A stretch of 64,000 nucleotides of DNA from Porphyrobacter sp. (GTDB taxonomy: Bacteria; Pseudomonadota; Alphaproteobacteria; Sphingomonadales; Sphingomonadaceae). The notes under the pieces are model-generated. The model was not told the origin of the DNA and did not search any database. It saw only the letters and a program-made list of their open reading frames with translations. A program made the translations under genes and the position numbers. The stretch lies in the NCBI GenBank assembly GCA_017744315.1, contig JAGIBN010000001.1, positions 434,001 through 498,000 of the forward strand, given 5' to 3'. This document shows, in pieces, positions 1-64,000 of the stretch. The first letter of the stretch is position 1, and every line of letters begins with the position of its first letter.

Positions 1-111
1 GCGGAGGATGCGCAGGCCAAGGCCGATTGGCAGATGAGCGGCGGCGACTGGCGGCGCTTTCTTTCCGCCTATTGCGCAGCGCTTGTCGTCGTGACGACCT
101 TCATCGCCTGA
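1..111 (+). CDS. C-terminal fragment of a small membrane protein (partial)
   Basis: The window opens inside an open reading frame that ends with TGA at 109-111. The visible 36 residues finish in a hydrophobic stretch (AALVVVTTFIA) preceded by a polar WRRFLSAY segment, consistent with a C-terminal membrane anchor. It converges on the MFS gene that follows, with only four bases between the two stop codons. The family cannot be recognised from this fragment. Confidence 0.5.
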   Translation, partial: AEDAQAKADWQMSGGDWRRFLSAYCAALVVVTTFIA

Positions 112-115
112 GGCG

Positions 116-1429
116 TCAGGGCCGCTTGGCGGCCCGCTCGGCGCGGTAGAGCAGCAGGCCGAGCCAGGCCGAGGCGACGCAGCACAGCGCCACCACCATG
201 AGCTGGGTGACGACCGCAAGTCCCAGTAGCGACATCATCCCCGTGGCGATGGCGCCGACCACCATGGCGCCGGAATTGACGATATTGTTGGCGGCGATGG
301 TGCGGGCGGTCTGCGACTTGTCCACGAAAGTCGTCAGGAAGGCGTAGAGCGGCACCACGAACATGCCGCCGCAGACGGCGATGCCGAGCAGGGTCAGCAG
401 CAGCGGGATCGCCAGCGGCTGGACCACGAACATGCCCACGTTCATCAGCGCTTCCGGCCCGCCATGCGGCGGCCAAGAGGCGCAGACTTCCTGGAACGCC
501 AGCAGGAACAGCCCCATGCCGATCACCGAGAGCGGCGACCAGCGTGCCGAGACCGTGCCCTTGAGCAGCGCGTTGATCGCCACCGAGCCGATGGCGACGC
601 CGACCGAGAACATCACCAGGAACAGGCTGGCCACTTCCTTGCTGGCGTGGAGCATGTTCTTGGCAAGCGGCGGGAAGTGCACGAAGAGCACGGTCCCGAT
701 CGCCCAGAACAGGCTGATCGAGCAGATCGCGAGATAGACCCGGCGGTCCTTCATCGTCGTGCGCACGAGATTTATCGAGGAGCGGATGACGTGGTAGTCG
801 ATCGGCTCAGGCTTGCCCTGCGGCGGGGCGGGGGGGACCTGTCGGCCCGCGAAATAGCCCAGGGCGGCGATCGCGACGACCATGACCGCGGCGGTGTCCA
901 CGCTGATCCAGCCCGCGACGATCGTGCCAGCCAGAACCGCGATATAGGTCCCCGCCTCGACGAGGCCCGTGCCCGAGAGCACTTCGCCTTCCTTCAGGTG
1001 CTGAGGCAGGATCGCGTACTTGATCGGGCCGAAGAACGTCGAATGGATGCCCATGGCGAAGAGCGCCAGCAGCATCAGCGGGATCGCCACGGCATGGAGG
1101 GCGATGCCCTGCCAGGCGAGGGCAAGGCCGGTGCCGCCCACCAACATGATGACGATCTCGCAGAACTTGACGATGCGGATGATCCGCGACTTGTCGCGCA
1201 TGTCCGCCATCTGCCCGGCGAGCGCCGAAAGCAGGAAGAACGGAATCACGAAGATGCCCGAAGCCAGCGCGCTGAACCGCGCCTCTGCGGCTTCCGAGTT
1301 GTAGACGCCGTAGACCACGAACAGGACCATGGCGTTCTTGAACAGGTTGTCGTTGAACGCACCAAGCAACTGGGTGACGAACAGGGGCAGGAAACGCCTG
1401 GCCCGGATGAGTTGGGTCGTCGTTGTCAT
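116..1429 (-). CDS. LplT-like MFS transporter (lysophospholipid transporter family)
   Basis: A 437-residue, twelve-helix MFS protein. The N-terminus carries FLPLFVTQLLGAFNDNLFKNA, the hallmark of the LplT family and of the MFS half of Aas-type acyltransferases, which flip lysophospholipids across the inner membrane for re-acylation. The open frame extends to 1561, but MTTTTQ at 1429 is preferred because homology begins just after it and the upstream part is not protein-like. The acyltransferase partner is not in view. The gene is divergent from pgsA, so two membrane-lipid genes share one upstream region. Substrate is inferred from the family. Confidence 0.85.
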   Translation of the reverse strand: MTTTTQLIRARRFLPLFVTQLLGAFNDNLFKNAMVLFVVYGVYNSEAAEARFSALASGIFVIPFFLLSALAGQMADMRDKSRIIRIVKFCEIVIMLVGGTGLALAWQGIALHAVAIPLMLLALFAMGIHSTFFGPIKYAILPQHLKEGEVLSGTGLVEAGTYIAVLAGTIVAGWISVDTAAVMVVAIAALGYFAGRQVPPAPPQGKPEPIDYHVIRSSINLVRTTMKDRRVYLAICSISLFWAIGTVLFVHFPPLAKNMLHASKEVASLFLVMFSVGVAIGSVAINALLKGTVSARWSPLSVIGMGLFLLAFQEVCASWPPHGGPEALMNVGMFVVQPLAIPLLLTLLGIAVCGGMFVVPLYAFLTTFVDKSQTARTIAANNIVNSGAMVVGAIATGMMSLLGLAVVTQLMVVALCCVASAWLGLLLYRAERAAKRP

Positions 1430-1606
1430 GTCGGAGAAATTCGGCGGCCTCGCTTCATCATGGGGGCGACACTTAATGCGGTAAGGCGAGGGCACAAGCC
1501 CCGTAAGCCGTTTTTTGCCGAATGGACGGAGCAGGAGGCAAGCGAGAACAGCGCGATTCACAAGTCAATTCTCGAATCGAAGAATCGCGGCTATGGGCAA
1601 GGGAAC

Positions 1607-2200
1607 ATGCTGACCTTGCCGAATATCCTCACCCTCTCGCGCATCGTGGCGCTGCCGCTGCTGGCCTTCCTGCTCTGGTGGCCGCGATGGGAGTTCGGCT
1701 ACGGCCTGGCCTTCGGTCTCTACTGCCTGATGGGCATTACCGACTATTTCGACGGCTATCTCGCCCGGTCGAGCGGCACGGTGTCGAAACTCGGCGTGTT
1801 CCTCGATCCGATCGCCGACAAGATCATGGTCGCGACGGTGATTCTGGTGCTGACCGCGCAGGGCATCCTGACCGGGCCTTACGTCGGCGACATGCATGTG
1901 ATCGCCGGGCTGATCATTCTCGTGCGCGAGATCGCGGTCTCCGGCCTGCGCGAATTCCTCGGCGGCTTGCAGGTCTCGGTGCCGGTCAGCCGCCTCGCCA
2001 AATGGAAGACGACGTTCCAGATGATTTCGCTCGGCGCCCTCGTGCTCGGCGCAGCAATGCCCTGGTGGAATGTCGATCTTGGCGCGCTGGAGGTCAATGT
2101 GCCGCATACCGTGGGCCTGACCACGCTGTGGGGCGCGGCTGTCCTGACGCTGATCACCGGCTGGGACTATCTGCGGGTCGGCCTGAAACACATGGACTGA
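1607..2200 (+). CDS. pgsA: CDP-diacylglycerol--glycerol-3-phosphate 3-phosphatidyltransferase
   Basis: This integral membrane enzyme makes phosphatidylglycerol phosphate from CDP-diacylglycerol and glycerol 3-phosphate, the first committed step to phosphatidylglycerol and cardiolipin. The 197-residue product shows the CDP-alcohol phosphatidyltransferase signature in full: D46, then D49-G50-x2-A53-R54-x8-G63-x3-D67-x3-D71. The N-terminus LTLPNILTLSRI is typical of PgsA. The start at 1607 follows a purine-rich GGGCAAGGG. The ORF track extends it to 464 only because that frame stays open through the antisense of the MFS gene. Confidence 0.95.
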   Translation: MLTLPNILTLSRIVALPLLAFLLWWPRWEFGYGLAFGLYCLMGITDYFDGYLARSSGTVSKLGVFLDPIADKIMVATVILVLTAQGILTGPYVGDMHVIAGLIILVREIAVSGLREFLGGLQVSVPVSRLAKWKTTFQMISLGALVLGAAMPWWNVDLGALEVNVPHTVGLTTLWGAAVLTLITGWDYLRVGLKHMD

Positions 2201-2328
2201 GCGCGCCGTCACGCGCACATTGCTGAATTGCGAAAATTGCAGGCCGGTTTGACCTCGTTGCGTTTGGTACAATCGCCCGTACCCGGCAGAGGGCGGCCCA
2301 TGGGGGCGTCATCAGCAAGGAAAATCCC

Positions 2329-3552
2329 ATTACCGCGCCCCGTTCCGTTTCCGCTGCCTCACTTTCAAGCCACGTCAACGGCAAGGAACGCCCCTTCGGA
2401 CGGGCGCTGGTCTTCGCGCTGGCCGCTTCGGCGGGGCTGACGGTCGCCAACATCTATTACGGCCAGCCGATGCTCGGCCTGATGGAGCGCGACTTTTCGG
2501 GCGCGGCGATCACCTACGTCCCCACCGCGACCCAGCTCGGCTATGCGGCGGGCCTCTTGCTGCTGGTGCCGCTCGGCGACCTCCTGGAGCGCAAGCGCCT
2601 GATCGTGACGCAGTGCATCGCGCTGTCGGTGGCCCTGGCCCTGGTGGCCCTCGCGCCAACGGGTGGCACAGTGCTGGCCGCCTCGCTGCTGGTCGGACTG
2701 CTCGCTTCGGTCGCGCAGCAGATCGTTCCGCTCGCGGCCAACCTCGCGCCCGAGGAGAAACGCGGTGCAGTCGTCGGCACGGTCATGGCGGGACTGCTCT
2801 GCGGCATCCTCCTCAGCCGCACGCTGGCGGGTTTCGTCGGCGGCGCCTTCGGCTGGCGCGCGATGTTCTGGCTGGCCGTGCCGCTGGCACTGATGACCGC
2901 GGGACTCATGGCCTGGCAATTGCCCCGTAGCCACCCGCATCGCGGCGGGCCCGATCACCAAGGACTCGGTTATCTCGGCCTCATGGCCTCGCTGCGCGAC
3001 CTCTGGCGCGAGTTTCCCGCACTGCGCCTCGCCACTCTCACCCAGTGCACCCAGTTCGGCGTGTTCAGCGTGTTCTGGACGATCCTGGCGCTCCACCTGC
3101 AGGAGCCGCGCTTCGGCCTCGGCTCGCAAGTGGCGGGGCTGTTCGGCGTCCTCGGCGCCGCAGGCGTGCTGGCCGCGCCGATCGCCGGGCGCATCGCCGA
3201 CCGCCGTGGTCCCCACCCGGTGATCGTCGCCGCCAGCGCGATGACGCTGGTGTCGTGGCTGGTCTTCGGGTTCTGGACCTCGATCGTCGGGCTGATCGTG
3301 GGTGTGCTGCTGCTCGATTTCGCGATCCAGGCGAGCCAGATCTCCAACCAGAGCATCATCTACGCCCTGCGTCCCGAAGCGCGCTCGCGAATCAACACGG
3401 TCTACATGGCCTCGATGTTCCTCGCCGGGGCCGCCAGTTCGGGCGCGGCGACGGTGGTCTGGCATGGCTGGGGCTGGACCGGGGTTACGGTGCTGGGGGC
3501 CGGGATCGCGGCGCTTGGGCTGGGTTTGCAGACGCTGCGCGCAAAGAGGTGA
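2329..3552 (+). CDS. MFS transporter with unresolved start codon
   Basis: A twelve-helix MFS permease of the YP_QP-type drug/metabolite exporter group. It shows TVANIYYGQPML at the end of helix 1, TQLGYAAGLLLLVPLGD in helix 2 and a GRIADRRGP loop midway. The first ATG (2470) falls after the conserved YYGQP, so starting there would delete helix 1. The frame is open from 2227 but holds no ATG, GTG or TTG before 2470. The best candidate is ATT at 2329, six bases after AAGGAA, giving MTAPRSVSAASL and 407 residues. A sequencing frameshift joining the ATG at 2300 in another frame is the alternative. Substrate unknown. Confidence 0.82.
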   Translation: MTAPRSVSAASLSSHVNGKERPFGRALVFALAASAGLTVANIYYGQPMLGLMERDFSGAAITYVPTATQLGYAAGLLLLVPLGDLLERKRLIVTQCIALSVALALVALAPTGGTVLAASLLVGLLASVAQQIVPLAANLAPEEKRGAVVGTVMAGLLCGILLSRTLAGFVGGAFGWRAMFWLAVPLALMTAGLMAWQLPRSHPHRGGPDHQGLGYLGLMASLRDLWREFPALRLATLTQCTQFGVFSVFWTILALHLQEPRFGLGSQVAGLFGVLGAAGVLAAPIAGRIADRRGPHPVIVAASAMTLVSWLVFGFWTSIVGLIVGVLLLDFAIQASQISNQSIIYALRPEARSRINTVYMASMFLAGAASSGAATVVWHGWGWTGVTVLGAGIAALGLGLQTLRAKR

Positions 3553-3557
3553 AGGGG

Positions 3558-3748
3558 AAGACCCGGGGGATGATCCCCCGGACCCTCGGAATGTCGTCGT
3601 TGTGCGCTACCTATCCGGTGTGCGCTCCCTGCGGCGCAGCCAATAAGTCTCCCGACGCAGCCATGGGCGCACGAGGCAGTCGGTCCGCGTGACCTGGACG
3701 GTAATGGGGGTGCAGGGGGGCTATGCTCCCCTGCTTTTCCTTTTCTTG
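3558..3748. repeat. Dispersed 190-bp intergenic element, copy 1
   Basis: This copy lies between convergent genes (MFS and oxyR). It opens with a perfect hairpin (CCGGGGGAT-G-ATCCCCCGG, 3563-3581), followed by GACCCTCGGAATGTC. Next comes a core bounded by imperfect inverted repeats, then GGGGGTGCAG and a second hairpin (GCAGGGG/CCCCTGC, 3712-3734) with a T-rich tail that looks like a rho-independent terminator. The core is in the same orientation as copy 2 and inverted relative to copy 3. No protein frame is convincing here. Confidence 0.85.
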
Positions 3749-3752
3749 AAAA

Positions 3753-4649
3753 CTACCCAGCCCGAAGCTCATCCGCGAGCAGACGAAACTCCTCCGCACG
3801 CGGCGAATTCTTGCGCCAGACCAGAGCGATCTCGCGATTGGCGTTAGGCGAGAGCAGCGGCCGGGCGACGACATTGGTGCCGTTGAGGATGCCCGCGTCG
3901 ATCGCCATTTCCGGCAGCATCGTCAGGCCCAGCCCGTTGTCGACCATCTGCACCAGAGTGTGCAGCGAGGTGCCGATCATCGTCGCCGAGGCGCGCAGTT
4001 CCGGGCGGTTGCAAGCCGCCAGCGCGTGGTCCTTCAGGCAGTGTCCGTCTTCCAGCAGGAGCAGGCGGTGCTCGTCGATCACTTCCGGGCCGACTTCGGC
4101 GGGCGGGTTGCGCGGGTCGTCGTTGGGGAAGGCCACGAAGAAGGCGTCGAGCTCGATCGTCTCCTTGTCCACTTCGCCGGTGGCGTATGGCAGGGCGAGC
4201 AGCACGCAGTCGGCGCGGCCGTGGTGCAGCGATTCGATCGCGGCCTGGCTCGGTTCCTCGCGCAGGAACAGCTTGAGGTTCGGGCGCTCGCGGCGCAGGC
4301 GCGGCAGCATCCGGGGGAGCAGGAAGGGCGCGATCGTCGGGATCACGCTCATGCGCACTTCGCCGGAGAGCGGCTTGCCGCTGGACTGCACGAGGTCGGA
4401 GAGTTCCTCGGTCTCGCGCAGGATGCGGTGGGCCTTGGCGACGACCGCGTTACCCAGCGGCGTGAAGCGCACCGCGCGCTTGGTGCGCTCTACCAGCGTG
4501 ACGCCGAGCAGCGCTTCCAGATCGCGCAGGCCTGCCGAAAGCGTGGACTGCGACACGAAACAGGCATCGGCGGCGCGGCCGAAATGCCCGTGTTCGTGCA
4601 GGGCGACGAGGTACTGGAGCTGCTTGAGCGTGGGCTGGTAGACGGTCAC
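3753..4649 (-). CDS. oxyR: Hydrogen-peroxide-sensing LysR-type regulator OxyR
   Basis: A 298-residue LysR regulator with an N-terminal winged HTH (residues about 6-65, GRAADACFVSQSTLSAGLRDLE). The effector domain carries the OxyR redox pair: DGHC (C204) and C213, nine residues apart as in E. coli C199/C208, within LLLLEDGHCLKDHALAAC. It should activate peroxide-defence genes when the disulfide forms. The start is GTG at 4649, overlapping the TGA of rnd (GTGA), so it is probably translated by coupling with rnd. No catalase or ahpC lies nearby, so its targets are elsewhere. Confidence in the OxyR assignment is high because both cysteines and their context are present. Confidence 0.93.
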   Translation of the reverse strand: MTVYQPTLKQLQYLVALHEHGHFGRAADACFVSQSTLSAGLRDLEALLGVTLVERTKRAVRFTPLGNAVVAKAHRILRETEELSDLVQSSGKPLSGEVRMSVIPTIAPFLLPRMLPRLRRERPNLKLFLREEPSQAAIESLHHGRADCVLLALPYATGEVDKETIELDAFFVAFPNDDPRNPPAEVGPEVIDEHRLLLLEDGHCLKDHALAACNRPELRASATMIGTSLHTLVQMVDNGLGLTMLPEMAIDAGILNGTNVVARPLLSPNANREIALVWRKNSPRAEEFRLLADELRAG

Positions 4650-5878
4650 TCGTCCCCCAGGGCCTCGTTCGGGGCTGCGTCCGGGGTTGCCGTATCTTCG
4701 GTCGCGACGTCTTCCTCGACGCGGGTCATCTTGAGCTTGCCGTTCTCCACCGCGAAGGCGAGCTTGCCTTCGACGAGGGCGAGGGCGTCGCGCCCGAAGA
4801 CCTCATAGCGCCAGCCTTCGAGGATCGGCAGCTTCTTGCGCACGCCGGCGGCCAGCAGCTCGAGGTCCTCGCTGCGGGCGAGCAGGCGGGCGGCCACGTC
4901 GATCTCGCGGGCGCGAATCTTGAGCAGCAGCTTGAGCAGGTCGGCGACCAGCGAGCCTTCCTTGCCCAGCGGCGCGCCCTTGGGCGTGCGGGGCGGGAGT
5001 TCGTCGTCGGTCAGCGGCTCGGCCTTGGCGATGGTGTTCATCAGGCGCTTGCCGATGTCGTTGTCCTTCCAGCCTTGCGAAAGGCCGCGGACCTTGGCGA
5101 GGTCGGCCTGCTGCTTGGGCGGGTGGCTGGCGATATCGGCAAGCGTCTCGTCGCGGGCGATGCGGCCGCGCGGGATATTCTTGCCCTGGGCTTCCAGTTC
5201 GCGCCACTCGGCGATCGCCTTGAGGCGGCCGAGCATGGCCGGGTTGCGGCCTGCCGCCTTGATCCGCTTCCAGGCCTGGGCGGGATCGTTGCGGTAGTGC
5301 TCGGGATCGGCGAGCTTCTCCATCTCCTGATCGAGCCATTCGCCGCGCCCGGTCTTGATCAGGCGCTTGAGCATCTTGGGGAAGATCTTGGAGAGGTGGG
5401 TGACGTCGCCGATGGCATATTCGATCTGCCGCTCGGTCAGCGGGCGGCGCGACCAGTCGGTGAAGCGGGCGCCCTTGTCGATGGTGAGGCCCATCCACGA
5501 TTCGACGAGGTTCGAATAGCCGATCTGCTCGGACTGGCTGATCGCCATCATCGCGATCTGGGTGTCGAAGATCGGATGCGGGGTGCGGCCGGTGAGGTTG
5601 AAGATGATCTCCACGTCCTGGCCGCCCGCGTGGAAGACCTTGAGGACCTCCTCGTTGGCGGTGAGCAGGTCGAGCAGGGGCGTCATGTCGAGCCCCTGTG
5701 CGAGAGGGTCGATGGCGGCCGCTTCCTCGGTATTGGCGATCTGCACGAGGCAGAGTTCGGGCCAATAGGTGTTCTCGCGCATGAATTCGGTGTCGACCGC
5801 CACGAAATCGGATTTCGCAAGGCGTTCGCACAGCGCGGCGAGGTCTTCGGTCTTCGTTATCAGCGGATGGATTTTCAT
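4646..5878 (-). CDS. rnd: Ribonuclease D
   Basis: A 3'-to-5' exoribonuclease of the DEDDy family that trims tRNA and other stable RNA 3' ends. The exonuclease domain has VAVDTEF (first D and E), the FHAGGQDVEIIFN block (second D) and YAIGDVTHL (YxxxD). The HRDC-type region follows around residues 200-290 (RNPAMLGRLKAIAEWREL). The start chosen is MKIHPL at 5878; the frame is open 39 bases further up but homology begins here. The product has 410 residues. It overlaps oxyR by four bases on the same strand. Confidence 0.93.
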   Translation of the reverse strand: MKIHPLITKTEDLAALCERLAKSDFVAVDTEFMRENTYWPELCLVQIANTEEAAAIDPLAQGLDMTPLLDLLTANEEVLKVFHAGGQDVEIIFNLTGRTPHPIFDTQIAMMAISQSEQIGYSNLVESWMGLTIDKGARFTDWSRRPLTERQIEYAIGDVTHLSKIFPKMLKRLIKTGRGEWLDQEMEKLADPEHYRNDPAQAWKRIKAAGRNPAMLGRLKAIAEWRELEAQGKNIPRGRIARDETLADIASHPPKQQADLAKVRGLSQGWKDNDIGKRLMNTIAKAEPLTDDELPPRTPKGAPLGKEGSLVADLLKLLLKIRAREIDVAARLLARSEDLELLAAGVRKKLPILEGWRYEVFGRDALALVEGKLAFAVENGKLKMTRVEEDVATEDTATPDAAPNEALGDE

Positions 5879-5959
5879 TTCGACCGTCGCGGTAACGCGA
5901 ACCGGGCGGGGGATCAATGTTTCCGGTCCGTCATATTCTCCGACAAATGCCGAAATTGC

Positions 5960-6214
5960 TTATTTTTTGCGCAACAGGCCGCCGAAGACCCGGTTCAGGA
6001 GGCTCGGCGTCGCCTCTGCGGCCAATTCGGCGATGCTCTCCTGCGTCACCAGGCGGCGGCGCAGCTGGGTGCCGGTCGTGTGGAGTCCCGGTGGCGGCAG
6101 ATGCCAGGCTTCGGGGCCTTCATCGGCCGCGCGGGGCCGGTTTCCAGAAGAATCGTCCGTCCGAGTGACTTCCTCGGCGGCTTCCGAAATCTGCGCGTTG
6201 TCCATGTGATCCAT
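5960..6214 (-). CDS. Small hypothetical protein upstream of rnd
   Basis: An 84-residue, acidic and proline-rich frame starting MDHMDNAQISEAAEE and ending in a basic, helix-prone tail (LLNRVFGGLLRKK). It is divergent from aspS and upstream of rnd. No motif is recognised. The length, lack of overlap with other genes and coding-like third-position GC make it plausible, but it could be a chance open frame. Confidence 0.45.
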   Translation of the reverse strand: MDHMDNAQISEAAEEVTRTDDSSGNRPRAADEGPEAWHLPPPGLHTTGTQLRRRLVTQESIAELAAEATPSLLNRVFGGLLRKK

Positions 6215-6379
6215 TGGCGAAACCCGTTTTATCGCAGGGTATAAGCCTGCAATGGTTTATTTCGGGTTATCGACGCGGCCTTGGGGCGATCCCCGATTCG
6301 AAACTGGAAATCGCCGCGCCACTCGACTAGGGGGCACGGCTTGCAATTCCATTCAGCCGAGAAGAAGCCCGAGCCCGCC

Positions 6380-8164
6380 ATGACTCATCCCTATCGCTCC
6401 CACACCTGCGGCGCCCTGACCGCTGCCGAGGTCGGCCAGACCGTCCGCCTCTCGGGCTGGGTGCATCGCAAGCGCGATCACGGCGGCGTGCTCTTCGTCG
6501 ACCTGCGCGACCACTACGGCATGACCCAGGTTGTCGCCGACACCGACAGCGCGGCGCTGGAGCTGCTCGATTCGCTCCGCGTCGAATCGGTCGTCACGAT
6601 CGAGGGCACGGTCAAGGCCCGCACCGAATCCACGGTGAACGCCAATCTCGCGACCGGCGCGATCGAGGTCTACGCCCGCTCCGCCACGGTCATCAGCCGC
6701 GCCGAGGAACTGCCGATGCCGGTGGCTGGCGAGCAGGAATATCCCGAGGATATCCGCCTGCGCTACCGCTTCCTCGACCTGCGCCGCGACACGCTGCACG
6801 CCAACATCGTCAAGCGCACGAAGATCATCTCGGACATGCGCCGCAAGATGGAAGGCATCGGCTTCACCGAGTACTCGACGCCGATCCTCACCGCTTCCAG
6901 CCCCGAAGGCGCGCGCGACTTCCTGGTGCCGAGCCGCATCCACCCCGGCAAGTTCTACGCGCTGCCGCAGGCGCCGCAGCAGTACAAGCAGCTGCTGATG
7001 GTCGCCGGTTTCGACCGCTACTTCCAGATCGCCCCCTGCTTCCGCGACGAGGATCCGCGCGCCGACCGCCTGCCGGGCGAGTTCTACCAGCTCGACCTCG
7101 AAATGAGCTTCGTGACCCAGGAAGAGATCTGGGAAACGATGGAGCCGGTGCTCCAGAGCGTCTTCGCCGACTTCGCCGAAGGCAAGCCGGTAACGCCCGC
7201 CGGTGAATTCCGCCGCATTCCGCACGCCCAGGCGATGCTGGACTACGGCTCGGACAAGCCGGACCTGCGCAACCCGCTCATCATCAAGGACGTGACCGAG
7301 CACTTCGTCGAATCGGGCTTCGGCATCTTCGCCGGCATCGTCGCGAACGGCGGCACGATCCGCGCGATCCCGGCTCCGGGCGCGGGTGCGGGCAGCCGCA
7401 AGTTCTTCGACGACATGAACGTCTGGGCGCGCGGCGAGGGCTACTCCGGCCTTGGCTACATCAACATCAAGGATGGCGTCCCCGGCGGCCCGATCGCCAA
7501 GAACCACGGCGAGGAAAAGACCGCCGCGCTGATCGCAGCGCTGGGTCTCGGCCCGAACGACGGCGTGTTCTTCGCCGCGGGCAAGGAAGAGCAGGCCGCC
7601 AAGCTGGCCGGTCTCGCCCGTATCCGCACCGGCGAACAGCTCGACCTGATCGACAGGGACCGCTTCGAGCTGTGCTGGATCGTCGACTTCCCGTTCTATG
7701 AATGGGACGAGGACAACAAGAAGGTCGACTTCGCGCACAACCCGTTCTCCATGCCGCAGGGCGGCATGGAAGCGCTGGAAGGGCAGGACCCGCTGACGAT
7801 CAAGGCGTTCCAGTATGACCTCGTCTGCAACGGCTACGAAATCGCCTCGGGTTCGATCCGCAACCAGTCGCCGGAGCTGATGGTCAAGGCCTTCGAGATG
7901 ACCGGCCTGACGCAGCAGGACGTGGAAGATCGCTTCGGCGGTCTCTACCGCGCCTTCCAGTACGGCGCCCCGCCGCACGGCGGCATGGCGGCCGGTGTCG
8001 ACCGCATCGTCATGCTGCTCTGCGGCGCGCAGAACCTGCGCGAAATCACGCTGTTCCCGATGAACCAGCGCGCCGAGGACCTGCTGATGGGCGCGCCGAG
8101 CCAGGCCGAGGCCAAGCAGCTGCGCGAACTGCACATGCGGGTGGTGGAGCCCCAGAAGGTCTAA
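6380..8164 (+). CDS. aspS: Aspartyl-tRNA synthetase
   Basis: A class II aminoacyl-tRNA synthetase that charges tRNA-Asp, 594 residues, the usual bacterial length. Order: an N-terminal OB-fold anticodon-binding domain ([27 protein letters not shown]), motif 2 ([11 protein letters not shown]), the bacterial GAD insertion in the middle, and motif 3 near the end ([14 protein letters not shown]). The start [11 protein letters not shown] at 6380 was chosen because the 33 residues upstream in the open frame resemble no AspRS. Whether it discriminates tRNA-Asp from tRNA-Asn cannot be told here. A stem-loop follows the stop. Confidence 0.97.
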
Positions 8165-8180
8165 AACATCGTTGCAGTCT

Positions 8181-8204
8181 CCGGCGGAACCGCTATTCCG
8201 CCGG
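8181..8204 (+). terminator. Stem-loop downstream of aspS
   Basis: A perfect nine-base inverted repeat (CCGGCGGAA/TTCCGCCGG) with a six-base loop begins 16 bases after the aspS stop. The following sequence (GATCGTCTT) is only weakly T-rich, so it may be an imperfect terminator or a 3'-end stabiliser. Confidence 0.4.
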
Positions 8205-8396
8205 GATCGTCTTCTCACGCCAGCCTCGGTCGTCGTCCGGAAATATTCCGGAAACATGGCCGGGGCGTGGGTAAATCGGGACATGGCGCTTCGGCGTCGC
8301 GATCCTATCTTGTGTGCGAGGCTTGCCAGCGCGCCGCCCAGTCTTTAGGGCGGCAGGCGAGATTCCACACCTCGCGAATTTTTGAAGGGGTTTACA

Positions 8397-8633
8397 ATGA
8401 GCGATACCGCCGATCGGGTTAAGAAGATCGTCGTCGAACACCTGGGCGTCGAAGCCGACAAGGTGACGGAAGAAGCAAGCTTCATCGACGATCTGGGCGC
8501 TGACTCGCTCGACATCGTCGAGCTGGTCATGGCGTTCGAAGAAGAATTCGGCGTCGAAATCCCCGACGATGCTGCCGAAAAGATCAGCACCGTCTCGGAT
8601 GCGATCAAGTACATCGAAGAGAACAAGGGCTGA
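8397..8633 (+). CDS. acpP: Acyl carrier protein
   Basis: The 78-residue, strongly acidic carrier of acyl chains in fatty-acid synthesis. The phosphopantetheine attachment site is Ser37 in [14 protein letters not shown]. The start at 8397 (MSDTADRV) follows GAAGGGG at ideal spacing; the five extra residues in the ORF track precede this RBS. It lies upstream of fabF with a 186-base gap that may hold a separate fabF promoter. Confidence 0.97.
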
Positions 8634-8819
8634 GCCCGGCTTTTCGGCCTTTCTCGCGACTTCCGGCCCCGTGCCGGATCGCGGGCGGCTGTGATCCCGG
8701 TTCATAACCGGATTGAACTCGACAGGCTCGACCTCTAAGGGGGCGGGCCTGTTGCCGTTTCTGCGTGTCGGTTTGCACCGTTCGCATTTTCGGCCAAATT
8801 GCTTTTTCGGAGAGCATGA

Positions 8820-10079
8820 ATGCGTCGTGTTGTCGTCACCGGACTTGGTCTTGTCACCCCCCTGGGTGCTGACGTCGAGACCACCTGGGCCAACATCCTT
8901 GCCAGCAAGAGCGGGGCAGGCCCGATCACCAAGTTCGACGTCTCGGACCAGAAGTGCACGATCGCCTGCGAAGTGAAGCCGGCCGACCACGAATATGGCT
9001 TCGATGCCGGCAAGCGTGTCGATCACAAGATCCAGCGCCAGGTCGATCCCTTCATCGTCTTCGGCATCGATGCCGCGGGCCAGGCCCTCGAAGATGCGGG
9101 CCTGACCGACATGAGCGAGGAAGACAAGCTCATGGCTGGCTGCTCGATCGGTTCGGGCATCGGCGGTCTGCCGGGCATCGAAAGCGAATCGCTGGTGCTG
9201 GACCAGAAGGGGCCGGGCCGCGTCTCGCCGCACTTCGTCCACGGTCGCCTCATCAACCTGATCTCGGGCCAGGTCTCGATCAAGTACGGCCTCAAGGGTC
9301 CGAACCACGCGGTCGTCACCGCCTGCTCGACCGGCGCCCACTCGATCGGCGACGCCGCGCGCATGATCAAGGACGGCGACGCCGACATCATGCTGGCGGG
9401 CGGCGCCGAATCGACGATCTGCCCGATCGGCATTGCCGGTTTCGCGCAGGCCCGCGCGCTCAACACCAGCTTCAACGACCGCCCCGAACAGGCCAGCCGT
9501 CCCTATGACAAGGACCGCGACGGTTTCGTCATGGGTGAGGGCGCGGGCGTTCTCGTGCTCGAGGAGTACGAACACGCCAAGGCGCGCGGCGCGAAGATCT
9601 ACTGCGAAGTGATCGGCTACGGCCTCTCGGGCGACGCCTATCACGTCACCGCCCCGCATCCGGACGGCGACGGCGCCTATCGCTCGATGGCGATGGCTCT
9701 GAAGAAGGCGGGCATGACCCCTGCCGACATCGACTACATCAACGCCCACGGCACTTCGACGATGGCCGACACCATCGAACTGGGCGCCGTGCGCCGCCTG
9801 TTCGGCGATGCCCTCGGCACCGTTTCGATGAGCTCGACCAAGTCGGCCATCGGCCACCTGCTCGGCGGCGCCGGTGCGGTCGAATCAATCTTCTGCATCC
9901 TGGCGATGCGCGACCAGATCGTTCCGCCGACGCTCAACCTCGACAACCCGGACGAGGGCTGCGAGGGCGTCGACCTCGTCCCGCATGTCGCCAAGAAGCG
10001 TGAAGTGCGCGCAGTGCTGAACAACTCGTTCGGCTTCGGCGGCACCAACGCCAGCCTGGTGATGCGCAAGATCGACTGA
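8820..10079 (+). CDS. fabF: 3-oxoacyl-[acyl-carrier-protein] synthase II
   Basis: The condensing enzyme that extends acyl-ACP with malonyl-ACP. The thiolase-fold protein has 419 residues. Catalytic residues are C169 ([10 protein letters not shown]), H310 (NAHGTST), K341 and H346 ([12 protein letters not shown]). It follows acpP directly, the common arrangement, and is followed 19 bases later by mltG. The start ATG at 8820 gives the typical [11 protein letters not shown]-terminus. Confidence 0.97.
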
Positions 10080-10098
10080 TCGACAAGGATACGGGGCG

Positions 10099-11073
10099 AT
10101 GATGTCGCGGCGCAAATGGATATTCGTCGCGGCCATCGGCCTGGCGGCGGTGATCGCCTTGTGGTCCTTCGTGGGCGGCTGGTACGGTTCCGGCCCGCTG
10201 GCGAAGGACCAGCACTTCATCGTTCCGAACGGTGCGAGTCTCGCCACCGTTGCGCAGCGGCTGGAGGAGAAGGGCGTGATCCGCTCGGCCAGCGGCTTCG
10301 CCCTGCGCGCCCGCGTCTTCGGCGGCGGCAGCGCGATCAAGGCGGGCGAATTCGCCATTCCCGCCCATGCCAGCCCCTCGCGCGTGCTGGCGATCCTTTC
10401 CAGCGACGAGGTGATTCGCCGCTTCGTCACCGTGCCGGAAGGGATGCCCTCGATCATGGTCTATGAGCGTCTCAAGGCGCAGGATCAGCTGAGCGGCGAT
10501 GTCGCGATGCCGGGCGAGGGCACTGTCCTGCCCGACAGCTATGCCTTCGAGAACGGCGAGCCGCGTGCCGCAGTGCTGCGCCGGATGCAGGCGGCGATGA
10601 CCGCGACGCTCAAGGACCTGTGGGAGAAGCGCGCGCCGAACCTCGTCGTCAAGACGCCGGAGCAGGCCCTGATCCTCGCCTCGATCGTCGAGAAGGAAAC
10701 CGGCAAGCCTTCCGAACGGCGCATGGTGGCCGGGCTCTACTCGAACCGCCTCAAGCAGGGCATGCTGCTCCAGGCCGATCCGACGATCATCTATCCGATC
10801 ACCAAGGGCAAGCCGCTGGGCCGCCGCATTCTCCAGTCGGAAATCCGGGCGGTGAACGACTACAATACGTACACGATGGTCGGATTGCCGAAGCACCCGA
10901 TCACCAATCCGGGCCGCGAATCGATCGCCGCTGTGCTGAACCCGGCCAAGACCGACGCGCTCTACATGGTCGCGGACGGCACCGGCGGTCACGCTTTCGC
11001 GGACACGCTGGCGCAGCATAATGCCAACGTAAAGAAGTGGTTCGCGATCCGCCGCGCGCGCGGTGAGATCTGA
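10099..11073 (+). CDS. mltG: Endolytic murein transglycosylase MltG
   Basis: An inner-membrane YceG-family enzyme that cleaves nascent glycan strands and is thought to end their elongation. One N-terminal transmembrane helix (residues 8-24) is followed by a LysM-like region and the catalytic YceG domain. The proposed catalytic glutamate is E198 in ASIVEKETG, with LPDSYAFENGE upstream and QADPTIIYPI downstream. It is 324 residues and probably co-transcribed with fabF. Two adjacent ATG codons (10099 and 10102) are possible starts. Confidence 0.93.
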   Translation: MMSRRKWIFVAAIGLAAVIALWSFVGGWYGSGPLAKDQHFIVPNGASLATVAQRLEEKGVIRSASGFALRARVFGGGSAIKAGEFAIPAHASPSRVLAILSSDEVIRRFVTVPEGMPSIMVYERLKAQDQLSGDVAMPGEGTVLPDSYAFENGEPRAAVLRRMQAAMTATLKDLWEKRAPNLVVKTPEQALILASIVEKETGKPSERRMVAGLYSNRLKQGMLLQADPTIIYPITKGKPLGRRILQSEIRAVNDYNTYTMVGLPKHPITNPGRESIAAVLNPAKTDALYMVADGTGGHAFADTLAQHNANVKKWFAIRRARGEI

Positions 11074-11092
11074 AACGGGATGGGCGCGCTCG

Positions 11093-11503
11093 TTATTTGA
11101 GCGTCCCGTCCGCCCGCTTGCGCCGCGCATAGATCGTCGAGGCAAGCGCGATCCCCACGATCGCCAGCGGGAACAGCGCCGAAGAAGGCCCTTTCGCGCC
11201 CAGCATGTCGAAGCCGAGGAAACTCCAGCCGAACTGGATCACCACGGCCACGAAGGACAGCGCAAACAGCGCCCAGGCCCAGCCGCGCCGCATCAGCAAC
11301 AGGATTGCGCCGAGCGTGCCGCTGGTCACCGCCACGGCATAGGCACCCCAGGCCCATCCCGGCATCTCCCGGAAGGCCTGCGCCTGCACTGGGTCGCGCG
11401 CGGCGATCTCGTCGATATTGGCGCTGGCCTGCATCAGGTAAGCCGCGTCGCCGAGCAGGTTCCACAGCAGGATGAGAACGGCGATGATCCAGAACTTGCG
11501 CAT
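11093..11503 (-). CDS. Four-helix membrane protein of unknown function
   Basis: A 136-residue protein with about four predicted transmembrane segments (WIIAVLILLWNLLGDAAYLM, WAWGAYAVAVTSGTLGAILLL, WALFALSFVAVVIQFGWSFL and SALFPLAIVGIALASTIYA). Relatives in sphingomonads are sometimes labelled sugar transporter without good reason. The start MRKFW at 11503 follows GAAAGGAGCGGGC, a good RBS, so the upstream extension in the ORF track is dropped. It converges on mltG. Confidence 0.72.
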   Translation of the reverse strand: MRKFWIIAVLILLWNLLGDAAYLMQASANIDEIAARDPVQAQAFREMPGWAWGAYAVAVTSGTLGAILLLMRRGWAWALFALSFVAVVIQFGWSFLGFDMLGAKGPSSALFPLAIVGIALASTIYARRKRADGTLK

Positions 11504-11609
11504 GCCCGCTCCTTTCGCACAGGACGGTTTTTCAGGTACTTTGCCGGAGCGTCGGGGTTCTGGCAATTGACCGCTCGGGCGAGGGCGGTGAGCCCAAAGG
11601 AGCAGGCAC

Positions 11610-12152
11610 ATGAACCGCGAAGGCGAAATTCTCGCGACCGAGCGCAAGCCCGGCGCGCCGCTTCTGGTCACGGCCGAACTGCCGCCCGATGTGCTCGGCT
11701 GGGCAGATGGCCTGCGCCGGGCGCATTACCCGCCCGAACGCAATCGCCTGCGCGCCCATGTCACGCTGTTCCATGCGTTGCCGCCCGCGGTGGAGGGCGA
11801 ACTCGTCGACGTCCTCGCCGATCTGGCCCGCACCCCGCCGCCGCGGGCGCGAATCGACGGGCTGATGAAGCTGGACAACGGCACGGCGCTTTCCGTCGAT
11901 TCGCCGGAGATGGCGGACCTCCACGCGGTGATCGCCGAGCGTATGCATGGATTGTTGACCGATCAGGACAGTCGGCCGCTGCGGCTGCACATCACCGTTC
12001 AGAACAAGGTCCCGCCTGCGGCGGCCCGTGCGCTTCAGGGGGAACTTGGCCCGAGCCTGACGCCCCGCGCGTTCCGTTTCCGGGGCTTCGGTCTGTACGC
12101 CTGGGAGGCGGGATTATGGCGTCCAATCCGCCTTTTGTCTTTTCGCGGCTGA
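11610..12152 (+). CDS. 2'-5' RNA ligase family protein (2H phosphoesterase)
   Basis: 180 residues with the two HxT/HxTx motifs that define 2H phosphoesterases: RAHVTLFHALP (about residue 50) and LHITVQNKVPP (about residue 130). Members hydrolyse or form 2'-5' linkages or cyclic phosphates in RNA; the actual substrate is unknown. The start follows AAAGGAG at good spacing. It stands alone before the tRNA gene. Confidence 0.85.
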   Translation: MNREGEILATERKPGAPLLVTAELPPDVLGWADGLRRAHYPPERNRLRAHVTLFHALPPAVEGELVDVLADLARTPPPRARIDGLMKLDNGTALSVDSPEMADLHAVIAERMHGLLTDQDSRPLRLHITVQNKVPPAAARALQGELGPSLTPRAFRFRGFGLYAWEAGLWRPIRLLSFRG

Positions 12153-12261
12153 AATGCGTTTTTGGGTGTTGACCGATCCGAACCTTGCCCCTAGAGGACG
12201 CCACCTGCCCGGCAGCGATGCCCGGCACCGGATCGAGCCACCCACGCGGCGGCCTTGGTTT

Positions 12262-12338
12262 GGCGGAGTAGCTCAGCTGGTTAGAGCAGCGGAATCATAA
12301 TCCGCGTGTCGGGGGTTCGAGTCCCTCCTCCGCTACCA
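12262..12338 (+). tRNA. tRNA-Met (CAU anticodon, elongator type)
   Basis: A 77-nt cloverleaf with encoded CCA. The acceptor arm is GGCGGAG/CTCCGCT (a G-U at 1-72), the D-loop is AGCTCAGCTGGTTAGAGC and the T-arm GGGGGTTCGAGTCCCTC. The anticodon stem GCGGA/TCCGC encloses ATCATAA, so the anticodon is CAT. It resembles alphaproteobacterial elongator tRNA-Met and lacks initiator features. A lysidine-modified tRNA-Ile2 shares the anticodon and cannot be fully excluded by eye. Confidence 0.93.
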
Positions 12339-12372
12339 AAAACCAATCACATAGCATCGATTTGAAGAAGCG

Positions 12373-12392
12373 GTTTACACCACTGTGTAAAC
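12373..12392 (+). terminator. AT-rich perfect inverted repeat after the tRNA
   Basis: GTTTACAC and GTGTAAAC flank a CACT loop 35 bases after the tRNA, followed by GTTTTC. It can act as the tRNA terminator, although the AT-rich arms could also be an operator for the downstream amidohydrolase. Confidence 0.42.
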
Positions 12393-12572
12393 GTTTTCGC
12401 CTGACGCGTCCGCGTCCGGGGCTGCCGATCCAGCTTGGGCCGTGTCTGGCCGGCGCCCTACCTTGGAGCCGGTATCGGGAGGAAGGCCTCGTCATTCCCG
12501 CTGGCGATAAGTCGTTGACGCAAGGCGCGGGTAGCGCAACTCTGGCGAAGACCGATAGCTGGAGGGGCGGGA

Positions 12573-13907
12573 ATGCGAGGGGGCAGATCTGTGAAGCATG
12601 GGGCCGGGGCTGCGCTGTGGCTTGTCACGGCAGCGCTCGTGCCCAGTGGTGGGGCCTGGGCGAAGGACTTCGCGATTCATGCCGGGCGCTTCATCGACGG
12701 AACCGGGGCGGCGCCTCGGCAGAAGGTCTCCATTCTCGTTACCGATGACCGCATCACGGCGATCCAGCCAGGCTTCGTCACACCTGCAGGGGCCGAAGTG
12801 GTGGACCTGGCCGACAAGACGGTGCTGCCCGGTCTTATCGATACCCACGATCACATCACCGCCGGATGGCACGCCGGTGATCCGATCCGTAACACGGTGA
12901 CGCGCAGCGATTTCGAGGACGCGATCGAGGCGACGCTGTTCACGCGCAACACCCTGCTGGCGGGTTTCACTTCGGTGCGCGATTGCGGGGCCAATACCCA
13001 GGTCGTCGTCGCGCTGAAGAAGTCGATCGAGGGCGGTGTGGTGCCGGGGCCGCGCATGTGGGTTGCCGGTGCAGCGCTCGGACCGACCGGCGGGCACGGC
13101 GATCCGGTCAACGGGTTGCGCGCCGAGTTCGCCGATATTCCGCATATCGCCGACAATGTCGTCGATGGTCCCGAATCCGCGAGGCTGGCCGTCAGGCGGT
13201 TGAAGCGCGAAGGCGTGGATCTCATCAAGATCATGCCCTCGGGCGGGGTCATGTCGATCGGCGACGACCCCCGCCACCAGTTGATGACCGACGAGGAGAT
13301 CAAGGCCGTCATCGATACCGCGCACGCGCTGGGGATGAAGGTGGCCGCCCACGCTCATGGCAAGGAGGCGATCGACCACACGATCGCGCTGGGTGTCGAT
13401 TCCATCGAGCACGGTTCCTATGCCGACGCGGGCAGCTACAAGCTCTTCAGGCAATATGGCGCTTATCTCGTTCCCACCATGCTGGTCGGGGAGCGGGTCT
13501 ATCAGCGCGCCAAGGAGCATCCCGAGCAGCTCAATCCGTCGACCGCCGAAAAGGCGCTCGAGATCGCCCCGCTGCTGCGCCGGAACCTGCATGACGCTTA
13601 TGCCGCGGGGGTGAAGATCGCTTTCGGCACGGATACTTTCGGTCTGTCGAAGCATGGCGAGAACGCGCAGGAATTCGCCCTGCTGGTCGGGGCGGGGATG
13701 ACGCCGATGGATGCGATCCGCACGGCGACCGGCAATGCGGCGGACCTGCTGGGCAGCGCCGAAGTTGGCACCTTGCAGGCAGGGCGCTATGCCGACATCA
13801 TTGCCGTGGACGGCGACCCTCTGGCTGACGTGAAGGTGCTGGAGAACGTCAGTTTCGTGATGAAGGGCGGGGCGGTCGTCAAGTCCGGCGGCAAGCCGTT
13901 GATCTGA
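12573..13907 (+). CDS. Secreted metal-dependent amidohydrolase (prolidase/imidazolonepropionase-like)
   Basis: A 444-residue amidohydrolase-superfamily enzyme with a signal peptide (cleavage near GGAWA-KD). Metal ligands and signatures appear in order: DTHDH (beta-1), the lysine of LIKIMPSGG, HAHG, SIEHG and GTDT. The closest known group is the Xaa-Pro/Xaa-Arg dipeptidase-like amidohydrolases that hydrolyse dipeptides or N-acyl amino acids in the periplasm. The start at 12573 follows GGAGGGG. It stands alone between the tRNA and a convergent TetR gene. The exact substrate is not predictable. Confidence 0.88.
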   Translation: MRGGRSVKHGAGAALWLVTAALVPSGGAWAKDFAIHAGRFIDGTGAAPRQKVSILVTDDRITAIQPGFVTPAGAEVVDLADKTVLPGLIDTHDHITAGWHAGDPIRNTVTRSDFEDAIEATLFTRNTLLAGFTSVRDCGANTQVVVALKKSIEGGVVPGPRMWVAGAALGPTGGHGDPVNGLRAEFADIPHIADNVVDGPESARLAVRRLKREGVDLIKIMPSGGVMSIGDDPRHQLMTDEEIKAVIDTAHALGMKVAAHAHGKEAIDHTIALGVDSIEHGSYADAGSYKLFRQYGAYLVPTMLVGERVYQRAKEHPEQLNPSTAEKALEIAPLLRRNLHDAYAAGVKIAFGTDTFGLSKHGENAQEFALLVGAGMTPMDAIRTATGNAADLLGSAEVGTLQAGRYADIIAVDGDPLADVKVLENVSFVMKGGAVVKSGGKPLI

Positions 13908-13927
13908 GGCGGCGGCTTCCGGCCCGC

Positions 13928-14536
13928 TCAGGCGGCCAGCCGGGCACCATTGGCGCGCAGCGTTTCCAGGACGCGCGCGGCGGCGAGTTCGGCAGGGTGC
14001 TCGACGCCCATCAGCGAGAACGTGCCGCCGAGCAGGAAGGCGCAATGGCCGTGCACATTGGCGATCAGCGAACTGGCCAGTTCGGCGGTCTTCGCGGCAT
14101 TCGCATCCGGGAGTACCGAGGCGACTTCGCGGGAGATCATGCCGGTCAGGCGGACGCGCTCGGCCACGAGGTCCTCGGCCATGGGCACGCCTTCCGGGAC
14201 GCGGTGCTCGTAGATGGCGGACCACAAGTTGCGGTGGCTGGCCGCGAAATCGAAGTAGCCGCGCACCAGCACCAGGATGCGCTCCTGCCCCTGCGTGCCT
14301 TCCAGCCGCTCGTCCAGCCACTGGGTCCAGAGCCGGAACGTCCGCGCATTGATCGCCATGACGAGCGCGCCGACATTGCCGAAGACGTGCATGACCGTGC
14401 CCACCGAGTAGCCGATGCGCTTGGCCACCTCGCGGGCGGAAAAGCGCGCATAGCCGCTCTCCGCCATGACCTGTCGCCCGGTGTCGAGGATCAGCGCGTG
14501 CAGTTCCTCGCGGCCGTGGTCGGAGCGTCGGGCCAC
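13928..14536 (-). CDS. TetR-family transcriptional regulator
   Basis: About 202 residues with an N-terminal TetR HTH (ESGYARFSAREVAKRIGYSVGTVMHVFG) and a C-terminal ligand domain of the WHG type (RGYFDFAASHRNLWSAIYEHR). The start chosen is GTG at 14536, two bases after the desaturase stop; the longer frame reaches into that gene and lacks homology. It is the second gene of a desaturase-tetR operon and probably represses it through the palindrome near 15740. Confidence 0.83.
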   Translation of the reverse strand: MARRSDHGREELHALILDTGRQVMAESGYARFSAREVAKRIGYSVGTVMHVFGNVGALVMAINARTFRLWTQWLDERLEGTQGQERILVLVRGYFDFAASHRNLWSAIYEHRVPEGVPMAEDLVAERVRLTGMISREVASVLPDANAAKTAELASSLIANVHGHCAFLLGGTFSLMGVEHPAELAAARVLETLRANGARLAA

Positions 14537-14538
14537 CT

Positions 14539-15678
14539 TCAGTTCGCTTTGCGGACGAAGGGATAGCGCATCTGGGCGAGGTAGCCGCTTGGCACCGCCT
14601 CGGGCACGCCGTAGCCCTGCGGCCACTTGCCCTTGGGGAAGTAATGGGTGCCGAACAGGCGGTCGAGCCAGGGGAAGTGGATCGCGAAGTTCTTGTCGAT
14701 GCCCTCGGCCTCCAGCGCGTGGTGCCAGTGGTGGAAGCGCGGCACGACGAGGAAGCGGCCAAGCCGGTCGAAGTCACCCCGCACGTTCGCGTGGATCAGC
14801 GAGGAATAGACGTAGACCATGCCGATGTAGGCCTGCATCACCGAGGGCAGGAAGCCGAAAGTCAGCAGCGGCAGCGAGGTCACGCCGCGCAGCAGCACGA
14901 TCTCCACGAAGTGCATCCGTCCACCGGCCAGCCAGTCCATCGAGCGCGCCGAGTGGTGCACCGCATGGAAGCCCCAGAGGAACGGTATGCGGTGGAACAG
15001 GCGGTGGAACCAGTACTGGGCCAGGTCGGTCAGGAACATCGCCAGCAGGAACTGCACGGGCCAGGGCAGGCCGCCGATCGCGCCGCGGATGCCGGAAAGG
15101 CCGGTGCCGTGGGCATTGAGATAGCTCGACGGGGCCAGCGCCAGAAAGGTGATGAGCTGCACCAGCATCGAACTGATGAGGAAGTAGAACAGGTCCTCCC
15201 GCCATTCGGCACGGAACAGGCGCTGCTTGGCGCGGTGGGGGACGAGGCGTTCCAGCGGCGCGAACATCAAGCCGGTGGCGATCAGGTTCACCGCGAAGAA
15301 ATCGACGCCGAAGAAGATGCCCCAGTCATGCATCTCGCGCGGCTGGACCGAGGCCCCGCCGAGGATCGTACCGGCCAGTGCGACGACCAGCGCGGTCAGG
15401 CCCAGCGCCTTGCGGGGCCGCAGCAGCAGGCTCAGCAGCGCGAGGGCATAGGCGCCGAGCAGGGTGGCATGGACCATGATGCGGAAACCGGAAGAGGCCA
15501 GCACGCGCGCGAGTTCGGGCGTGGCCAGCCAGTCCGGCCAGCGCAATGCCGCGACGAAACAGAGTCCGGCGGCGGCGAGAATGAGGGCGAAGAAGCCGGA
15601 GAACCACCCCGTGCCGAAGCCGCGCGCCTCGATCGGAGCTTCCAGATCGCGCATCAGCTTTTTCAGAAATCCCGTCAT
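14539..15678 (-). CDS. Sterol desaturase / fatty acid hydroxylase family protein
   Basis: A 379-residue membrane di-iron oxygenase. The histidine clusters are HRLFHR (HxxxH), FHAVHHS (HxxHH) and RFHHWHH. Several hydrophobic helices precede them. Members hydroxylate or desaturate fatty acids, sterols or carotenoids; the substrate here is unknown. It is followed immediately by the TetR gene and divergent from the DUF2339 gene. Confidence 0.87.
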   Translation of the reverse strand: MTGFLKKLMRDLEAPIEARGFGTGWFSGFFALILAAAGLCFVAALRWPDWLATPELARVLASSGFRIMVHATLLGAYALALLSLLLRPRKALGLTALVVALAGTILGGASVQPREMHDWGIFFGVDFFAVNLIATGLMFAPLERLVPHRAKQRLFRAEWREDLFYFLISSMLVQLITFLALAPSSYLNAHGTGLSGIRGAIGGLPWPVQFLLAMFLTDLAQYWFHRLFHRIPFLWGFHAVHHSARSMDWLAGGRMHFVEIVLLRGVTSLPLLTFGFLPSVMQAYIGMVYVYSSLIHANVRGDFDRLGRFLVVPRFHHWHHALEAEGIDKNFAIHFPWLDRLFGTHYFPKGKWPQGYGVPEAVPSGYLAQMRYPFVRKAN

Positions 15679-15722
15679 GTCCGTTTCCCTGAAAGTCGTG
15701 CTGCCTTCATATCGCTGAAATA

Positions 15723-15755
15723 GAACGCTGTCTAATTTTTTATTGTACGGTGTTC
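15723..15755. promoter_or_regulatory. Candidate TetR operator between desaturase and DUF2339 genes
   Basis: GAACGCTGT at 15723 and ACGGTGTTC at 15747 form an imperfect dyad (seven of nine positions pair) around an AT-rich TCTAATTTTTTATTGT centre. It lies 45-77 bases upstream of the desaturase start, where an autoregulating TetR protein would be expected to bind. Confidence 0.35.
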
Positions 15756-15803
15756 GATTTCACGATACCTCCATGCAGGAAATGTGATCGAGAGGGTAAC
15801 GGC

Positions 15804-18731
15804 GTGACCGAATTCCTGCTGCTGGCAACGATCTTTCTGGGCGGACTGCTGTTCGACACACGGCGCCGTCTGGGCCGGATGGAGCGACTGTTTCGCGAAG
15901 GCGGGCCTGCCGCAGCGCGAATCGGGCGGCCGGTCTCGATGCCCGAGCCTCCCTTCGAGCCGGAGCGCGTGCTGGAGCCGGTGAAGGCGCCGCCCCCTCT
16001 GCCCGTGGAGGATCTGCCGGTTGCCGAGCCCGCAGCGTGGGTCGAGCCGGAACCGGTGCCTTCCATCCCCGAAGCCGTTTCCGAGCCAGTCATCACTGCG
16101 CCGCCGCCGCCATCGCCGCCGCGCAAGGCGGCCGGTCTTGGCTTCGAGGACCTGTTCGGCCGCAAGCTGCCGATCTGGGCGGGCGGCATCACCCTGATCG
16201 TCGCGGCCGTGCTGATGGTGAAATACTCGATCGACACCGGGCTGCTTTCGCCGTTGGTGCGCATCGTGCTGGGCTTCACGTTCAGCGGTGCCCTGATCGG
16301 CGGCGGCGAACTGGCGCGGCGGCGGGCGGACTTCGTGCGCGACGAGCGGGTGGCGCAGGCTCTGGCCGGAGCGGGTGTGGGCGGTCTCTATGCAGCGACG
16401 CTGGCGGCGGCAAATCTCTATGGTCTCGTCGGGCCGGGGCTGGCCTTTGCCGGGCTTTTCGCGATCACCGCGCTGGCGCTCGGTCTGGCGCTGCGGTTCG
16501 GGGCGCCTTGCGCGGTGCTGGGGCTTGTCGGCGGCCTTGCGACGCCTGCGGTCGTCCAGTCGGACAGTCCGAGCGTGCCGCTGCTGGCGGGCTATCTGGC
16601 CGTTCTCATCGGTGCGATCACCCTGCTTTCGCGCCGCCAGCGCTGGGTCTGGCTGGGCGTCGGCGCGCTGACCGGCGGTGCTGGCTGGAGCCTCTTGACG
16701 ATCGCCATGGGCGGTCTCGACAGCGGTTCCACCCTGTCGATGGGGCTGCTGGTGCTGCTGATCGGGCTTGGCCTTCCGGCCCTTGCGCTGGAAGGCCGCG
16801 CGGTCCCGATCCTGCGCGGCGCGTCGGCGATCGTCGGTGCGTTCCAGCTGGCCCTGCTGGTGGCGAACGGCCACTTCGCGCCGCTGACATGGGGGCTTTA
16901 CGGCTTGCTGTCGCTGGCGTTCTGCTGGCTTGCCGGAACGACGCCGATGCTGCGCCGGACGGTCGCGGTGCCGCTGCTGACGGCGCTCGGCCTCACTGCG
17001 TTCTGGCCCGCGCCTGAAGCTGGTCTGTTCACGGCGGTCATGGCCGGGATCGTGGCGATCTATGGCGGCTATGCGCTGCGGAACTTGTGGCGGGAAGGGT
17101 GCGGCTTCATCGAAGTGGGCCTGCTCTGTGCCATCGCGCTCGGTGGTTACGGGGTCTGCTGCGCGAAGTTCTACGAGTCTGCCGCAGGCCACGACACCGG
17201 CTTTGCGCTGCTGGCCCTGGCGTTTGCTGCCCTGCCTGCGCTGGGTGCCGGACTCGGCTGGCGGCGCGAGGCGCGTCTCGAGGATGCCCGTTTCGCCTTG
17301 CTGGCCTCCTGCACTGGTTTGCTGCTGATCGTGGCCGGCATGATGGGTCTTCCCGAATGGCTGGTGCCGGTCGTCTTCCCGGCCGTCGCGGCGGGACTGC
17401 TGGGCGTCGCCGTGGCGGGACGGGACCATCGCCTGAAGCACGGTGCGCTTGGTTTCCTGGGGCTGGCGGTCGCCGTCGTGCTGGCGGTTTCGGCGGAGAA
17501 CGGCGCCTTGGCCCGTCTGGTGCAGACGGCGACGGCGACGCATCCGGGCCGCGCCCTGCTGCATTGGGGCGCGCTGGCTCTGACCGCCGCCGCTTTCGCC
17601 TGGCGGAATGCGGGATCGCGCCTGCGCTTCGGCTTGCAGCCGCTCACTGTGCTGCTCGGCTATGGCTTCGTGGCGCAGCTGGTTCCGGCGCCGTGGCTTT
17701 CCGTCGTCACGGCGGCGGCGCTGGTGCTGCTGGCCGAAGTGAACGGGCGCAAGCCTGTGATGGCGATCGAGGCCGCCCAAGGCATGCTTGTCGTGCTCGC
17801 GGCGCTCTGGGCGCTGGAACCGATGGCCTACTGGCTGACGGCGAGCGCGAACTCGGTGATGACAGGCAAGCCGGTGCTCGTGATCGATCTGCCGACATGG
17901 GCGGAAGCGCTGCGCCGCCTCGTCGCACCGGCGCTCGCGACGGCCTTCGCGATCTGGCGTGGCCGTGCGGACTTGCCGCGCCCGGTGTTCCTTGCCGGAG
18001 CGACGATGGTCGGCCTGCTCGGCGTTGCTGGCAGCCACATCCTGTTCAAGCAGGTCTTCGCGCTCGACGATCCGGAATCCTTCGCCCGCCTCGGCCTTGC
18101 CGAACGCTGTGTCTGGGAGGCTTTGCTGATCGGCGTGGGCATGGCAGTCTGGCGCCGTTTCGCAGCGCGCGAGATTGCTCTCGGCTTCCTTGCGGCGGGT
18201 CTGGCCCATGCGCTCTTCCATACCTGGATTTCGCTGAATCCGTTCTGGAGCCACCAGCAAGTGGGCCCTTGGCCGCTGGTCAACCTGCTGCTGCCTGCCT
18301 TCCTCATCCCGTTCGCTGTGCCGTCGCTCGCCGCCCGCATCGCACCGGATCTGGCGCCGCGTTTCCAGCTTCCGGCGGACCTGCTGCGGATGGCGCTGAT
18401 CCTGCTCTTCGCTTTCGCGACGCTGCGCCAGCTTTTTGCGGGAAGCCTGCTCTACGTCGGCTCGGTGGGCGAGGGGGAGAACATCGGCCGCTCGGTACTG
18501 GCGATCGCGCTGGCGCTCGGCTTCCTCGGCTGGGGCATCCGCGAGCGGCTGCGCAGCTGGCGCTTCGCCTCGCTGGTGCTGATGCTCGCCGCCGTCGGCA
18601 AGGTCTTCCTGTTCGACGCCTCGGGGCTGAACGGGCTGCTGCGGATTCTCTCGTTCCTCGCTCTCGGCTTCAGCCTGATCGGGATCGGCTGGGTCTACAG
18701 CCGTTACCTGAAGCCCGAGGCGGCGAGCTGA
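15804..18731 (+). CDS. Giant DUF2339 multi-pass membrane protein
   Basis: A 975-residue protein. An N-terminal helix (TEFLLLATIFLGGLLFD) is followed by a proline/glutamate-rich linker (residues about 30-105), the DUF2339 signature FGRKLPIWAGGITLIVAAVLMVKYSIDTGL, and then more than twenty hydrophobic segments to the C-terminus. Its function is unknown; it is broadly conserved in Gram-negatives. The start is GTG at 15804, preceded by GAGAGGG, rather than the ATG at 15750 inside the candidate operator region. Confidence 0.88.
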   Translation: MTEFLLLATIFLGGLLFDTRRRLGRMERLFREGGPAAARIGRPVSMPEPPFEPERVLEPVKAPPPLPVEDLPVAEPAAWVEPEPVPSIPEAVSEPVITAPPPPSPPRKAAGLGFEDLFGRKLPIWAGGITLIVAAVLMVKYSIDTGLLSPLVRIVLGFTFSGALIGGGELARRRADFVRDERVAQALAGAGVGGLYAATLAAANLYGLVGPGLAFAGLFAITALALGLALRFGAPCAVLGLVGGLATPAVVQSDSPSVPLLAGYLAVLIGAITLLSRRQRWVWLGVGALTGGAGWSLLTIAMGGLDSGSTLSMGLLVLLIGLGLPALALEGRAVPILRGASAIVGAFQLALLVANGHFAPLTWGLYGLLSLAFCWLAGTTPMLRRTVAVPLLTALGLTAFWPAPEAGLFTAVMAGIVAIYGGYALRNLWREGCGFIEVGLLCAIALGGYGVCCAKFYESAAGHDTGFALLALAFAALPALGAGLGWRREARLEDARFALLASCTGLLLIVAGMMGLPEWLVPVVFPAVAAGLLGVAVAGRDHRLKHGALGFLGLAVAVVLAVSAENGALARLVQTATATHPGRALLHWGALALTAAAFAWRNAGSRLRFGLQPLTVLLGYGFVAQLVPAPWLSVVTAAALVLLAEVNGRKPVMAIEAAQGMLVVLAALWALEPMAYWLTASANSVMTGKPVLVIDLPTWAEALRRLVAPALATAFAIWRGRADLPRPVFLAGATMVGLLGVAGSHILFKQVFALDDPESFARLGLAERCVWEALLIGVGMAVWRRFAAREIALGFLAAGLAHALFHTWISLNPFWSHQQVGPWPLVNLLLPAFLIPFAVPSLAARIAPDLAPRFQLPADLLRMALILLFAFATLRQLFAGSLLYVGSVGEGENIGRSVLAIALALGFLGWGIRERLRSWRFASLVLMLAAVGKVFLFDASGLNGLLRILSFLALGFSLIGIGWVYSRYLKPEAAS

Positions 18732-18735
18732 TGGG

Positions 18736-19026
18736 CTATCGCTTCCGCAAGGCGATAGCCACGGCACTGGTGGAAACGAGCGGGCCGATCCAGTCGACCC
18801 ACTGATCGAGCTTGGGCCATACCCTGAGGTCGAACGGTCCCCACCAGGGCATGTTCGCGCGCAGGCCGTGGCCATAGGCTTCGATCCAGCGGTACTCGGC
18901 TTGCGCCACTTCGCGGCCGAGAAAATAGGCCGAGGCCATGGCGGCGCCCGGCCACCAGCCGCCGGTCAGCAGGCGCAGCAGGGCCTGGACCGCGAGGGCG
19001 GCGAGCGTGTGCTCCAGCAGGTTCAT
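18736..19026 (-). CDS. Small hypothetical membrane-associated protein
   Basis: A 96-residue frame with an N-terminal hydrophobic stretch (HTLAALAVQALLRLLTGGWWPGAAMASAYFLG), then EVAQAEYRWIEAYG and a tryptophan-rich tail ending in a second hydrophobic segment. Similar short proteins occur in sphingomonads, some near phage remnants, but no function is known. It converges on the DUF2339 gene with four bases between stops. Confidence 0.6.
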   Translation of the reverse strand: MNLLEHTLAALAVQALLRLLTGGWWPGAAMASAYFLGREVAQAEYRWIEAYGHGLRANMPWWGPFDLRVWPKLDQWVDWIGPLVSTSAVAIALRKR

Positions 19027-19120
19027 GTCATGCTCCCGTTTGCGTGTGCGGGTCCTGTCCGGGATCGCCGGAAGATCGTCAACGCAATAAGGCTTCCCAC
19101 AAGCCCGCCGAACGCCTAGA

Positions 19121-19219
19121 GCGGCCCAATCCCCGGGGGGCCGCTCATGCGCGGCTGAGAGGTGGTCAGCAGACCACGACCCGCTGAACCTGATCCGGTT
19201 GACACCGGCGTAGGGAGGG
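19121..19219 (+). ncRNA. TPP riboswitch (THI element) aptamer
   Basis: The conserved TPP-sensing core is present in order. CGGGGGGCC is followed by P2 (GCCGC/GCGGC) and CTGAGA (19155-19160), a P3 hairpin (GTGGTC/GACCAC), then ACCCGCTGAACCTGATC, the CCGG/CCGG stem and GCGTAGGGA (to 19216). The exact closing P1 pairing is ambiguous, with GCCC/GGGC the best candidate. It leads directly into a TonB receptor, kinase and PnuT-type permease, so all three should respond to thiamine diphosphate. Confidence 0.93.
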
Positions 19220-19268
19220 CTGGCGGCAGAGCGTCCGTTGTCCCTCCGACTGGAGCGGACGAAAGACG
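19213..19268 (+). promoter_or_regulatory. Riboswitch expression platform (anti-SD switch)
   Basis: GGAGGG at 19214-19219, overlapping the 3' end of the aptamer, can pair with CCCTCC at 19242-19247. Alternatively CTCC (19244-19247) pairs with GGAG (19252-19255), the likely Shine-Dalgarno, with GTCCG/CGGAC extending the stem. The first pairing frees the RBS and the second hides it. This suggests translational control with TPP binding favouring the closed state. This is inference from base pairing. Confidence 0.55.
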
Positions 19269-21575
19269 ATGACCCTTACCCCGAAGCCTATTCGCACCTT
19301 CACTTCCCTCGGCGGCGCCGCGCTGGCGCTGTTTGCGCCGCTCGCCATGGCAGAGACGGCAGACGAGGCGCCCGATACCCGCACCGACATCCAGGTCATC
19401 GGCCATCCCGACCCCGAAGGCCTGCTGCCGGACCAGACCGCGCCCAAGGCGATCAGCGCGATCTCTGCCGACTTCATCACCAAGCAGGCGCCGACCCTGA
19501 ACGCCTTCCAGCTCGTCAACCTGCTGCCGGGCGCGAATGTCTCTTCCAGCGATCCTTATGGCCTCTCGACCAGTTCGTCGCTGACGATGCGGGGGCTGGG
19601 TCAGGACCAGATCGGCGTCATGATGGAAGGTGCGCCCCAGAACGACATCGGCTATTTCTACGCCTACCCCTCGCAGTTCGCCGATGCCGAGAACGTGCGG
19701 CAGATTGCGCTTTCGCAAGGCGCGGCGGCTATCGACGCACCGGTCGTCGCAGCGGCGGGCGGCACGCTGGCGCTCTCGCTGGACGATCCGAAGCCGGAGA
19801 TGGGCGGGCTGGTCAATCTCTCGGCGGGGTCCTACGACGCGCGTCGTGCTTTCGTGCGCTTCGACACCGGCACGCTCGGGGCCAGCGGGATCAAGGCCTT
19901 CATCTCCTATTCGAACAACCGCGCGGACAACTGGCGCGGCGCGGGCTTCGACAAGCGCCAGCACGTCGATGCCAAGCTGCTGCGCGAATGGGGCGAGGGC
20001 AACCGTGCCAGCATCTCGTTCTCGTACAACGACGCCAATACCTCGAGCTACGCCAGCCCGACCCTGGCCGACTGGAAGGCCTCGGGCCGCGACTTCAACT
20101 ATGACAAGCGGTACAGCGAGGGAAACACCAACTACTGGCGTCTCTACCGCGCGCCTTTCCGCAATTTCTACGTCGCCGCGCCGGTTCATCTGAAGCTGTC
20201 CGATCATCTGACGTTCGATAGCTCGGCCTATCTCCAGCTCGGCCACGGCAATGCGCCTTATGGCACCCAGCTCGCCACCACCGGCAACTTCCTCGGCACC
20301 GAGGAACTGACCCAGCCGATCGCGTTGCCGGGTGCGGTCGACGGCGTCGCGACGGTAATGGGCAACTGGACCGGCAAGCAATTCCGCGTGGGCGACGTCA
20401 GCAAGCTGACCCTCACCGCAGGCGCGCATACGCTCACGGCGGGGGTCTGGTTCGACTACGGCACCGACCGCGTCACCCAGTCCTACACCTCGATCGATGC
20501 GAACGGCCGCCCGTTCGACATGTGGGGCTATCAGGACAAGGCCATCCGCACCGCCGACGGACGCCTGCTCGCTTACGAGAACGCGCGGACCGAAACGGTG
20601 ACCAAGGGCTTCTTCCTCGCCGACAGTATCGCGGTGACGCCGCGCCTCGTCGTCGATCTGGGCTTCAAGGGCGTGGACGTGCTGCGCAATGGCCGCAATT
20701 ACCTGCCCGGCCCGCAGGACCGGATCCGCAAGGACAGCTTCGCTGCCCTGCCGCGCGCCGCGGTGCACTACAAGCTGGACGAGCGGCAGCAGCTTTTCGC
20801 CAACGTGACCACCAACTTCCGCACTCCGAACGAGTTCGCGCTCTACAACAGCTATTATGGCGGCGAACTGGTGAGCGCGGGCACGACCGGCCTCAAGAAC
20901 GAATATTCGGTCTCCGAGGAACTGGGCTATCGCTACATCGGCCCGAGCCTGTCCTTCTCGCTGACCGCCTTCCACTACCACTTCCGCAACCGGCAAGTGG
21001 CAACGGTGGTGAACAGCGGCGGCGCGCTGGTCAATTCGACGATCAACGGCGGCAGCCAGACCTCCTATGGCCTAGACGGCGAGATCGACTATCGCCCGGC
21101 CAGGGGCGTCAGCGTCTACCTTTCGGGTGAGTACCTGCACACGCGGCTGGGCGACGATCTCGCGGTCGGCGGTGATCTCCTGCCAACCAAGGGCAAGCGC
21201 GCGGTCTCCAGTCCCGAGTTCCAGTTTGCCCTCGGCACGACGTATGACGACGGCCGCCTGTTCGGCAGCACCGCGCTCAAGTACGTCGGGCGCCAGTACG
21301 CGACCTTCATGAACGACGAGAGCGTCAAGCCTTACGCCACGCTGGACCTCTCGGTCGGCGTGCATCTGGCCGGGCTGATCGATGCGCAGCGCATGGACCT
21401 GCGGCTCAATGCGATCAACGTGACCAACCCGCATGTGCTGTCGGGCGTGCAGGCGATCAAGACCAATGCGCTGGATACTATCGGGCGCGGCGGCACGGTG
21501 ATCGCCGGTTCCTCGCCGAATTACTACGTCGGAAGCGGACGCGCCTTCGTGGCGACGCTCAGCCGCGCCTTCTGA
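19269..21575 (+). CDS. TonB-dependent receptor, probable thiamine outer-membrane importer
   Basis: A 768-residue outer-membrane receptor. A signal peptide (AALALFAPLAMA-ET) precedes a TonB box-like DIQVIGH, a plug domain (residues about 55-175, QLVNLLPGANVSS, SLTMRGLG, MMEGAPQND) and a 22-strand barrel ending in ...VATLSRAF with terminal Phe. Position behind a TPP riboswitch and ahead of a PnuC/PnuT-type gene makes thiamine or a thiamine phosphate the likely substrate, as for the OMR1 receptors. TonB/ExbBD are elsewhere. Confidence 0.9.
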   Translation: MTLTPKPIRTFTSLGGAALALFAPLAMAETADEAPDTRTDIQVIGHPDPEGLLPDQTAPKAISAISADFITKQAPTLNAFQLVNLLPGANVSSSDPYGLSTSSSLTMRGLGQDQIGVMMEGAPQNDIGYFYAYPSQFADAENVRQIALSQGAAAIDAPVVAAAGGTLALSLDDPKPEMGGLVNLSAGSYDARRAFVRFDTGTLGASGIKAFISYSNNRADNWRGAGFDKRQHVDAKLLREWGEGNRASISFSYNDANTSSYASPTLADWKASGRDFNYDKRYSEGNTNYWRLYRAPFRNFYVAAPVHLKLSDHLTFDSSAYLQLGHGNAPYGTQLATTGNFLGTEELTQPIALPGAVDGVATVMGNWTGKQFRVGDVSKLTLTAGAHTLTAGVWFDYGTDRVTQSYTSIDANGRPFDMWGYQDKAIRTADGRLLAYENARTETVTKGFFLADSIAVTPRLVVDLGFKGVDVLRNGRNYLPGPQDRIRKDSFAALPRAAVHYKLDERQQLFANVTTNFRTPNEFALYNSYYGGELVSAGTTGLKNEYSVSEELGYRYIGPSLSFSLTAFHYHFRNRQVATVVNSGGALVNSTINGGSQTSYGLDGEIDYRPARGVSVYLSGEYLHTRLGDDLAVGGDLLPTKGKRAVSSPEFQFALGTTYDDGRLFGSTALKYVGRQYATFMNDESVKPYATLDLSVGVHLAGLIDAQRMDLRLNAINVTNPHVLSGVQAIKTNALDTIGRGGTVIAGSSPNYYVGSGRAFVATLSRAF

Positions 21576-21577
21576 TC

Positions 21578-22705
21578 GTGGGCGGTACTTCGTCTCATCT
21601 CGTGCATGGCATGGGCATGGCGCTCGAAGTGCCGCGCTGGCCGACGATCACTGCCGCCGAGGCCGAAGCGATCCTCGCCCGTTATCCCGAAGTCGGCACG
21701 CCGGGCGCGCTGCTCTGGCATTCGCCGCGCCCGTTCTCGGCGGCGACGCTGGTGGAGACGGAGCGGGGGGCGTTCTTCCTCAAGCGCCATCATCGGCGGC
21801 TGCGTACGCCTGCCGCGCTGGCCGAGGAACATGCCTTCATGGCGCACTTGCGCGCGGCGGGCGCTGCCGTGCCGGACGTGGTGGCCGGAGAGGACGGCGT
21901 GGGCGCGATGGCCGCGGGCGAGTGGACTTACGAGGTCTTGCGCAAGGGGCCGGGTCTCGATCTCTATCGCGACCGCCAGTCGTGGACGCCGTTCCTGACG
22001 CTCGGCCATGCCCGCGAGGCGGGGGCGGCACTGGCACGGCTGCACCGGGCAGCACGCGATTTTCCCGCAGGGCCGCGCGGGGACCATCCGCTCGTCAGCA
22101 GCTTCACGATCCTGCCCGCGCGCGATCCGCTTCTGGCGGCCGAGGCTTATGTCGCTGCCCGTCCGGCGCTGGCCGCCTATCTGGCCGACAAGCCCTGGCG
22201 GCAGGAGCTGGCGCGTCTGTTCGCGTCACTGGGGGAGGGGTTGTCCGAGCGACTGGCGGACCAGCCTTCGCTCTGGACCCATAACGACTGGCACCCCTCC
22301 AATCTGCTCTGGTCCGTCGAAGGTCAGGTGAGCGGGGTGATCGACTTCGGCCTGGCGACGCGGACTTGCGCGCTCCACGATCTCGCCACCGCCATCGAGC
22401 GCAGCGCCGTCGCCTGGCTGGATCTCGAGCAGGGGGCGGATGGGGAGGCCGCACTGGCGCTGCTGGCCGGGTATCGCTCGGTCCTGCCGTTGACCCGCGC
22501 CCAGATCGAGACGCTGATCCGCCTGCTGCCGTTGGTTCATATCGAGTTCGCCCTGTCCGAGGCCGACTACTTCGCAGGCATTCTGGAGGACCGCACGCAG
22601 GCCGATCTCGCGTGGCACGGCTACTGCATCGACCATGCCGACTGGTTCCTCTCGCCGCCGGGGCAAGTCTTTCTGCGGAATCTCGAAACCGGAGCGCTAT
22701 CCTGA
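21578..22705 (+). CDS. APH-type phosphotransferase, probable thiamine kinase
   Basis: A 375-residue kinase-like protein of the aminoglycoside/choline phosphotransferase fold. It shows the catalytic loop THNDWHPSNLLW and the metal-binding VIDFG. The nucleotide-binding strand carries FFLKRHH. In a TPP-riboswitch operon with a PnuC-like permease, phosphorylation of incoming thiamine is the natural role, trapping it in the cell. The GTG at 21578, two bases after the receptor stop, is used; ATG at 21611 or 21617 (MALEVPRW) is an equally good start. Confidence 0.85.
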   Translation: MGGTSSHLVHGMGMALEVPRWPTITAAEAEAILARYPEVGTPGALLWHSPRPFSAATLVETERGAFFLKRHHRRLRTPAALAEEHAFMAHLRAAGAAVPDVVAGEDGVGAMAAGEWTYEVLRKGPGLDLYRDRQSWTPFLTLGHAREAGAALARLHRAARDFPAGPRGDHPLVSSFTILPARDPLLAAEAYVAARPALAAYLADKPWRQELARLFASLGEGLSERLADQPSLWTHNDWHPSNLLWSVEGQVSGVIDFGLATRTCALHDLATAIERSAVAWLDLEQGADGEAALALLAGYRSVLPLTRAQIETLIRLLPLVHIEFALSEADYFAGILEDRTQADLAWHGYCIDHADWFLSPPGQVFLRNLETGALS

Positions 22706-23268
22706 TGTCGGCACTGGAGATCGTCGCCGTCGCCGTGAGTTTCCTCGGCATCTGGCTGACGGCGAGACGGCGGATGCTGTGCTGGCCGGTCAATCTCACC
22801 GCCTGCGCGCTCTACTTCAAGCTGTTCCTCGACGTGCGGCTCTATGCCGACATGGTGCTGCAGGCGCTGTTCGGTGCGGCAATCCTCTATGGCTGGACCG
22901 TCTGGGCGCGGGGCAGGGATCAGTCCGGAGAGATCGTCGTCAGGCCGCTTTCGGCAGGGCAGGCAGGCAAGGGGCTGGCAATCGGCGCCGTGGCGGCAGT
23001 GGCGTTCGGCTGGTTGACCAGCCGCTATACCGACGCAGCCCTGCCGTGGATGGACTGCGCGCTGAGCAGCTTCAGCCTCGTCGCCCAGTACTGGACCGCA
23101 AGGCGTCACGCGGCGAGCTGGCTGCTGTGGATCGCCGTGGACGTGCTCTACGTCGGCATGTTCGCGTTCAAGGGGCTATGGCTGACCGGCGGGCTCTACG
23201 GCGCGATGATCGTGCTTGCCGTGCTCGGCTACCGCAACTGGCAGCGGGCACGGCGGGAAGACGCGTAG
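22705..23268 (+). CDS. pnuT: PnuC-family permease, probable thiamine transporter PnuT
   Basis: A 187-residue inner-membrane protein with about seven helices. It has the PnuC family's WLTARRRMLCWPVNL N-terminal and QYWTARRHAASWLLWIAVDVLYV C-terminal motifs. PnuC homologues import nicotinamide riboside; the PnuT branch imports thiamine and sits behind TPP riboswitches, as here. Its ATG overlaps the kinase TGA (TGATG), so it is translationally coupled. The pairing with a kinase suits facilitated diffusion followed by metabolic trapping. Confidence 0.9.
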   Translation: MSALEIVAVAVSFLGIWLTARRRMLCWPVNLTACALYFKLFLDVRLYADMVLQALFGAAILYGWTVWARGRDQSGEIVVRPLSAGQAGKGLAIGAVAAVAFGWLTSRYTDAALPWMDCALSSFSLVAQYWTARRHAASWLLWIAVDVLYVGMFAFKGLWLTGGLYGAMIVLAVLGYRNWQRARREDA

Positions 23269-23272
23269 AGAA

Positions 23273-23584
23273 TCAGCCGACGACGATCGCGCTGATCCGG
23301 TGGAAGAACGGATGGTGCGGCGTCGCGCCGTGGGCGACATGCGTGAACATGCCGTCGTTCAAGTTCGGCAGCCTCGATTCGACCCCGCAGACTTCCTCTC
23401 CGCCGCGCACGTCGATGTGGGCATGGAGCTTGCCGTCGAATTCCAGGCCGATGTCGACCGCCTGCGGGAACTCGGCGCGCAGCACCTCCAGCACCCGATG
23501 GAGACGATCGGTCAGCGTCTCGTCCGTGGCGGGATTCGAGAGCGGGGAACCGTCGATCGAGTACAGGGATGCATCCTTGCGCAT
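23273..23584 (-). CDS. Conserved hypothetical protein, soluble, 103 aa
   Basis: The start MRKDASLYS at 23584 is fixed by a strong AAGGAGG eight bases upstream; the longer frame in the track ignores it. The sequence is a mixed alpha/beta, His-rich small protein (GLEFDGKLHAHIDVRGGEEV, THVAHGATPHHPFFHR). No known family is recognised. It converges on the thiamine operon with four bases between stops. Confidence 0.68.
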   Translation of the reverse strand: MRKDASLYSIDGSPLSNPATDETLTDRLHRVLEVLRAEFPQAVDIGLEFDGKLHAHIDVRGGEEVCGVESRLPNLNDGMFTHVAHGATPHHPFFHRISAIVVG

Positions 23585-23765
23585 GGGGCGCGCCTCCTTG
23601 GAAGAACGGGTAGGAAATGGCTGTTGCGAGAGCCAGCTTACCCGTTTTCCCGTAACAGGAAACACCCGAGTTTCGCGGATGCGGTGGCCCGATCAAGTAT
23701 CGGACCCGGCGGCATAATCGCCTTCACAAGTCCGGCTCCGGCCGGTCCGCCCCGCCGCGAATCGC

Positions 23766-24053
23766 CTAGCGAGCCTTGCGTGAGGGGCTGGTCTTCCAGC
23801 ATAGCCAGGCCACGTTGAGCCAGGCGCCCATCGTCAGTTGGCCGGCCCAGGCGATCAGGCCGTAGCCGAAACCGAAAGCACCCGCGTCGATTCCCAGGAC
23901 CAGCGCCACGAGCGTCCAGCCGCCGATGCGGGCAAGGCGGCTCTCGCGCTCGGTGAGGGCGCGACCGGCGAGGTCGCGCTGGTGGCGTTTCATCGAGAGG
24001 GCGAGCGCGGCGAAGGCGGCGCTTCCCAGCACCAGGCAGAGCAGGTGGATCAT
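23766..24053 (-). CDS. DUF3325 family membrane protein
   Basis: 95 residues with an N-terminal helix (MIHLLCLVLGSAAFAALALSM), the KRHQRDLAG motif typical of DUF3325 and two further helices. It overlaps the upstream PepSY gene by four bases (ATGA). DUF3649, PepSY and DUF3325 genes recur together beside siderophore receptors, so a role in iron handling is likely but unproven. Confidence 0.8.
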   Translation of the reverse strand: MIHLLCLVLGSAAFAALALSMKRHQRDLAGRALTERESRLARIGGWTLVALVLGIDAGAFGFGYGLIAWAGQLTMGAWLNVAWLCWKTSPSRKAR

Positions 24054-25609
24054 GCCGTCACGGCCTCCCGAGGCTTGCGTCTTGCGGTGCGCGGACCTTC
24101 CGCGCGCTTGCGGGCGGCCTTGCGCGCGCCCATTGCGAAACCGAGCGCCAGCAACAGCATCACCAGATCGAACGAGACGAACAGCCAGTCGCCCGCCAGC
24201 AAGCTCACCGGCAGCCCGCGCGATGTGGTGAAGGCATTGACCAGCGGCACGGCGGCGAAGAGCGCGGCGGCAAGCCCCAGCATTTCCGGCCAGGCGCGAG
24301 CGGAGGGGCGGGCCAGCGCGTAAACCAGAACCGCGAGGCAGGTCAGGAACAGGCTGTTGATCTCGTGATCGGCACGATCGGCCATTTCCAGCGGCAGCAG
24401 GCGGTTGGCCAGGAAGTAGGCGGCGATGCCCGCCGGGAAACCCGCGATCGTCGCGATGTTGAGCTTTTCGACGAGGCGGAAGCCGAAGTGCGGGCGGCTG
24501 GGATCGGGCAGCTTGGTGCGGCGCTTGACTGTCCAGAGCACAAGGCCGCTGCCGACCATGATCGTGCCACCGAGGCCCGAAAGGAAGTAGAGCCAGCGCA
24601 GCCCGTATTCGGCGTAGCGACCGGCATGGAGGCCGATCATCACGCTTTCGGTGGCGAGCGCCGCGCCCTTGGGCATGCTCCCGCCCACCGGCTGTCCGGT
24701 AACGCCGCTGAAGGTCATTTCCTCGCCCCGCGAGCCGATCGCGCCTTCCGCGGCGCGGGTGGCCGAGATCGTGGCGGTGGCGTCACCGGGATTGGCGATG
24801 CGCAGATAGCCGACCTTCTTGCCGTCCCAGCGGGCCGAGGCCGACTGCATGATCGGGCCGATCGCAGCCAGCGGCGCGGGCTTGCCGCTGCGCGCGACTT
24901 CTTCGCTCTTGCCGAACACGGCTTCGAAGAACGTGTTGCGCTCTGTATAGTTCGCGGCGATGCCCCAGGGCATGTACATGGTCGCCAGCGTGACCAGCCC
25001 GGTGAAGGTTATCATCAGGTGGAAAGGCAGGGCGACCACCGCCGTCACGTTGTGCGCGTCGAGCCAGGAGCGCTGGCCCTTGTTGAAGCGCAGCATGAAG
25101 AAGTCGGCGAAGATCTTCTTGTGGGTGATGATCCCGGAAAGGATCGCCACCAGCATGAACATCGCCGCCACGCCCACGAGATAGCGCGCCCAGAGCACCG
25201 GCATGTAGTGCAGGTCGAAATGGAAGCGGTAGAGGAAGAAGCCGCCGCTCGTCTCGCGGGTGGAGATTTCCCAGCCGCTCTGGTCGAGCATGGCGCTGGT
25301 CTCGCCGCGCTTCGTGGGCTTGTCGTCGGCCGGCTGCCAGTAGACCTGGGTGGTGGCGCTGCGGCTGTTGGGGGGCGAGATGTACCAGCTTTTCGCGTCG
25401 GGCACGGTGCGCTGGAGGAAGCGGACGGCACCTTCCGCCGAAGCGATCGGATCGGCGTCCCCGGTGACTTCCGGTTGCATCCAGCGGGTGATCTCGTCCT
25501 GAAAATAGGCCGAAGTGCCGGTGGCGAACATCGCGAACAGCAGCCAGCCCAGCAGCAGTCCGGTCCAGGTGTGGAGCAGCGCCATCGACTGGCGCAGACC
25601 TTCCTTCAC
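24050..25609 (-). CDS. PepSY-domain membrane protein (siderophore-reductase-like)
   Basis: A 519-residue PepSY_TM protein. The first helix (ALLHTWTGLLLGWLLFAMFATGT) is followed by a periplasmic domain (to about residue 125), FHFDLHY and further helices with histidines (SWLDAHNVTAVVALPFHLM). These spaced transmembrane histidines suit haem binding, as in the FoxB/FhuF-like inner-membrane reductases that release iron from siderophores. The GTG start at 25609 overlaps the DUF3649 stop (GTGA) and has GGAGGT eight bases upstream. The ORF track extends it wrongly to 25987. Confidence 0.87.
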   Translation of the reverse strand: MKEGLRQSMALLHTWTGLLLGWLLFAMFATGTSAYFQDEITRWMQPEVTGDADPIASAEGAVRFLQRTVPDAKSWYISPPNSRSATTQVYWQPADDKPTKRGETSAMLDQSGWEISTRETSGGFFLYRFHFDLHYMPVLWARYLVGVAAMFMLVAILSGIITHKKIFADFFMLRFNKGQRSWLDAHNVTAVVALPFHLMITFTGLVTLATMYMPWGIAANYTERNTFFEAVFGKSEEVARSGKPAPLAAIGPIMQSASARWDGKKVGYLRIANPGDATATISATRAAEGAIGSRGEEMTFSGVTGQPVGGSMPKGAALATESVMIGLHAGRYAEYGLRWLYFLSGLGGTIMVGSGLVLWTVKRRTKLPDPSRPHFGFRLVEKLNIATIAGFPAGIAAYFLANRLLPLEMADRADHEINSLFLTCLAVLVYALARPSARAWPEMLGLAAALFAAVPLVNAFTTSRGLPVSLLAGDWLFVSFDLVMLLLALGFAMGARKAARKRAEGPRTARRKPREAVTA

Positions 25610-25938
25610 AGCCGACCTCCCATGTCGAGCGAAAGCCAGAGCAGGCTGCCGCCGATCGCGCTTCCCACGGCGAGCCAGAGCCACAAACGCGCGATCGAGC
25701 GCAGACCGAAAGCGAACAGCGCCACCGTGGCGAAGATGGCAAACGAGAGCAGTGTCGCGGCAACGCTGGCCTCGGCGGGATTGACCGTCAGGCCGTGCGC
25801 CAGCAGCCGGGCAAGGCAGGCCGTTGCAAGCGAGGTGAACAGGTAGTTCGCCGGTATGGCCGCAAGAATGCGCGACGCGATATTCCAGCGGCCGATTCCG
25901 CGGTTCGTTCCCCTGGTAGTGGCGGCACTCTTGGCCAT
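25606..25938 (-). CDS. DUF3649 family membrane protein
   Basis: 110 residues. A short polar N-terminus (MAKSAATTRGTNRG) leads to a conserved RILAAIPANYLFTSLATACLARLL segment and two more helices. This is the DUF3649 family, the usual first gene of the DUF3649-PepSY-DUF3325 iron cluster. It is preceded by a Fur-like box 27 bases upstream. Confidence 0.82.
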   Translation of the reverse strand: MAKSAATTRGTNRGIGRWNIASRILAAIPANYLFTSLATACLARLLAHGLTVNPAEASVAATLLSFAIFATVALFAFGLRSIARLWLWLAVGSAIGGSLLWLSLDMGGRL

Positions 25939-25964
25939 GCTCGATCATTCCCCGAAACAGGATA

Positions 25965-25981
25965 TTGCAAATCAATCGCAA
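25965..25981. promoter_or_regulatory. Candidate Fur box
   Basis: TTGCAAATCAATCGCAA is a near-palindrome of the alphaproteobacterial Fur-box type (TTGCxAAT...ATTxGCAA). It lies upstream of the DUF3649-PepSY-DUF3325 operon, where iron-responsive repression is expected. Confidence 0.55.
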
Positions 25982-26176
25982 GAACAATGCCGGTAGTTTC
26001 GGGGCGCGTCGGAGTCAATGGTTCAGCAGCGCGCCGGAAGGAATCCAGGCGCGGACCGCGCCTTTCGCGGCTTGTGGCCGGATATTCGTCAAACCGTCAT
26101 GGATCGTCCCTAGGGCGGCGCGCGCCGGACACGAGACGGCGGGGCGCAAGGCAGAAAAATCGTGCTTATAGAGGTC

Positions 26177-26692
26177 ATGGATCGTCCTGCGGCGCCGTCG
26201 CAGGACTGGAATGCTGTAAGCACTACGCTTCTGCGCTATCTCCGGGCCAGAGGCGCGCGGCCGGATCTGGCGGACGATGTCGCGCAGGAAACGCTTGCGC
26301 GGCTGATCGCTCTCAGCCAGACCCGGCAGATCGGCAGTCTTTTTGCGCTGGCCTTCAGGATCGCGGACAACCTGATCGTCGATGCCGGGCGCCGCGAGAA
26401 GCGACAATTCGGGGAAGTAGACGAAGAATGGGAAAGCGATGACCCCTCGCTGGACAGGGTTCTCGATTCGCGTCGCGCGCTCGACGTGCTCTCGCGCTGC
26501 TTGCGCGCCATGCCGCCGCTGCGCCGGGAAGTTCTCATTCGCCGCCGTCTGAACCAGGAAAGCTGCCGTGCGATCGGCGAAGACCTTTCGATGAGCGCCA
26601 AGGCGGTGGAGAAGCACATCACCCGCGGGTTGCTGGACTTGCGCGCCGCGCTGGAGCGCGCGGGGGTCAGCGTGATGGGGATCGGCGAATGA
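26177..26692 (+). CDS. ECF sigma factor, FecI-like
   Basis: A 171-residue sigma-70 family protein with region 2 (ADDVAQETLARLIALSQ...FALAFRIADNLIVDAGRR) and region 4 (MPPLRREVLIRRRLNQESCRAIGEDLSMSAKAVEKHITRGL). It overlaps the FecR gene by four bases, and an STN-TonB receptor follows. This is the classic cell-surface signalling order. The start ATG at 26177 is preferred over the GTG at 26162, though neither has ideal RBS spacing. Confidence 0.9.
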   Translation: MDRPAAPSQDWNAVSTTLLRYLRARGARPDLADDVAQETLARLIALSQTRQIGSLFALAFRIADNLIVDAGRREKRQFGEVDEEWESDDPSLDRVLDSRRALDVLSRCLRAMPPLRREVLIRRRLNQESCRAIGEDLSMSAKAVEKHITRGLLDLRAALERAGVSVMGIGE

Positions 26693-27678
26693 ACGCGCAG
26701 GCGCAGGAGTTCGACGCGATCGACCGGGAGGCGGCGGTCTGGGTCGACCGGATGAACCGCCCGCTTCACGATGCGGAAGTCGCGGCCGAATTCGACCGCT
26801 GGATCATGGCGGATCCGCGCCATGTCGAAAGCTATGCGCGGTTCCAGGCGCTCTGGCAGTCGGGCGGCTTGCGCCACGGGCTGGAGGCGGCCCAGGCCGA
26901 TCCCGAAGGCTTCGCACTTGCCGGAGAGGGTGAAGCGCCGGACTGGGAAATTCCGAACCGCGCCAGGCAGGCCTGGAAGCAGTTTGCCGGTTTCGCCGCG
27001 GTGGCCTTGTGCCTCGTGGGACTGGCCTCGCTGGGCGCGCGCGCACTGGTGAGCGAAACGAGCTATGCGGCGGCGCGCGGCGCGGCGCGGGATGTCCTGC
27101 TGGCCGACGGATCGAAAGTCCGGATGAGCGGGGGCACGCAGATGAACGTGCGCATCACTCCGTGGTCGCGCGAAGTGGCGCTCCAGAGCGGCGAGGCGTT
27201 CTTCGACGTGGCGCACGAGAACCTCCGCACCTTCACGGTGAATACCGGGACATCGCGGGTCACCGTGCTCGGCACCGCGTTCGACATCGACATGGTGGAC
27301 CGCGAGACCCGCGTGGTGCGCGTCTATCGCGGCCTCGTCAGCGTCGATGCCGGGGCCGGGCGGCAATGGCGCCTTCCGGCGGGGAACGGCATCGAAGTCG
27401 GCGGCGGCCGGGTGCGCAGTCTCGGCGAAGTGCGCGGCGATCATCCCGGCTGGATCGACGGCTGGTTCGATGCCGACGACACCTCGGTGCAGCAGCTGGT
27501 CCAGCGGCTCAATCGCGGATCGCGCCTGCCGGTGGTCCTCGACGACCCGGCGCTGGGGAGCCTGCCGGTGACGGGACGGTTCCAGACTTCCGATCCGGAA
27601 ATGGTGTTGGAGGCGCTGGCCGCGATCCATGACCTTCAGTGGCGCAAGGAGACGAGCCGCTACGTGCTCTCGCGGTGA
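26689..27678 (+). CDS. FecR-family anti-sigma factor
   Basis: 329 residues: an N-terminal DUF4880 region (residues about 10-65, WVDRMNRPLHDAEVAAEFDRWIMADPRH), one transmembrane helix (FAAVALCLVGLASLGARAL, about residue 100), the periplasmic FecR domain (ADGSKVRMSGGTQM to VYRGLVSVDAG) and a C-terminal STN-like tail (DDTSVQQLVQRLNRGS). It should hold the upstream sigma factor until the STN receptor signals substrate. It is translationally coupled to the sigma gene (ATGA). Confidence 0.92.
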   Translation: MNAQAQEFDAIDREAAVWVDRMNRPLHDAEVAAEFDRWIMADPRHVESYARFQALWQSGGLRHGLEAAQADPEGFALAGEGEAPDWEIPNRARQAWKQFAGFAAVALCLVGLASLGARALVSETSYAAARGAARDVLLADGSKVRMSGGTQMNVRITPWSREVALQSGEAFFDVAHENLRTFTVNTGTSRVTVLGTAFDIDMVDRETRVVRVYRGLVSVDAGAGRQWRLPAGNGIEVGGGRVRSLGEVRGDHPGWIDGWFDADDTSVQQLVQRLNRGSRLPVVLDDPALGSLPVTGRFQTSDPEMVLEALAAIHDLQWRKETSRYVLSR

Positions 27679-27790
27679 AGGTGTCATCGGAATTACTTCA
27701 TAACGACATGAAAATGTAAGAAAAATATTTGTCGGGATCGGCCGGGTGCGCGCGTCTTCCCCCCGAATGCCTAATCCAACGGGGGGTTTT

Positions 27791-30700
27791 ATGTTTCGTT
27801 CGAGTAAAGCGCTGGCGCGGGTTTCCGCGCTGGCCATAGCGCTGGCAACGGTCGGGGGCAGCCTTGCCGTGCCGACGGCACAGGCGGCCGCCGCACAGTA
27901 CAGTTTCACCATTCCGGCGCAGGACCTGGGCCGCGCGCTTCAGGAGTTCTCGCGCGTCACCGGGATGCAGGTGGCGGCGGCGCCCGACGCGGTACGGGGG
28001 CGTCGCAGCAGCGCCATTTCCGGCAAGATGAGCGCGCAGCAGGCACTCTCGCAGCTCGTGCGCGGCGCCGATGTCGATACGCAGATGCGCGGGGGCACGG
28101 TGATCCTGAAGGCACGGGCCGCCGCCCGGCCGCGTCCCGTTTCGGTTACGCCGGCCCGCCGGGCGGCTCCCGTCGCTGCGGCGACCGTCGCCGAGGAGCC
28201 TGCCGGAGGCGGTGACAGCGAGATCGTCGTCACCGGCTATATCGAGGCGGTCCAGCGTTCGCTCGACATCAAGCGGGGCAACGACACCGTCTCCGACACG
28301 ATCAGCGCCGACGACATGGGCAAGCTGCCCGCCAACAACGTCTCGGAAGCACTCGCGCGCCTGCCGGGCGTGAATGCCGTGCGCAGCCCCAGCACGGGCG
28401 AGGGCGACCGCATCACCGTGCGCGGCCTCTCCACCGAGCTGAACAATTACTCGATCAACGGCGTGCGCCTGGGCGGTGCCGGTTCGCGCGACAACAACTT
28501 CTATCGCGGCGTGCGCCTTTCGGTCCTGCCGCCCGACGGCATCAAGCAGATCACCGTCTACAAGACCCTGACCCCCGACCGCGACGGCGACGCGCTGGGC
28601 GGCTCGGTGGATATCTCCACGCCCACGGCCTTCGACCAGACCCCGACTTATGCGCGTCTCTCGGTCGAGGGCGGAATGCTCGACAAGTACGACCACCGCA
28701 AGTCCGGTCAGGTTTCCGGGGCTCTCGCGCGCCAGTTCAACGAGCATTTCGGTGTCTACGTCTCGGCCAACTGGAGCCGCCGCAAGTCGCAGTTCGAAAA
28801 GAACGGCGTCGACGGCGATAACCAGCCGGACACGTGGTACGACAACAGCGAGACGCTCGGCTGGGATCCCAACCGCTTCGTCATGCGCGGCATGAACCTC
28901 GGCTTCGGCGAGACCGACGTGAAGCGCTGGGGCGCCAATACCAGCATCGACTATCGCTCGGACGACCACGATTTCCACTTTCGCGGGCAGTACAACAAGT
29001 ACCGCAAGGACGAATTCCTCAACCGCCTGAACTTCCGCAACGACACCGCGAAGAACTCGACGCGCCTCGTGCAGGTGGATGCCGCCGATACCGCGCTGCT
29101 CCAGCCCGAGGACAACGTCACCGGGTACGATTCCAAGCTGGGCCGCATCTACGGCTATACCGTGGGCCAGATCGTCGACCAGGACCGCGACGGACGGATC
29201 ACCGACAAGGACCGCAAGGGCAAGTCGTTCTACAGCCTCAACGGCGGTTCGGGCACCTGGGACCCGCAGGGCTTCCGCCTGCGCCGGTTCTGGGAAGGCT
29301 CGCGCGAGACCGGCAGCCTGGCTTCGGCGAACGTCGGCGGCGTTTCGCGGGTCGGTGAGCTGACGATCGACTACGATGTTTCCTATTCGCAGTCCGAGGA
29401 CAATCTCGACGACGGCTACACCCTGGAATTCCGCAGCGACAAATACAACTGGCTGGGCAACAAGGGCGTTCTGTTCAGCAGCAGCGAGGATTCCCGCTTC
29501 CCCAAGTGGCTGCTCAACTCCGCCGGTCTCGACGCCGTGCAGGACCCCTCGCAATATGACTTCAGCAGTCTCGAAGGCGAAGTGGGCGGCAGCAGCGAGA
29601 AGCTCTGGCAGGCCCAGTTCAACCTCGTGTGGAAACCGGTCGATTCCTGGCTGGAAGCGTTCAAGACCGGCGCCAAGTTCTACAACTCGCGCCGCCGCAC
29701 CTATCAGGGCTCGTTCCTGAATCTGGAGGCGGACGGCACCCTGGCGGACTTCTCCGGGTTCTACGGCAAGGACGTGAACAGCCTGTTCGGCGGCGCCTAT
29801 AGCGGCCTCTACCGGCTCGGCACGACGATCGACAATCGCAAGATGCTGGCCGAACTCCAGCGGGCGCAGTCCGGCGACAGCGAAATCTTCGACGGATTCG
29901 CGGTCGATCCAAACCAGGCCGAACTCTCGAACGAGGACAGCTTCCGCTTCGGGGAGCGCGTGATCTCGGCCTATGCCATGGGCACGGCGCGCTTCGGCCG
30001 GGCACAAGTGATCGCAGGCGTCCGCATGGAAGCAACGCGCAACACGATCGACGCCTGGAACATGGACCTGATCCAGGGCCAGCGCTTCGTCTCGGACAAG
30101 TCCAGTTTCGTCAACGTGCTGCCCTCGATCCATGTGAACTACGAACTGGATGATCGCACCAAGCTGCGCGGCGCGGTCTGGACCAGCTTCGCCCGCCCCG
30201 ACATCGCCCGCATGAGTTCGGCGCGCGAGTACGGCTACGACACCGATCCCGATGGCGACGGCAAGGAAAACCCGATCTCGCAGTGGGTGCTGACCTCGAT
30301 CGCGCAGGGCAACCCGAACCTCAAGCCGATGCGCTCGCTCAACCTCGACATGTCGCTGGAGCATTACGCCGGGCGGACCGGGGCCTATTCGGTGGCGCTC
30401 TACTACAAGCACATCACCAACTTCCTGTTCCGCTCTTCCTCCAGCAACATCCGCAACGGAACGCTGGGCGAGAACGTCGATCCGGCGGGTGTGGCCATCT
30501 CGATGCCGAACAACGGCAAGACCGCCGAAGTCTACGGCATGGAGATCAGCGGGCAGCAATTGCTGCACTGGCTGCCCGGCGTGCTCGGTTCGCTGGGCGT
30601 CGGCGGGAACCTGACCTTGCAACGCTCCACGGCGGTGACGGGCCTTTCGTGGCATCCGGACGGCTACGAGCTGCCGCTGATGGAAACGCCCGAGACCATC

Positions 30701-31000
30701 GCCAACCTGCAACTGTTCTGGGAGCGCAAGGGCTGGGAAGTCTACGGTGCATGGAACTACCAGTCGAAGTTCCTCGGCGGCATCCAGGACTTCGGCAACA
30801 ACCCCTACGAGCAGGCCTATAGCTTCGTGGACCTGACGTTCCGCAAGACGTTCCTGAAGAAGTCGTCGGTGCAGCTCCAGATCCAGAACCTCTTCGACTC
30901 GCATACTTATTGGGAGACGGTCTCGTCGGGCACAGGTGCCAGCCGCGGCTACGTCAAGAATGGGCGCAGCGTCACGCTCGGCCTCAACCTGATCTTCTGA
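27791..31000 (+). CDS. STN-domain TonB-dependent receptor (TIGR01782-like)
   Basis: A 1069-residue outer-membrane transducer. A signal peptide ends near AQA-AAAQ. The STN signalling domain (FTIPAQDLGRALQEFSRVTGMQV) spans roughly residues 38-110, then a Pro/Ala-rich linker, a TonB-box-like EIVVTG, the plug (NNVSEALARLPGVNAVRSPS) and a large barrel ending LGLNLIF with terminal Phe. The STN domain pairs it with the preceding sigma/FecR genes. The enzyme gene 11 bases downstream suggests the ligand is linked to a phosphate ester rather than a simple siderophore. Confidence 0.93.
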   Translation: MFRSSKALARVSALAIALATVGGSLAVPTAQAAAAQYSFTIPAQDLGRALQEFSRVTGMQVAAAPDAVRGRRSSAISGKMSAQQALSQLVRGADVDTQMRGGTVILKARAAARPRPVSVTPARRAAPVAAATVAEEPAGGGDSEIVVTGYIEAVQRSLDIKRGNDTVSDTISADDMGKLPANNVSEALARLPGVNAVRSPSTGEGDRITVRGLSTELNNYSINGVRLGGAGSRDNNFYRGVRLSVLPPDGIKQITVYKTLTPDRDGDALGGSVDISTPTAFDQTPTYARLSVEGGMLDKYDHRKSGQVSGALARQFNEHFGVYVSANWSRRKSQFEKNGVDGDNQPDTWYDNSETLGWDPNRFVMRGMNLGFGETDVKRWGANTSIDYRSDDHDFHFRGQYNKYRKDEFLNRLNFRNDTAKNSTRLVQVDAADTALLQPEDNVTGYDSKLGRIYGYTVGQIVDQDRDGRITDKDRKGKSFYSLNGGSGTWDPQGFRLRRFWEGSRETGSLASANVGGVSRVGELTIDYDVSYSQSEDNLDDGYTLEFRSDKYNWLGNKGVLFSSSEDSRFPKWLLNSAGLDAVQDPSQYDFSSLEGEVGGSSEKLWQAQFNLVWKPVDSWLEAFKTGAKFYNSRRRTYQGSFLNLEADGTLADFSGFYGKDVNSLFGGAYSGLYRLGTTIDNRKMLAELQRAQSGDSEIFDGFAVDPNQAELSNEDSFRFGERVISAYAMGTARFGRAQVIAGVRMEATRNTIDAWNMDLIQGQRFVSDKSSFVNVLPSIHVNYELDDRTKLRGAVWTSFARPDIARMSSAREYGYDTDPDGDGKENPISQWVLTSIAQGNPNLKPMRSLNLDMSLEHYAGRTGAYSVALYYKHITNFLFRSSSSNIRNGTLGENVDPAGVAISMPNNGKTAEVYGMEISGQQLLHWLPGVLGSLGVGGNLTLQRSTAVTGLSWHPDGYELPLMETPETIANLQLFWERKGWEVYGAWNYQSKFLGGIQDFGNNPYEQAYSFVDLTFRKTFLKKSSVQLQIQNLFDSHTYWETVSSGTGASRGYVKNGRSVTLGLNLIF

Positions 31001-31011
31001 GGGGCACTGTG

Positions 31012-32286
31012 ATGACACTGAAAACCCGCATCTTGCTGGGGGCGCTGGCGTTTTGCCTGCCGCTTCCGGCGATTGCCGCCGACGCGCCTGTCCAGCAGCA
31101 GGAGCAGCTGGCCCCTGCCACCGTCCGGCCCGAGCGCGTGATACTGAATCTCACTGCCGATCCGGCGACGGAGATGGCCGTGACCTGGCGCTCGGCTCCG
31201 GGCCTCTCCGGGCAGGTCCAATATGCGAAGGCGACCAACAGCCCCGATTTCGTGAAGACGCCGCTGACGGTCGAGGCGAAGACCGACGATGCAACGCTGC
31301 CGGTGCGCGAGGACCCGGCGTTCCGCGCGGCCTATCACGCGGCGGTGCTGACAGGGCTCGAACCGGACACCGTCTACGCCTACCGCGTGGGTGATGGCGC
31401 GCACTGGTCCGAATGGTTCCAGTTCCGCACCGCCGCGCGCGAGGCCAAACCGTTCCGCTTCATCTACATGGGCGACATGCAGAACCAGATCCTGTCGGAA
31501 GCCTCGCGCACCTTGCGGATGGCTTTCCGGCAGGCAGGCGACGCGGCCTTCACGATCCATGCCGGGGACCTCATCAACCGGCATGACAGCGACGCGGAGT
31601 GGGGCGAATGGTTCGCCTCGGGTGGGTTCCTCTATGCCCAGACGCCGCAAATGCCGACGCCGGGCAACCATGAGTACGTGCGCGACGAGGCGGCGCGGGC
31701 GGGCTCCTCGATCAACGGCCAGTGGCGCCGCCAGTTCACTTTGCCCGAGAACGGCCCCGCCGAAGTTCCGGCGAGCCGGGAAACGAGCTGGTACACCGAC
31801 TATCAGGGGCTGCGCCTGATCTCTATCGACTCCATGCAGGTCGATCGCGACGGGGCCGCGCGCAAGGCCATCGTGAAGTGGCTCGATGCCCTGCTGGCGA
31901 ACAATTCAAACCGCTGGACGGTCCTGTTCCTGCACTTCCCGCTGTTCTCCAGCGAGCCGGGGCGGGACAATCCCAAGGTCCGCGCCGCGCTCAAGCCGCT
32001 GATCGACAAGTACCATGTCGATCTCGTGCTTCAGGGCCACGATCACGGCTATGCGCGGGGTGCCGTCGGCAAGGACGGTCCCTCGGCGGACGATGCCGGG
32101 ACGACTTATGCCGTCTCGGTCGCGGGGCCGAAGATGTACGAGGTCGGCAACCTGCCCTGGGCGCGCAAGTCGGCTTCGCGCACGCAGGCCTATCAGGTGA
32201 TCGACGTCAGCCCGTCCGCGCTGACCTATCGGGCCTATACCGCGACGGGCGAGCCGCTCGATGCGGTGACCTTGCAGAAGCCCTGA
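31012..32286 (+). CDS. Secreted purple-acid-phosphatase-like metallophosphoesterase
   Basis: 424 residues with a signal peptide (cleavage at AIAA-DAP). An N-terminal fibronectin-III-like PAP domain (ERVILNLTADPATEMAVTWRS) is followed by the metallophosphoesterase core. The metal motifs are GDMQ, GDLINRHD, GNHEY, FLHFPLF and GHDHGYARG. Purple acid phosphatases release phosphate from organic esters. It lies 11 bases after the TonB receptor and is almost certainly in the same operon, so outer-membrane import and periplasmic hydrolysis may be linked. Confidence 0.9.
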   Translation: MTLKTRILLGALAFCLPLPAIAADAPVQQQEQLAPATVRPERVILNLTADPATEMAVTWRSAPGLSGQVQYAKATNSPDFVKTPLTVEAKTDDATLPVREDPAFRAAYHAAVLTGLEPDTVYAYRVGDGAHWSEWFQFRTAAREAKPFRFIYMGDMQNQILSEASRTLRMAFRQAGDAAFTIHAGDLINRHDSDAEWGEWFASGGFLYAQTPQMPTPGNHEYVRDEAARAGSSINGQWRRQFTLPENGPAEVPASRETSWYTDYQGLRLISIDSMQVDRDGAARKAIVKWLDALLANNSNRWTVLFLHFPLFSSEPGRDNPKVRAALKPLIDKYHVDLVLQGHDHGYARGAVGKDGPSADDAGTTYAVSVAGPKMYEVGNLPWARKSASRTQAYQVIDVSPSALTYRAYTATGEPLDAVTLQKP

Positions 32287-32293
32287 AGAGAAC

Positions 32294-32407
32294 GAGCCGG
32301 AAGCAAGCTGGGGGGCATTGCTCCGGCTCCTGGCGAGGCCGCACTTCGAATTGCGACCCGAAGGGCGGCTTCGTCATGCCCGCCCGGCCGATCAGGCCGG
32401 GCGGGCA
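32294..32407. terminator. Two stem-loops between convergent phosphatase genes
   Basis: The first stem pairs GAGCCGGAAGCAA (32294) with TTGCTCCGGCTC, with one bulged A. The second is a perfect 13-base stem (TGCCCGCCCGGCC/GGCCGGGCGGGCA, 32377-32407) with a GATCA loop. Neither has a strong T-run, but together they separate the convergent transcripts. Confidence 0.55.
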
Positions 32408-32416
32408 CATTCCTGT

Positions 32417-33460
32417 TCAGTCCAGCATCGCCTCGCGCAGCTTGGCGATATCGGCGTCGGTCAGGCCGATCTTCTGCTTCAGATAGCCTTCGGTGCCGCC
32501 GTACTGCTTGTCGATGTAGGTGAAGAACTGCGCGAGGTGCGAGGCGCCGCTGGGGGTGTAGAGCGGCTCGGCCTTGGGCGGCTGGCCGTCGGCGCGCGCA
32601 GCGTAATACTTGAGGATCGGATTGCCCGGATAGTCGGCGGGATCGACCTTCGGCATTTCCCACTGCGGGCGGCGCAGTTCGGTGGAGCGGTGATAATCCT
32701 TGAGGATCGTCTCGCGGTCGACGCCGAGCACGTCGTAGATCAGGGCCGTGGCGATGCCGGTGCGATCCTGACCGGCCGAGCAGTGGTAGACCACCGCGCC
32801 CTCGTTCGCGAGAAGCCGGTTGAACAGCGCGCGGAACTGCGGGACGAGCATGATCTCCATCCCCTCGTACAGGTTCTCGCCGCCGCTCTTGGCCATCTTC
32901 GCGAAGAGCGGCTTCAGCGAATAGTCGTTGGCAAGGAACAGCGCGCCGGTGCGGTCGTCGAGCATGTCGGGCGCGACTTCACGCTCCTCGATCGCGCGCA
33001 AGTCGACCACGGCGCCGAGATGGACCTGATCGAGCAGGGCGTAGTCGGCTTCGGTCAGCAACGGCATCGCGCCGGAGCGGAAGGCCTTGTCCCACTTCAC
33101 GGTGCGACCGTCCCTGGTGACATAGCCGCCGATGTCACGGAAATTGCTGCCCTGCTGGAGCGGGAGCACGCGCTCCGCGACGACGGTGGTCTTGCCGTCC
33201 TTGCCTTCGAGAATGACGTAGCGCCGCTCGCTTGCCGGGATCGGCAGCTTGAGCGCGACCGCCTTGCTGGCGGCGGCGAAGCGCTGGTCGCTCTTGTCGA
33301 GCACGGGGTCGGTGCTGATCCAGACGGTGACGGGGGTGCTGTCCGTCCGGGCCAGTTCGACCGTCCGGTCATCGAGGCGGGTGAGCGTCGCCAGTTCGCG
33401 GGCCATGGCGGGCGAGGCGGTGAGCGCCGCGATAAGGGCGAGGGGGGCGATCTTGCGCAT
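32417..33460 (-). CDS. Secreted tyrosine-phosphatase-like protein (Y_phosphatase3)
   Basis: 347 residues with a signal peptide (LALIAALTASPAMA-RE). The catalytic P-loop is HCSAGQDRTG with nucleophile C227, and NFRDIGGY upstream is typical of the bacterial Y_phosphatase3/LipA group. Such enzymes dephosphorylate phosphotyrosine, phosphoinositides or inositol phosphates. The start MRKIAP at 33460 is chosen because it begins the signal peptide. It converges on the PAP-like gene, so two secreted phosphatases are adjacent. Confidence 0.88.
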   Translation of the reverse strand: MRKIAPLALIAALTASPAMARELATLTRLDDRTVELARTDSTPVTVWISTDPVLDKSDQRFAAASKAVALKLPIPASERRYVILEGKDGKTTVVAERVLPLQQGSNFRDIGGYVTRDGRTVKWDKAFRSGAMPLLTEADYALLDQVHLGAVVDLRAIEEREVAPDMLDDRTGALFLANDYSLKPLFAKMAKSGGENLYEGMEIMLVPQFRALFNRLLANEGAVVYHCSAGQDRTGIATALIYDVLGVDRETILKDYHRSTELRRPQWEMPKVDPADYPGNPILKYYAARADGQPPKAEPLYTPSGASHLAQFFTYIDKQYGGTEGYLKQKIGLTDADIAKLREAMLD

Positions 33461-33627
33461 GAGCGGAATCCTTGAGGTCGTTAGGGTCTCGGCCGTTAAG
33501 ACGGATGTATGTATCCTTTGTGACAGAATTTCGGTCAATATTCTTATATATGATCGTGGTGGTGATGGTGTCGTGCAGAATTAACAGGAACGGATGTATG
33601 TTTTCTTGCCGGGGGCGAATCAAAAAA

Positions 33628-33649
33628 GGGGCTGCCTTTCGGCAGCCCC
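33628..33649. terminator. Bidirectional rho-independent terminator
   Basis: A perfect stem GGGGCTGCC/GGCAGCCCC with a TTTC loop, flanked by AAAAAA on the left and TTTC on the right. It is a strong terminator for doxX on the minus strand (T6 tail) and a weaker one for plus-strand transcripts. Confidence 0.85.
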
Positions 33650-33674
33650 CTTTCATCGGTTGGTGCGGGATGGA

Positions 33675-34082
33675 TCAGTCGCGGCCTTTGCCGAAAGCGA
33701 CGATCTGGAGGAGGCCGCCGGCCATCGCGACGTTCTTGAAGAAATGGATGAACTGGTTCTGGTCAGCGAACTGCGCGTGGAAGAATACCGCCGTGGCCAG
33801 GCTGAACAGCGCGAGACCGGCCGCTACCGTGCGCAGGCGATAACCCGAGATCAGCAGGGCGCCGCCGATGACTTCGATCGCGACCGCACCGGCCATGGCG
33901 ACGGCGGGGAGGGGCAGGCCGACCGAGGCAATATAGGCCATCGTCCCGGCAGGATCGGAGAGCTTGGAAAGGCCGCTCAGGATGAAGATGGCGGCGATCA
34001 GGATGCGGCCGACGAGCGGCAGGAACTTCACGATTCCGGCCTCGTTGGCGGCGGGAGCGATCTTGGCGGTTGCGGTATTCAT
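33675..34082 (-). CDS. DoxX-family membrane protein
   Basis: 135 residues with four helices and the DoxX signature (GRILIAAIFILSGLSKL, then FHAQFADQNQFIHFFKNVAMAGGLLQI). Family members are quinone- or thiosulfate-linked membrane proteins or stress-related; the role here is unknown. It is followed by a strong terminator and preceded by an AraC gene on the same strand that may control it. Confidence 0.88.
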   Translation of the reverse strand: MNTATAKIAPAANEAGIVKFLPLVGRILIAAIFILSGLSKLSDPAGTMAYIASVGLPLPAVAMAGAVAIEVIGGALLISGYRLRTVAAGLALFSLATAVFFHAQFADQNQFIHFFKNVAMAGGLLQIVAFGKGRD

Positions 34083-34227
34083 GGCTTTTCCCCTTCGGGT
34101 TTGTCTGGAGAGGGTCCGGCCGTTGCGGCTGCGGGGTGCCTCGATGAGCCATGAAATGCCGAAGAAAGACGTTTCCAGAAATCCGGATAAATTTGATCGT
34201 GGTGTTCGAGGAATTGGAAATGAAGTG

Positions 34228-34686
34228 TCAGCCCGAAAGGTTCAGCGGCTTCCAGCGGTTGCGCCAGACTTTCGGTGTCGTGCCGACGATGCGGCGGAAC
34301 AGGCGGGTGAGGTGGGCCTGGTCGGTCAGGCCGCAGACGCAGGCGATCTCCGACAAGGCGTCGTCCGTCTGGAGCATCAGCCGCTGCGCGCGTCGGATAC
34401 GCTGGCGAATGACATAGGCGTGCGGCGGCTCGCCCACGCTGGTCTTGAAGGCGCGGCAAAAATGCCCGGTGCTTAGCCGTGCGGCGGCGGCGAGATCATG
34501 GCAGGACAGGGCTCCTGCAAGATTGTCCTCGATATGCTGGACAACCTTGCGGAGCTGCCATCCGGCGAGACCGCCCTTGGCCGTGCCGTCGGGCCGGGCG
34601 GTTATCGGTCGGAAGGATTCGATGTGGCGATGCTGTAAATCGTGCGGCCTGTCTGTCGTTGTCGTGCCCAAGGCTTCGTGAAGCAT
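34228..34686 (-). CDS. AraC-family transcriptional regulator
   Basis: A short 152-residue regulator consisting mostly of the double-HTH AraC domain (HDLAAAARLSTGHFCRAFKTSVGEPPHAYV ... DALSEIACVCGLTDQAHLTRLFRRIVGTTP). The effector domain is almost absent, like MarA/SoxS-type or orphan AraC proteins, so it may be controlled by its own expression. The start MLHEALG at 34686 is used. Probable target: doxX, 145 bases downstream. Confidence 0.85.
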   Translation of the reverse strand: MLHEALGTTTTDRPHDLQHRHIESFRPITARPDGTAKGGLAGWQLRKVVQHIEDNLAGALSCHDLAAAARLSTGHFCRAFKTSVGEPPHAYVIRQRIRRAQRLMLQTDDALSEIACVCGLTDQAHLTRLFRRIVGTTPKVWRNRWKPLNLSG

Positions 34687-34884
34687 GACGAACTCTCCAG
34701 ATCCGCTGCTTGGCTTGCGTCGATAAAGGCAAACCGGGCGGCGATATGGCAATCGATGGGCACAAGTGTCGCATAGTCATTCATAACGACAAGCCCATTC
34801 TTCATCGAATGGCCTTCGATCTTCGTGGATGTTCGAAATAGATCGTGATCGCGAGTCTTTTGGGTATTTTTTTGAGCTATCCGA

Positions 34885-35814
34885 TCAGATGTCGGGAAGT
34901 TCGCCCATGTTGCTGTCGAGTTCGCACTGGGCGACGAAGCGGTCGAGCAGCCACGCTGCTGCCGGGCCGGGCGGGGTGTCGCGGCGCCAGATGCCGCCGA
35001 AGCGGTAGATGCCGCCCGGATGGTCGGGCATCGAGAGGCGGATGAGCGTGCCGGAAACGAGATCGGCCTCGATCATCGGCAGCGGCATGTTGCCCCAGCC
35101 GATCCCCTGTCGCAGCAGTGCATGCTTGGCGCCAAGGTCGGCAAGGCGCCAGGTCTTGGGGCTCATGACCGAGAAGTCCTTGCCATCGGTGAAGCGCGAG
35201 CGGTCGCTGAGCACGAGCTGGGTATATTCGCGCCCCGCGCCGGGCGGGATCGGGTCTATGCGGCCGAGCGGATGGTCGGGCGCGGCCACCGGCACCATCG
35301 CCACCGAGCCGACCGAGACGCTTTCGAGCCCCCCCACACCCGCGAAGAGCGGCCCGGACAGGCCGATCACGGCAGTCCCGTCGAGCACCATCGAGGTGAT
35401 CGCGCCGAGCGCCTCGACATGGAGGCGAAGCTGCACGGTCGGAAACTCGGCAGCGAAGGCGCGCAGGATCACCCCGAGGCTCTCTGCCGGGAACATGACG
35501 TCCACGGCAAGATCGACTTCCGCTTCAAGACCGTCGAGCAGGCCCTTCACTTTGGCGCGCAGCCCGTCGATGCCTTCCGCGACGCCGCGCGCCTCGGACA
35601 GGACCGCGCGGCCGGCGGTGGTGAGGACGGGCTTGCGGGTGCCCTCGCGCTCGAACAGCAGGACTCCGAGCTGGGCTTCGAGATTGGCGATGCCATAGCT
35701 GATGACCGAGACCGCGCGGTTCAGCTTGCGCCCGGCGGCGGCGAAGCTGCCGGTATCGACAATGGCCAGGAAGATGCGAAGCTGGTCCAGGGTCGGCGTA
35801 CCGGGGTTACTCAC
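34885..35814 (-). CDS. LysR-type regulator divergent from the pirin genes
   Basis: 309 residues with an N-terminal HTH (LDQLRIFLAIVDTGSFAAAGRKLNRAVSVISYGIANLEAQLG) and a substrate-binding-type effector domain. The start is GTG at 35814. It is divergent from the pirin-pirin-OsmC operon with 116 bases between, the standard layout for a LysR activator of its neighbours. The ligand is unknown. Confidence 0.9.
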   Translation of the reverse strand: MSNPGTPTLDQLRIFLAIVDTGSFAAAGRKLNRAVSVISYGIANLEAQLGVLLFEREGTRKPVLTTAGRAVLSEARGVAEGIDGLRAKVKGLLDGLEAEVDLAVDVMFPAESLGVILRAFAAEFPTVQLRLHVEALGAITSMVLDGTAVIGLSGPLFAGVGGLESVSVGSVAMVPVAAPDHPLGRIDPIPPGAGREYTQLVLSDRSRFTDGKDFSVMSPKTWRLADLGAKHALLRQGIGWGNMPLPMIEADLVSGTLIRLSMPDHPGGIYRFGGIWRRDTPPGPAAAWLLDRFVAQCELDSNMGELPDI

Positions 35815-35859
35815 TTTTCAATCTCCTCGAACAATCATGTCGATTTTATCCCTCTGAAC

Positions 35860-35874
35860 TTGAAATGAGACCAA
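35860..35874. promoter_or_regulatory. Candidate LysR box (T-N11-A)
   Basis: TTG-N9-CAA (TTGAAATGAGACCAA) is a dyad of the T-N11-A form bound by LysR regulators. It sits midway between the divergent lysR and pirin genes. TTTCAA a few bases on may be part of a second half-site. Confidence 0.42.
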
Positions 35875-35930
35875 GTCTATATGGGTTTCAACAGGACGGC
35901 ACCTCACCCCGCCGCCCCCGGAGACAGGAC

Positions 35931-36629
35931 ATGATCGAACTTCGCCCCTTTGACAGCCTCGGCGGTGCCAACCACGGCTGGCTCGATGCCAAGCACCACT
36001 TCTCGTTCGCCGGCTACCACGATCCGGCCCGCGTCCACTGGGGCAACCTGCGCGTCTGGAACGACGATGCGATCGCCCCGCAGACCGGCTTCCCGCCGCA
36101 CCCCCACCGCGACATGGAAATCATCACCTATGTCCGCGAGGGTGCAATCACCCACCAGGACAACCTGGGCAACAAGGGCCGCACCGAGGCCGGCGACGTC
36201 CAGGTGATGAGCGCAGGCACCGGCATCACCCACTCGGAATACAACCTCGAGGACGTGACGACGAAGATCTTCCAGATCTGGATCATCCCGACCCGCGACG
36301 GCGAAGAACCGAGCTGGGGCGCCAAGCCCTTCCCCAAGGGCGACCGTTCGGGCCAGTTCGTGACCCTCGCCTCGGGCTACGAGAACGACAACGACGCCCT
36401 GCCGATCCGCACCAACGCCCGCGTCGTGGGCGCCACGCTCAAGGCCGGCGAGACCGCCGAATACCCGCTGGGCAAGGATCGCAAGGCCTACCTCGTTCCC
36501 GCCATCGGCGCGGTGCAGATCGAGGACGTGCGTGCCAATGCCCGTGACGGCGTGGCGATCAGCGACGTCGAGGTACTCCGGGTCACCGCGATCGAGGACA
36601 GCGAGATCGTCCTCGTCGACGCAGCCTGA
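35931..36629 (+). CDS. Pirin family protein (first copy)
   Basis: A 232-residue bicupin of the YhaK/YhhW-like pirin group. Metal ligands are visible as HPHRDMEIITYV and GITHSEYN, and AGTG precedes the second. Such proteins bind Fe or other metals and some act as quercetin dioxygenases or redox sensors. The start at 35931 follows GGAGACAGG. It is the first gene of the LysR-divergent operon. Confidence 0.9.
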   Translation: MIELRPFDSLGGANHGWLDAKHHFSFAGYHDPARVHWGNLRVWNDDAIAPQTGFPPHPHRDMEIITYVREGAITHQDNLGNKGRTEAGDVQVMSAGTGITHSEYNLEDVTTKIFQIWIIPTRDGEEPSWGAKPFPKGDRSGQFVTLASGYENDNDALPIRTNARVVGATLKAGETAEYPLGKDRKAYLVPAIGAVQIEDVRANARDGVAISDVEVLRVTAIEDSEIVLVDAA

Positions 36630-36753
36630 CCAATACCTGGAGCGGGTGGATATCCATCCGCTCCCCATCTCCCCGATTGAAATTTTCCGGTTCGGCGCCA
36701 ACACTCTCCCCGGCGCTCAAACGCACAGAAGAAGCGCAAGGAAGGATTGCCCC

Positions 36754-37650
36754 ATGACCGTCCACTCGTCCGATATCGAAGGCGTTGACCTCGTCGTTCT
36801 CCCCCCCGTTCGCGACCTTGGCGACGGCTTCCAGGTCCGCCGCGCACTGCCCACCGCGCAGCGCCGCATGGTCGGCCCCTTCATCTTCTTCGACCAGATG
36901 GGCGAGGCGGTGTTCCGCAGCGGCGAAGGTCTCGACGTGCGCCCGCATCCGCACATCGGTCTCTCCACCCTGACCTACCTCGTCGAAGGCGAGATATTCC
37001 ACCGCGACTCGCTCGGCTCTGCGCAGGCGATCCGTCCCGGTGAGGTCAACTGGATGACCGCGGGCAGCGGCATCGTCCACTCCGAGCGCACCTCTCCCGA
37101 AGTCCGCGCCAGCGGCGGCAAGCTGTTCGGTCTCCAGACCTGGATCGCGTTGCCCAAGGAAGCGGAAGAAATCGCCCCGGCCTTCGCCCACCACAAGGCC
37201 GACGAAATCCCCGTGACCGAAGACGCCGGAACCCGCCTTACGCTGATCGCCGGTACGTCCGACGGCCTGACCTCGCCGCTCAAGACCTACTCCGACATGG
37301 TCTATGCCGATATCGTCATGCTCGACGGTGCCCGCTACCAGGTCAAGGCCGAGCACGTCGAACGCGCGATCTATGTCGTCGGCGGCGAAGTGGAAGTGGA
37401 AGGCCAGACCGGCAGCTTCAAGGAGACCGAACTCGTGGTCTTCAAGCCCGGCGCCGAAGTGGTGCTCCGCGCCAAGGGCGGCACGCGCCTGATGCTGCTG
37501 GGCGGCGAACCGCTGCCGGAAAAGCGCCACATCTTCTGGAACTTCGTCTCCTCATCGCTCGACCGCATCGAGCAGGCCAAGGAAGACTGGAAGGAACAGC
37601 GCTTCGCCCGCGTGCCCGAAGAGCACGAATTCATCCCCCTCCCGGCCTGA
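36754..37650 (+). CDS. Pirin family protein (second copy)
   Basis: A 298-residue full-length pirin with both cupin domains. The metal site is HPHIGLSTLTYLVEG plus GSGIVHSERT, and the C-terminal domain carries ERAIYVVGGEVEVEG. It differs strongly from the first copy, so this is not a recent duplication. The start ATG at 36754 follows GGAAGG. It is 13 bases upstream of the OsmC gene. Confidence 0.92.
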   Translation: MTVHSSDIEGVDLVVLPPVRDLGDGFQVRRALPTAQRRMVGPFIFFDQMGEAVFRSGEGLDVRPHPHIGLSTLTYLVEGEIFHRDSLGSAQAIRPGEVNWMTAGSGIVHSERTSPEVRASGGKLFGLQTWIALPKEAEEIAPAFAHHKADEIPVTEDAGTRLTLIAGTSDGLTSPLKTYSDMVYADIVMLDGARYQVKAEHVERAIYVVGGEVEVEGQTGSFKETELVVFKPGAEVVLRAKGGTRLMLLGGEPLPEKRHIFWNFVSSSLDRIEQAKEDWKEQRFARVPEEHEFIPLPA

Positions 37651-37663
37651 GGAGTACCGGACC

Positions 37664-38047
37664 ATGGCACATGGAACCGCCCATATCGGCGCCCCCCCCT
37701 GGCGCACCGATATCGTCGTCGGCGGCCACGCGATCACCGCCGACGAACCGGCAGCACTCGGCGGGCAAGGCGCAGGACCGGCGCCCTATGACCTGCTGCT
37801 CGCCAGCCTCGGCGCCTGCACGGCGATTACTTTGAAGATGTATGCGGCCCGCAAGGGCTGGCCGCTGGTCTCGGTCGATGTGGACTTGCGGCTCAAAGGT
37901 TCGAAGGAAGAGATGCATATCGAGCGCAAGCTCTCGATCGTCGGGCTGGATGAGGAGCAGAAGGCCCGTCTTGCCGATATCGCCGAGCGGACGCCGGTTA
38001 CTTTGACTTTGAAGTCGGGGCTCGGGATCGAGACGGAACTGGTTTGA
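37664..38047 (+). CDS. OsmC-family protein with one cysteine
   Basis: A 127-residue OsmC/YhfA-like protein. The first conserved cysteine is in LLLASLGACTAITLKMYAARKG. The position of the second peroxidatic cysteine (usually CPV) reads RTPVTLTL here, so a thiol-peroxidase mechanism needing two cysteines is unlikely without another thiol. It ends the pirin operon, which as a group suggests oxidative or electrophile stress. It is followed by repeat copy 2. Confidence 0.87.
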   Translation: MAHGTAHIGAPPWRTDIVVGGHAITADEPAALGGQGAGPAPYDLLLASLGACTAITLKMYAARKGWPLVSVDVDLRLKGSKEEMHIERKLSIVGLDEEQKARLADIAERTPVTLTLKSGLGIETELV

Positions 38048-38052
38048 AGGTA

Positions 38053-38247
38053 AGAGGAAGTCCTGGGGGATGATCCCCCAGACCCTCGGAATGTCACCGT
38101 TGCGCGCCACCTATCGGTATTGCGCTCCTTGCGGCGCAGCCAATATGTCTCCCGACGCAGCCATGAGCGCACAACGGATAGGCTGGGTGTGACCTAGACG
38201 GTATCGGGGGTGCAGGGGGGCTATGCTCCCCTGCTTTTCTTTTTCTT
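38053..38247. repeat. Dispersed 190-bp intergenic element, copy 2
   Basis: This copy lies between convergent osmC-like and dctD genes. Hairpin A is CTGGGGGAT-G-ATCCCCCAG (38063-38081) and hairpin B is GCAGGGG/CCCCTGC (38212-38234), followed by TTTTCTTTTTCTT. The core, about 38101-38190, is bounded by an imperfect inverted repeat (left CTATCGGTATTGCGCTC, right GAGCGCACAACGGATAG). It is in the same core orientation as copy 1. Confidence 0.87.
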
Positions 38248-38259
38248 CCGCCTGCTATT

Positions 38260-39570
38260 TCACCCCTTTTGGCGCAAAGCCCCCAGATCGATCCCGTGCT
38301 TGTTCACTTTATAGTAGAACGTCTTGCGCGGCAGATCGAGCGAGCGGATGGCGGCGCCGATCTCTCCGTTCGCAGCCAGCACGGCGGCGACGATTTCCTC
38401 CCGTTCGAAGGCGTCGACGCGCTCGGTCAGGCCTTTGGCTGCCGAGGGTGACGGCGTGGGCGTGGATTCGCCGAGGCCCAGCACGAACTGTTCCGCGAAA
38501 TTGGCGAGTTCGCGCACGTTGCCCGGCCACTCGTGGCGTTCCAGCATCGTGCGCACTGCTGCGCTTACCGGGGGCAGGTCGCGGCCGGTGCGGCGGGCGG
38601 CGTCTCCGGCAAAGCGGGCGAAGAGGGGGGCAATGTCCGCGCGGCGTTCGCGCAGGGGCGGCACGGAGAGGCGCATCGCGGCGAGGCGGTAGAACAGCGG
38701 CGGGAGGAGCGCGGGGGGCGGGCCTTCGGCGGTATTCTGACTGGTGGAGATCACGCGCACGTCGATCGGCATGGCCTCGTCGCGGCGGCGCAGCACGCGC
38801 TGTTCGATGAAGGGCAGCAAGCGCTCTTGGAGGTGCGCGGGGGCGCGGTCGATATCGTCGAGATAGAGCGTGCCGCGCTGGGCGGCGGCGAGGCCGGGTT
38901 CGGCGTGGCCGTTCGCTGCGAACAGCGGCTCTGCGAGCGTTTCCGGCATTCCGGCGCAGGCGAGGGGCAGGAAGCGGTGGCGTGCGCGTTTGCCGGTGCG
39001 GTGGATCAGGCGGGCGAGGAGGTCCTTGCCGGTGCCGGTTTCGCCTTCGATGAAGAGGTCGATATCGGCATTGGCGAGCACCGGGATCATCTCGCGCAGG
39101 CGGCGGATGGCCGGGCTTTCGCCGAGGAAGACGGGGGCATCGTCGGCCTCGGCCAGTGCGCGCAGGCGGCGGTTATCGAGCGTCAGGGCGCGGGCGGTGG
39201 CGGCGCGGTTGACGGCGGCAATCAGGGTGTCGGGCGCGAAGGGCTTGGTCAGGAAGTCCCAGGCCCCGGCCTTGAGCATTTGCACCGCCATCTCGATATC
39301 GCCGTGGCCGGTGACGAGGATCACCGGCAGTTCGGGGTCGCGCTCGTGAAGCTGGCGGAACAGGTCGATGCCGGAAATCTGCGGCATGCGCACGTCGGTG
39401 ACGACGACGCCGGGAAAATCGGCGGTGATGGCGGCGAGGGCCGGGGGAGCGGCGGGGAAGCTTTCCACTTCGAACCCGGCGAGGCGGAGAAGCTGCGCGG
39501 TCGAGCGGGCGAGGTCCTCGTCATCCTCGACGAGGGCGATGCGGGGGGCGATCCGGGGGGCGGCTTCCAT
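38260..39570 (-). CDS. dctD: DctD-type response regulator lacking the GAFTGA loop
   Basis: 436 residues: a receiver domain (phospho-acceptor D59 in VVVTDVRMP), an AAA+ domain (Walker A GETGTGKD at 176-183, Walker B GTLYLDDID, LFYRLAAMRLSVPPLRER) and a Fis-type HTH (AIRSLDLPRKTFYYKVNKHG). The segment between Walker A and B is shortened (LAEPLFAANGHAEPGLAAAQRGTLYL) and has no GAFTGA, the loop that contacts sigma-54. It overlaps dctB by one base. It should respond to C4-dicarboxylates and control dctA across the divergent promoter, perhaps not through sigma-54. Confidence 0.92.
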   Translation of the reverse strand: MEAAPRIAPRIALVEDDEDLARSTAQLLRLAGFEVESFPAAPPALAAITADFPGVVVTDVRMPQISGIDLFRQLHERDPELPVILVTGHGDIEMAVQMLKAGAWDFLTKPFAPDTLIAAVNRAATARALTLDNRRLRALAEADDAPVFLGESPAIRRLREMIPVLANADIDLFIEGETGTGKDLLARLIHRTGKRARHRFLPLACAGMPETLAEPLFAANGHAEPGLAAAQRGTLYLDDIDRAPAHLQERLLPFIEQRVLRRRDEAMPIDVRVISTSQNTAEGPPPALLPPLFYRLAAMRLSVPPLRERRADIAPLFARFAGDAARRTGRDLPPVSAAVRTMLERHEWPGNVRELANFAEQFVLGLGESTPTPSPSAAKGLTERVDAFEREEIVAAVLAANGEIGAAIRSLDLPRKTFYYKVNKHGIDLGALRQKG

Positions 39571-41279
39571 CAGGCGAGTCTCAATTGCAGTTCGAAAGTT
39601 GCGCCGGTTTCACTGGGCGCGAGGCGCAGGGAGCCGCCGAATTCCTGGGCGATATCCTGCGCGATCACCAGACCGAGGCCGAGGCCTTCGGCGCGGCTGG
39701 TGGCGAAAGGGGTGAACAGGCGGTCGGCGATTTCGGGCGCGATGCCGGGGCCGTTGTCGGAGACGGTGAGGCGCAGGGTCTCGCCTTCGGTGGCGACGGC
39801 GAGGGTGATGCAGGCATCGGGCTGGGCGGCCAGCGCTTCGGTGGCGTTCTGGAGCAGGTTCACGAGAATCTGTTCGAGCCGGACCTTGTCGCCGCGCACT
39901 TTGAGATCGGCCGGAATCGCGGGTGTCTCGAAGGTCAGCGCGGCGAGGCGCTCCTTCATGAGCAGCCGCGCGCCGTCGAGGACTTCGGCCAGCGAGACGG
40001 CGGTCTCGCCCGTCCCGGCCTTGCGGGCGAAGCCGCGAAGCTGGGCGGTGATGACGCCGATGCGCTCGGCCAGCCGGTCGATGGCGGTGAGGTTCTCGCG
40101 CACTTCGGCGGAGGCGCCGAGGTCGAGCAACTGGCCGGCGGAATTCGCGTAGTTGCGGATCGCGGCGACGGGCTGGGCGGTCTCGTGGGCGACGCTGGCG
40201 GTGACTTGCCCGAGCGTGGCGAGGCGGTTGGCGAGGCGCAGTTCCTCGCGCAGCAGCGCTGCTCGTTGTTCGAGGGCGGTGCGTTCTTCCATTTCCCGGC
40301 GCAGTTCGGCGGTGCGTTCGGTGACGGCGGTTTCGAGCAACGCGGTCCGTTCGCGGCGGCGGCGGTTGCGTTGTGCCAGCCAGCGGAGCGCACCGACGGC
40401 GACGAGCGCGAGGATCGCCGCCACCGCCTGCGCGCTGCGCATCGGCGTGGTGACGGCGACGCGTATCGGCAGGGCGAGATTGACCCGCCACTGGTCGCGG
40501 TTGGGCGCGCTGGTGGCGAGCAGCAGCCGCGCGGTCGCGCCGGAGCGGTGCAGGAAGCCGTCGCCGTCGATCGCGTAGGGCGTCGGGGTCAGACCGGGCG
40601 TACCGATGTCTCCCGCGATCGCCTTTTGCCGGGCGGGAGCGATCGGGCGGGTCATGGCGAAGCGCCATTCCGGGCGGCTCGCGACGAGTATCACACCGTC
40701 GCGATTGGTCACGAACGTCTCGCCGCCTGCGGTGCGCCACTGCGCTTCGATCCGGTCGAAATCGAGCTTGATGACGATCACGCAGTCTCCGGCGGCCTTG
40801 CGCGCGAGATAGAGACCGGGGCGGTGGCTGACGGTGCCCAGCGCGAACTGGGCGCCGTCGCCGTGTTTCAGCGCGTCGCGGTAATAGCGGCGGAAGCGGT
40901 AGTCGCGGCCCACGAAGCTGTCCGGGCGGCGCCAGTTGCTGGCGGAAATCGCGAAGCCGTCCTCGCCCACGAGATAGATCGCGGAGGCGCCGATCTGCTG
41001 GGCGAAGGCTTCGAGTTTGGTGTCGAGGCGGCGGTCGGCGCCAGGCTTGCGATCTGCGGCGGCGATCACGTCGCGGTCGTCGGCGAGGGTCTGGGGCAGC
41101 AGGCGGAAGCGGGCGATCTCGCTGTCGAGCAGGGCCTGCCGCAGGCGGGCATCGGCGGCGACCGAGGCCGCGAAAGCCGAGGCGGCGCGCTGGCGGACGA
41201 TCTCTCCGACAAGGCCTGCCGCGATCAGGGCGGCAAGGCAGGCGGCGAGTAGCCAGGTCAGGTTGAGGCGGCGAGTCAC
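39570..41279 (-). CDS. dctB: C4-dicarboxylate sensor histidine kinase DctB
   Basis: 569 residues. Two transmembrane helices (residues 8-28 and about 283-302) bracket a periplasmic double-Cache domain (DYRFRRYYRDALKHGDGAQFALGTVSHRPGLYLARKA). A coiled coil and the kinase domain follow. The phospho-acceptor is H365 in ASVAHETAQPVAAIRNYAN, with N, G1 and G2 boxes behind (QILVNLLQNATEAL, VSDNGPGI, GLGLGLVIAQDIA). The start is GTG at 41279. It senses succinate, malate or fumarate by analogy with rhizobial DctB. Confidence 0.94.
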   Translation of the reverse strand: MTRRLNLTWLLAACLAALIAAGLVGEIVRQRAASAFAASVAADARLRQALLDSEIARFRLLPQTLADDRDVIAAADRKPGADRRLDTKLEAFAQQIGASAIYLVGEDGFAISASNWRRPDSFVGRDYRFRRYYRDALKHGDGAQFALGTVSHRPGLYLARKAAGDCVIVIKLDFDRIEAQWRTAGGETFVTNRDGVILVASRPEWRFAMTRPIAPARQKAIAGDIGTPGLTPTPYAIDGDGFLHRSGATARLLLATSAPNRDQWRVNLALPIRVAVTTPMRSAQAVAAILALVAVGALRWLAQRNRRRRERTALLETAVTERTAELRREMEERTALEQRAALLREELRLANRLATLGQVTASVAHETAQPVAAIRNYANSAGQLLDLGASAEVRENLTAIDRLAERIGVITAQLRGFARKAGTGETAVSLAEVLDGARLLMKERLAALTFETPAIPADLKVRGDKVRLEQILVNLLQNATEALAAQPDACITLAVATEGETLRLTVSDNGPGIAPEIADRLFTPFATSRAEGLGLGLVIAQDIAQEFGGSLRLAPSETGATFELQLRLA

Positions 41280-41303
41280 GTCGTCTTTCTAAGACGCGGG
41301 CAA

Positions 41304-41329
41304 GCGATGTGCAAATTTCTGCACATCGC
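41304..41329. promoter_or_regulatory. Candidate DctD binding palindrome
   Basis: A perfect ten-base inverted repeat (GCGATGTGCA/TGCACATCGC) with an AATTTC spacer lies between divergent dctB and dctA. A degenerate second copy (GTGCCGATTTCTGCGC) follows at about 41341. Paired dyads upstream of dctA are how DctD sites are arranged in rhizobia, so this is the likely activator site. Confidence 0.6.
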
Positions 41330-41514
41330 TGCAGTGCAATGTGCCGATTTCTGCGCTCGGGACATGGGAGCAATACTCGTAAAGCCGCGAAAATCAGCCG
41401 TTTAAAACGAGTGCAAAAATGTCTTTGGCCGCAGCGTGAAATCGAACAGTCTTTGCTCGGCCCGCGATAAGCATAAGTCTTGAGCGGGCAGAGAGAGGAA
41501 GAAAGGCCTTACCC

Positions 41515-42837
41515 ATGCACGCTCAATTGTCCGAAACGCACGAGCCGACCGCGCCCAAGCGCTGGTACGCACATCTCTATGTGCAGGTGCTGATCGCCAT
41601 CGCGGCGGGCGTGACGGTAGGCCACTTCGCACCCGGCACGGGCGAGGCGCTGAAGCCGCTCGGCGACGCTTTCATCAAGCTGGTCAAGATGGTGATCGCT
41701 CCGGTCATCTTCCTGACCATCGTCACCGGCATCGCCTCGATGCGCGACCTTCGCTCGGTCGGCCGCGTCGCGGGCAAGGCGTTCGGCTATTTCTTCTTCT
41801 TCTCGACCCTGGCGCTGATCGTCGGGCTGATCGTCGCGAACGTGGTTCGCCCCGGTCACGGCCTGAACATCGATCCGGCCACGCTCGATGCCTCGAAGGT
41901 CGCAACTTTCTCCGAGAAGGCACACGAAACGTCGATCACCGGGTTCCTGATGGAGATGATCCCGGACACATTCCTCTCCTCCATGACCGAGGGTAATATC
42001 CTTCAGGTCCTGGTGATCGCCATTCTCTTCGGCATTGCGCTGGCCATGCTGGGCGAGCGCGGCGCCCGTCCGCTCTCGCTGCTCGAAGACGTCTCGCTGG
42101 TGTTCTTCAAGCTCGTCTCGATCGTCATGAAGGCCGCGCCCGTGGGTGCTTTCGGTGCCATGGCCTTTACCATCGGCAAGTACGGCGTCGGCAGTCTTGC
42201 CAACCTCGCCGGGCTGGTGGCGACGTTCTACGTGACCTCGGCGCTCTTCGTGGTCGTGGTGCTGGGCGTGGTCGCACGGCTTGCAGGCTTCTCGATCTTC
42301 TCGCTGATCTCCTACCTCAAGGCCGAACTGCTGCTGGTGCTGGGCACCTCCTCCTCGGAAAGCGCGTTGCCCTCGCTGATGGAGAAGATGGAGCGCGCCG
42401 GTTGCCCCAAGAGCATCGTCGGCCTCGTCGTGCCGACCGGCTACAGCTTCAACCTCGACGGCACCAACATCTACATGACGCTGGCGGCGCTGTTCATCGC
42501 GCAGGCCTGCAACGTGGAACTGACCTTGGGCCAGCAGGTGCTGCTGCTGGGCGTGGCCATGCTCTCCTCCAAGGGTGCGGCGGGCGTGACCGGCGCGGGC
42601 TTCATCACTCTGGCGGCGACCCTCTCGATCGTGCCTTCGGTGCCGGTTGCGGGCATGGCGCTGATCCTCGGCGTCGACCGCTTCATGTCGGAGTGCCGCA
42701 GCCTGACGAACTTCATCGGCAATGCCGTGGCGACCGTTGTGGTCTCGCGCTGGGAAGGCAAGCTCGACACCGAGCGCTTCAACGCAGTCCTCGCCAATCG
42801 CGAGCCTGCCGCCGAGCCGAGTGCCTTGCTCGTCTGA
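41515..42837 (+). CDS. dctA: C4-dicarboxylate:cation symporter DctA
   Basis: A 440-residue DAACS-family carrier for succinate, fumarate and malate. The family motifs are clear: [44 protein letters not shown], then [22 protein letters not shown] and [18 protein letters not shown]. It heads an operon with an outer-membrane channel and malic enzyme and is divergent from dctBD. The stop codon lies in a 15-base tandem duplication. Confidence 0.96.
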
Positions 42838-42880
42838 CCTGCGCTCGTCTGACCTGACCCGACACGGGGCGAAAGCCCCG
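42828..42880 (+). repeat. Tandem 15-bp duplication at the dctA stop, then intercistronic stem-loop
   Basis: GCTCGTCTGACCTGC at 42828 is followed directly by a second near-identical copy at 42843, so the in-frame TGA is duplicated. A short stem CGGGGC/GCCCCG with a GAAA tetraloop follows (42865-42880). It lies between dctA and the channel gene and could tune relative expression. Confidence 0.6.
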
Positions 42881-42896
42881 CACAGGAACCACGGAC

Positions 42897-44342
42897 ATGA
42901 AGACAGTTTCCAAGCGGCTGCTGGCCGCCACCCTTTGCTGCGCCTCCTTTCCGGCCCATGCCGAAGAGGCCAAGACCCCGGTCTACCCGGTTTCCGCCAA
43001 CGGCGACGGTGCCGTCATCAATGGCTACAGCATCTCGCGCTGGGCCGAGGACTGGCGGGTCATGGCGGACGAGAAAAAGCGCGACGATTCGCTCGACCGG
43101 CTGAAGTTCCTGCCGCTCGATGGCGACGAAGACATCTACCTGACGCTCTCGGGCGAACTGCGTCTCCGCGTCAACCAGACCACCAATCCCAACTTGCGCG
43201 AGGCCGAGGCCCAGCGGCAGGACATCAGCCGCGTCGTCGCCGGGGCTGACCTCCATGTCGGTCCGCACCTTCGCTTCTACGGCGAACTGGCACATGGCGG
43301 CCTGAGCGGTCGCAACCTCGGCACGCCTTCGAGCAACTTCCGCAACGGCCTCGCCGCCCAGCAGTATTTCGCCGAGGCGACCGGGCAGATCTCTGGTCTC
43401 GACGTGGGCATACGCTATGGCCGCCAGGAATTCGTCGATGGTCCCAACCTGCTGACCTCGCAGCGCGACAACAATACCCTCCACTACACGCTGAACGGCG
43501 TGCGGGCCTGGGTGCGCGGGAAGGCGTTGCGCGCCGACGTCTTCGACTTGCGCCCGACCGCTTATGGCGAGGACGGCATCGGTGACGACAAGAGCGATCC
43601 CGAACGGCGCTTCTCGGGCGTGACGCTGGGCTATGCCGTGCCGAAGACGTTCCTTGGCGATTCGAAGCTCTTCGTCGATCCCTTCCTCTGGCGGCGGCGC
43701 AACGGCGTCGGCACCTGGGGTGGGCGGATCGGCCCGGCGACGCGCTGGTATGGCGGGGTCCACGTCTACGGCGACGCCGGGCCGCTCCAGCTCGACTGGA
43801 CGGTGAACCACCAGTGGGGTGAATTCATGGACCAGAAGATCGATGCCTGGCAGGTGCTGCTGGCGCAGTCCTGGCGCCTCGGATCGGACAAGGCAGCACC
43901 GCGCATCGGCCTCAGCGCCGACTATGCCAGCGGCGGTGGAGGTTATGGCGACGGCAAGCTGCGCGACGCCTACTCGCCTTTCGGCAACAACATCTATTTC
44001 AGCTACCAGCTTTACCTGACCCCTTCGAACATCCGCGCCATCGCCCCGACTTTCAGCTTCTCGCCGCTGAAGAACGTGAAAGTGAATGCCGAATACCGCT
44101 TTGCCTGGCGTGACAGCGTCACCGATGCGGTCTATCGGGCCAACGGCCAACCCTTTGCCGGCACCCAGAACGGCCGGGCGCGCAAGATCGCCGAACTCGC
44201 CCGCTTGCAGGCGGTCTGGCAGATTTCGCCGCGCGTCTCGTTCACCGGGCGCTACGAGCATCTCGAAGCCGGCCCCGCGCTGACCGATGCGGGTTACCGC
44301 AGCTCCGATTTTCTCGCGGGCTGGCTGAGTCTACGTTTCTGA
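42897..44342 (+). CDS. Alginate-export-family outer-membrane channel
   Basis: 481 residues with a signal peptide (LLAATLCCASFPAHA-EE), an N-terminal SISRWAEDWRVMADEKKRDDSLDRLKFLPL typical of the alginate_exp (AlgE-like) family, and amphipathic strands to a terminal Phe (LAGWLSLRF). These are 18-stranded barrels; several are specific diffusion channels rather than alginate exporters. Its place between dctA and malic enzyme suggests it passes C4-dicarboxylates through the outer membrane. Confidence 0.87.
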   Translation: MKTVSKRLLAATLCCASFPAHAEEAKTPVYPVSANGDGAVINGYSISRWAEDWRVMADEKKRDDSLDRLKFLPLDGDEDIYLTLSGELRLRVNQTTNPNLREAEAQRQDISRVVAGADLHVGPHLRFYGELAHGGLSGRNLGTPSSNFRNGLAAQQYFAEATGQISGLDVGIRYGRQEFVDGPNLLTSQRDNNTLHYTLNGVRAWVRGKALRADVFDLRPTAYGEDGIGDDKSDPERRFSGVTLGYAVPKTFLGDSKLFVDPFLWRRRNGVGTWGGRIGPATRWYGGVHVYGDAGPLQLDWTVNHQWGEFMDQKIDAWQVLLAQSWRLGSDKAAPRIGLSADYASGGGGYGDGKLRDAYSPFGNNIYFSYQLYLTPSNIRAIAPTFSFSPLKNVKVNAEYRFAWRDSVTDAVYRANGQPFAGTQNGRARKIAELARLQAVWQISPRVSFTGRYEHLEAGPALTDAGYRSSDFLAGWLSLRF

Positions 44343-44355
44343 TGAAAGGTCATTG

Positions 44356-45990
44356 ATGTCCCCGACCCGTCACGCCGCCGCTCGCGCGCTGCTTTCCGAT
44401 CCCCTGACCAACAAGGGGACCGCCTTCACCGCCGAGGAGCGTGACGCATTCGGCCTCCACGGCCTGCTGCCCCCGCATGTCGGCACCCTCGACAGCCAGA
44501 TCGAACGCCGCCGCAAGGCACTGGAAGAAAAGGAAAGCGACTTCCAGCGCTATGCCTTCCTGCGCGAGCTTCAGGATTCGAACGAGGTGCTGTTCCATGC
44601 CCTCGTGCAGAGCGACCTGCCGCGCATGTTGCCGCTGGTCTATACGCCCACCGTGGGTGAGGGCTGCGAGCGCTTCAGCGAGATCTGGCGCCGCCCGCGC
44701 GGGTTGTTCCTGAGCTATCCCAACCGCGACCGCATTTCCGACATTCTCGCCGATCCCGCCTACGACCGGGTGAAAGTGATCGTCGTCAGCGACGGCGAGC
44801 GTATCCTCGGCCTTGGCGACCAGGGCGCGGGCGGCATGGGCATTCCGATCGGCAAGCTGGCGCTCTACACCGCCTGCGCCGGTATCCATCCGTCCGAAGT
44901 CCTGCCGATCCTGCTCGATCTGGGCACCGACAACCATGCCCGCCGCGAGGACCCGCTCTATGTGGGCTGGCGCGCCCCGCGCGTGCGCGGTCAGGACTAT
45001 GACGATTTCGTCGAGGCCTTCGTCAGCGCGGTGGACGATCGCTTCCCCGGCGTGCTGCTCCAGTGGGAGGATTTCGCGGGCAAGAACGCCTATGATCTGC
45101 TGGTTCGCTACCGTGACCGCCTGCTGAGCTTCAACGACGATATCCAGGGCACCGCCGCCACTGCGGTCGGCACGCTGCTGGCCGCGATCGGCAAGACCGG
45201 CGTGCCGCTGGCCGAGCAGCGCGTCGTGCTGTTCGGCGCAGGCGCGGCGGGCAGCGGCGTCGCCGAGATGCTGGTGCAGGCGATGGTCGCCGACGGTCTC
45301 GACGAGAAGGCGGCGCGTTCGAACATCTGGGCGGTAGACCGCGATGGCCTGATCCTGTCCGACATTCCGCGCCTGCCGCATCAGCAGCTCAAGCTCGCGC
45401 GCGATCCGGCGGAGATCGAGGGCTGGAACGTCAGCGGCCAGAACATGATCTCGCTTCAGGAAGTGGTCGCCAATGTCCACCCGACCGTGCTGATCGGCAC
45501 CTCAGGGCAGAAGGCCGCTTTCGACGAGCGGACCATTCGCGCGATGGCCGAAAAGGTCGCGCGGCCGGTGGTCTTCCCGCTCTCCAACCCGATCTCGCGC
45601 GCCGAAGCGCATCCGGCGGACATTCTCGAATGGACCGAGGGCAAGGCGATCGTCGGTACTGGCAGTCCCTTCGGCACGCCGGGCGTCACCCAGGTCAACA
45701 ACGTCTACATCTTCCCCGGCGTCGGCCTCGGGGCGCTGGCCAGCGGAGCCACGGCGATCAGCGACGGCATGTTCATGGCCGCCGCACGCCGCCTCGGCGA
45801 ACTGGGCGGCCGCGAGGGTGAGAGCAAGGGCGGCCTGCTGCCCGCCGTCACCGAACTGCGCGACCTGGCGCTCGAAATCGCCGTTGCCGTCGCCGCGCAG
45901 GCGCGGGCGGAAGGGCTGGCGACCGCGGAGCCGGAAGCCCTGACGCGCGAGAGCATCGCCGCGACCATGTGGCAGGCCCGATACGCCTGA
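44356..45990 (+). CDS. maeA: NAD-dependent malic enzyme (oxaloacetate-decarboxylating)
   Basis: 544 residues of the SfcA/MaeA type. Motifs: LPLVYTPTVGEGCE, the catalytic region VIVVSDGERILGLGDQGAGGMGIPIGKLALYTACAGI, the metal site FNDDIQGTAATAVGTLLAA and the dinucleotide fold VVLFGAGAAGSGVAEML. It turns malate into pyruvate plus CO2, the step that lets cells grow on C4-dicarboxylates brought in by DctA. ATG at 44356 is preferred over the adjacent TTG. Cofactor preference is inferred from family type. Confidence 0.92.
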   Translation: MSPTRHAAARALLSDPLTNKGTAFTAEERDAFGLHGLLPPHVGTLDSQIERRRKALEEKESDFQRYAFLRELQDSNEVLFHALVQSDLPRMLPLVYTPTVGEGCERFSEIWRRPRGLFLSYPNRDRISDILADPAYDRVKVIVVSDGERILGLGDQGAGGMGIPIGKLALYTACAGIHPSEVLPILLDLGTDNHARREDPLYVGWRAPRVRGQDYDDFVEAFVSAVDDRFPGVLLQWEDFAGKNAYDLLVRYRDRLLSFNDDIQGTAATAVGTLLAAIGKTGVPLAEQRVVLFGAGAAGSGVAEMLVQAMVADGLDEKAARSNIWAVDRDGLILSDIPRLPHQQLKLARDPAEIEGWNVSGQNMISLQEVVANVHPTVLIGTSGQKAAFDERTIRAMAEKVARPVVFPLSNPISRAEAHPADILEWTEGKAIVGTGSPFGTPGVTQVNNVYIFPGVGLGALASGATAISDGMFMAAARRLGELGGREGESKGGLLPAVTELRDLALEIAVAVAAQARAEGLATAEPEALTRESIAATMWQARYA

Positions 45991-46050
45991 GCGCTTGTTC
46001 GCGATGGCGGAAGGGGCGGCAGATTTCTAACTGACGGACAGTAGAATCAC

Positions 46051-46142
46051 ACGTCATCCTGAACTTGTTTCAGGATCCATCTCGCCGAACAAACTGCTGC
46101 TGATGGCCAGAAATGGATCCTGAAACAAGTTCAGGATGACGT
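46051..46142. repeat. Perfect 30-bp inverted repeat with 32-nt loop
   Basis: The arms at 46051-46080 and 46113-46142 are exactly complementary over 30 bases (left arm begins ACGTCATCCTGAACTTG). Sequences of this CATCCTGAACTTGTTTCAGG type recur as intergenic palindromes in many alphaproteobacteria. It lies downstream of maeA, before the shared terminator. Confidence 0.85.
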
Positions 46143-46202
46143 TAGGTCTCGGCTGAGGTGGCTTGCCATCTGTATCCTGTCAGCACCTATCGCCCATAAG
46201 AA

Positions 46203-46230
46203 AACGGGCCGTCCTTCCGGACGGCCCGTT
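46203..46230. terminator. Bidirectional terminator between maeA and rpoH
   Basis: A perfect 12-base stem AACGGGCCGTCC/GGACGGCCCGTT with a TTCC loop. The plus strand continues TCTTTTTTCC and the minus strand continues TTCTTATG, so it serves both the dct operon and rpoH. Confidence 0.88.
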
Positions 46231-46251
46231 TCTTTTTTCCGAAGCCGAAGC

Positions 46252-47154
46252 TCAGCCTGCGGGCAGCAGCCTGCGGTCGCTGGCAATGCGGGTCATCGCC
46301 TTCTGCAGCTTCTCGAAGGCGCGCACCTCGATCTGGCGAACGCGTTCGCGGCTGACGTGATAGACCTGGCTCAGCTCTTCGAGCGTCTTCGGGTCCTCGG
46401 TCAGGCGGCGCTCCATCAAGATGTCGCGCTCGCGTTCGTTGAGGCCGTCCATCGCCTCGACCAGCATGGCGTGGCGCACGGTCGCCTCTTCGGCATCCGC
46501 GACGGTCTCGTCCTGCAGCGGACGGTCATCCGCGAGAACGTCCTGCCACTGTCCTTCGCCTTCCTCGCGCAGGGAGACGTTCAGCGAAGCATCGCCGCCC
46601 ATCATCATGCGCCGGTTCATGTTGACCACTTCCTGCTCGGAAACGCCGAGCGTGGTCGCGATCTTGGCGACGTCGTCCGGATGAAGGTCGGAATCCTCGT
46701 AAGCATCGAGGTTCTTCTTCATCCGGCGCAGGTTGAAGAACAGCTTCTTCTGCGCGGCGGTGGTGCCCATCTTCACGAGCGACCACGAACGCAGGATGTA
46801 CTCTTGAATCGAAGCCTTGATCCACCACATCGCATAAGTGGCGAGGCGGAAGCCCCGATCGGGTTCGAACTTCTTCACGCCCTGCATCAGGCCGATGTTG
46901 CCTTCGGAGATGAGTTCCGACACCGGCAGGCCATAGCCGCGATAACCCATCGCGATCTTCGCGACGAGGCGAAGATGGCTGGTTACCAGCTGGCCGGCTG
47001 CCGCCGGATCCTCATGCTCCTTGTAACGCTTGGCGAGCATATATTCCTGCTCGGGCGCGAGAAGCGGGAACTTGCGGATCTCGGACAGGTAGCGGTTGAG
47101 GCTCTGCTCGCCGCCCAGTGCCGGCACCGCCGGGAGATTACGTTCCTTGCTCAC
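46252..47154 (-). CDS. rpoH: RNA polymerase sigma-32 factor RpoH
   Basis: 300 residues. Region 2 carries GLPVSELISEGNIGLMQGVKKFEPDRGFRLATYAMWWIKASIQEYILRSWSLVK. The RpoH box that follows is QKKLFFNLRRMKK, diagnostic of heat-shock sigma factors. Region 4.2 is TLEELSQVYHVSRERVRQIEVRAFEKL. It directs RNA polymerase to chaperone and protease genes. It stands alone between a bidirectional terminator and the divergently spaced rluD. Confidence 0.96.
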   Translation of the reverse strand: MSKERNLPAVPALGGEQSLNRYLSEIRKFPLLAPEQEYMLAKRYKEHEDPAAAGQLVTSHLRLVAKIAMGYRGYGLPVSELISEGNIGLMQGVKKFEPDRGFRLATYAMWWIKASIQEYILRSWSLVKMGTTAAQKKLFFNLRRMKKNLDAYEDSDLHPDDVAKIATTLGVSEQEVVNMNRRMMMGGDASLNVSLREEGEGQWQDVLADDRPLQDETVADAEEATVRHAMLVEAMDGLNERERDILMERRLTEDPKTLEELSQVYHVSRERVRQIEVRAFEKLQKAMTRIASDRRLLPAG

Positions 47155-47248
47155 AATATCCGTCCTTTCCGGTCGGCCCGCGGTCGAAGACCCTTGCGAG
47201 GCGTCTTAGCTTGGGGCCACCTTTTAAAGATAGCACATTAATCCGATT

Positions 47249-48193
47249 TCAGTGTCGCAGTTCATCGATCAGTGTCCGCATGTCGTCGGGTAGCGGACTG
47301 ACGAAATGGACGTTCTCTCCTGTAACGGGATGGACGAAGCCAAGTTCCGCGGCATGAAGAGCTTGTCGGGTGAAACCGAGTCGCTGAAGAATCGGGCGAA
47401 TCGCTGAAGGTGTACGACCATATACAGGGTCCCCTAATAGCGAATGGCCGATTGACGACATGTGAACGCGCACCTGATGGGTGCGTCCTGTTTCCAGGCG
47501 GCACTCCACGAGACTCGCGTTCTTCAGCGCTTCCAGCGTCTTGTAATGGGTTACGGCGCGCTTGCCGCGCCCGTCCTCCACCAGCGCCATCTTCTTGCGG
47601 TTGACGTTCGAGCGGGCGATCGCGCCGCGCACGGTTCCGGCGACCGGGATTGGCCGCCCGGACACGACGGCCCGGTAGGCGCGTGCGATCGAATGGTCCG
47701 CGAACTGCACGGCCAGTCCCTCGTGCGCCTTGTCGGTCTTGGCGACGACCAGCAGCCCCGAGGTGTCCTTGTCGATGCGGTGGACGATGCCCGGCCGCGC
47801 GACGCCACCGATGCCGGAAAGCTGGCCCCGGCAGTGGTGGAGCAGGGCATTGACCAGCGTGCCGTCGAGATTCCCCGCCGCCGGATGGACGACGAGGCCC
47901 GCAGGCTTGTCGACGATGATGAGATATTCGTCCTCGAACACGACATTAAGCGGAATGTCCTGCGCGACCGCTTCGGCAGGGGCGGCCTCGGGCACGTCGA
48001 TCGCGAAGGCGGTGCCGCCCGCGACCTTGAGCGAGGCCTGCGAGACCGGCTTTCCGGCCAGCGAGATCCGGCCTTCGCCCATCAGCGCCTTGATGCGTTC
48101 GCGCGAAAGTCCGCTCGCTTCGGCCAGCGCCTTGTCGAGCCGGCCGCCGTCATGGCCGATGAAACCCTGGATGATGTTTTCGTAAGCCCCCAT
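47249..48193 (-). CDS. rluD: 23S rRNA pseudouridine synthase RluD
   Basis: 314 residues: an N-terminal S4 RNA-binding domain (RLDKALAEASGLSRERIKALMGEGRISLAGKPV) and the RluA/RluD catalytic domain with the aspartate in HRIDKDTSGLLVVAK. RluD modifies U1911, U1915 and U1917 of helix 69. The start MGAYENI at 48193 is chosen; the upstream extension crosses the divergent JAMM gene start, only 18 bases away. Confidence 0.92.
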   Translation of the reverse strand: MGAYENIIQGFIGHDGGRLDKALAEASGLSRERIKALMGEGRISLAGKPVSQASLKVAGGTAFAIDVPEAAPAEAVAQDIPLNVVFEDEYLIIVDKPAGLVVHPAAGNLDGTLVNALLHHCRGQLSGIGGVARPGIVHRIDKDTSGLLVVAKTDKAHEGLAVQFADHSIARAYRAVVSGRPIPVAGTVRGAIARSNVNRKKMALVEDGRGKRAVTHYKTLEALKNASLVECRLETGRTHQVRVHMSSIGHSLLGDPVYGRTPSAIRPILQRLGFTRQALHAAELGFVHPVTGENVHFVSPLPDDMRTLIDELRH

Positions 48194-48211
48194 TGCCTGT
48201 AGGATTTGGGG

Positions 48212-48646
48212 ATGAATGTCGAAGTGACAAGTGACGTGATCGCAAGATTGCATGAAGAATCCTTAAGCGCCCATCCGGAGGAGTGCTGCGGCATCCTGAC
48301 GGGAGAGGGCGAGCGGATAGAGGCCGCGATACCCGCTGCCAATGTCGCGGCGCAGCCCACCCACCATTTCGAGATCGACCCGGCCACGTTGCTCGCGGCC
48401 CACCGCGCGGCGCGGCAGGGCGGGCCGCAAGTGCTGGGCTATTATCATTCCCATCCGGTCGGCCATCCGGTGCCCTCCGCCACCGATTGCGAACATTCCA
48501 CCGGGGATTCGCGCATTTGGGCGATCATAGCCGACGGGCAGGTTGCTTTCTGGCGCGATACCGGGAATGGATTTTCGCCGATGACGTACCATGTCGTCGC
48601 ACCAGTGGCCGCTAATGGCCTGAATTCGAATGCCTCGCCCGAATGA
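48212..48646 (+). CDS. Stand-alone JAMM/Mov34 metalloprotease-like protein
   Basis: 144 residues with the full JAMM zinc motif: the glutamate in HPEECCGILTG and HSHPVGHPVPSATD (H-x-H-x7-S-x2-D). Bacterial stand-alone JAMM proteins cut C-terminal extensions from sulfur carriers or ubiquitin-like proteins; no such partner is nearby. ATG at 48212 is used rather than TTG at 48206. It overlaps or closely precedes chpT. Confidence 0.87.
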   Translation: MNVEVTSDVIARLHEESLSAHPEECCGILTGEGERIEAAIPAANVAAQPTHHFEIDPATLLAAHRAARQGGPQVLGYYHSHPVGHPVPSATDCEHSTGDSRIWAIIADGQVAFWRDTGNGFSPMTYHVVAPVAANGLNSNASPE

Positions 48647-48672
48647 TTATTGATAACGGAAGTCCCCAGTCC

Positions 48673-49314
48673 ATGACGACCAGCTCGCTCGAACTTGCCA
48701 GCCTGCTATGTTCGCGCCTGTGCCATGACATGCTCAGCCCGGTCGGCGCCCTGACCAACGGGCTGGAACTGCTCGCGGACGAGAAGGACCCCGACATGCG
48801 CCAGCGCTGCTTCGAGCTGCTGGACCAGAGCGCGCGGATCTCGGCCGACAAGCTGAAGTTCTTCCGCCTCGCCTTCGGGGCTGCGGGCGGCTTCGGAGAC
48901 ATGGTTCCGGTCAGCGAGGCACGCGCCCTGATCGATGCTTTGGTGGCGAACAATGCCCGCATCGTGCTCAACTGGGCGCTGGCCAGCGAAATGCTGCCGA
49001 AGCCTGCGGTGAAGACGCTGCTCAATTTCGGCCTGATCGGCATCGAGGCGCTGCCGCGCGGCGGCACACTGGAACTGGCCGCGGAGTTCCGCGACGGCGT
49101 GACGGAGATCGTCGTGCGCGCCGCAGGACCCCGCATCGCTTTCGACAGGGATATCGGCCGCGCGCTCGAAGGGGCGCTGCCGGAAGGCGACCTTTCCAGC
49201 CGCACCGCGCCCGCCGCGATGATCCAGCAACTGGCGCACGGGCAGGGCGGCAAGCTGCAATATGCCCTGGCGGAAGACGCGCTGGTTCTCGGCGCGGTTC
49301 TGCCGGGAGCCTGA
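48673..49314 (+). CDS. chpT: Histidine phosphotransferase ChpT
   Basis: 213 residues. The DHp-like helix carries the phospho-histidine in LLCSRLCHDMLSPVGALTNGLELL, the ChpT signature, with a degenerate ATPase-like domain behind. ChpT passes phosphate from CckA to CtrA and CpdR in the alphaproteobacterial cell-cycle pathway. ATG at 48673 (MTTSSLEL) has GGAAG upstream and matches family starts; ATG at 48643 overlaps the JAMM stop (ATGA) and is an alternative. Confidence 0.92.
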   Translation: MTTSSLELASLLCSRLCHDMLSPVGALTNGLELLADEKDPDMRQRCFELLDQSARISADKLKFFRLAFGAAGGFGDMVPVSEARALIDALVANNARIVLNWALASEMLPKPAVKTLLNFGLIGIEALPRGGTLELAAEFRDGVTEIVVRAAGPRIAFDRDIGRALEGALPEGDLSSRTAPAAMIQQLAHGQGGKLQYALAEDALVLGAVLPGA

Positions 49315-49337
49315 CGCTTCGGCAGGCTTAGAGTGAC

Positions 49338-49403
49338 GCTTCGACAAGCTCAGCGGAGGTGATGCGATGTTTCCAGTCCCGCTCAGGCTGAGCCTGTCGA
49401 AGC
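49338..49403. repeat. Intergenic palindrome of the TCGACA(A/G)GCTCAG family
   Basis: GCTTCGACAAGCTCAGC at 49338 and GCTGAGCCTGTCGAAGC at 49387 are complementary at 16 of 17 positions. A degenerate third copy (GCTTCGGCAGGCTTAG) starts at 49317. It lies between chpT and the amidase. This is a widespread repeat type in sphingomonads. Confidence 0.75.
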
Positions 49404-49440
49404 CCGCTCGAAAAAGCGCAGGTCCCGGAGGCGCGGGGTC

Positions 49441-50145
49441 ATGAACCGTTGGCTGGTCAATCGCACCGTCGCCTCGCCCAATTTCAACGAGCGCAAGCTG
49501 CCGATCTCGATGGTCGTGCTGCACTATACCGGCATGAAATCCGCCGCCGAGGCGCTGGAGCGGATGTGCGATCCCGAAGCGGAAGTCTCGGCGCACTACA
49601 TGATCGACGAAGAGGGCATCGTCACCGCGCTGGTCCCGGAAGCCAAGCGAGCGTGGCATGCCGGGCGATCCTACTGGCGCGGCATGACCGACGTGAACTC
49701 CGCCTCGATCGGGATCGAGCTGGTCAATCCGGGGCACGAATGGGGCTATCGACCGTTCCCGGAGGCGCAGATGGAAGCGCTGCTCCCGCTTCTCGCCGAT
49801 ATCGTCAAGCGCAACCACATCCCGCGCGGCAATGTCGTCGGCCATTCCGACATCGCGCCTGCCCGCAAGCAGGATCCCGGCGAGTATTTCGACTGGGCGC
49901 GGCTTGGCGAACTGGGGCTGGCCCTGAAGATCCCGGCGGCGAAGATGAATCTCTTCTACGACAATCCGGGCGCCTTCTATCTCGCGCTAGAACGCTTCGG
50001 CTACGACATCTCCGACGGACGGGCGGCGGTGACGGCATTCCAGCGCCGCTGGCGGCCCGATCTGATCGACGGCGAGATCGACGGCGAAATCGGCGCAATT
50101 CTGTTGGAACTGCTGTTGGAGCGGGACAACGGCCGTGCTAGGTGA
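49441..50145 (+). CDS. N-acetylmuramoyl-L-alanine amidase (AmiD-like)
   Basis: 234 residues of the Amidase_2 zinc fold. Metal and catalytic motifs: VVLHYTGMK (first His), SAHYMIDEEGIVTALVPE, AWHAGRSYW, NSASIGIELVNPG and GHSDIAPARKQDPG. A C-terminal peptidoglycan-binding-like segment (DGRAAVTAFQRRWRPD) follows. It cleaves the bond between muramic acid and the stem peptide, usually in anhydro-muropeptide recycling. No signal peptide is evident, so it may be cytoplasmic like AmpD. rnpB starts five bases after its stop. Confidence 0.92.
   Translation: MNRWLVNRTVASPNFNERKLPISMVVLHYTGMKSAAEALERMCDPEAEVSAHYMIDEEGIVTALVPEAKRAWHAGRSYWRGMTDVNSASIGIELVNPGHEWGYRPFPEAQMEALLPLLADIVKRNHIPRGNVVGHSDIAPARKQDPGEYFDWARLGELGLALKIPAAKMNLFYDNPGAFYLALERFGYDISDGRAAVTAFQRRWRPDLIDGEIDGEIGAILLELLLERDNGRAR
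50116..50144 (+). promoter_or_regulatory. Possible rnpB promoter inside the amidase 3' end
   Basis: TTGGAG at 50116 and TAGGTG at 50139 are separated by 17 bases, placing a start about seven bases on, at the rnpB 5' end. The -10 match is weak. If correct, the rnpB promoter is embedded in the amidase coding sequence. Confidence 0.3.
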
Positions 50146-50150
50146 CCGCT

Positions 50151-50595
<445 letters not shown>

Positions 50596-50629
50596 TTTTC
50601 ATGACAGGGTTGGCGTCTGGCTCCCGCTT

Positions 50630-50704
50630 CGTCATTGCGAGCGCAGCGAAGCAGTCCAGAGTCGCCCAAGCCGCCGCTGGATCGCGTCGGCTTCGCCTTC
50701 TCGG
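50630..50704. repeat. Intergenic repeat with CATTGCGAGCGCAGCGAAGC arm
   Basis: The left arm CGTCATTGCGAGCGCAGCGA...AGTCCAG (50630-50660) belongs to a palindromic repeat common in alphaproteobacterial intergenic regions. The expected right arm is degraded (GCTGGATCGCGTCGGCTTCG). It lies just after rnpB, downstream of the convergent phosphatase gene. Confidence 0.6.
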
Positions 50705-50729
50705 AACAACGAAGCTATATGGGGTGAAT

Positions 50730-51530
50730 TCAGGCCTCGGCCGCGACCTGCACGGAAATGCCGTCTGCGCTTTCGCAGGCCTGGATGAACCAGCGCTCGC
50801 TGCCCTCCAACCCGATTGCGGTGAGGCGGCCGTGCATATAGGCACCGGTATCGATGCCGACGCGGTTGGCGCGCACCGCAGGTTCTTCGGTGATCGTGTG
50901 CCCGTGAATGACGAAGCCGCCGAATTCGCCGATGTGGCTGAGAAACGGCTCGCGAATCCAGCGGCAGTCGTGGCCGAGCTGGTTCTCCAGCGGCGTATGG
51001 GGACGCACACCGGCATGGACGAAAACATAGTCGCCGAGCCGGATCATCTTGCGGAAACCGTCGATGAAATCGAAATCCTGCTGCGGAATCGCGTCCATCG
51101 CGGCGCTGTGCAGGTCTTCGAGTTCGGCCTCCCGCACGAAGTCCGGATCGAGGCCGTAGGACAGGATCGTCTCGCGCCCGCCGAACTTCAGGAAGCTGCG
51201 GAAGGCGTCCAGCTTGTCGCGCGAGACCAGCAGCATTTCCTCGTGATTGCCCTGGATGAACTCGACATCGCGGCGACGGGCCAGCTCGCGGGCGGCGGCG
51301 AGCACCCCGGCGCTGTCGGGGCCGCGATCGATCAGGTCGCCGAGGAGAATGACGAGGCTGCGACTGCCGCTGCGCTGGCTGTCGTCGCGCTCGATCGCCT
51401 CGATCAGGCGCTCGAACAGGTCCAGCCGCCCGTGGATGTCGCCTATCGCATAGACGCGCTGTCCGGCGGGCAGTTCGGGAAGGCGGGCGCTGGGAGCGCG
51501 GCCGAGCAGGTTTCTGATCTTCGCTAGCAT
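50730..51530 (-). CDS. Calcineurin-like serine/threonine phosphatase family protein
   Basis: 266 residues with the PPP-type metal motifs GDIHGRLD, GDLIDRGPDS, GNHEEML and GHTITEEP. It resembles PrpA-type or ApaH-like bacterial phosphatases; substrate (phosphoprotein or dinucleotide) is not clear. It has no signal peptide and no obvious operon partner. Confidence 0.88.
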   Translation of the reverse strand: MLAKIRNLLGRAPSARLPELPAGQRVYAIGDIHGRLDLFERLIEAIERDDSQRSGSRSLVILLGDLIDRGPDSAGVLAAARELARRRDVEFIQGNHEEMLLVSRDKLDAFRSFLKFGGRETILSYGLDPDFVREAELEDLHSAAMDAIPQQDFDFIDGFRKMIRLGDYVFVHAGVRPHTPLENQLGHDCRWIREPFLSHIGEFGGFVIHGHTITEEPAVRANRVGIDTGAYMHGRLTAIGLEGSERWFIQACESADGISVQVAAEA

Positions 51531-51640
51531 GCGTCGCGGCGATTATAGAAAGTCACGGCCTCGCCGACAAGCGGCCCGCATCGGCTTTGGCGCTTCCCGA
51601 GCCGAACCGTTCCCGCACCGCGACGGGGTATTTTTCCCTT

Positions 51641-52399
51641 CTATTTCAGGTAGAAATCGACCGTCGTTACGACGCGGACCTTCTTGTAGGGCGTATCGGA
51701 GACACCCCAGCCGCCGCCCGAATCGCCGTCCCGCGCCTCAATCGTGAAATAGCCCTGGGTCGCGCTCTTGATTGCGCCGACCTCGGCGCCGCTGTCCTGC
51801 GCGAACTGCTCGGCGGCGGCGCGGGCGTCCTTGGTGGCGGCCGCGACCATCGGCGGCTTGATGGCGTTGAGCTTGGTGAACGTGAAGGCCATGCCCGAGC
51901 CTTCCTCCAGGATGACCCCGCGCCGAACCAGTTCGAACTGGCGCTTCACCGCATCCTGCGCGCGCTTGACATCCTGACTGCGCAAAGTCACGCGCTGGCG
52001 GACGGTGAAGCTGGTGGTGCCGCTGTTGTCCTTGCTCTGCTGGACGTTGGCGCCGGTCGGTTGCAGGGCGTCGGCAGGAAAGCCGAGTTCGCGGAAGAAG
52101 GCCTCGATCCGGCGGGTGTCGTTCTCCACGCCGGACTGCGCGGTGGCGAGATCGCCCGCCGTGGAGGAATAGGCGATCGTCCATGTCGCAAGGTCGGCGG
52201 TCACGTCCCGCTCGGCGAGGCCGCGCACGGTGACGGAGCGGTCGGCGCGGTGTGCGCGGCGCATGCCGTCACCCAGCAGATAGCCGCCGCCGACAAGGCC
52301 GATGGCGAGGATCGTGGAAGCCGCGATCCAGCGCTGGCCGGTGGATTCGCGCAAGAAGGAGGTGGAGTGGCGGGGGCGTTCCGGGCTATCGTCGGTCAT
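51641..52399 (-). CDS. SIMPL (DUF541) domain protein
   Basis: 252 residues: an N-terminal helix (ASTILAIGLVGGGYLLGDGM) anchors a periplasmic DUF541/SIMPL domain (VTVRGLAERDVTADLATWTIAYSS ... KKVRVVTTVDFYLK). SIMPL proteins have been linked to oxidative stress resistance and form large assemblies in some bacteria; the mechanism is unknown. The start MTDDSPERP at 52399 begins a coherent protein; the longer frame covers the gloA promoter region. It is divergent from gloA. Confidence 0.86.
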   Translation of the reverse strand: MTDDSPERPRHSTSFLRESTGQRWIAASTILAIGLVGGGYLLGDGMRRAHRADRSVTVRGLAERDVTADLATWTIAYSSTAGDLATAQSGVENDTRRIEAFFRELGFPADALQPTGANVQQSKDNSGTTSFTVRQRVTLRSQDVKRAQDAVKRQFELVRRGVILEEGSGMAFTFTKLNAIKPPMVAAATKDARAAAEQFAQDSGAEVGAIKSATQGYFTIEARDGDSGGGWGVSDTPYKKVRVVTTVDFYLK

Positions 52400-52493
52400 C
52401 GCGGCTTCTCCCTGAAGTCCTGCGGATGATGCCGTTTCTCGGCTGTATCCGTGATGAACCGTTATATACGTGCGATGAATTGAAGGAAATCCC

Positions 52494-52922
52494 GTGACGA
52501 AGTACCTCCACACGATGATCCGCGTGACCGATCCGGACGCGACGATCCGCTTCTTCGAACTGATCGGCCTCAAGGAAACGCGCCGCTTTTCGAGCGAGCA
52601 GGGCCGTTTCACGCTCATCTACCTTGCCGTGCCGGGCGAGGAGTCGGAAGTCGAACTGACCTATAACTGGCCCGCCGAGGACGGCTCCTTCGAGGAATAT
52701 ACCGGCGGCCGCAATTTCGGCCATCTCGCCTTCCAGGTCGACGATATCTACGCGACCTGCCAGACCCTGGCCGATGCCGGGGTGACGATCAACCGTCCTC
52801 CGCGCGACGGCCACATGGCCTTCATCCGCACGCCGGACGGGATTTCGGTGGAACTGCTTCAGGACGGACGCCTCGATCCTGCCGAACCCTGGGCCTCGAT
52901 GCCGAACATCGGCAGCTGGTGA
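52494..52922 (+). CDS. gloA: Lactoylglutathione lyase (glyoxalase I)
   Basis: 142 residues of the vicinal-oxygen-chelate fold in two halves. Likely metal ligands are H7 (LHTMIRV), the glutamate in EVELTYNW, the histidine in FGHLAFQVDDIY and the glutamate in ISVELLQ. It detoxifies methylglyoxal through glutathione. The start is GTG at 52494. A stem-loop follows. Confidence 0.94.
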   Translation: MTKYLHTMIRVTDPDATIRFFELIGLKETRRFSSEQGRFTLIYLAVPGEESEVELTYNWPAEDGSFEEYTGGRNFGHLAFQVDDIYATCQTLADAGVTINRPPRDGHMAFIRTPDGISVELLQDGRLDPAEPWASMPNIGSW

Positions 52923-52928
52923 CGCATT

Positions 52929-52958
52929 GCCGCCGATCTCCTTCAAGAGATCGGCGGC
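52929..52958 (+). terminator. Stem-loop downstream of gloA
   Basis: A perfect 12-base stem GCCGCCGATCTC/GAGATCGGCGGC with a CTTCAA loop starts six bases after the gloA stop. The tail (CTGCCACAATAA) lacks a T-run, so it is a terminator of the weaker kind or a stabiliser. Confidence 0.6.
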
Positions 52959-53021
52959 CTGCCACAATAACGGGCAAGTTAGTTAATTTTGTGAAATAGA
53001 CGCATGTTCATTGGTGCGGCG

Positions 53022-53132
53022 CTACCGATGTCCATACTTCGCCTTTGACGATGAAACGCCCAAGAACCGGTGGCTCCGAAGGCCCCCGGTAACTTCGGAG
53101 TGGAATCGCTTCGGTCTAGGGCGAGGGCTGGG
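53022..53132 (+). other. Structured leader of the NfrB-like operon
   Basis: CTCCGAAG (53074) and CTTCGGAG (53093) form a perfect eight-base stem. Its loop contains CCGGT, which can pair with ACCGG just upstream (53066), giving a possible H-type pseudoknot. Other complementary segments (CGCCC/GGGCG) lie around it. It matches no riboswitch class that I recognise. Confidence 0.35.
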
Positions 53133-54545
53133 ATGGGGTGGGCGGAGCTAATTCATCAGGCGTTCGGCGTCTTGGTCATGATCGAGCAGGAGCTTCTGCT
53201 CTTTGCGGGCTTCTGGGTACTGGTCGGCACGGCGGACGAACTGGCTATCGACTGTTGCTGGTTGTGGTTCCGGCTTTCCGGGCGAGTCCAGACCACGCGC
53301 ATCTCGCAAGAGGCCGTGCAGGCACCGCTCCGGGGGAAAGCGGCGGTGTTCATCGCCGCCTGGCAGGAAGACCAGGTGATCGGCCATACGATCCGGCACG
53401 CTCTTGCAGCCTGGCGGCAGGACGATTTCACGCTCTACATCGGATGCTACGGCAACGACGCACCGACCGTCTGCGCGGCGATGGAGGGTGCAGGCGCGGA
53501 CCCCCGGGTGCGCGTCGTCATTCACGACCGGGCGGGGCCGACGACCAAGGCGGACTGTCTCAACCGCCTCTATCACGCGCTGTGTGAGGACGAACGCCGA
53601 TCCGGCCGCCGCTTTCGCTGCGTGATTCTCCACGATTCCGAAGATATGGTGCACGCGGCCGAACTCGCCGTGATCGACGCCGCCTTGTCTTCCGCCGATT
53701 TCGTCCAGCTTCCGGTACGGCCCGAGCCGCAACCGGCCTCACGCTGGGTCGGCGGCCACTATGTCGACGAATTCACCGAAGCCCATACCAAGTCGCTCGT
53801 CGTGCGTGATGCCTTGGGCGCGGCGATTCCGGCAGCGGGGGTGGGCTGCGGCTTTGCCCGCGAGATGCTCGAACGGATCGCGGTAGGCCGCCGCCTGGAA
53901 GGCAGCCCGGGACCGTTCGCGGCGGAATGCCTGACGGAGGACTATGAACTGGGCGTGCTGGTCTCGCGCGAGGGAGGGCGCTCGCGGTTCCTCAGGGTGC
54001 GGGACGAGACCGGCGAACTCGTCGCCACGCGAGCCTATTTCCCGGCGCGCCTGAAGGATTCGGTGCGTCAGAAGACCCGGTGGATCCATGGTATCGCTTT
54101 TCAGGGCTGGGAGCGGCTCGGATGGGCGGGAAGCGCCGTCGATACGTGGATGGCGCTGCGCGACCGGCGTGGCCCGCTGACAGCCATCGTTCTGGCAAGC
54201 AGTTATGCGCTTGTCGTCGTGGAGGGGATGCTCGGCATTCCGCGCGTGCTGGGCTGGGATGTCGCGGCGATGCCGGGGCCGCCCTTGCTCTGGTGGATGA
54301 TCGCGGCGGGTCTGTTCAGCCTGCTCTGGCGCAGTTTCCTGAGGGCGACGCTAACGACGCGGGAATATGGTTTTCCGGAAGGCGTCTGGGCGGTCCTGCG
54401 GATTCCGGTGGCAAACTATATCGCGATCATGGCCGGACGCGATGCTCTGGCCTCCTACATCCGGACGTTGCGGGGCGGGCAGGTGACCTGGGACAAGACC
54501 CGTCACGACGCGCATCCGGCTTCTGCAGGCGGAACGGCCGCATGA
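53133..54545 (+). CDS. NfrB-like membrane glycosyltransferase, family 2
   Basis: 470 residues. N-terminal helices (AFGVLVMIEQELLLFAGFWVLVGTADELAIDCCWLWF) precede a GT2 domain with DSED (metal/UDP), TEDYELG and RQKTRW (QxxRW), the set of a processive glycan synthase. Four C-terminal helices follow. It resembles NfrB, the inner-membrane half of the N4 phage receptor and exopolysaccharide system, but ends before the C-terminal MshEN region. The start MGWAELI at 53133 matches the NfrB N-terminus and has GAGGG upstream. It overlaps the next gene (ATGA). Confidence 0.87.
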   Translation: MGWAELIHQAFGVLVMIEQELLLFAGFWVLVGTADELAIDCCWLWFRLSGRVQTTRISQEAVQAPLRGKAAVFIAAWQEDQVIGHTIRHALAAWRQDDFTLYIGCYGNDAPTVCAAMEGAGADPRVRVVIHDRAGPTTKADCLNRLYHALCEDERRSGRRFRCVILHDSEDMVHAAELAVIDAALSSADFVQLPVRPEPQPASRWVGGHYVDEFTEAHTKSLVVRDALGAAIPAAGVGCGFAREMLERIAVGRRLEGSPGPFAAECLTEDYELGVLVSREGGRSRFLRVRDETGELVATRAYFPARLKDSVRQKTRWIHGIAFQGWERLGWAGSAVDTWMALRDRRGPLTAIVLASSYALVVVEGMLGIPRVLGWDVAAMPGPPLLWWMIAAGLFSLLWRSFLRATLTTREYGFPEGVWAVLRIPVANYIAIMAGRDALASYIRTLRGGQVTWDKTRHDAHPASAGGTAA

Positions 54546-55708
54546 GCGTGGTGCAGAGGCTTCGCGGGCAGCCGCTGATCGCATTGCTGGCGGTGCTCGC
54601 GGGCTGGATGGGTGGGCGGATTTCGGCCTGGGACCATCCCATTCCGATTGTGGCCAAGGGTGTTCCGGCGATGCGCCTGTCTTCGATGGAAGTTGCGGAA
54701 ACCGCCGGATCAGGGGGGACGGCCATGGCGGGGGGGCCTCAGTCAGCGCCCGGTGCGGGCTTCTATCCGGCTTCCGGCTATGGCCCGCCGCCGATGTCGA
54801 ATGTGCCCTATCCCGTATTCGTGAAAGTGCCGGTCTGGGTGGAGCGACCGCAACGCTGGTATTCCGGGCGAGACCGGGGACAGCCGCCAGCGCCTTCGGG
54901 AGCAGCGTATGGTGCGAGGGAGGAATTTCCCTCAGGGACGATGCAGGACACGCGCGTTTCGCCAGGCCTGCCGCCGGTCTGGCAATTCGCCGCGCAGCCC
55001 TATCCGGCTTCGAGCGCCTCTCCGGTGCCTGTTGCCGTCGCGCGACCCCGGCGGTGGTCGGTCGACAGCTGGGCGCTGCTGCGGCAGGACGGCGCCGGGC
55101 CGCTCGCCAACGGTGCGCTTCCCGCGACATATGGGGCCAGTCAGGCGGGCGCCGTCCTGCGCTATCGGCTTTCGCCGGGCGATGCGCGGCAGTTGACCGG
55201 TTACATGCGCACCACCGCCACCTTGGGCACCGCCATGCGTGAGACGGCTGCGGCTCTCGGCGTATCGGCACGTCCGCTTCCGGGATTGCCGGTCATTGCC
55301 GCGCTGGAAGGACGCCTGACCGAGCAGGGGGGCGCGAGACGGTTTCAGCCGGTGGCGATGGCCGTGACCCAGCTTCCCTATTTCGCCTTGCCCGGCGGCC
55401 TGCGGGGCGAGGCCTATGCGCAGGCAGGCTATGTGGCAGGCCGATTCGCGACGCCGTTCGCGGACGGCCAGTTCCGCGCCGACCGGGCATTGTTCTCCCT
55501 CGGCAAACTCGAAACCCGCGTTGGCGGGGGCGTTTGGGGCGGGGTGCAGAAGGGGGCGGGGCGTCTCGATGCGGGGCCGTCCGCGAGCCTCGCCATGCCG
55601 CTCGGGAAAGGTCTGTTCGGGCGCGCAGCGGTGGACTGGCGGTTCCGGGTCGCGGGCGATGCCGATCCGGGTTCGGGACCGGCGCTCACTCTATCCGCAG
55701 GTTTCTGA
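54542..55708 (+). CDS. NfrA C-terminal-like exported protein
   Basis: 388 residues. An N-terminal helix (LIALLAVLAGWMGGRISA) is followed by a long proline/glycine/alanine linker (to about residue 175), then a domain with WSVDSWALLRQDGAGPLANGALPATYGASQAGAVLRYRL and VGGGVWGGVQKGAGRLDAGPSASL. These match the C-terminal barrel-like region of sphingomonad NfrA proteins. The TPR half of NfrA is absent. It is coupled to the glycosyltransferase and probably helps glycan pass the outer membrane. It ends in Phe like a barrel. Confidence 0.75.
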   Translation: MSVVQRLRGQPLIALLAVLAGWMGGRISAWDHPIPIVAKGVPAMRLSSMEVAETAGSGGTAMAGGPQSAPGAGFYPASGYGPPPMSNVPYPVFVKVPVWVERPQRWYSGRDRGQPPAPSGAAYGAREEFPSGTMQDTRVSPGLPPVWQFAAQPYPASSASPVPVAVARPRRWSVDSWALLRQDGAGPLANGALPATYGASQAGAVLRYRLSPGDARQLTGYMRTTATLGTAMRETAAALGVSARPLPGLPVIAALEGRLTEQGGARRFQPVAMAVTQLPYFALPGGLRGEAYAQAGYVAGRFATPFADGQFRADRALFSLGKLETRVGGGVWGGVQKGAGRLDAGPSASLAMPLGKGLFGRAAVDWRFRVAGDADPGSGPALTLSAGF

Positions 55709-55755
55709 TTCGCCGCTTTCCTCGTTGCCGGTGCTGCGGTAGCGAGAGGGGTGGA

Positions 55756-56670
55756 ATGGATGTCTATCTCCCCATAGCCAATCTCTCCGTCAACGGGATC
55801 ATCATCGTTGGCCTGGGGGCGATCACCGGCCTGCTTTCGGGCATGTTCGGCGTGGGCGGCGGCTTCCTGACGACACCGCTGATGATCTTCTACGGCATCC
55901 CGCCGACTGTAGCGGCGGCTTCGGCGGCGAGCCAGGTGACGGGCGCCAGCGTGTCCGGCGTCTTCGCCCATACCCGGCGCGGCGGGGTGGACTATCACAT
56001 GGGCACGGTCATGGTGGTGGGCGGGATCATCGGCACCGGCATCGGCGCGGCGCTGTTCAGCCTGCTGCAACGGCTCGGGCAGATCGATACGGTCATCAAC
56101 ATCCTCTACGTGCTGATGCTCGGCGGCATCGGCGGGCTTATGGCCAAGGAGAGCATCCAGACCATCCGCGCCGAGCGTTCGGGCATTCCCATCGCCGCGC
56201 GCAAGCGGCGGCATCACCCGATGGTCGCCAGCCTGCCGCTGCGCTGGCGTTTCTATCGCTCGGGGCTCTATATCTCGCCGCTGGCGCCGCTGCTGCTCGG
56301 CATCGGCACGGGTATCCTGACGATGCTGATGGGCGTGGGCGGTGGCTTCATCCTGGTGCCCGCTATGCTCTACATCCTCGGCATGAGCGCCAATGTCGTG
56401 GTCGGCACTTCGCTCTACCAGATCCTGTTCGTCACCATGGCGACGACGATGATGCATTCGATGACCACCCATGCGGTGGACATCGTGCTTGCCTCGCTGC
56501 TGCTGCTGGGGTCGGTCACCGGCGCGCAGCTCGGCGCGCAATTCGCCCAGAAGGCCAGTCCGGTGAAGCTGCGCCTGGTGCTGGCAATCATCGTCCTGCT
56601 GGTGGCCGGGCGCATGGCGATCGGCCTCGGCTATCGTCCCGACGAGATCTACACGGTCTCCCCGCTGTGA
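55756..56670 (+). CDS. TauE/SafE-family sulfite/organosulfonate exporter-like permease
   Basis: 304 residues, about eight helices in two repeats. Each carries the family motif GxxSGMFGVGGGFLTTPLM (helix 1) and TMLMGVGGGFILVPAML (second half). The family moves sulfite, sulfoacetate or other anions. The start at 55756 follows GAGAGGGG. It overlaps the TIGR02186 gene (GTGA), a recurrent pair. Confidence 0.92.
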   Translation: MDVYLPIANLSVNGIIIVGLGAITGLLSGMFGVGGGFLTTPLMIFYGIPPTVAAASAASQVTGASVSGVFAHTRRGGVDYHMGTVMVVGGIIGTGIGAALFSLLQRLGQIDTVINILYVLMLGGIGGLMAKESIQTIRAERSGIPIAARKRRHHPMVASLPLRWRFYRSGLYISPLAPLLLGIGTGILTMLMGVGGGFILVPAMLYILGMSANVVVGTSLYQILFVTMATTMMHSMTTHAVDIVLASLLLLGSVTGAQLGAQFAQKASPVKLRLVLAIIVLLVAGRMAIGLGYRPDEIYTVSPL

Positions 56671-57431
56671 GGCGCGCGCTGGCTCCGGCTGTCGCGCTGG
56701 CTGCGGCGGTGCTGCTTGGCGGCGCGCGCGATCCGATCCTGGTGCCGGAAATCTCGCAGCACGAAGTAGACCTGCGGCAGGGCTTCACTGGCACCGAGCT
56801 TCTGCTGTTCGGCGCGATCCTGACGCCCGAGGGGTCCCGCGCCGCGCAGGACTACGACATTGTCGTCGTGCTGAAAGGGCCGACCCAGTCCATCGTCCTG
56901 CGCGAAAAGCAGAAAGTGGCGGGGATCTGGATCAATGCCGACAGCACCGAACTGCGCTCGGCGCCGTCCTATTACGGCCTCGCCTCGACCCGGCCGATCA
57001 AGGACATCGTCGACGACAAGACCGCCGCGATTTACGAACTCGGTCTCAAATGGCTGCAACTTTCGCCGATCGGCGCCATCGATCCGGCCGAGCAGACCCG
57101 CTTTTCCGACGGCCTCGTCGATCTCAACCGCCGCAGCGGCCTATACCGCGAGGAAGAAGGCGGCGTGAAAGTCAGCGAGCAAGTGCTCTATCAGGCCCGC
57201 CTCTGGCTGCCCTCGCAAGTGCCGACCGGCACGTACACCGCCGAGACTTACGCGGTTTCGCGTGGGCGCGTGGTGGCCTCGGCGAGCAGCCAGGTGGAAG
57301 TTCGCAAGCTCGGGTTCGAGCGGGCGATTGCCAACTTCTCCGAAAACTACGGCTTCGCTTACGGACTGCTGGCGGTTCTGGTCTCGGTCGGGATGGGCTG
57401 GCTGGCGGGACGTCTTTTCGCCATGCGCTAA
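56667..57431 (+). CDS. TIGR02186-family membrane-anchored protein
   Basis: 254 residues: a signal peptide (APAVALAAAVLLGGARD), a periplasmic domain starting LVPEISQHEVDLRQGFTGTELLLFGAI and the C-terminal helix FAYGLLAVLVSVGMGWLAGRLF. This is the TIGR02186 family (transmembrane protein of unknown function), which pairs with TauE/SafE permeases and may form an accessory subunit. The GTG start at 56667 overlaps the permease stop. Confidence 0.88.
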   Translation: MRRALAPAVALAAAVLLGGARDPILVPEISQHEVDLRQGFTGTELLLFGAILTPEGSRAAQDYDIVVVLKGPTQSIVLREKQKVAGIWINADSTELRSAPSYYGLASTRPIKDIVDDKTAAIYELGLKWLQLSPIGAIDPAEQTRFSDGLVDLNRRSGLYREEEGGVKVSEQVLYQARLWLPSQVPTGTYTAETYAVSRGRVVASASSQVEVRKLGFERAIANFSENYGFAYGLLAVLVSVGMGWLAGRLFAMR

Positions 57432-57502
57432 TCGCGGGTTTAGCCTGAAATTAACCGCGCGGGCCTAGCAGTCCTGGTGAAACGGCTTGCTGCGGGGGCG
57501 CT

Positions 57503-59146
57503 ATGAACGAGATGCGAATGGTGGGCGGCGAGGCGGAACGCACAATGAGTCGCGAGCCGATCGGCGCCATCCTCGAAATTTCCGGCGCAGGCGCTCGCAT
57601 TGCTTTCGATCTCGATCGGTTGAATCACTCCGCACAGGATGGCGATCCTTCGGTCGCGATGTCGGGACAGGTCGGCAGCCAAGTCAAAGTCCGCGTCGGC
57701 CGGGGGTGGCTGCTCGCCAGCATTCGCAACCAGAAGAGCGATGCCACGGTCCCCGGCGGCATCGTCGCGGAGGCGGACTTCCTCGGCGAAGGGCTGGAGG
57801 AACGCCTCACCGGCCGCATCCACGGTTTCCGCCGCGGCGTGACCCGCTATCCGACGCCGGGCGCGCTGGTCTATCCTGCCAGCACCGACGACTTGCGGCA
57901 GGTCTATGCCAGCGACGGACGGCAGGCGATCGAGATCGGCACGGTCTATCCCACCAAGGAAATTCGCGCCGGACTTTATATCGATGCCCTGCTCGGCAAG
58001 CACTTCGCGCTACTCGGCTCGACCGGCACCGGCAAGTCGACCAGCGCCGCGCTGATCCTCCACCGGATCTGCGAGCAGGCGCCCGAAGGCCATGTCATCA
58101 TGGTGGATCCGCACGGCGAATATGCCGCCGCCTTCCGCAATACCGGCGTGATCCTCGACGTCTCGAACCTGCAGATGCCCTACTGGCTGATGAACTTCGA
58201 GGAACACTGCGAGATCCTCGTCACCACACGGGGCGACGAGCGGCAGCTCGATTGCGAGGTGCTCGGCAAGTGCCTGCTGGAGGCGCGTTCGCGCAATCGG
58301 CTGGCCGAGCAGATCGGCAAGATCACCGTGGATTCGCCGATTCCCTATCTGCTTTCCGACCTGTCGGTTATCCTGAACAATCACATGGGCAAGCTCGACA
58401 AAGGGCATTCGAGCGCGCCCTACATGCGGATCAAGAACAAGCTCGACGAGCTGAAGGGCGATCCGCGCTACCAGTTCCTGTTCTCCGGCATGCTGGTGGG
58501 CGACACGATGGCGGAGTTCATCGCCAAGTTGTTCCGCCTGCCTTCTGGCGGGCGGCCTATCTCGATCATCGACGTGTCCGGCGTGCCCTCCGACATTACC
58601 AGTACCGTCGTTGCAGTGCTCAGCCGCATGGTCTTCGACTTCGCGGTCTGGGCGCGCGAGGAGAAGACCCGGCCGATCCTGCTCGTCTGCGAGGAGGCGC
58701 ACCGCTACGTTCCCAGCGAGAAGAACGCGGACGGCTCCTCGGTAGGCCGCATCCTCTCACGCATCGCCAAGGAAGGGCGCAAGTATGGCATTGCGCTGGG
58801 CCTCATCACCCAGCGGCCTTCCGACCTCGCCGAAGGTGTGCTCTCGCAGTGCGGTACGATCATCGCGATGCGTCTCAACAACGACCGCGACCAGGCTTTC
58901 GTGCGCGCTGCCATGCCGGAAGGCGCGCGGGGGTTCCTCGATTCGATCCCGGCGCTGCGCAACCGCGAGTGCGTGATCTGCGGCGAAGGCGTGGCGATCC
59001 CGATCCGCGCCTCGTTCGACGATCTGGAGGAATTCAAGCGCCCGGCGTCGGCCGACCCCTCGTTCACCGAACTCTGGAGCAGCTCGGGCGGCGAGGAGGA
59101 GATGGTCCTGCGCACGGTCCAGCGTTGGCGCGCGCAGGGCCGGTAA
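57503..59146 (+). CDS. HerA-like hexameric ATPase (DUF87)
   Basis: 547 residues: an N-terminal HAS-barrel-like domain (residues about 15-115), then the FtsK/HerA P-loop core. Walker A is GSTGTGKST (172-180), Walker B is ILLVCEEAHRY, with the HerA-type DVSGVPSDITSTVVAVLSRM and GLITQRPSDLAEGVLSQCGT. HerA is a DNA translocase that works with NurA in archaea; no nurA gene is seen here, as is usual in alphaproteobacteria. It converges on the MATE gene with three bases between stops. Confidence 0.9.
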   Translation: MNEMRMVGGEAERTMSREPIGAILEISGAGARIAFDLDRLNHSAQDGDPSVAMSGQVGSQVKVRVGRGWLLASIRNQKSDATVPGGIVAEADFLGEGLEERLTGRIHGFRRGVTRYPTPGALVYPASTDDLRQVYASDGRQAIEIGTVYPTKEIRAGLYIDALLGKHFALLGSTGTGKSTSAALILHRICEQAPEGHVIMVDPHGEYAAAFRNTGVILDVSNLQMPYWLMNFEEHCEILVTTRGDERQLDCEVLGKCLLEARSRNRLAEQIGKITVDSPIPYLLSDLSVILNNHMGKLDKGHSSAPYMRIKNKLDELKGDPRYQFLFSGMLVGDTMAEFIAKLFRLPSGGRPISIIDVSGVPSDITSTVVAVLSRMVFDFAVWAREEKTRPILLVCEEAHRYVPSEKNADGSSVGRILSRIAKEGRKYGIALGLITQRPSDLAEGVLSQCGTIIAMRLNNDRDQAFVRAAMPEGARGFLDSIPALRNRECVICGEGVAIPIRASFDDLEEFKRPASADPSFTELWSSSGGEEEMVLRTVQRWRAQGR

Positions 59147-59149
59147 AGG

Positions 59150-60580
59150 TTACGGCCTGAACGCGGCGCGCCACTTGCCCCAGCGGTAATAGGCCAGCGT
59201 CAGCGCCACGGTCAGTGCCGAGCCGAACGGATAGGACCACCATAGCGCCTCGCTGCCGATCAGCGGATAGGCGAGGTGGTAGAAGCCGAGGCGCCCCGGA
59301 TAGAGGCCGAGGAACATGATGATCAGCGGCATCACCACGGCGCCATAGGCGCGCAGGGTGCCGGTAAGGATCATGGTGATCGACACGATCACGTAAGAGG
59401 CGGTGCAGACCAGCTGGATATGCCGGGCGATCGGCATTGCCGGGCTGTCTCCGCCGAGGAACAGCGCCAGCAGCGGCCGGTCGAACACCACGATCAGCGT
59501 GGCCAGCAGCGTCGAGAGCGCCAGGTTGGAAAGGAGGCCGATCTCGGTCACCTTGCCGACGCGGCCGTGGTCGTGCGCGCCCAGCGACTGCGCGACCATC
59601 GCGCTCACCGCCGAGCCGATCGCCATCGCCGGCATCTGGAGATAGTTCCACAACTGCAGCGAAGCACCGTAGGCCGCCGCCGAATCCAGTCCCTCGCGGT
59701 TGACGAGGCCGACCATGATGAGGCCCGCCGACGAGACCAGCAGCATCTGCGCGCCCATCGGCAGGCCCTTGAGGATCACATAGCGAAGCTCGCTGCCGCG
59801 CGGGATCAGGTAGCTGAGTTCCGCGCCGCGCAGGCGCATCGGCAGGTCCTTGCGGTAGATCGTCCAGAGCTGGAACACGAGCCCTGCGAAGTTCGCGAAG
59901 GCCGTCGCCGCCGCCGACCCGGCGATACCCAGCGTGGGCAGGGGGCCGGGGCCGATGATGAGCAGCGGGTTCAGGATCACGTCCAGCGCCACCGTCAGGA
60001 TCATCGCGTAGAGCGGCGTCCTGGAATCGCCGGCGCCGCGCATGCCCATCGACACCATCAGCGAGAGCGAGCCGAGCGGCAGGGTCACGAAGATGACGCG
60101 CAAGTAAGCCAGCGCCTCGATCCGGCTCTGGCCCGGTGTGCCCAGCGCATGCAGCAGCGCATCGGCACCGAGCCATCCGGCCAGCCCGCAGCCAACGGCC
60201 AGCAGCGAGCAGAAGCCGAGGCCCGAACCGAAAGTCCGCCGCGCCGCGTCGATGTCGCGCGCGCCGAAGTGCTGGCCCACGCGCACGGTCGTCGCCATGC
60301 CGAAGCCGAAGACCAGCGCGATCAGCAGGAACATGATGATATTGGCATTGGCGGTCGCCGCCAGCGCGCTTTCGCCCAGCAGCCGGCCGACCCAGATCGC
60401 GTTGACCGAGCCGTTCAGCGTCTGGAGCACGTTTGAGATCAGCATCGGGATCGAGAACACCAGCAGCGTCCTCAGGATCGGACCCTGCGTGAGGTCGCCC
60501 TTCATCCGCGCCATCTGGGCGGGCGGAGGTGCTTCCTCGGGTTCGGTTTCCCCATGTGGGATCGGCGATGCCTCGTTCAT
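59150..60580 (-). CDS. MATE-family multidrug/Na+ exporter
   Basis: 476 residues, twelve helices in two MatE halves. The first half shows LVFSIPMLISNVLQTLNGSVNAIWVGRLLGESALAA and MGMRGAGDSRTPLY; the second has NREGLDSAAAYGASLQLWNYLQMPAMAIGSAVSAMVAQSLGA. It exports cationic drugs by ion antiport. The start MNEASPIP at 60580 is chosen seven bases after queE on the same strand, so the two probably share a transcript. Confidence 0.93.
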   Translation of the reverse strand: MNEASPIPHGETEPEEAPPPAQMARMKGDLTQGPILRTLLVFSIPMLISNVLQTLNGSVNAIWVGRLLGESALAATANANIIMFLLIALVFGFGMATTVRVGQHFGARDIDAARRTFGSGLGFCSLLAVGCGLAGWLGADALLHALGTPGQSRIEALAYLRVIFVTLPLGSLSLMVSMGMRGAGDSRTPLYAMILTVALDVILNPLLIIGPGPLPTLGIAGSAAATAFANFAGLVFQLWTIYRKDLPMRLRGAELSYLIPRGSELRYVILKGLPMGAQMLLVSSAGLIMVGLVNREGLDSAAAYGASLQLWNYLQMPAMAIGSAVSAMVAQSLGAHDHGRVGKVTEIGLLSNLALSTLLATLIVVFDRPLLALFLGGDSPAMPIARHIQLVCTASYVIVSITMILTGTLRAYGAVVMPLIIMFLGLYPGRLGFYHLAYPLIGSEALWWSYPFGSALTVALTLAYYRWGKWRAAFRP

Positions 60581-60587
60581 GTGCCCC

Positions 60588-61382
60588 TCAAGTTCCCCGC
60601 GTGTCGCCCCAGATATGGATGTGCAGGCGGTCGGTGAAGCGATAACCTTCCTGCGTGCAGATGTCCGAGAGCCATCCCGACCGCTGCCGGATGACATCGC
60701 TGGAGCGGCCCTCCGGCATCAGGAATATCCGCTCGGCGGGGATATTGTAGCGCTCTTTCAGCGCGCGGACCTCATCGACGTCGGCAGGCTCGGCCACCAC
60801 GAACTTGAAATAAGCGCGCGGATCGGCGGCCCAGGCATCGAGCCGCTCGGGCACCAGCGCCAGTTCCGCCGGATTGCCGCTGTGCGAGAGCTTCGGGCTG
60901 ACATTGTACTGCTGCACCCGCGCATCGAGGCTGGCATGCGGCGCGACCGAGCCGTTGGTCTCGATCTCGACATGCATCCCCGGCCGGGCCTCGTCGAGCG
61001 CCGCCAGCATCCGCGCCAGTTGCGGCCCCTGAAGCAGCGGCTCGCCGCCGGTGATGACCAGACGGTCGGGCGGCAGATCCGCCACCATGCGCGCCACCTC
61101 GGATTCCTCGGCCATGACCTGATTGGCCTTGCGTTCGAATGCGAGCTCGTCGCGGTGGAAGCGGTTATCGCCCGTAAAGCGCCACGTATACGCAGTGTCG
61201 CACCACTGGCAGGCGAGATTGCAGCGCGACAGCCGCACGAAGGTGCTCGGGCGCCCCATGCTGGCGCCTTCGCCCTGAAGTGAAGCGAAGACTTCGGGTT
61301 CGCCGGGAGTGGTGGTGGCAAGCGCAAGCGTCACGGATGGTCTCGAATGCAAGGTTACGGTTTTGAAGGGTGAGGTTGACAC
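60588..61382 (-). CDS. queE: 7-carboxy-7-deazaguanine synthase
   Basis: A radical-SAM enzyme of queuosine and 7-deazaguanine synthesis, turning carboxytetrahydropterin into CDG. 264 residues with the cluster motif C54-x3-C58-x2-C61 (RCNLACQWCDTAY), ASLQGEGASMGRPSTFVRL upstream, and LVITGGEPLLQ and EIETNGS behind. GTG at 61382 and GTG at 61334 (VTLALATTTPGEP) are both possible starts; homology begins after the second. It is upstream of and probably co-transcribed with the MATE gene. No queC/queD is in view. Confidence 0.92.
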   Translation of the reverse strand: MSTSPFKTVTLHSRPSVTLALATTTPGEPEVFASLQGEGASMGRPSTFVRLSRCNLACQWCDTAYTWRFTGDNRFHRDELAFERKANQVMAEESEVARMVADLPPDRLVITGGEPLLQGPQLARMLAALDEARPGMHVEIETNGSVAPHASLDARVQQYNVSPKLSHSGNPAELALVPERLDAWAADPRAYFKFVVAEPADVDEVRALKERYNIPAERIFLMPEGRSSDVIRQRSGWLSDICTQEGYRFTDRLHIHIWGDTRGT

Positions 61383-61512
61383 AGTTTACACGGTCCAGAG
61401 GAAAAGTGTCACCTTGCGTCGGAGGTGTCACCTTGTGGCTGGTGTCGTGGAGAAAGGGTAGGGCGTTCACGCGCGCGAACGTGTCAGATGCGGGCGGTGT
61501 AGGAAAATAAAA
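61383..61512. promoter_or_regulatory. queE upstream region with spaced direct repeats
   Basis: GTGTCACCTTG occurs at 61406 and again at 61425, 19 bases apart (about two helical turns), with a partial GGTGTCGTGG after. The AGTTTACACGG next to the GTG start shares GTTTACAC with the palindrome after the tRNA at 12373. The repeats could be a regulator site for queE. No gene is seen in this stretch; the rest of the intergenic gap to valS is repeat copy 3. Confidence 0.35.
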
Positions 61513-61703
61513 AAGTCCTGGGGGATGATCCCCCAGACCCTCGGAATGTCTGCGTCGCGCCCGGCCTAGCCGTTTCGCGCCCACTGAGAGCCGGGAGACA
61601 AAATAGCCTGCGGCGGCAAGGAGCGCACTACGAGGCTGCGCGCGTGCCTTAGACGGTATTGGGGGTGCAGGGGGTGTTGACCCCCTGCTTTTCCCTTTGT
61701 CTT
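61513..61703. repeat. Dispersed 190-bp intergenic element, copy 3 (core inverted)
   Basis: This copy lies between the 3' end of valS and the queE upstream region. Hairpin A (CTGGGGGAT-G-ATCCCCCAG, 61518-61536) and hairpin B (GCAGGGGG/CCCCCTGC, 61667-61688) have the same orientation as in copies 1 and 2. The core between them matches the other copies only as its reverse complement (GGGAGACAAAATAGCC here against GGC...ATATGTCTCCC there). On the minus strand hairpin A is followed by a T-run (CTTTTTTATTTTCC), making a good valS terminator. Confidence 0.88.
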
Positions 61704-64000
61704 AACCCAACCGCGCCAGCGCCGCAGCCAGACGCTCCGCTTCGGCCGAATGGTGCGCATGGTCGGCGCGGGCTTTGTCGATCGCCTCGGGCTTGGCCTT
61801 CTCGACGAAGGCCGGGTTGCCCAGGCGCTTGTCGAGCGAGTCCCGTTCCTTGACCGAAGCGGCCATGGCCTTTTCCAGACGGGCCTTCTCGGCAGCGATG
61901 TCGATCACGCCTTCCAGCGGAATCGCCAGCGTCGCGTCGCCTGCGCCCACCTGCATGGCGGCACCGGCCGGAGCCGCTTCGAACACGATTGCATCGAGGC
62001 GGGCCAGACGGTCGATCACGGTGCCGTTACGACCGATCACCGCGCGGGTCGCGTCCGAGGGATTGGCGACATAGGCGGTAAGGCGCGCGCCCGGCGCGAT
62101 GCCGAGTTCGGACTTGGCGCCGCGGAGGTTGCCGATCAGCGCGATCAGCCATTCGACCTCGGCCTTGGCTTCGGCGTCCACCGAGGCTTCCGGCGCGGGC
62201 CATGCGGCAACGATCAGGTCCTGATCGCGGCTGCCCATCTTGCTCCACAGCTCTTCCGTGACGAAGGGCATGAAGGGGTGGAGCATGACGAGGATCTGGT
62301 CGAGCACCCAGCCGGCGACGGCCTTGGTCTCTTCGTCGAAGTTGCCCTTGATCAGTTCGATGTACCAGTCGCAGAACTGGTTCCACACGAAGTGGTAGAT
62401 CGCGTTGGCGGCCGCGTCGAAGCGCAGGTCGGCCATGGCCTTGTCCAGCGCGGCGACGGTTTCGACGACTTCGCCGATGATCCACTTGTTGACCGCCGTG
62501 GTCGCCTTGGGGGCGGCGACCGAGGTGCTGGCGACGATGCCGTTGGACTGGCAGAAACGCGCGGCGTTCCACAGCTTCGTGGCGAAGTTGCGGTAACCTT
62601 CGACGCGCTTTTCATCCATCTTCACGTCGCGGCCCTGGCTTTCCATGGCGGCCATGAAGAAGCGCAGCGCGTCGGCGCCGTACTTGTCGATCAGGCCCAG
62701 CGGATCGACCACGTTGCCCTTGGACTTCGACATCTTCTGGCCGTCGGCAGCGCGCACCAGACCATGGAGGTAGAGCCGCTTCCACGGCACTTCCTTCATG
62801 AAGTGAATGCCCTGCATGGCCATGCGCGCATCCCAGAAGAACAGGATGTCGAAGCCGGAAACGAGCAGGTCGTTCGGGTAGTGCTTCTTCAGCAGCGGGG
62901 CGTCTTCATCAGGCCAGCCGAGCGTGGCGAAAGGCCAGAGCGCGGAGGAGAACCAGGTGTCCAGCACGTCCTCGTCGCGGGTCAGCTTCTTGTTGCCGGC
63001 CTGCGCCTGTGCTTCTTCCTCGGTTTCGGCGACGAAGATTTCGCCGTCCTCGCTGAACCACGCCGGGATGCGGTGGCCCCACCAGAGCTGGCGCGAGACG
63101 CACCAGGGCTGGATGTTTTCCATCCAGTTGAAGAAGGTCTTTTCCCAGCTCTTCGGGACGATCTCGATCGCGCCGGAGCGGACGGCTTCCATCGGCGGCC
63201 CGGCCAGCGTCTGCGCGTCGACGTACCACTGGTCGGTCAGCCAGGGTTCGATCACCACGCCGCTGCGGTCGCCGTAGGGGGTCTGGATCACGCGGTCCTC
63301 GACCTTTTCGAGCAGGCCGTCGTCATCGAGGAACTGGACGATGGCCTTGCGGGCCTCGAAGCGGTCCATGCCGATGAACTGCGGCGGCACGAGGCCGTCC
63401 TGCGTCTGGCAGACATGAGCATCGGCATCGAGCATGTTGAGCATGTCGCCGGCCTTGAAGCCCGCACGCTTGCCGACCTCGAAGTCGTTGAAGTCATGAC
63501 CCGGCGTGATCTTCACCGCGCCCGAACCGAGTTCGGGATCGGCGTGCTCGTCGGCGACGATGGGGATTTCGCGGCCGGTGAGGGGCAGGGTGACGGTGGC
63601 GCCGCGCGCCAGCAGGTCCTTGTAGCGCTCGTCCTCGGGATTAACCGCGACGGCCATGTCGGCCAGCATCGTTTCCGGGCGGGTGGTGGCGACGTGGATG
63701 TAGCCCGAACCGTCCGACAGCGGGTACTTGATGTGCCAGAAGTGGCCGTTGGTTTCGCGCGTCTCGACCTCGAGGTCGGAAATGGCTGTGCGGAACTTCG
63801 GATCCCAGTTCACCAGGCGCTTGTCGCGATAGATCAGGCCCTGCTTGTGCAGGTCCACGAAGACCTTGACCACGGCCTTGGTGAAGTGTGGATCCATCGT
63901 GAACTGTTCGCGGCTCCAGTCCATCGAGCAGCCGAGGCGGCGCAGCTGGCCGGTGATGGTGCCGCCGGATTCGGCCTTCCACTCCCAGACCTTCTCGATG
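61702..64000 (-). CDS. valS: Valyl-tRNA synthetase (C-terminal part; 5' end outside window)
   Basis: About 765 residues of a class I synthetase are visible, entering the window at [13 protein letters not shown]. Seen in order: the editing domain ([37 protein letters not shown]), the catalytic half with [17 protein letters not shown] and [10 protein letters not shown] (KMSKS), the anticodon-binding helical domain, and a C-terminal coiled-coil ([24 protein letters not shown]). The HIGH motif lies beyond the window. The ATG at 63924 in the ORF track is internal. TAA at 61702-61704; hairpin A of copy 3 probably terminates it. Confidence 0.97.

Follow-up and report, generated by a model that had tools for sequence, protein, structure and literature searches.

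The stretch of 64,000 nucleotides that we analyzed (the window) lies on contig C9 of an assembly named Porphyrobacter sp. and holds three copies of an intergenic element of ~185 bp, starting at positions 3556, 38056, and 61511. Copy 1 (3556 to 3740, plus strand, with a tail to ~3748; covariance-model match C9:437556-437740) sits between an MFS transporter gene (2470 to 3552, plus strand) and a convergent LysR-family regulator gene (3753 to 4649, minus strand). Copy 2 (38056 to 38240, plus strand) separates an OsmC-family gene (37664 to 38047, plus strand) from a convergent sigma-54 response regulator gene (38260 to 39570, minus strand). Copy 3 (61511 to 61694, plus strand) adjoins the stop codon of valS, the valyl-tRNA synthetase gene, which is read on the minus strand from 61702 to 64000 and continues beyond the window end; on its other side is a radical-SAM gene co-directional with valS (60588 to 61334, minus strand). 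A first-pass annotation had placed three copies with near-identical ends near 3558, 38053, and 61513, all at gene 3' ends and two of them between convergent genes, and both the positions and the gene context hold. The window also contains ordinary RNA features: RNase P RNA (50155-50595), a TPP riboswitch (19124-19233), and tRNA-Met (12262-12338).

The window copies resemble one another beyond chance (E = 4e-58 and 7e-26 in copy-versus-copy comparison), and their ends are much better conserved than their middle. They match a covariance model of the family with 217 bits (copy 2), 216 bits (copy 1), and 137 bits (copy 3). The word GACCCTCGGAATGTC is found exactly at 3581, 38081, and 61536, and an exact-word search returned no other mismatch-free occurrence. 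At the left end is a hairpin, GGGGGATGATCCCCC, with an outer flank of T...A in copies 2 and 3 and C...G in copy 1; the 17-mer once quoted for all three left hairpins is exact in copies 2 and 3, whereas copy 1 departs from it at this outer pair. Sequence and fold place the left hairpin of copy 1, CCGGGGGATGATCCCCCGG, at 3563 to 3581 (plus strand). Those of copies 2 and 3 (38062 to 38082 and 61517 to 61537) are terminator-like when read on the minus strand, with tails ACTTCCTCTT and ACTTTTTTAT, the latter in a position to serve valS. A second hairpin with a T-rich tail had been described at the other end, and all three copies have it (GCAGGGG...CCCCTGC). On the plus strand, it spans 3712 to 3734 in copy 1 (GCAGGGGGGCTATGCTCCCCTGC, then TTTTCCTTTT, from the terminator scan), 38212 to 38234 in copy 2 (tail TTTTCTTTTT), and 61667 to 61688 in copy 3 (tail TTTTCCCTTT).

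The interior of copy 3 (61548 to 61631; C9:495548-495631) is inverted relative to copies 1 and 2 and matches the copy 2 interior on the minus strand. The same flip between unchanged ends is carried by orthologs of copy 3 (L250, L252, L253, and L254), so the inversion predates those species; a locus in genome IC081 (L102) is a borderline further case. Two copy 3 orthologs (L251 and L254) have a palindrome of the CCTTCGACAAGCTCAGGA type within the left-hairpin loop, and a similar one lies in the right hairpin of L106.

Outside the window, the same assembly has two further full copies (C9:502191 and C9:596448) and a fragment (C9:541238), all on the plus strand of C9. Five full copies on one strand within C9 437-597 kb, and none in five genomes of the same genus, suggested a regional cluster with a position-specific function. 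We discarded this reading. For the DNA surrounding copy 2, identity is 88-90% with N. panipatense (G062) and N. lindaniclasticum (G063), and matching segments from the assembly's own genus reach at most 73%; C9:415-434 kb has a similar identity pattern. The opposite holds for C10:100-120 kb, also from this assembly: the genus mates G001 and G005 mostly match it at 83-89% identity, and Novosphingobium matches it less well. Furthermore, C9:397-447 kb has a syntenic counterpart in the assembly at C10:110-160 kb, with mostly 67-78% identity between the two. Judged by these comparisons, G000:C9:397000-615332, which includes the whole window, is DNA of the Novosphingobium panipatense/lindaniclasticum clade inside an assembly of another genus. 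The simplest reading is that a Novosphingobium fragment was probably joined into the assembly, by contamination or as a chimeric contig; the reported assembly contamination of 5.24%, or ~191 kb, is close to the 218 kb of C9 past 397 kb. A very large horizontal transfer would be a less simple source of the C9 397-615 kb stretch. The apparent clustering is not biology, because the C9 stretch is Novosphingobium DNA in the assembly of another genus, and copies lie on both strands in IC081.

The element is a family of dozens of copies in one branch of Novosphingobium. No match at E <= 0.001 was found in the five same-genus genomes and the other family and order genomes of our first sample, and a scan of 400 family genomes, drawn with few species per genus, gave weak matches only (<27 bits). 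When we scanned GTDB genomes for exact matches to the left hairpin word, many Novosphingobium genomes proved to carry full elements. With a covariance model built from 42 copies, nine Novosphingobium genomes yielded 8 to 106 matches each, with at most 150 candidates scored per genome; palindromic copies also contribute opposite-strand shadows to these counts. In IC081 (5.5 Mb), the model matched 60 times, shadows included, at ~35 distinct sites, always on the complete 3.9-Mb chromosome and never on the other 1.6 Mb. We found no element match among 72,556 plasmids and 50,697 phages, and with the IC081 matches all chromosomal we rejected spread by plasmids or phages. The proposal of an amplified element is thus borne out by a covariance model and genome searches of the kind it had called for. 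Rfam gave no match for copy 2 at E <= 1 and none at gathering cut-offs for the window copies. In the open-licence literature we found no paper on the family or the hairpin word, and an earlier description elsewhere is possible.

Copies inside one genome are typically ~70% identical, and several have orthologs in other species: copy 1 in one genome, copy 2 in two (N. panipatense and N. lindaniclasticum), copy 3 in five Novosphingobium genomes, and copy 4 in one. The family is therefore old. Near-identical copies (90-97.5%) occur in N. organovorum; in all other genomes, identity reaches at most 85%.

Copies are confined to the spaces between genes. We called genes with a home-made codon-usage ORF caller rather than from annotation. 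Among 83 copies with both flanks called, none overlapped a gene, 59 lay between convergent genes, 23 lay beside one gene 3' end, and a single copy lay beside none. Convergent pairs make up ~15% of contig gene pairs (binomial p = 2e-30 for the enrichment), and such p-values are rough because the copies include some orthologs and are not fully independent. On the complete IC081 chromosome, 23 of the 28 hmm matches were convergent and none fell in genes, with a few copies split by insertion counted twice. Mapping copies against gene orientation thus upholds the 3'-end preference noted at first, and the copies are neither limited to the original three nor scattered inside genes. Full-length convergent copies start a median of 7 bp from the upstream stop codon and end 11 bp before the downstream one; the element is therefore the entire spacer. 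Note that this stop-to-stop position is equally expected of a harmless insertion tolerated just at gene ends.

Terminator-like signals face outward at both ends of the element, as the first-pass annotation had proposed. We scored a hairpin with at least five T in the next eight bases. This was found at the right end of 44 of 69 copies (64%), at the left end on the other strand of 34 of 69 (49%), and at both ends of 23 of 69; of 400 random 75-mers, 7 (2%) scored. Window copies 2 and 3 are positive on both strands and copy 1 on the plus strand alone. The tails are pyrimidine-rich at most positions. The valS 3' end, where just the minus strand needs a stop, has ACTTTTTTATTTT as its minus-strand tail. 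Interruptions are common in the plus-strand tail (TTTTCCTT and TTCTTCCC), and this simple scan finds no terminator at roughly one-third of right ends and one-half of left ends; because of these interruptions and failures, termination may be partial or Rho-assisted. Minus-strand terminators are about as frequent in element-free convergent gaps (21/54).

Single copies fold far better than shuffled sequences (z = −6.0; −2.2 and −3.9; and −2.7 to −8.7 in 12 others). Predicted folds of 63 copies contain the left hairpin in 61, the right hairpin in 62, and a long core stem in 57. Such folds, that stem included, would be expected of a structured noncoding RNA, whether an sRNA or a cis-element, in which the whole fold is functional. 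We compared pairing energies after exchanging hairpin halves or core arms between copies. In the terminal hairpins, own-partner pairing beat swapped pairing (z = −8.8 left and −10.7 right; 0 of 3000 permutations), whereas core arms showed no own-partner preference (−39.3 kcal/mol own versus −39.4 swapped). Both terminal hairpins are kept by compensatory change and the palindromic core is not; in the N. lindaniclasticum ortholog of copy 1, for example, both sides of the outer left pair are changed (C-G versus T-A). Because the hairpin halves lie close together, subfamilies that spread as units could account for some of this own-partner preference. The core stem is inherited from the consensus rather than maintained, since own arms pair no better than swapped ones, and we rejected the core as a conserved RNA on the negative swap test. 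Cores are also variable: inverted in copy 3 and its orthologs, shortened in others, and interrupted by insertion in two IC081 copies. A promoter scan of the three window copies found nothing on the plus strand and a single weak match on the minus strand, in copy 2; the lack of an Rfam match even at E = 1 points the same way. The suggestion that the whole element is a conserved structured RNA is accordingly not supported, with compensatory maintenance limited to the two terminal hairpins, and we consider a functional whole fold exceedingly unlikely. Note that the RNAalifold consensus paired unrelated columns and served solely as a search model.

We consider it probable, from the sequence features above, that the element is a dispersed bidirectional intrinsic-terminator, or 3'-end, cassette. 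Most likely, it would work as a ready-made two-way transcription stop spread around the chromosome. On the plus strand, the proposed layout runs from a stop codon through a purine-rich spacer, the left hairpin, GACCCTCGGAATGTC, and the imperfectly palindromic core to GACGGTA, the right hairpin, the T-rich tail, and the complement of the opposing stop codon. After transcribing the plus-strand gene, polymerase would enter the element and halt at the right hairpin and its U-rich tail. Polymerase arriving from the opposing gene would meet the left hairpin on the other strand, with a pyrimidine-rich tail, and halt there. The structure left at both mRNA 3' ends would probably shield them against exonucleases, and convergent transcripts would probably be kept out of each other's gene. 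The core is apparently a spacer or palindrome of lesser importance.

Palindromic DNA found mainly at convergent junctions, where positive supercoils meet, could instead act at the DNA level as a putative site for gyrase, IHF, or a nucleoid protein that relieves supercoils, by analogy with what has been proposed for some E. coli BIMEs. We find this very doubtful, for compensatory conservation is seen in RNA-type hairpins that exit into T-rich tracts, and the copy 1 site in IC081, convergent with overlapping stop codons, carries no element.

Orthologous junctions differ among species in what they hold. At the copy 1 junction, there is an unrelated three-hairpin array in N. panipatense, a short spacer in PhB57, and the overlapping stop codons in IC081; the N. 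panipatense array (L244) has a similar layout of AAAATCCGCCGCAGGCGGATTTT, a long central stem, and GAAAATGCCCAGCAGGGCATTTTC. The copy 2 junction in PhB57 has a CGTCATTGCGAG...CTCGCAATGACG palindrome pair. At the copy 3 junction, IC081 and PhB165 carry CGTC-type repeats, which we provisionally assign to the REP class by tag alone. Because orthologous sites are empty or replaced, a junction can lack the element or carry other hairpin modules. One account of this turnover is that the element belongs to an exchangeable stop-to-stop 3'-end cassette, in which related species swap whole spacers at the same convergent junctions (the element, CGTC-type REP pairs, other hairpin triplets, or nothing) by spacer replacement other than classical transposition. 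We judge this account improbable.

Sites without the element are likewise expected if it is a miniature mobile element, MITE-like or REP-like, that persists only at gene 3' ends, where it is harmless, and whose terminator activity is incidental. The strictly intergenic, dispersed, many-copy distribution fits such an origin, as do the N. organovorum copies. Six of these (L039, L051, L108, L118, L121, and L130) are 90-97.5% identical and lie within a ~300-bp repeat with terminal inverted repeats GCNGCGTGGACAAATT. This repeat, the sole recent amplification, is most plausibly a MITE with a captured element copy, which argues against the mobile-element reading. The GCNGCGTGGACAAATT end also occurs in IC081, where it interrupts an element copy (L290). 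In the panipatense clade, the element is not bounded by terminal inverted repeats beyond its hairpins. The empty or replaced orthologous sites that we examined showed no recognizable target-site duplication and no shared junction. With only ~10 bp left to each stop codon, there is no space for inverted repeats or a duplication. The ~70% average identity and cross-species orthologs describe an old, mostly static family, and compensatory upkeep of the terminal hairpins would be needless for a parasite at old sites. Of the original description as a mobile or amplified element, amplification stands, and a dedicated mobility mechanism is not supported, given the ~70% likeness of copies and the absence of target duplication at the examined sites. 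We therefore think a miniature mobile element unlikely. The hairpins at both ends would loosely fit an IS200/IS605-derived element; the mixed strands in IC081 speak against it, and we set this candidate aside.

The two-way terminator cassette that we favor is close in role to REP/BIME and SPRITE, and the defining features tested place it in none of the known families compared. SPRITE is a dispersed intrinsic-terminator-like repeat, enriched near CDS 3' ends and between convergent genes and proposed to be a co-opted terminator (PMC3049150). It has the form of one long AT-rich stem, with a duplex of ~18 bp, one U-rich tract, and AAAA/TTTT ends (PMC3049150). The element shares this type and location, a likeness for which we claim no sequence relation, but has two separate G+C-rich hairpins facing outward around a palindromic core instead of a single AT-rich duplex. 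REP repeats form GTAG and CGTC super-families; each unit measures 20-40 bp and bears one of these two sequences as an unpaired tag, and conv-REPs of Sphingomonas wittichii lie <20 bp from both flanking ORF ends (PMC3733652). Like REP/BIME, the element is a high-copy, predominantly extragenic palindrome downstream of genes, and other Novosphingobium genomes have REP-type pairs at orthologous junctions. Among 72 copies, however, none has CGTC and one has GTAG within 8 bp of the left hairpin, and the ~185-bp unit has two unlike hairpins.

The element also recalls longer repeats. CcrM-associated intergenic repeats (CIRs) exceed 100 bp and have an inverted-repeat layout. CIRs of Caulobacter (Chen and Shapiro 2003, as summarized in PMC10969869) are alphaproteobacterial and strictly intergenic. 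The element is both of these but is not enriched in GANTC (0.76 per kb versus 1.59 in the background), and we ruled out identity with a CIR/CcrM repeat on this depletion. QMITE2 of Coxiella burnetii is ~190 bp long and mostly located in 3' untranslated regions, with REP-like truncated copies (PMC10969869). In size and 3'-end location the element is similar to it; unlike QMITE2 and other MITEs, the panipatense-clade element has no terminal inverted repeats outside the hairpins and no recognizable target duplication. ERIC is a palindromic intergenic repeat present in tens to hundreds of copies (PMC10969869). It likewise forms a multicopy family, but in other taxa, and the element has a terminator-like hairpin at either end. 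By sequence, copies 2 and 3 would qualify as bidirectional intrinsic terminators, with a hairpin and T-rich tract on both strands, as would the 23 of 69 family members scoring at both ends.

Novosphingobium thereby gains a countable family of probable two-way terminators, open to annotation and direct testing. The family makes testable whether REP-like repeats are kept at gene ends as selected 3'-end signals or because this is the sole harmless place. The separation is visible in the sequence: terminal hairpins are compensated, and the core diverges, inverts, and takes up insertions. A further use of the copies could be as compact insulators in pollutant-degrading Novosphingobium.

Rhodospirillales MAGs and Desulfovibrio carry the hairpin word GGGGGATGATCCCCCNGACC repeatedly, and it also occurs in Rhizobiales and on prophage-like contigs (L043, L044, L056, L142, and L154-L167). 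Outside Novosphingobium, it is often preceded by a second hairpin (GGGGC..GCCCC, GGACCCCGC), and a different composite element shares the word. Two copies on the IC081 chromosome, at 2783 kb (L288) and 3763 kb (L293), contain the same insert of ~260 bp with inverted ends of 30 bp or more, GTCGTAAACTCATAAACGGCACC. The insert sits at the CTAG of ACCTAGACGG, with CTAG on either side. CTAG density is 1.8 per kb in elements and 0.31 per kb around them.

Follow-up and report, generated by a model that had tools for sequence, protein, structure and literature searches.

What does a TonB-dependent receptor gene do in line with the genes of an APH-fold kinase and a PnuC-like permease, directly behind a TPP riboswitch? 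Exchange of vitamin B1 shapes microbial communities. The view of Sphingomonadales as B1 scavengers rests solely on the expression of omr1, which has been reported in this group (PMC12442306). The three genes described here would offer Sphingomonadales a complete, testable route of B1 uptake. They were found in the window, that is, the whole stretch of 64,000 nucleotides of Porphyrobacter sp. DNA that was analysed, and public records label genes of this set “phosphotransferase” and “PnuC”.

Operon layout and its riboswitch

The features of the locus are as follows:

19124–19233, forward strand: TPP riboswitch aptamer (THI element, RF00059), covariance-model match
19214–19260, forward strand: probable translational expression platform, with alternative pairing and a presumed switching mechanism
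19269–21575, forward strand: TonB-dependent outer-membrane receptor, 768 aa, candidate thiamine receptor (Omr1/OMthi type); PF07715, PF00593
21578–22705, forward strand: APH-fold small-molecule kinase, 375 aa, GTG start, candidate thiamine kinase; PF01636
22705–23268, forward strand: PnuC/PnuT-type inner-membrane permease, 187 aa; PF04973

The THI element proposed in the sequence-only reading was confirmed by cmscan against Rfam: RF00059 matched positions 19124–19233 of the forward strand over its full length (model positions 1–105) with 69.5 bits against a gathering threshold of 54.3 (E = 1.4e-11). The same genome has a single further TPP riboswitch, which lies upstream of thiC (the ThiC match was confirmed as well). 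The three protein assignments of that reading also held. Both the Plug domain (PF07715, 44 bits) and the beta-barrel domain (PF00593, 123 bits) of the receptor exceeded the cut-offs, as did the kinase against the APH family (PF01636, 106.9 bits) and the permease against PF04973 (160.6 bits, cut-off 27.3). The stops and starts are, as had been noted, near-overlapping or overlapping: two nucleotides separate the receptor stop from the kinase GTG, and the kinase stop and permease start share one base in TGATG. The GTG start is backed by orthologues having ATG at the same position. Judged from this layout, the receptor, kinase and permease are presumably co-transcribed. The gene upstream of the operon (15750–18731) encodes a large, ordinary DUF2339 membrane protein; a class A RNase P RNA (50155–50595) and a tRNA (12262–12335) elsewhere in the window are ordinary too.

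The segment CCCTCC (19242–19247) can pair with GGAGGG (19214–19219) on the 3′ side of the aptamer, and is alternatively complementary to GGAG (19252–19255) upstream of the receptor start. Complementarity to both suggests that the two pairings are mutually exclusive, and that this alternative may control translation at the receptor start. The pattern [CT]C[CT][CT][CT]C, followed after 2–6 nucleotides by G[GA]AG, was found 3′ of the aptamer at 72 of 76 loci, compared with 0.9 of 76 in shuffled sequences; a hairpin was predicted for the expression platform, with a z-score of −1.7 that is not significant alone.

A scan of genome contigs yielded 109 kinase relatives, from which 80 loci, nearly all of sphingomonads judging by record titles, were kept. 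PnuC adjoins the kinase in all 80 of them, the receptor lies upstream of the kinase in 79, the reading frame of the kinase runs into that of the permease in 76, and the TPP riboswitch motif occupies the same place in 74 (Rfam-confirmed in a sample). At L103 no receptor is nearby, yet the kinase and PnuC are still together, and at L057, one of the six loci lacking the motif, the sequence ends inside the receptor gene. No TPP riboswitch was found at the sphingomonad-type operons L024, L025, L026, L027, L052, L066, L103, L107 and L109; in L026 and L027, 740–800 bp separate the kinase from PnuC. Chance does not explain such a layout, because about 80 other genomes have it as well. A close orthologue was present in only 6 of 201 sampled genomes of the family (own genome counted), so the distribution of the operon is patchy.

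Two further observations concern individual loci. In the 2.1 Mb genome of L026, the PnuC gene is followed at a distance of about 3 kb by a CRISPR array (CRISPR-DR4 repeats, L026:11977-12427). An unverified record from human faeces, titled ‘Bacteriophage sp.’ (L141, MT837608.1), also carries the whole operon. Phage carriage was rejected, as the record is 99.7–99.9% identical to Sphingomonas parapaucimobilis DNA (L094); judging by this identity, MT837608.1 is a mislabelled bacterial contig.

As to the permease, its genetic context is that of thiamine, and no PnuT-specific model is among its profile matches. It scored above the cut-off of the NCBIfam model of the nicotinamide riboside transporter PnuC (TIGR01528, 69.9 bits, cut-off 42.45) and matched the PnuC structure 4QTN (E = 2e-4). 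Together with the public records, which say PnuC, the TIGR01528 match could point to an ordinary nicotinamide riboside PnuC served by a nicotinamide riboside kinase. We regard this as the least probable of the readings considered, since the TPP riboswitch stands at 74 of the 80 loci and in other families besides, and the kinase matches no NadR or NRK model.

Identity of the kinase

The kinase contains HNDWHPSN at 235 and DFG at 256, corresponding to the catalytic motifs H-x-D-x4-N and D-F-G, and residues K69, H235, D237, N242, D256 and G258 are invariant in 26 kinase sequences. For its AlphaFold model, the alignment was limited to rows of the window, of genome contigs and of whole genomes, leaving out plasmid-derived ones. 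The model (pLDDT 90) is closest to the homoserine kinase 2PPQ and to other APH-fold kinases.

Among curated families, solved structures and fold neighbours alike, homoserine kinase comes nearest to the protein, which shares its fold and catalytic motifs with ThrB-type enzymes of PF01636. Its place in the operon might accordingly be a coincidence, the protein being a homoserine kinase or a phosphotransferase of the generic antibiotic type; we consider this very improbable. The identification as ThrB was rejected, as the kinase stays far under the cut-offs of both homoserine kinase models (TIGR00938, 39.8 vs 255.9 bits; NF003558, 51.3 vs 271 bits); another genome of the family, by contrast, encodes a ThrB-like protein that reaches 322 bits with the homoserine kinase model. 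Furthermore, the kinase is linked to the permease at 80 of 80 loci, always occurring with PnuC where its surroundings were examined. In the phylogenetic tree, operon kinases and ThrB-like proteins fall on separate branches, the support of the operon-kinase branch being below the starred level and the inner branching of the family largely unresolved. The phylogeny that had been proposed earlier as a check thus set the kinase apart from the ThrB-like group, while E. coli ThiK was too distant to place.

Two enzymes that phosphorylate thiamine were considered as well. ThiK was rejected, since TIGR02721 gave no match, and the comparison with E. coli ThiK gave a BLASTP E value of 0.26 and an hhalign probability of 0.5%; thiamine pyrophosphokinase was rejected because the kinase has no PF04263 domain. 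The earlier impression that the kinase is no obvious ThiK was therefore right, and it is no thiamine pyrophosphokinase either. ThiK/YcfN of E. coli (TIGR02721) and the operon kinase have in common the H-x-D-x4-N motif and, presumably, the conversion of thiamine to thiamine monophosphate (TMP), with ThiL acting next. However, the operon kinase shows no detectable homology to ThiK, is about 100 residues longer, and is encoded with its transporters. By these sequence comparisons, it is a member of an unstudied family, distinct from both thiamine-phosphorylating enzymes tested. In the open-licence literature, which makes for weak evidence, no paper naming the kinase was found, nor any trace of the name ‘TnkA’. 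The receptor and the permease are of known kinds; the kinase is the unusual part of the operon, and likely adds a third type to the enzymes that trap thiamine, the other two being ThiK and thiamine pyrophosphokinase.

Thiamine metabolism of the carriers and proposed function

ThiL was detected in 54 of 56 operon genomes, ThiC in 53 of 56, and ThiE in all 14 that were tested. Thiamine pyrophosphokinase (PF04263) was not found in the genome of the window; among the 56 operon genomes, it is present in one (G218), a MAG titled Rhizobiales with a sphingomonad-like contig, which is probably a chimera. ThiK did not exceed the cut-off in any of 54 operon genomes, nor did ThiM in any of 58 genomes. ThiL is present, and the genomes carry no further recognised thiamine kinase; for the step from thiamine to TMP, this leaves the operon kinase as the sole recognised candidate. 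Trapping of thiamine as TMP fits genomes of this make-up, as a matter of genetic logic and not as proof.

Since nearly all carriers possess ThiC, uptake appears to supplement thiamine synthesis and not to replace it. As a marker of thiamine auxotrophy the operon was rejected, for the same prevalence of ThiC and because the isolates without it keep ThiE and ThiL. Two such operon-bearing isolate genomes were noted, G212 (L045) and G239 (L090); they are possibly natural pyrimidine or B1 auxotrophs.

We consider it likely that the locus is a TPP-riboswitch-controlled operon for thiamine scavenging. At low TPP, the riboswitch would permit translation of the receptor and the coupled downstream genes; the TonB receptor would supply the periplasm with thiamine (or thiamine phosphates), and from there the PnuT-type permease would let thiamine equilibrate into the cytoplasm. 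PnuT transports by facilitated diffusion, which is the mode presumed for this permease. The APH-fold kinase would then convert thiamine to TMP, which could not exit, and chromosomal ThiL would complete the path to TPP.

The closest studied parallel is the TPP-riboswitch thiamine system of Bacteroides, consisting of OMthi, PnuT and Tnr3, with genetic evidence for both transporters (PMC5613172). The two have in common the riboswitch, a TonB receptor, PnuT and a thiamine-phosphorylating enzyme, in Bacteroides often in one operon. They differ in that enzyme: that of Bacteroides is Tnr3, a ‘thiamine pyrophosphorylase’ (PMC5613172), whereas the APH-fold kinase is non-orthologous, probably TMP-making, and reliant on ThiL. 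Omr1, a putative TPP-regulated outer-membrane B1 receptor, is likewise a TonB-dependent receptor; the receptor described here is a candidate for that role. PnuT, a thiamine kinase and Sphingomonadales go unmentioned in the main text of a survey of TPP regulons (PMC3766115).

ThiM is absent too, so that hydroxyethylthiazole could be what the kinase phosphorylates in place of thiamine. What the operon imports and traps would then be a precursor of thiamine or a product of its breakdown (hydroxyethylthiazole or a pyrimidine), phosphorylated by the kinase for ThiE-dependent salvage. TPP riboswitches do control precursor salvage as well (PMC3766115), the lack of ThiM in all 58 genomes and the presence of ThiE in all 14 tested agree with such a role, and linkage to NMT1/THI5-like proteins is seen in two distant operons. 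We nevertheless find it unlikely, because the studied Bacteroides operons of the same layout serve thiamine, their enzyme acting on thiamine itself, and because a PnuT-type permease is the expected route for thiamine.

Related trios beyond the sphingomonads

Besides the genome of the window, one of 385 class-level genomes contains the operon, in the order TPP-TonB-kinase-PnuC: an alphaproteobacterium of another family (G503, L118). At the phylum level, the kinase was found in 14 of 399 genomes (own genome and G503 counted), and all 10 further neighbourhoods examined hold PnuC and a TonB receptor of a different class. Four of these loci (L136, L138, L139 and L140), from four genomes of two other families, are arranged kinase-TPP-TonB-PnuC and have Rfam-level TPP matches. 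The order is TonB-PnuC-kinase in Burkholderia and kinase-TonB-PnuC on Acinetobacter plasmids, and no TPP riboswitch was found upstream of these trios, even at E ≤ 5. Nor was one detected at the distant trios L024, L025–L027, L066, L109, L111–L114, L131–L135 and L137; at several distant trios, therefore, the link to thiamine rests on homology. The annotation of the three genes on two Acinetobacter plasmids (L111 and L112) reads phosphotransferase, siderophore receptor and nicotinamide riboside transporter; a kinase homologue is carried by another 23 plasmid records of Acinetobacter. The scavenging operon proposed here gives a likely function to a gene set widely misnamed in these terms.

Tentatively, and with some doubt, we propose that the kinase founds a separate, uncharacterised family of APH-fold kinases of thiamine (or a vitamer) across alpha-, beta- and gammaproteobacteria. 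Its members would have been brought together with different TonB receptors by recombination again and again, and in some lineages with phosphatase, NMT1/THI5-like and rhodanese genes as well. The result would be a modular pathway by which vitamin B1 that is phosphorylated or damaged could be scavenged. In family f194 (L132:5322-11885; L135:694-8070), the kinase is flanked by NMT1/THI5-like and rhodanese genes, which are followed by TonB, PnuC and a GntR/UTRA regulator. L135 has in addition an acid phosphatase gene between TonB and PnuC, from which a periplasmic dephosphorylation step may be inferred.
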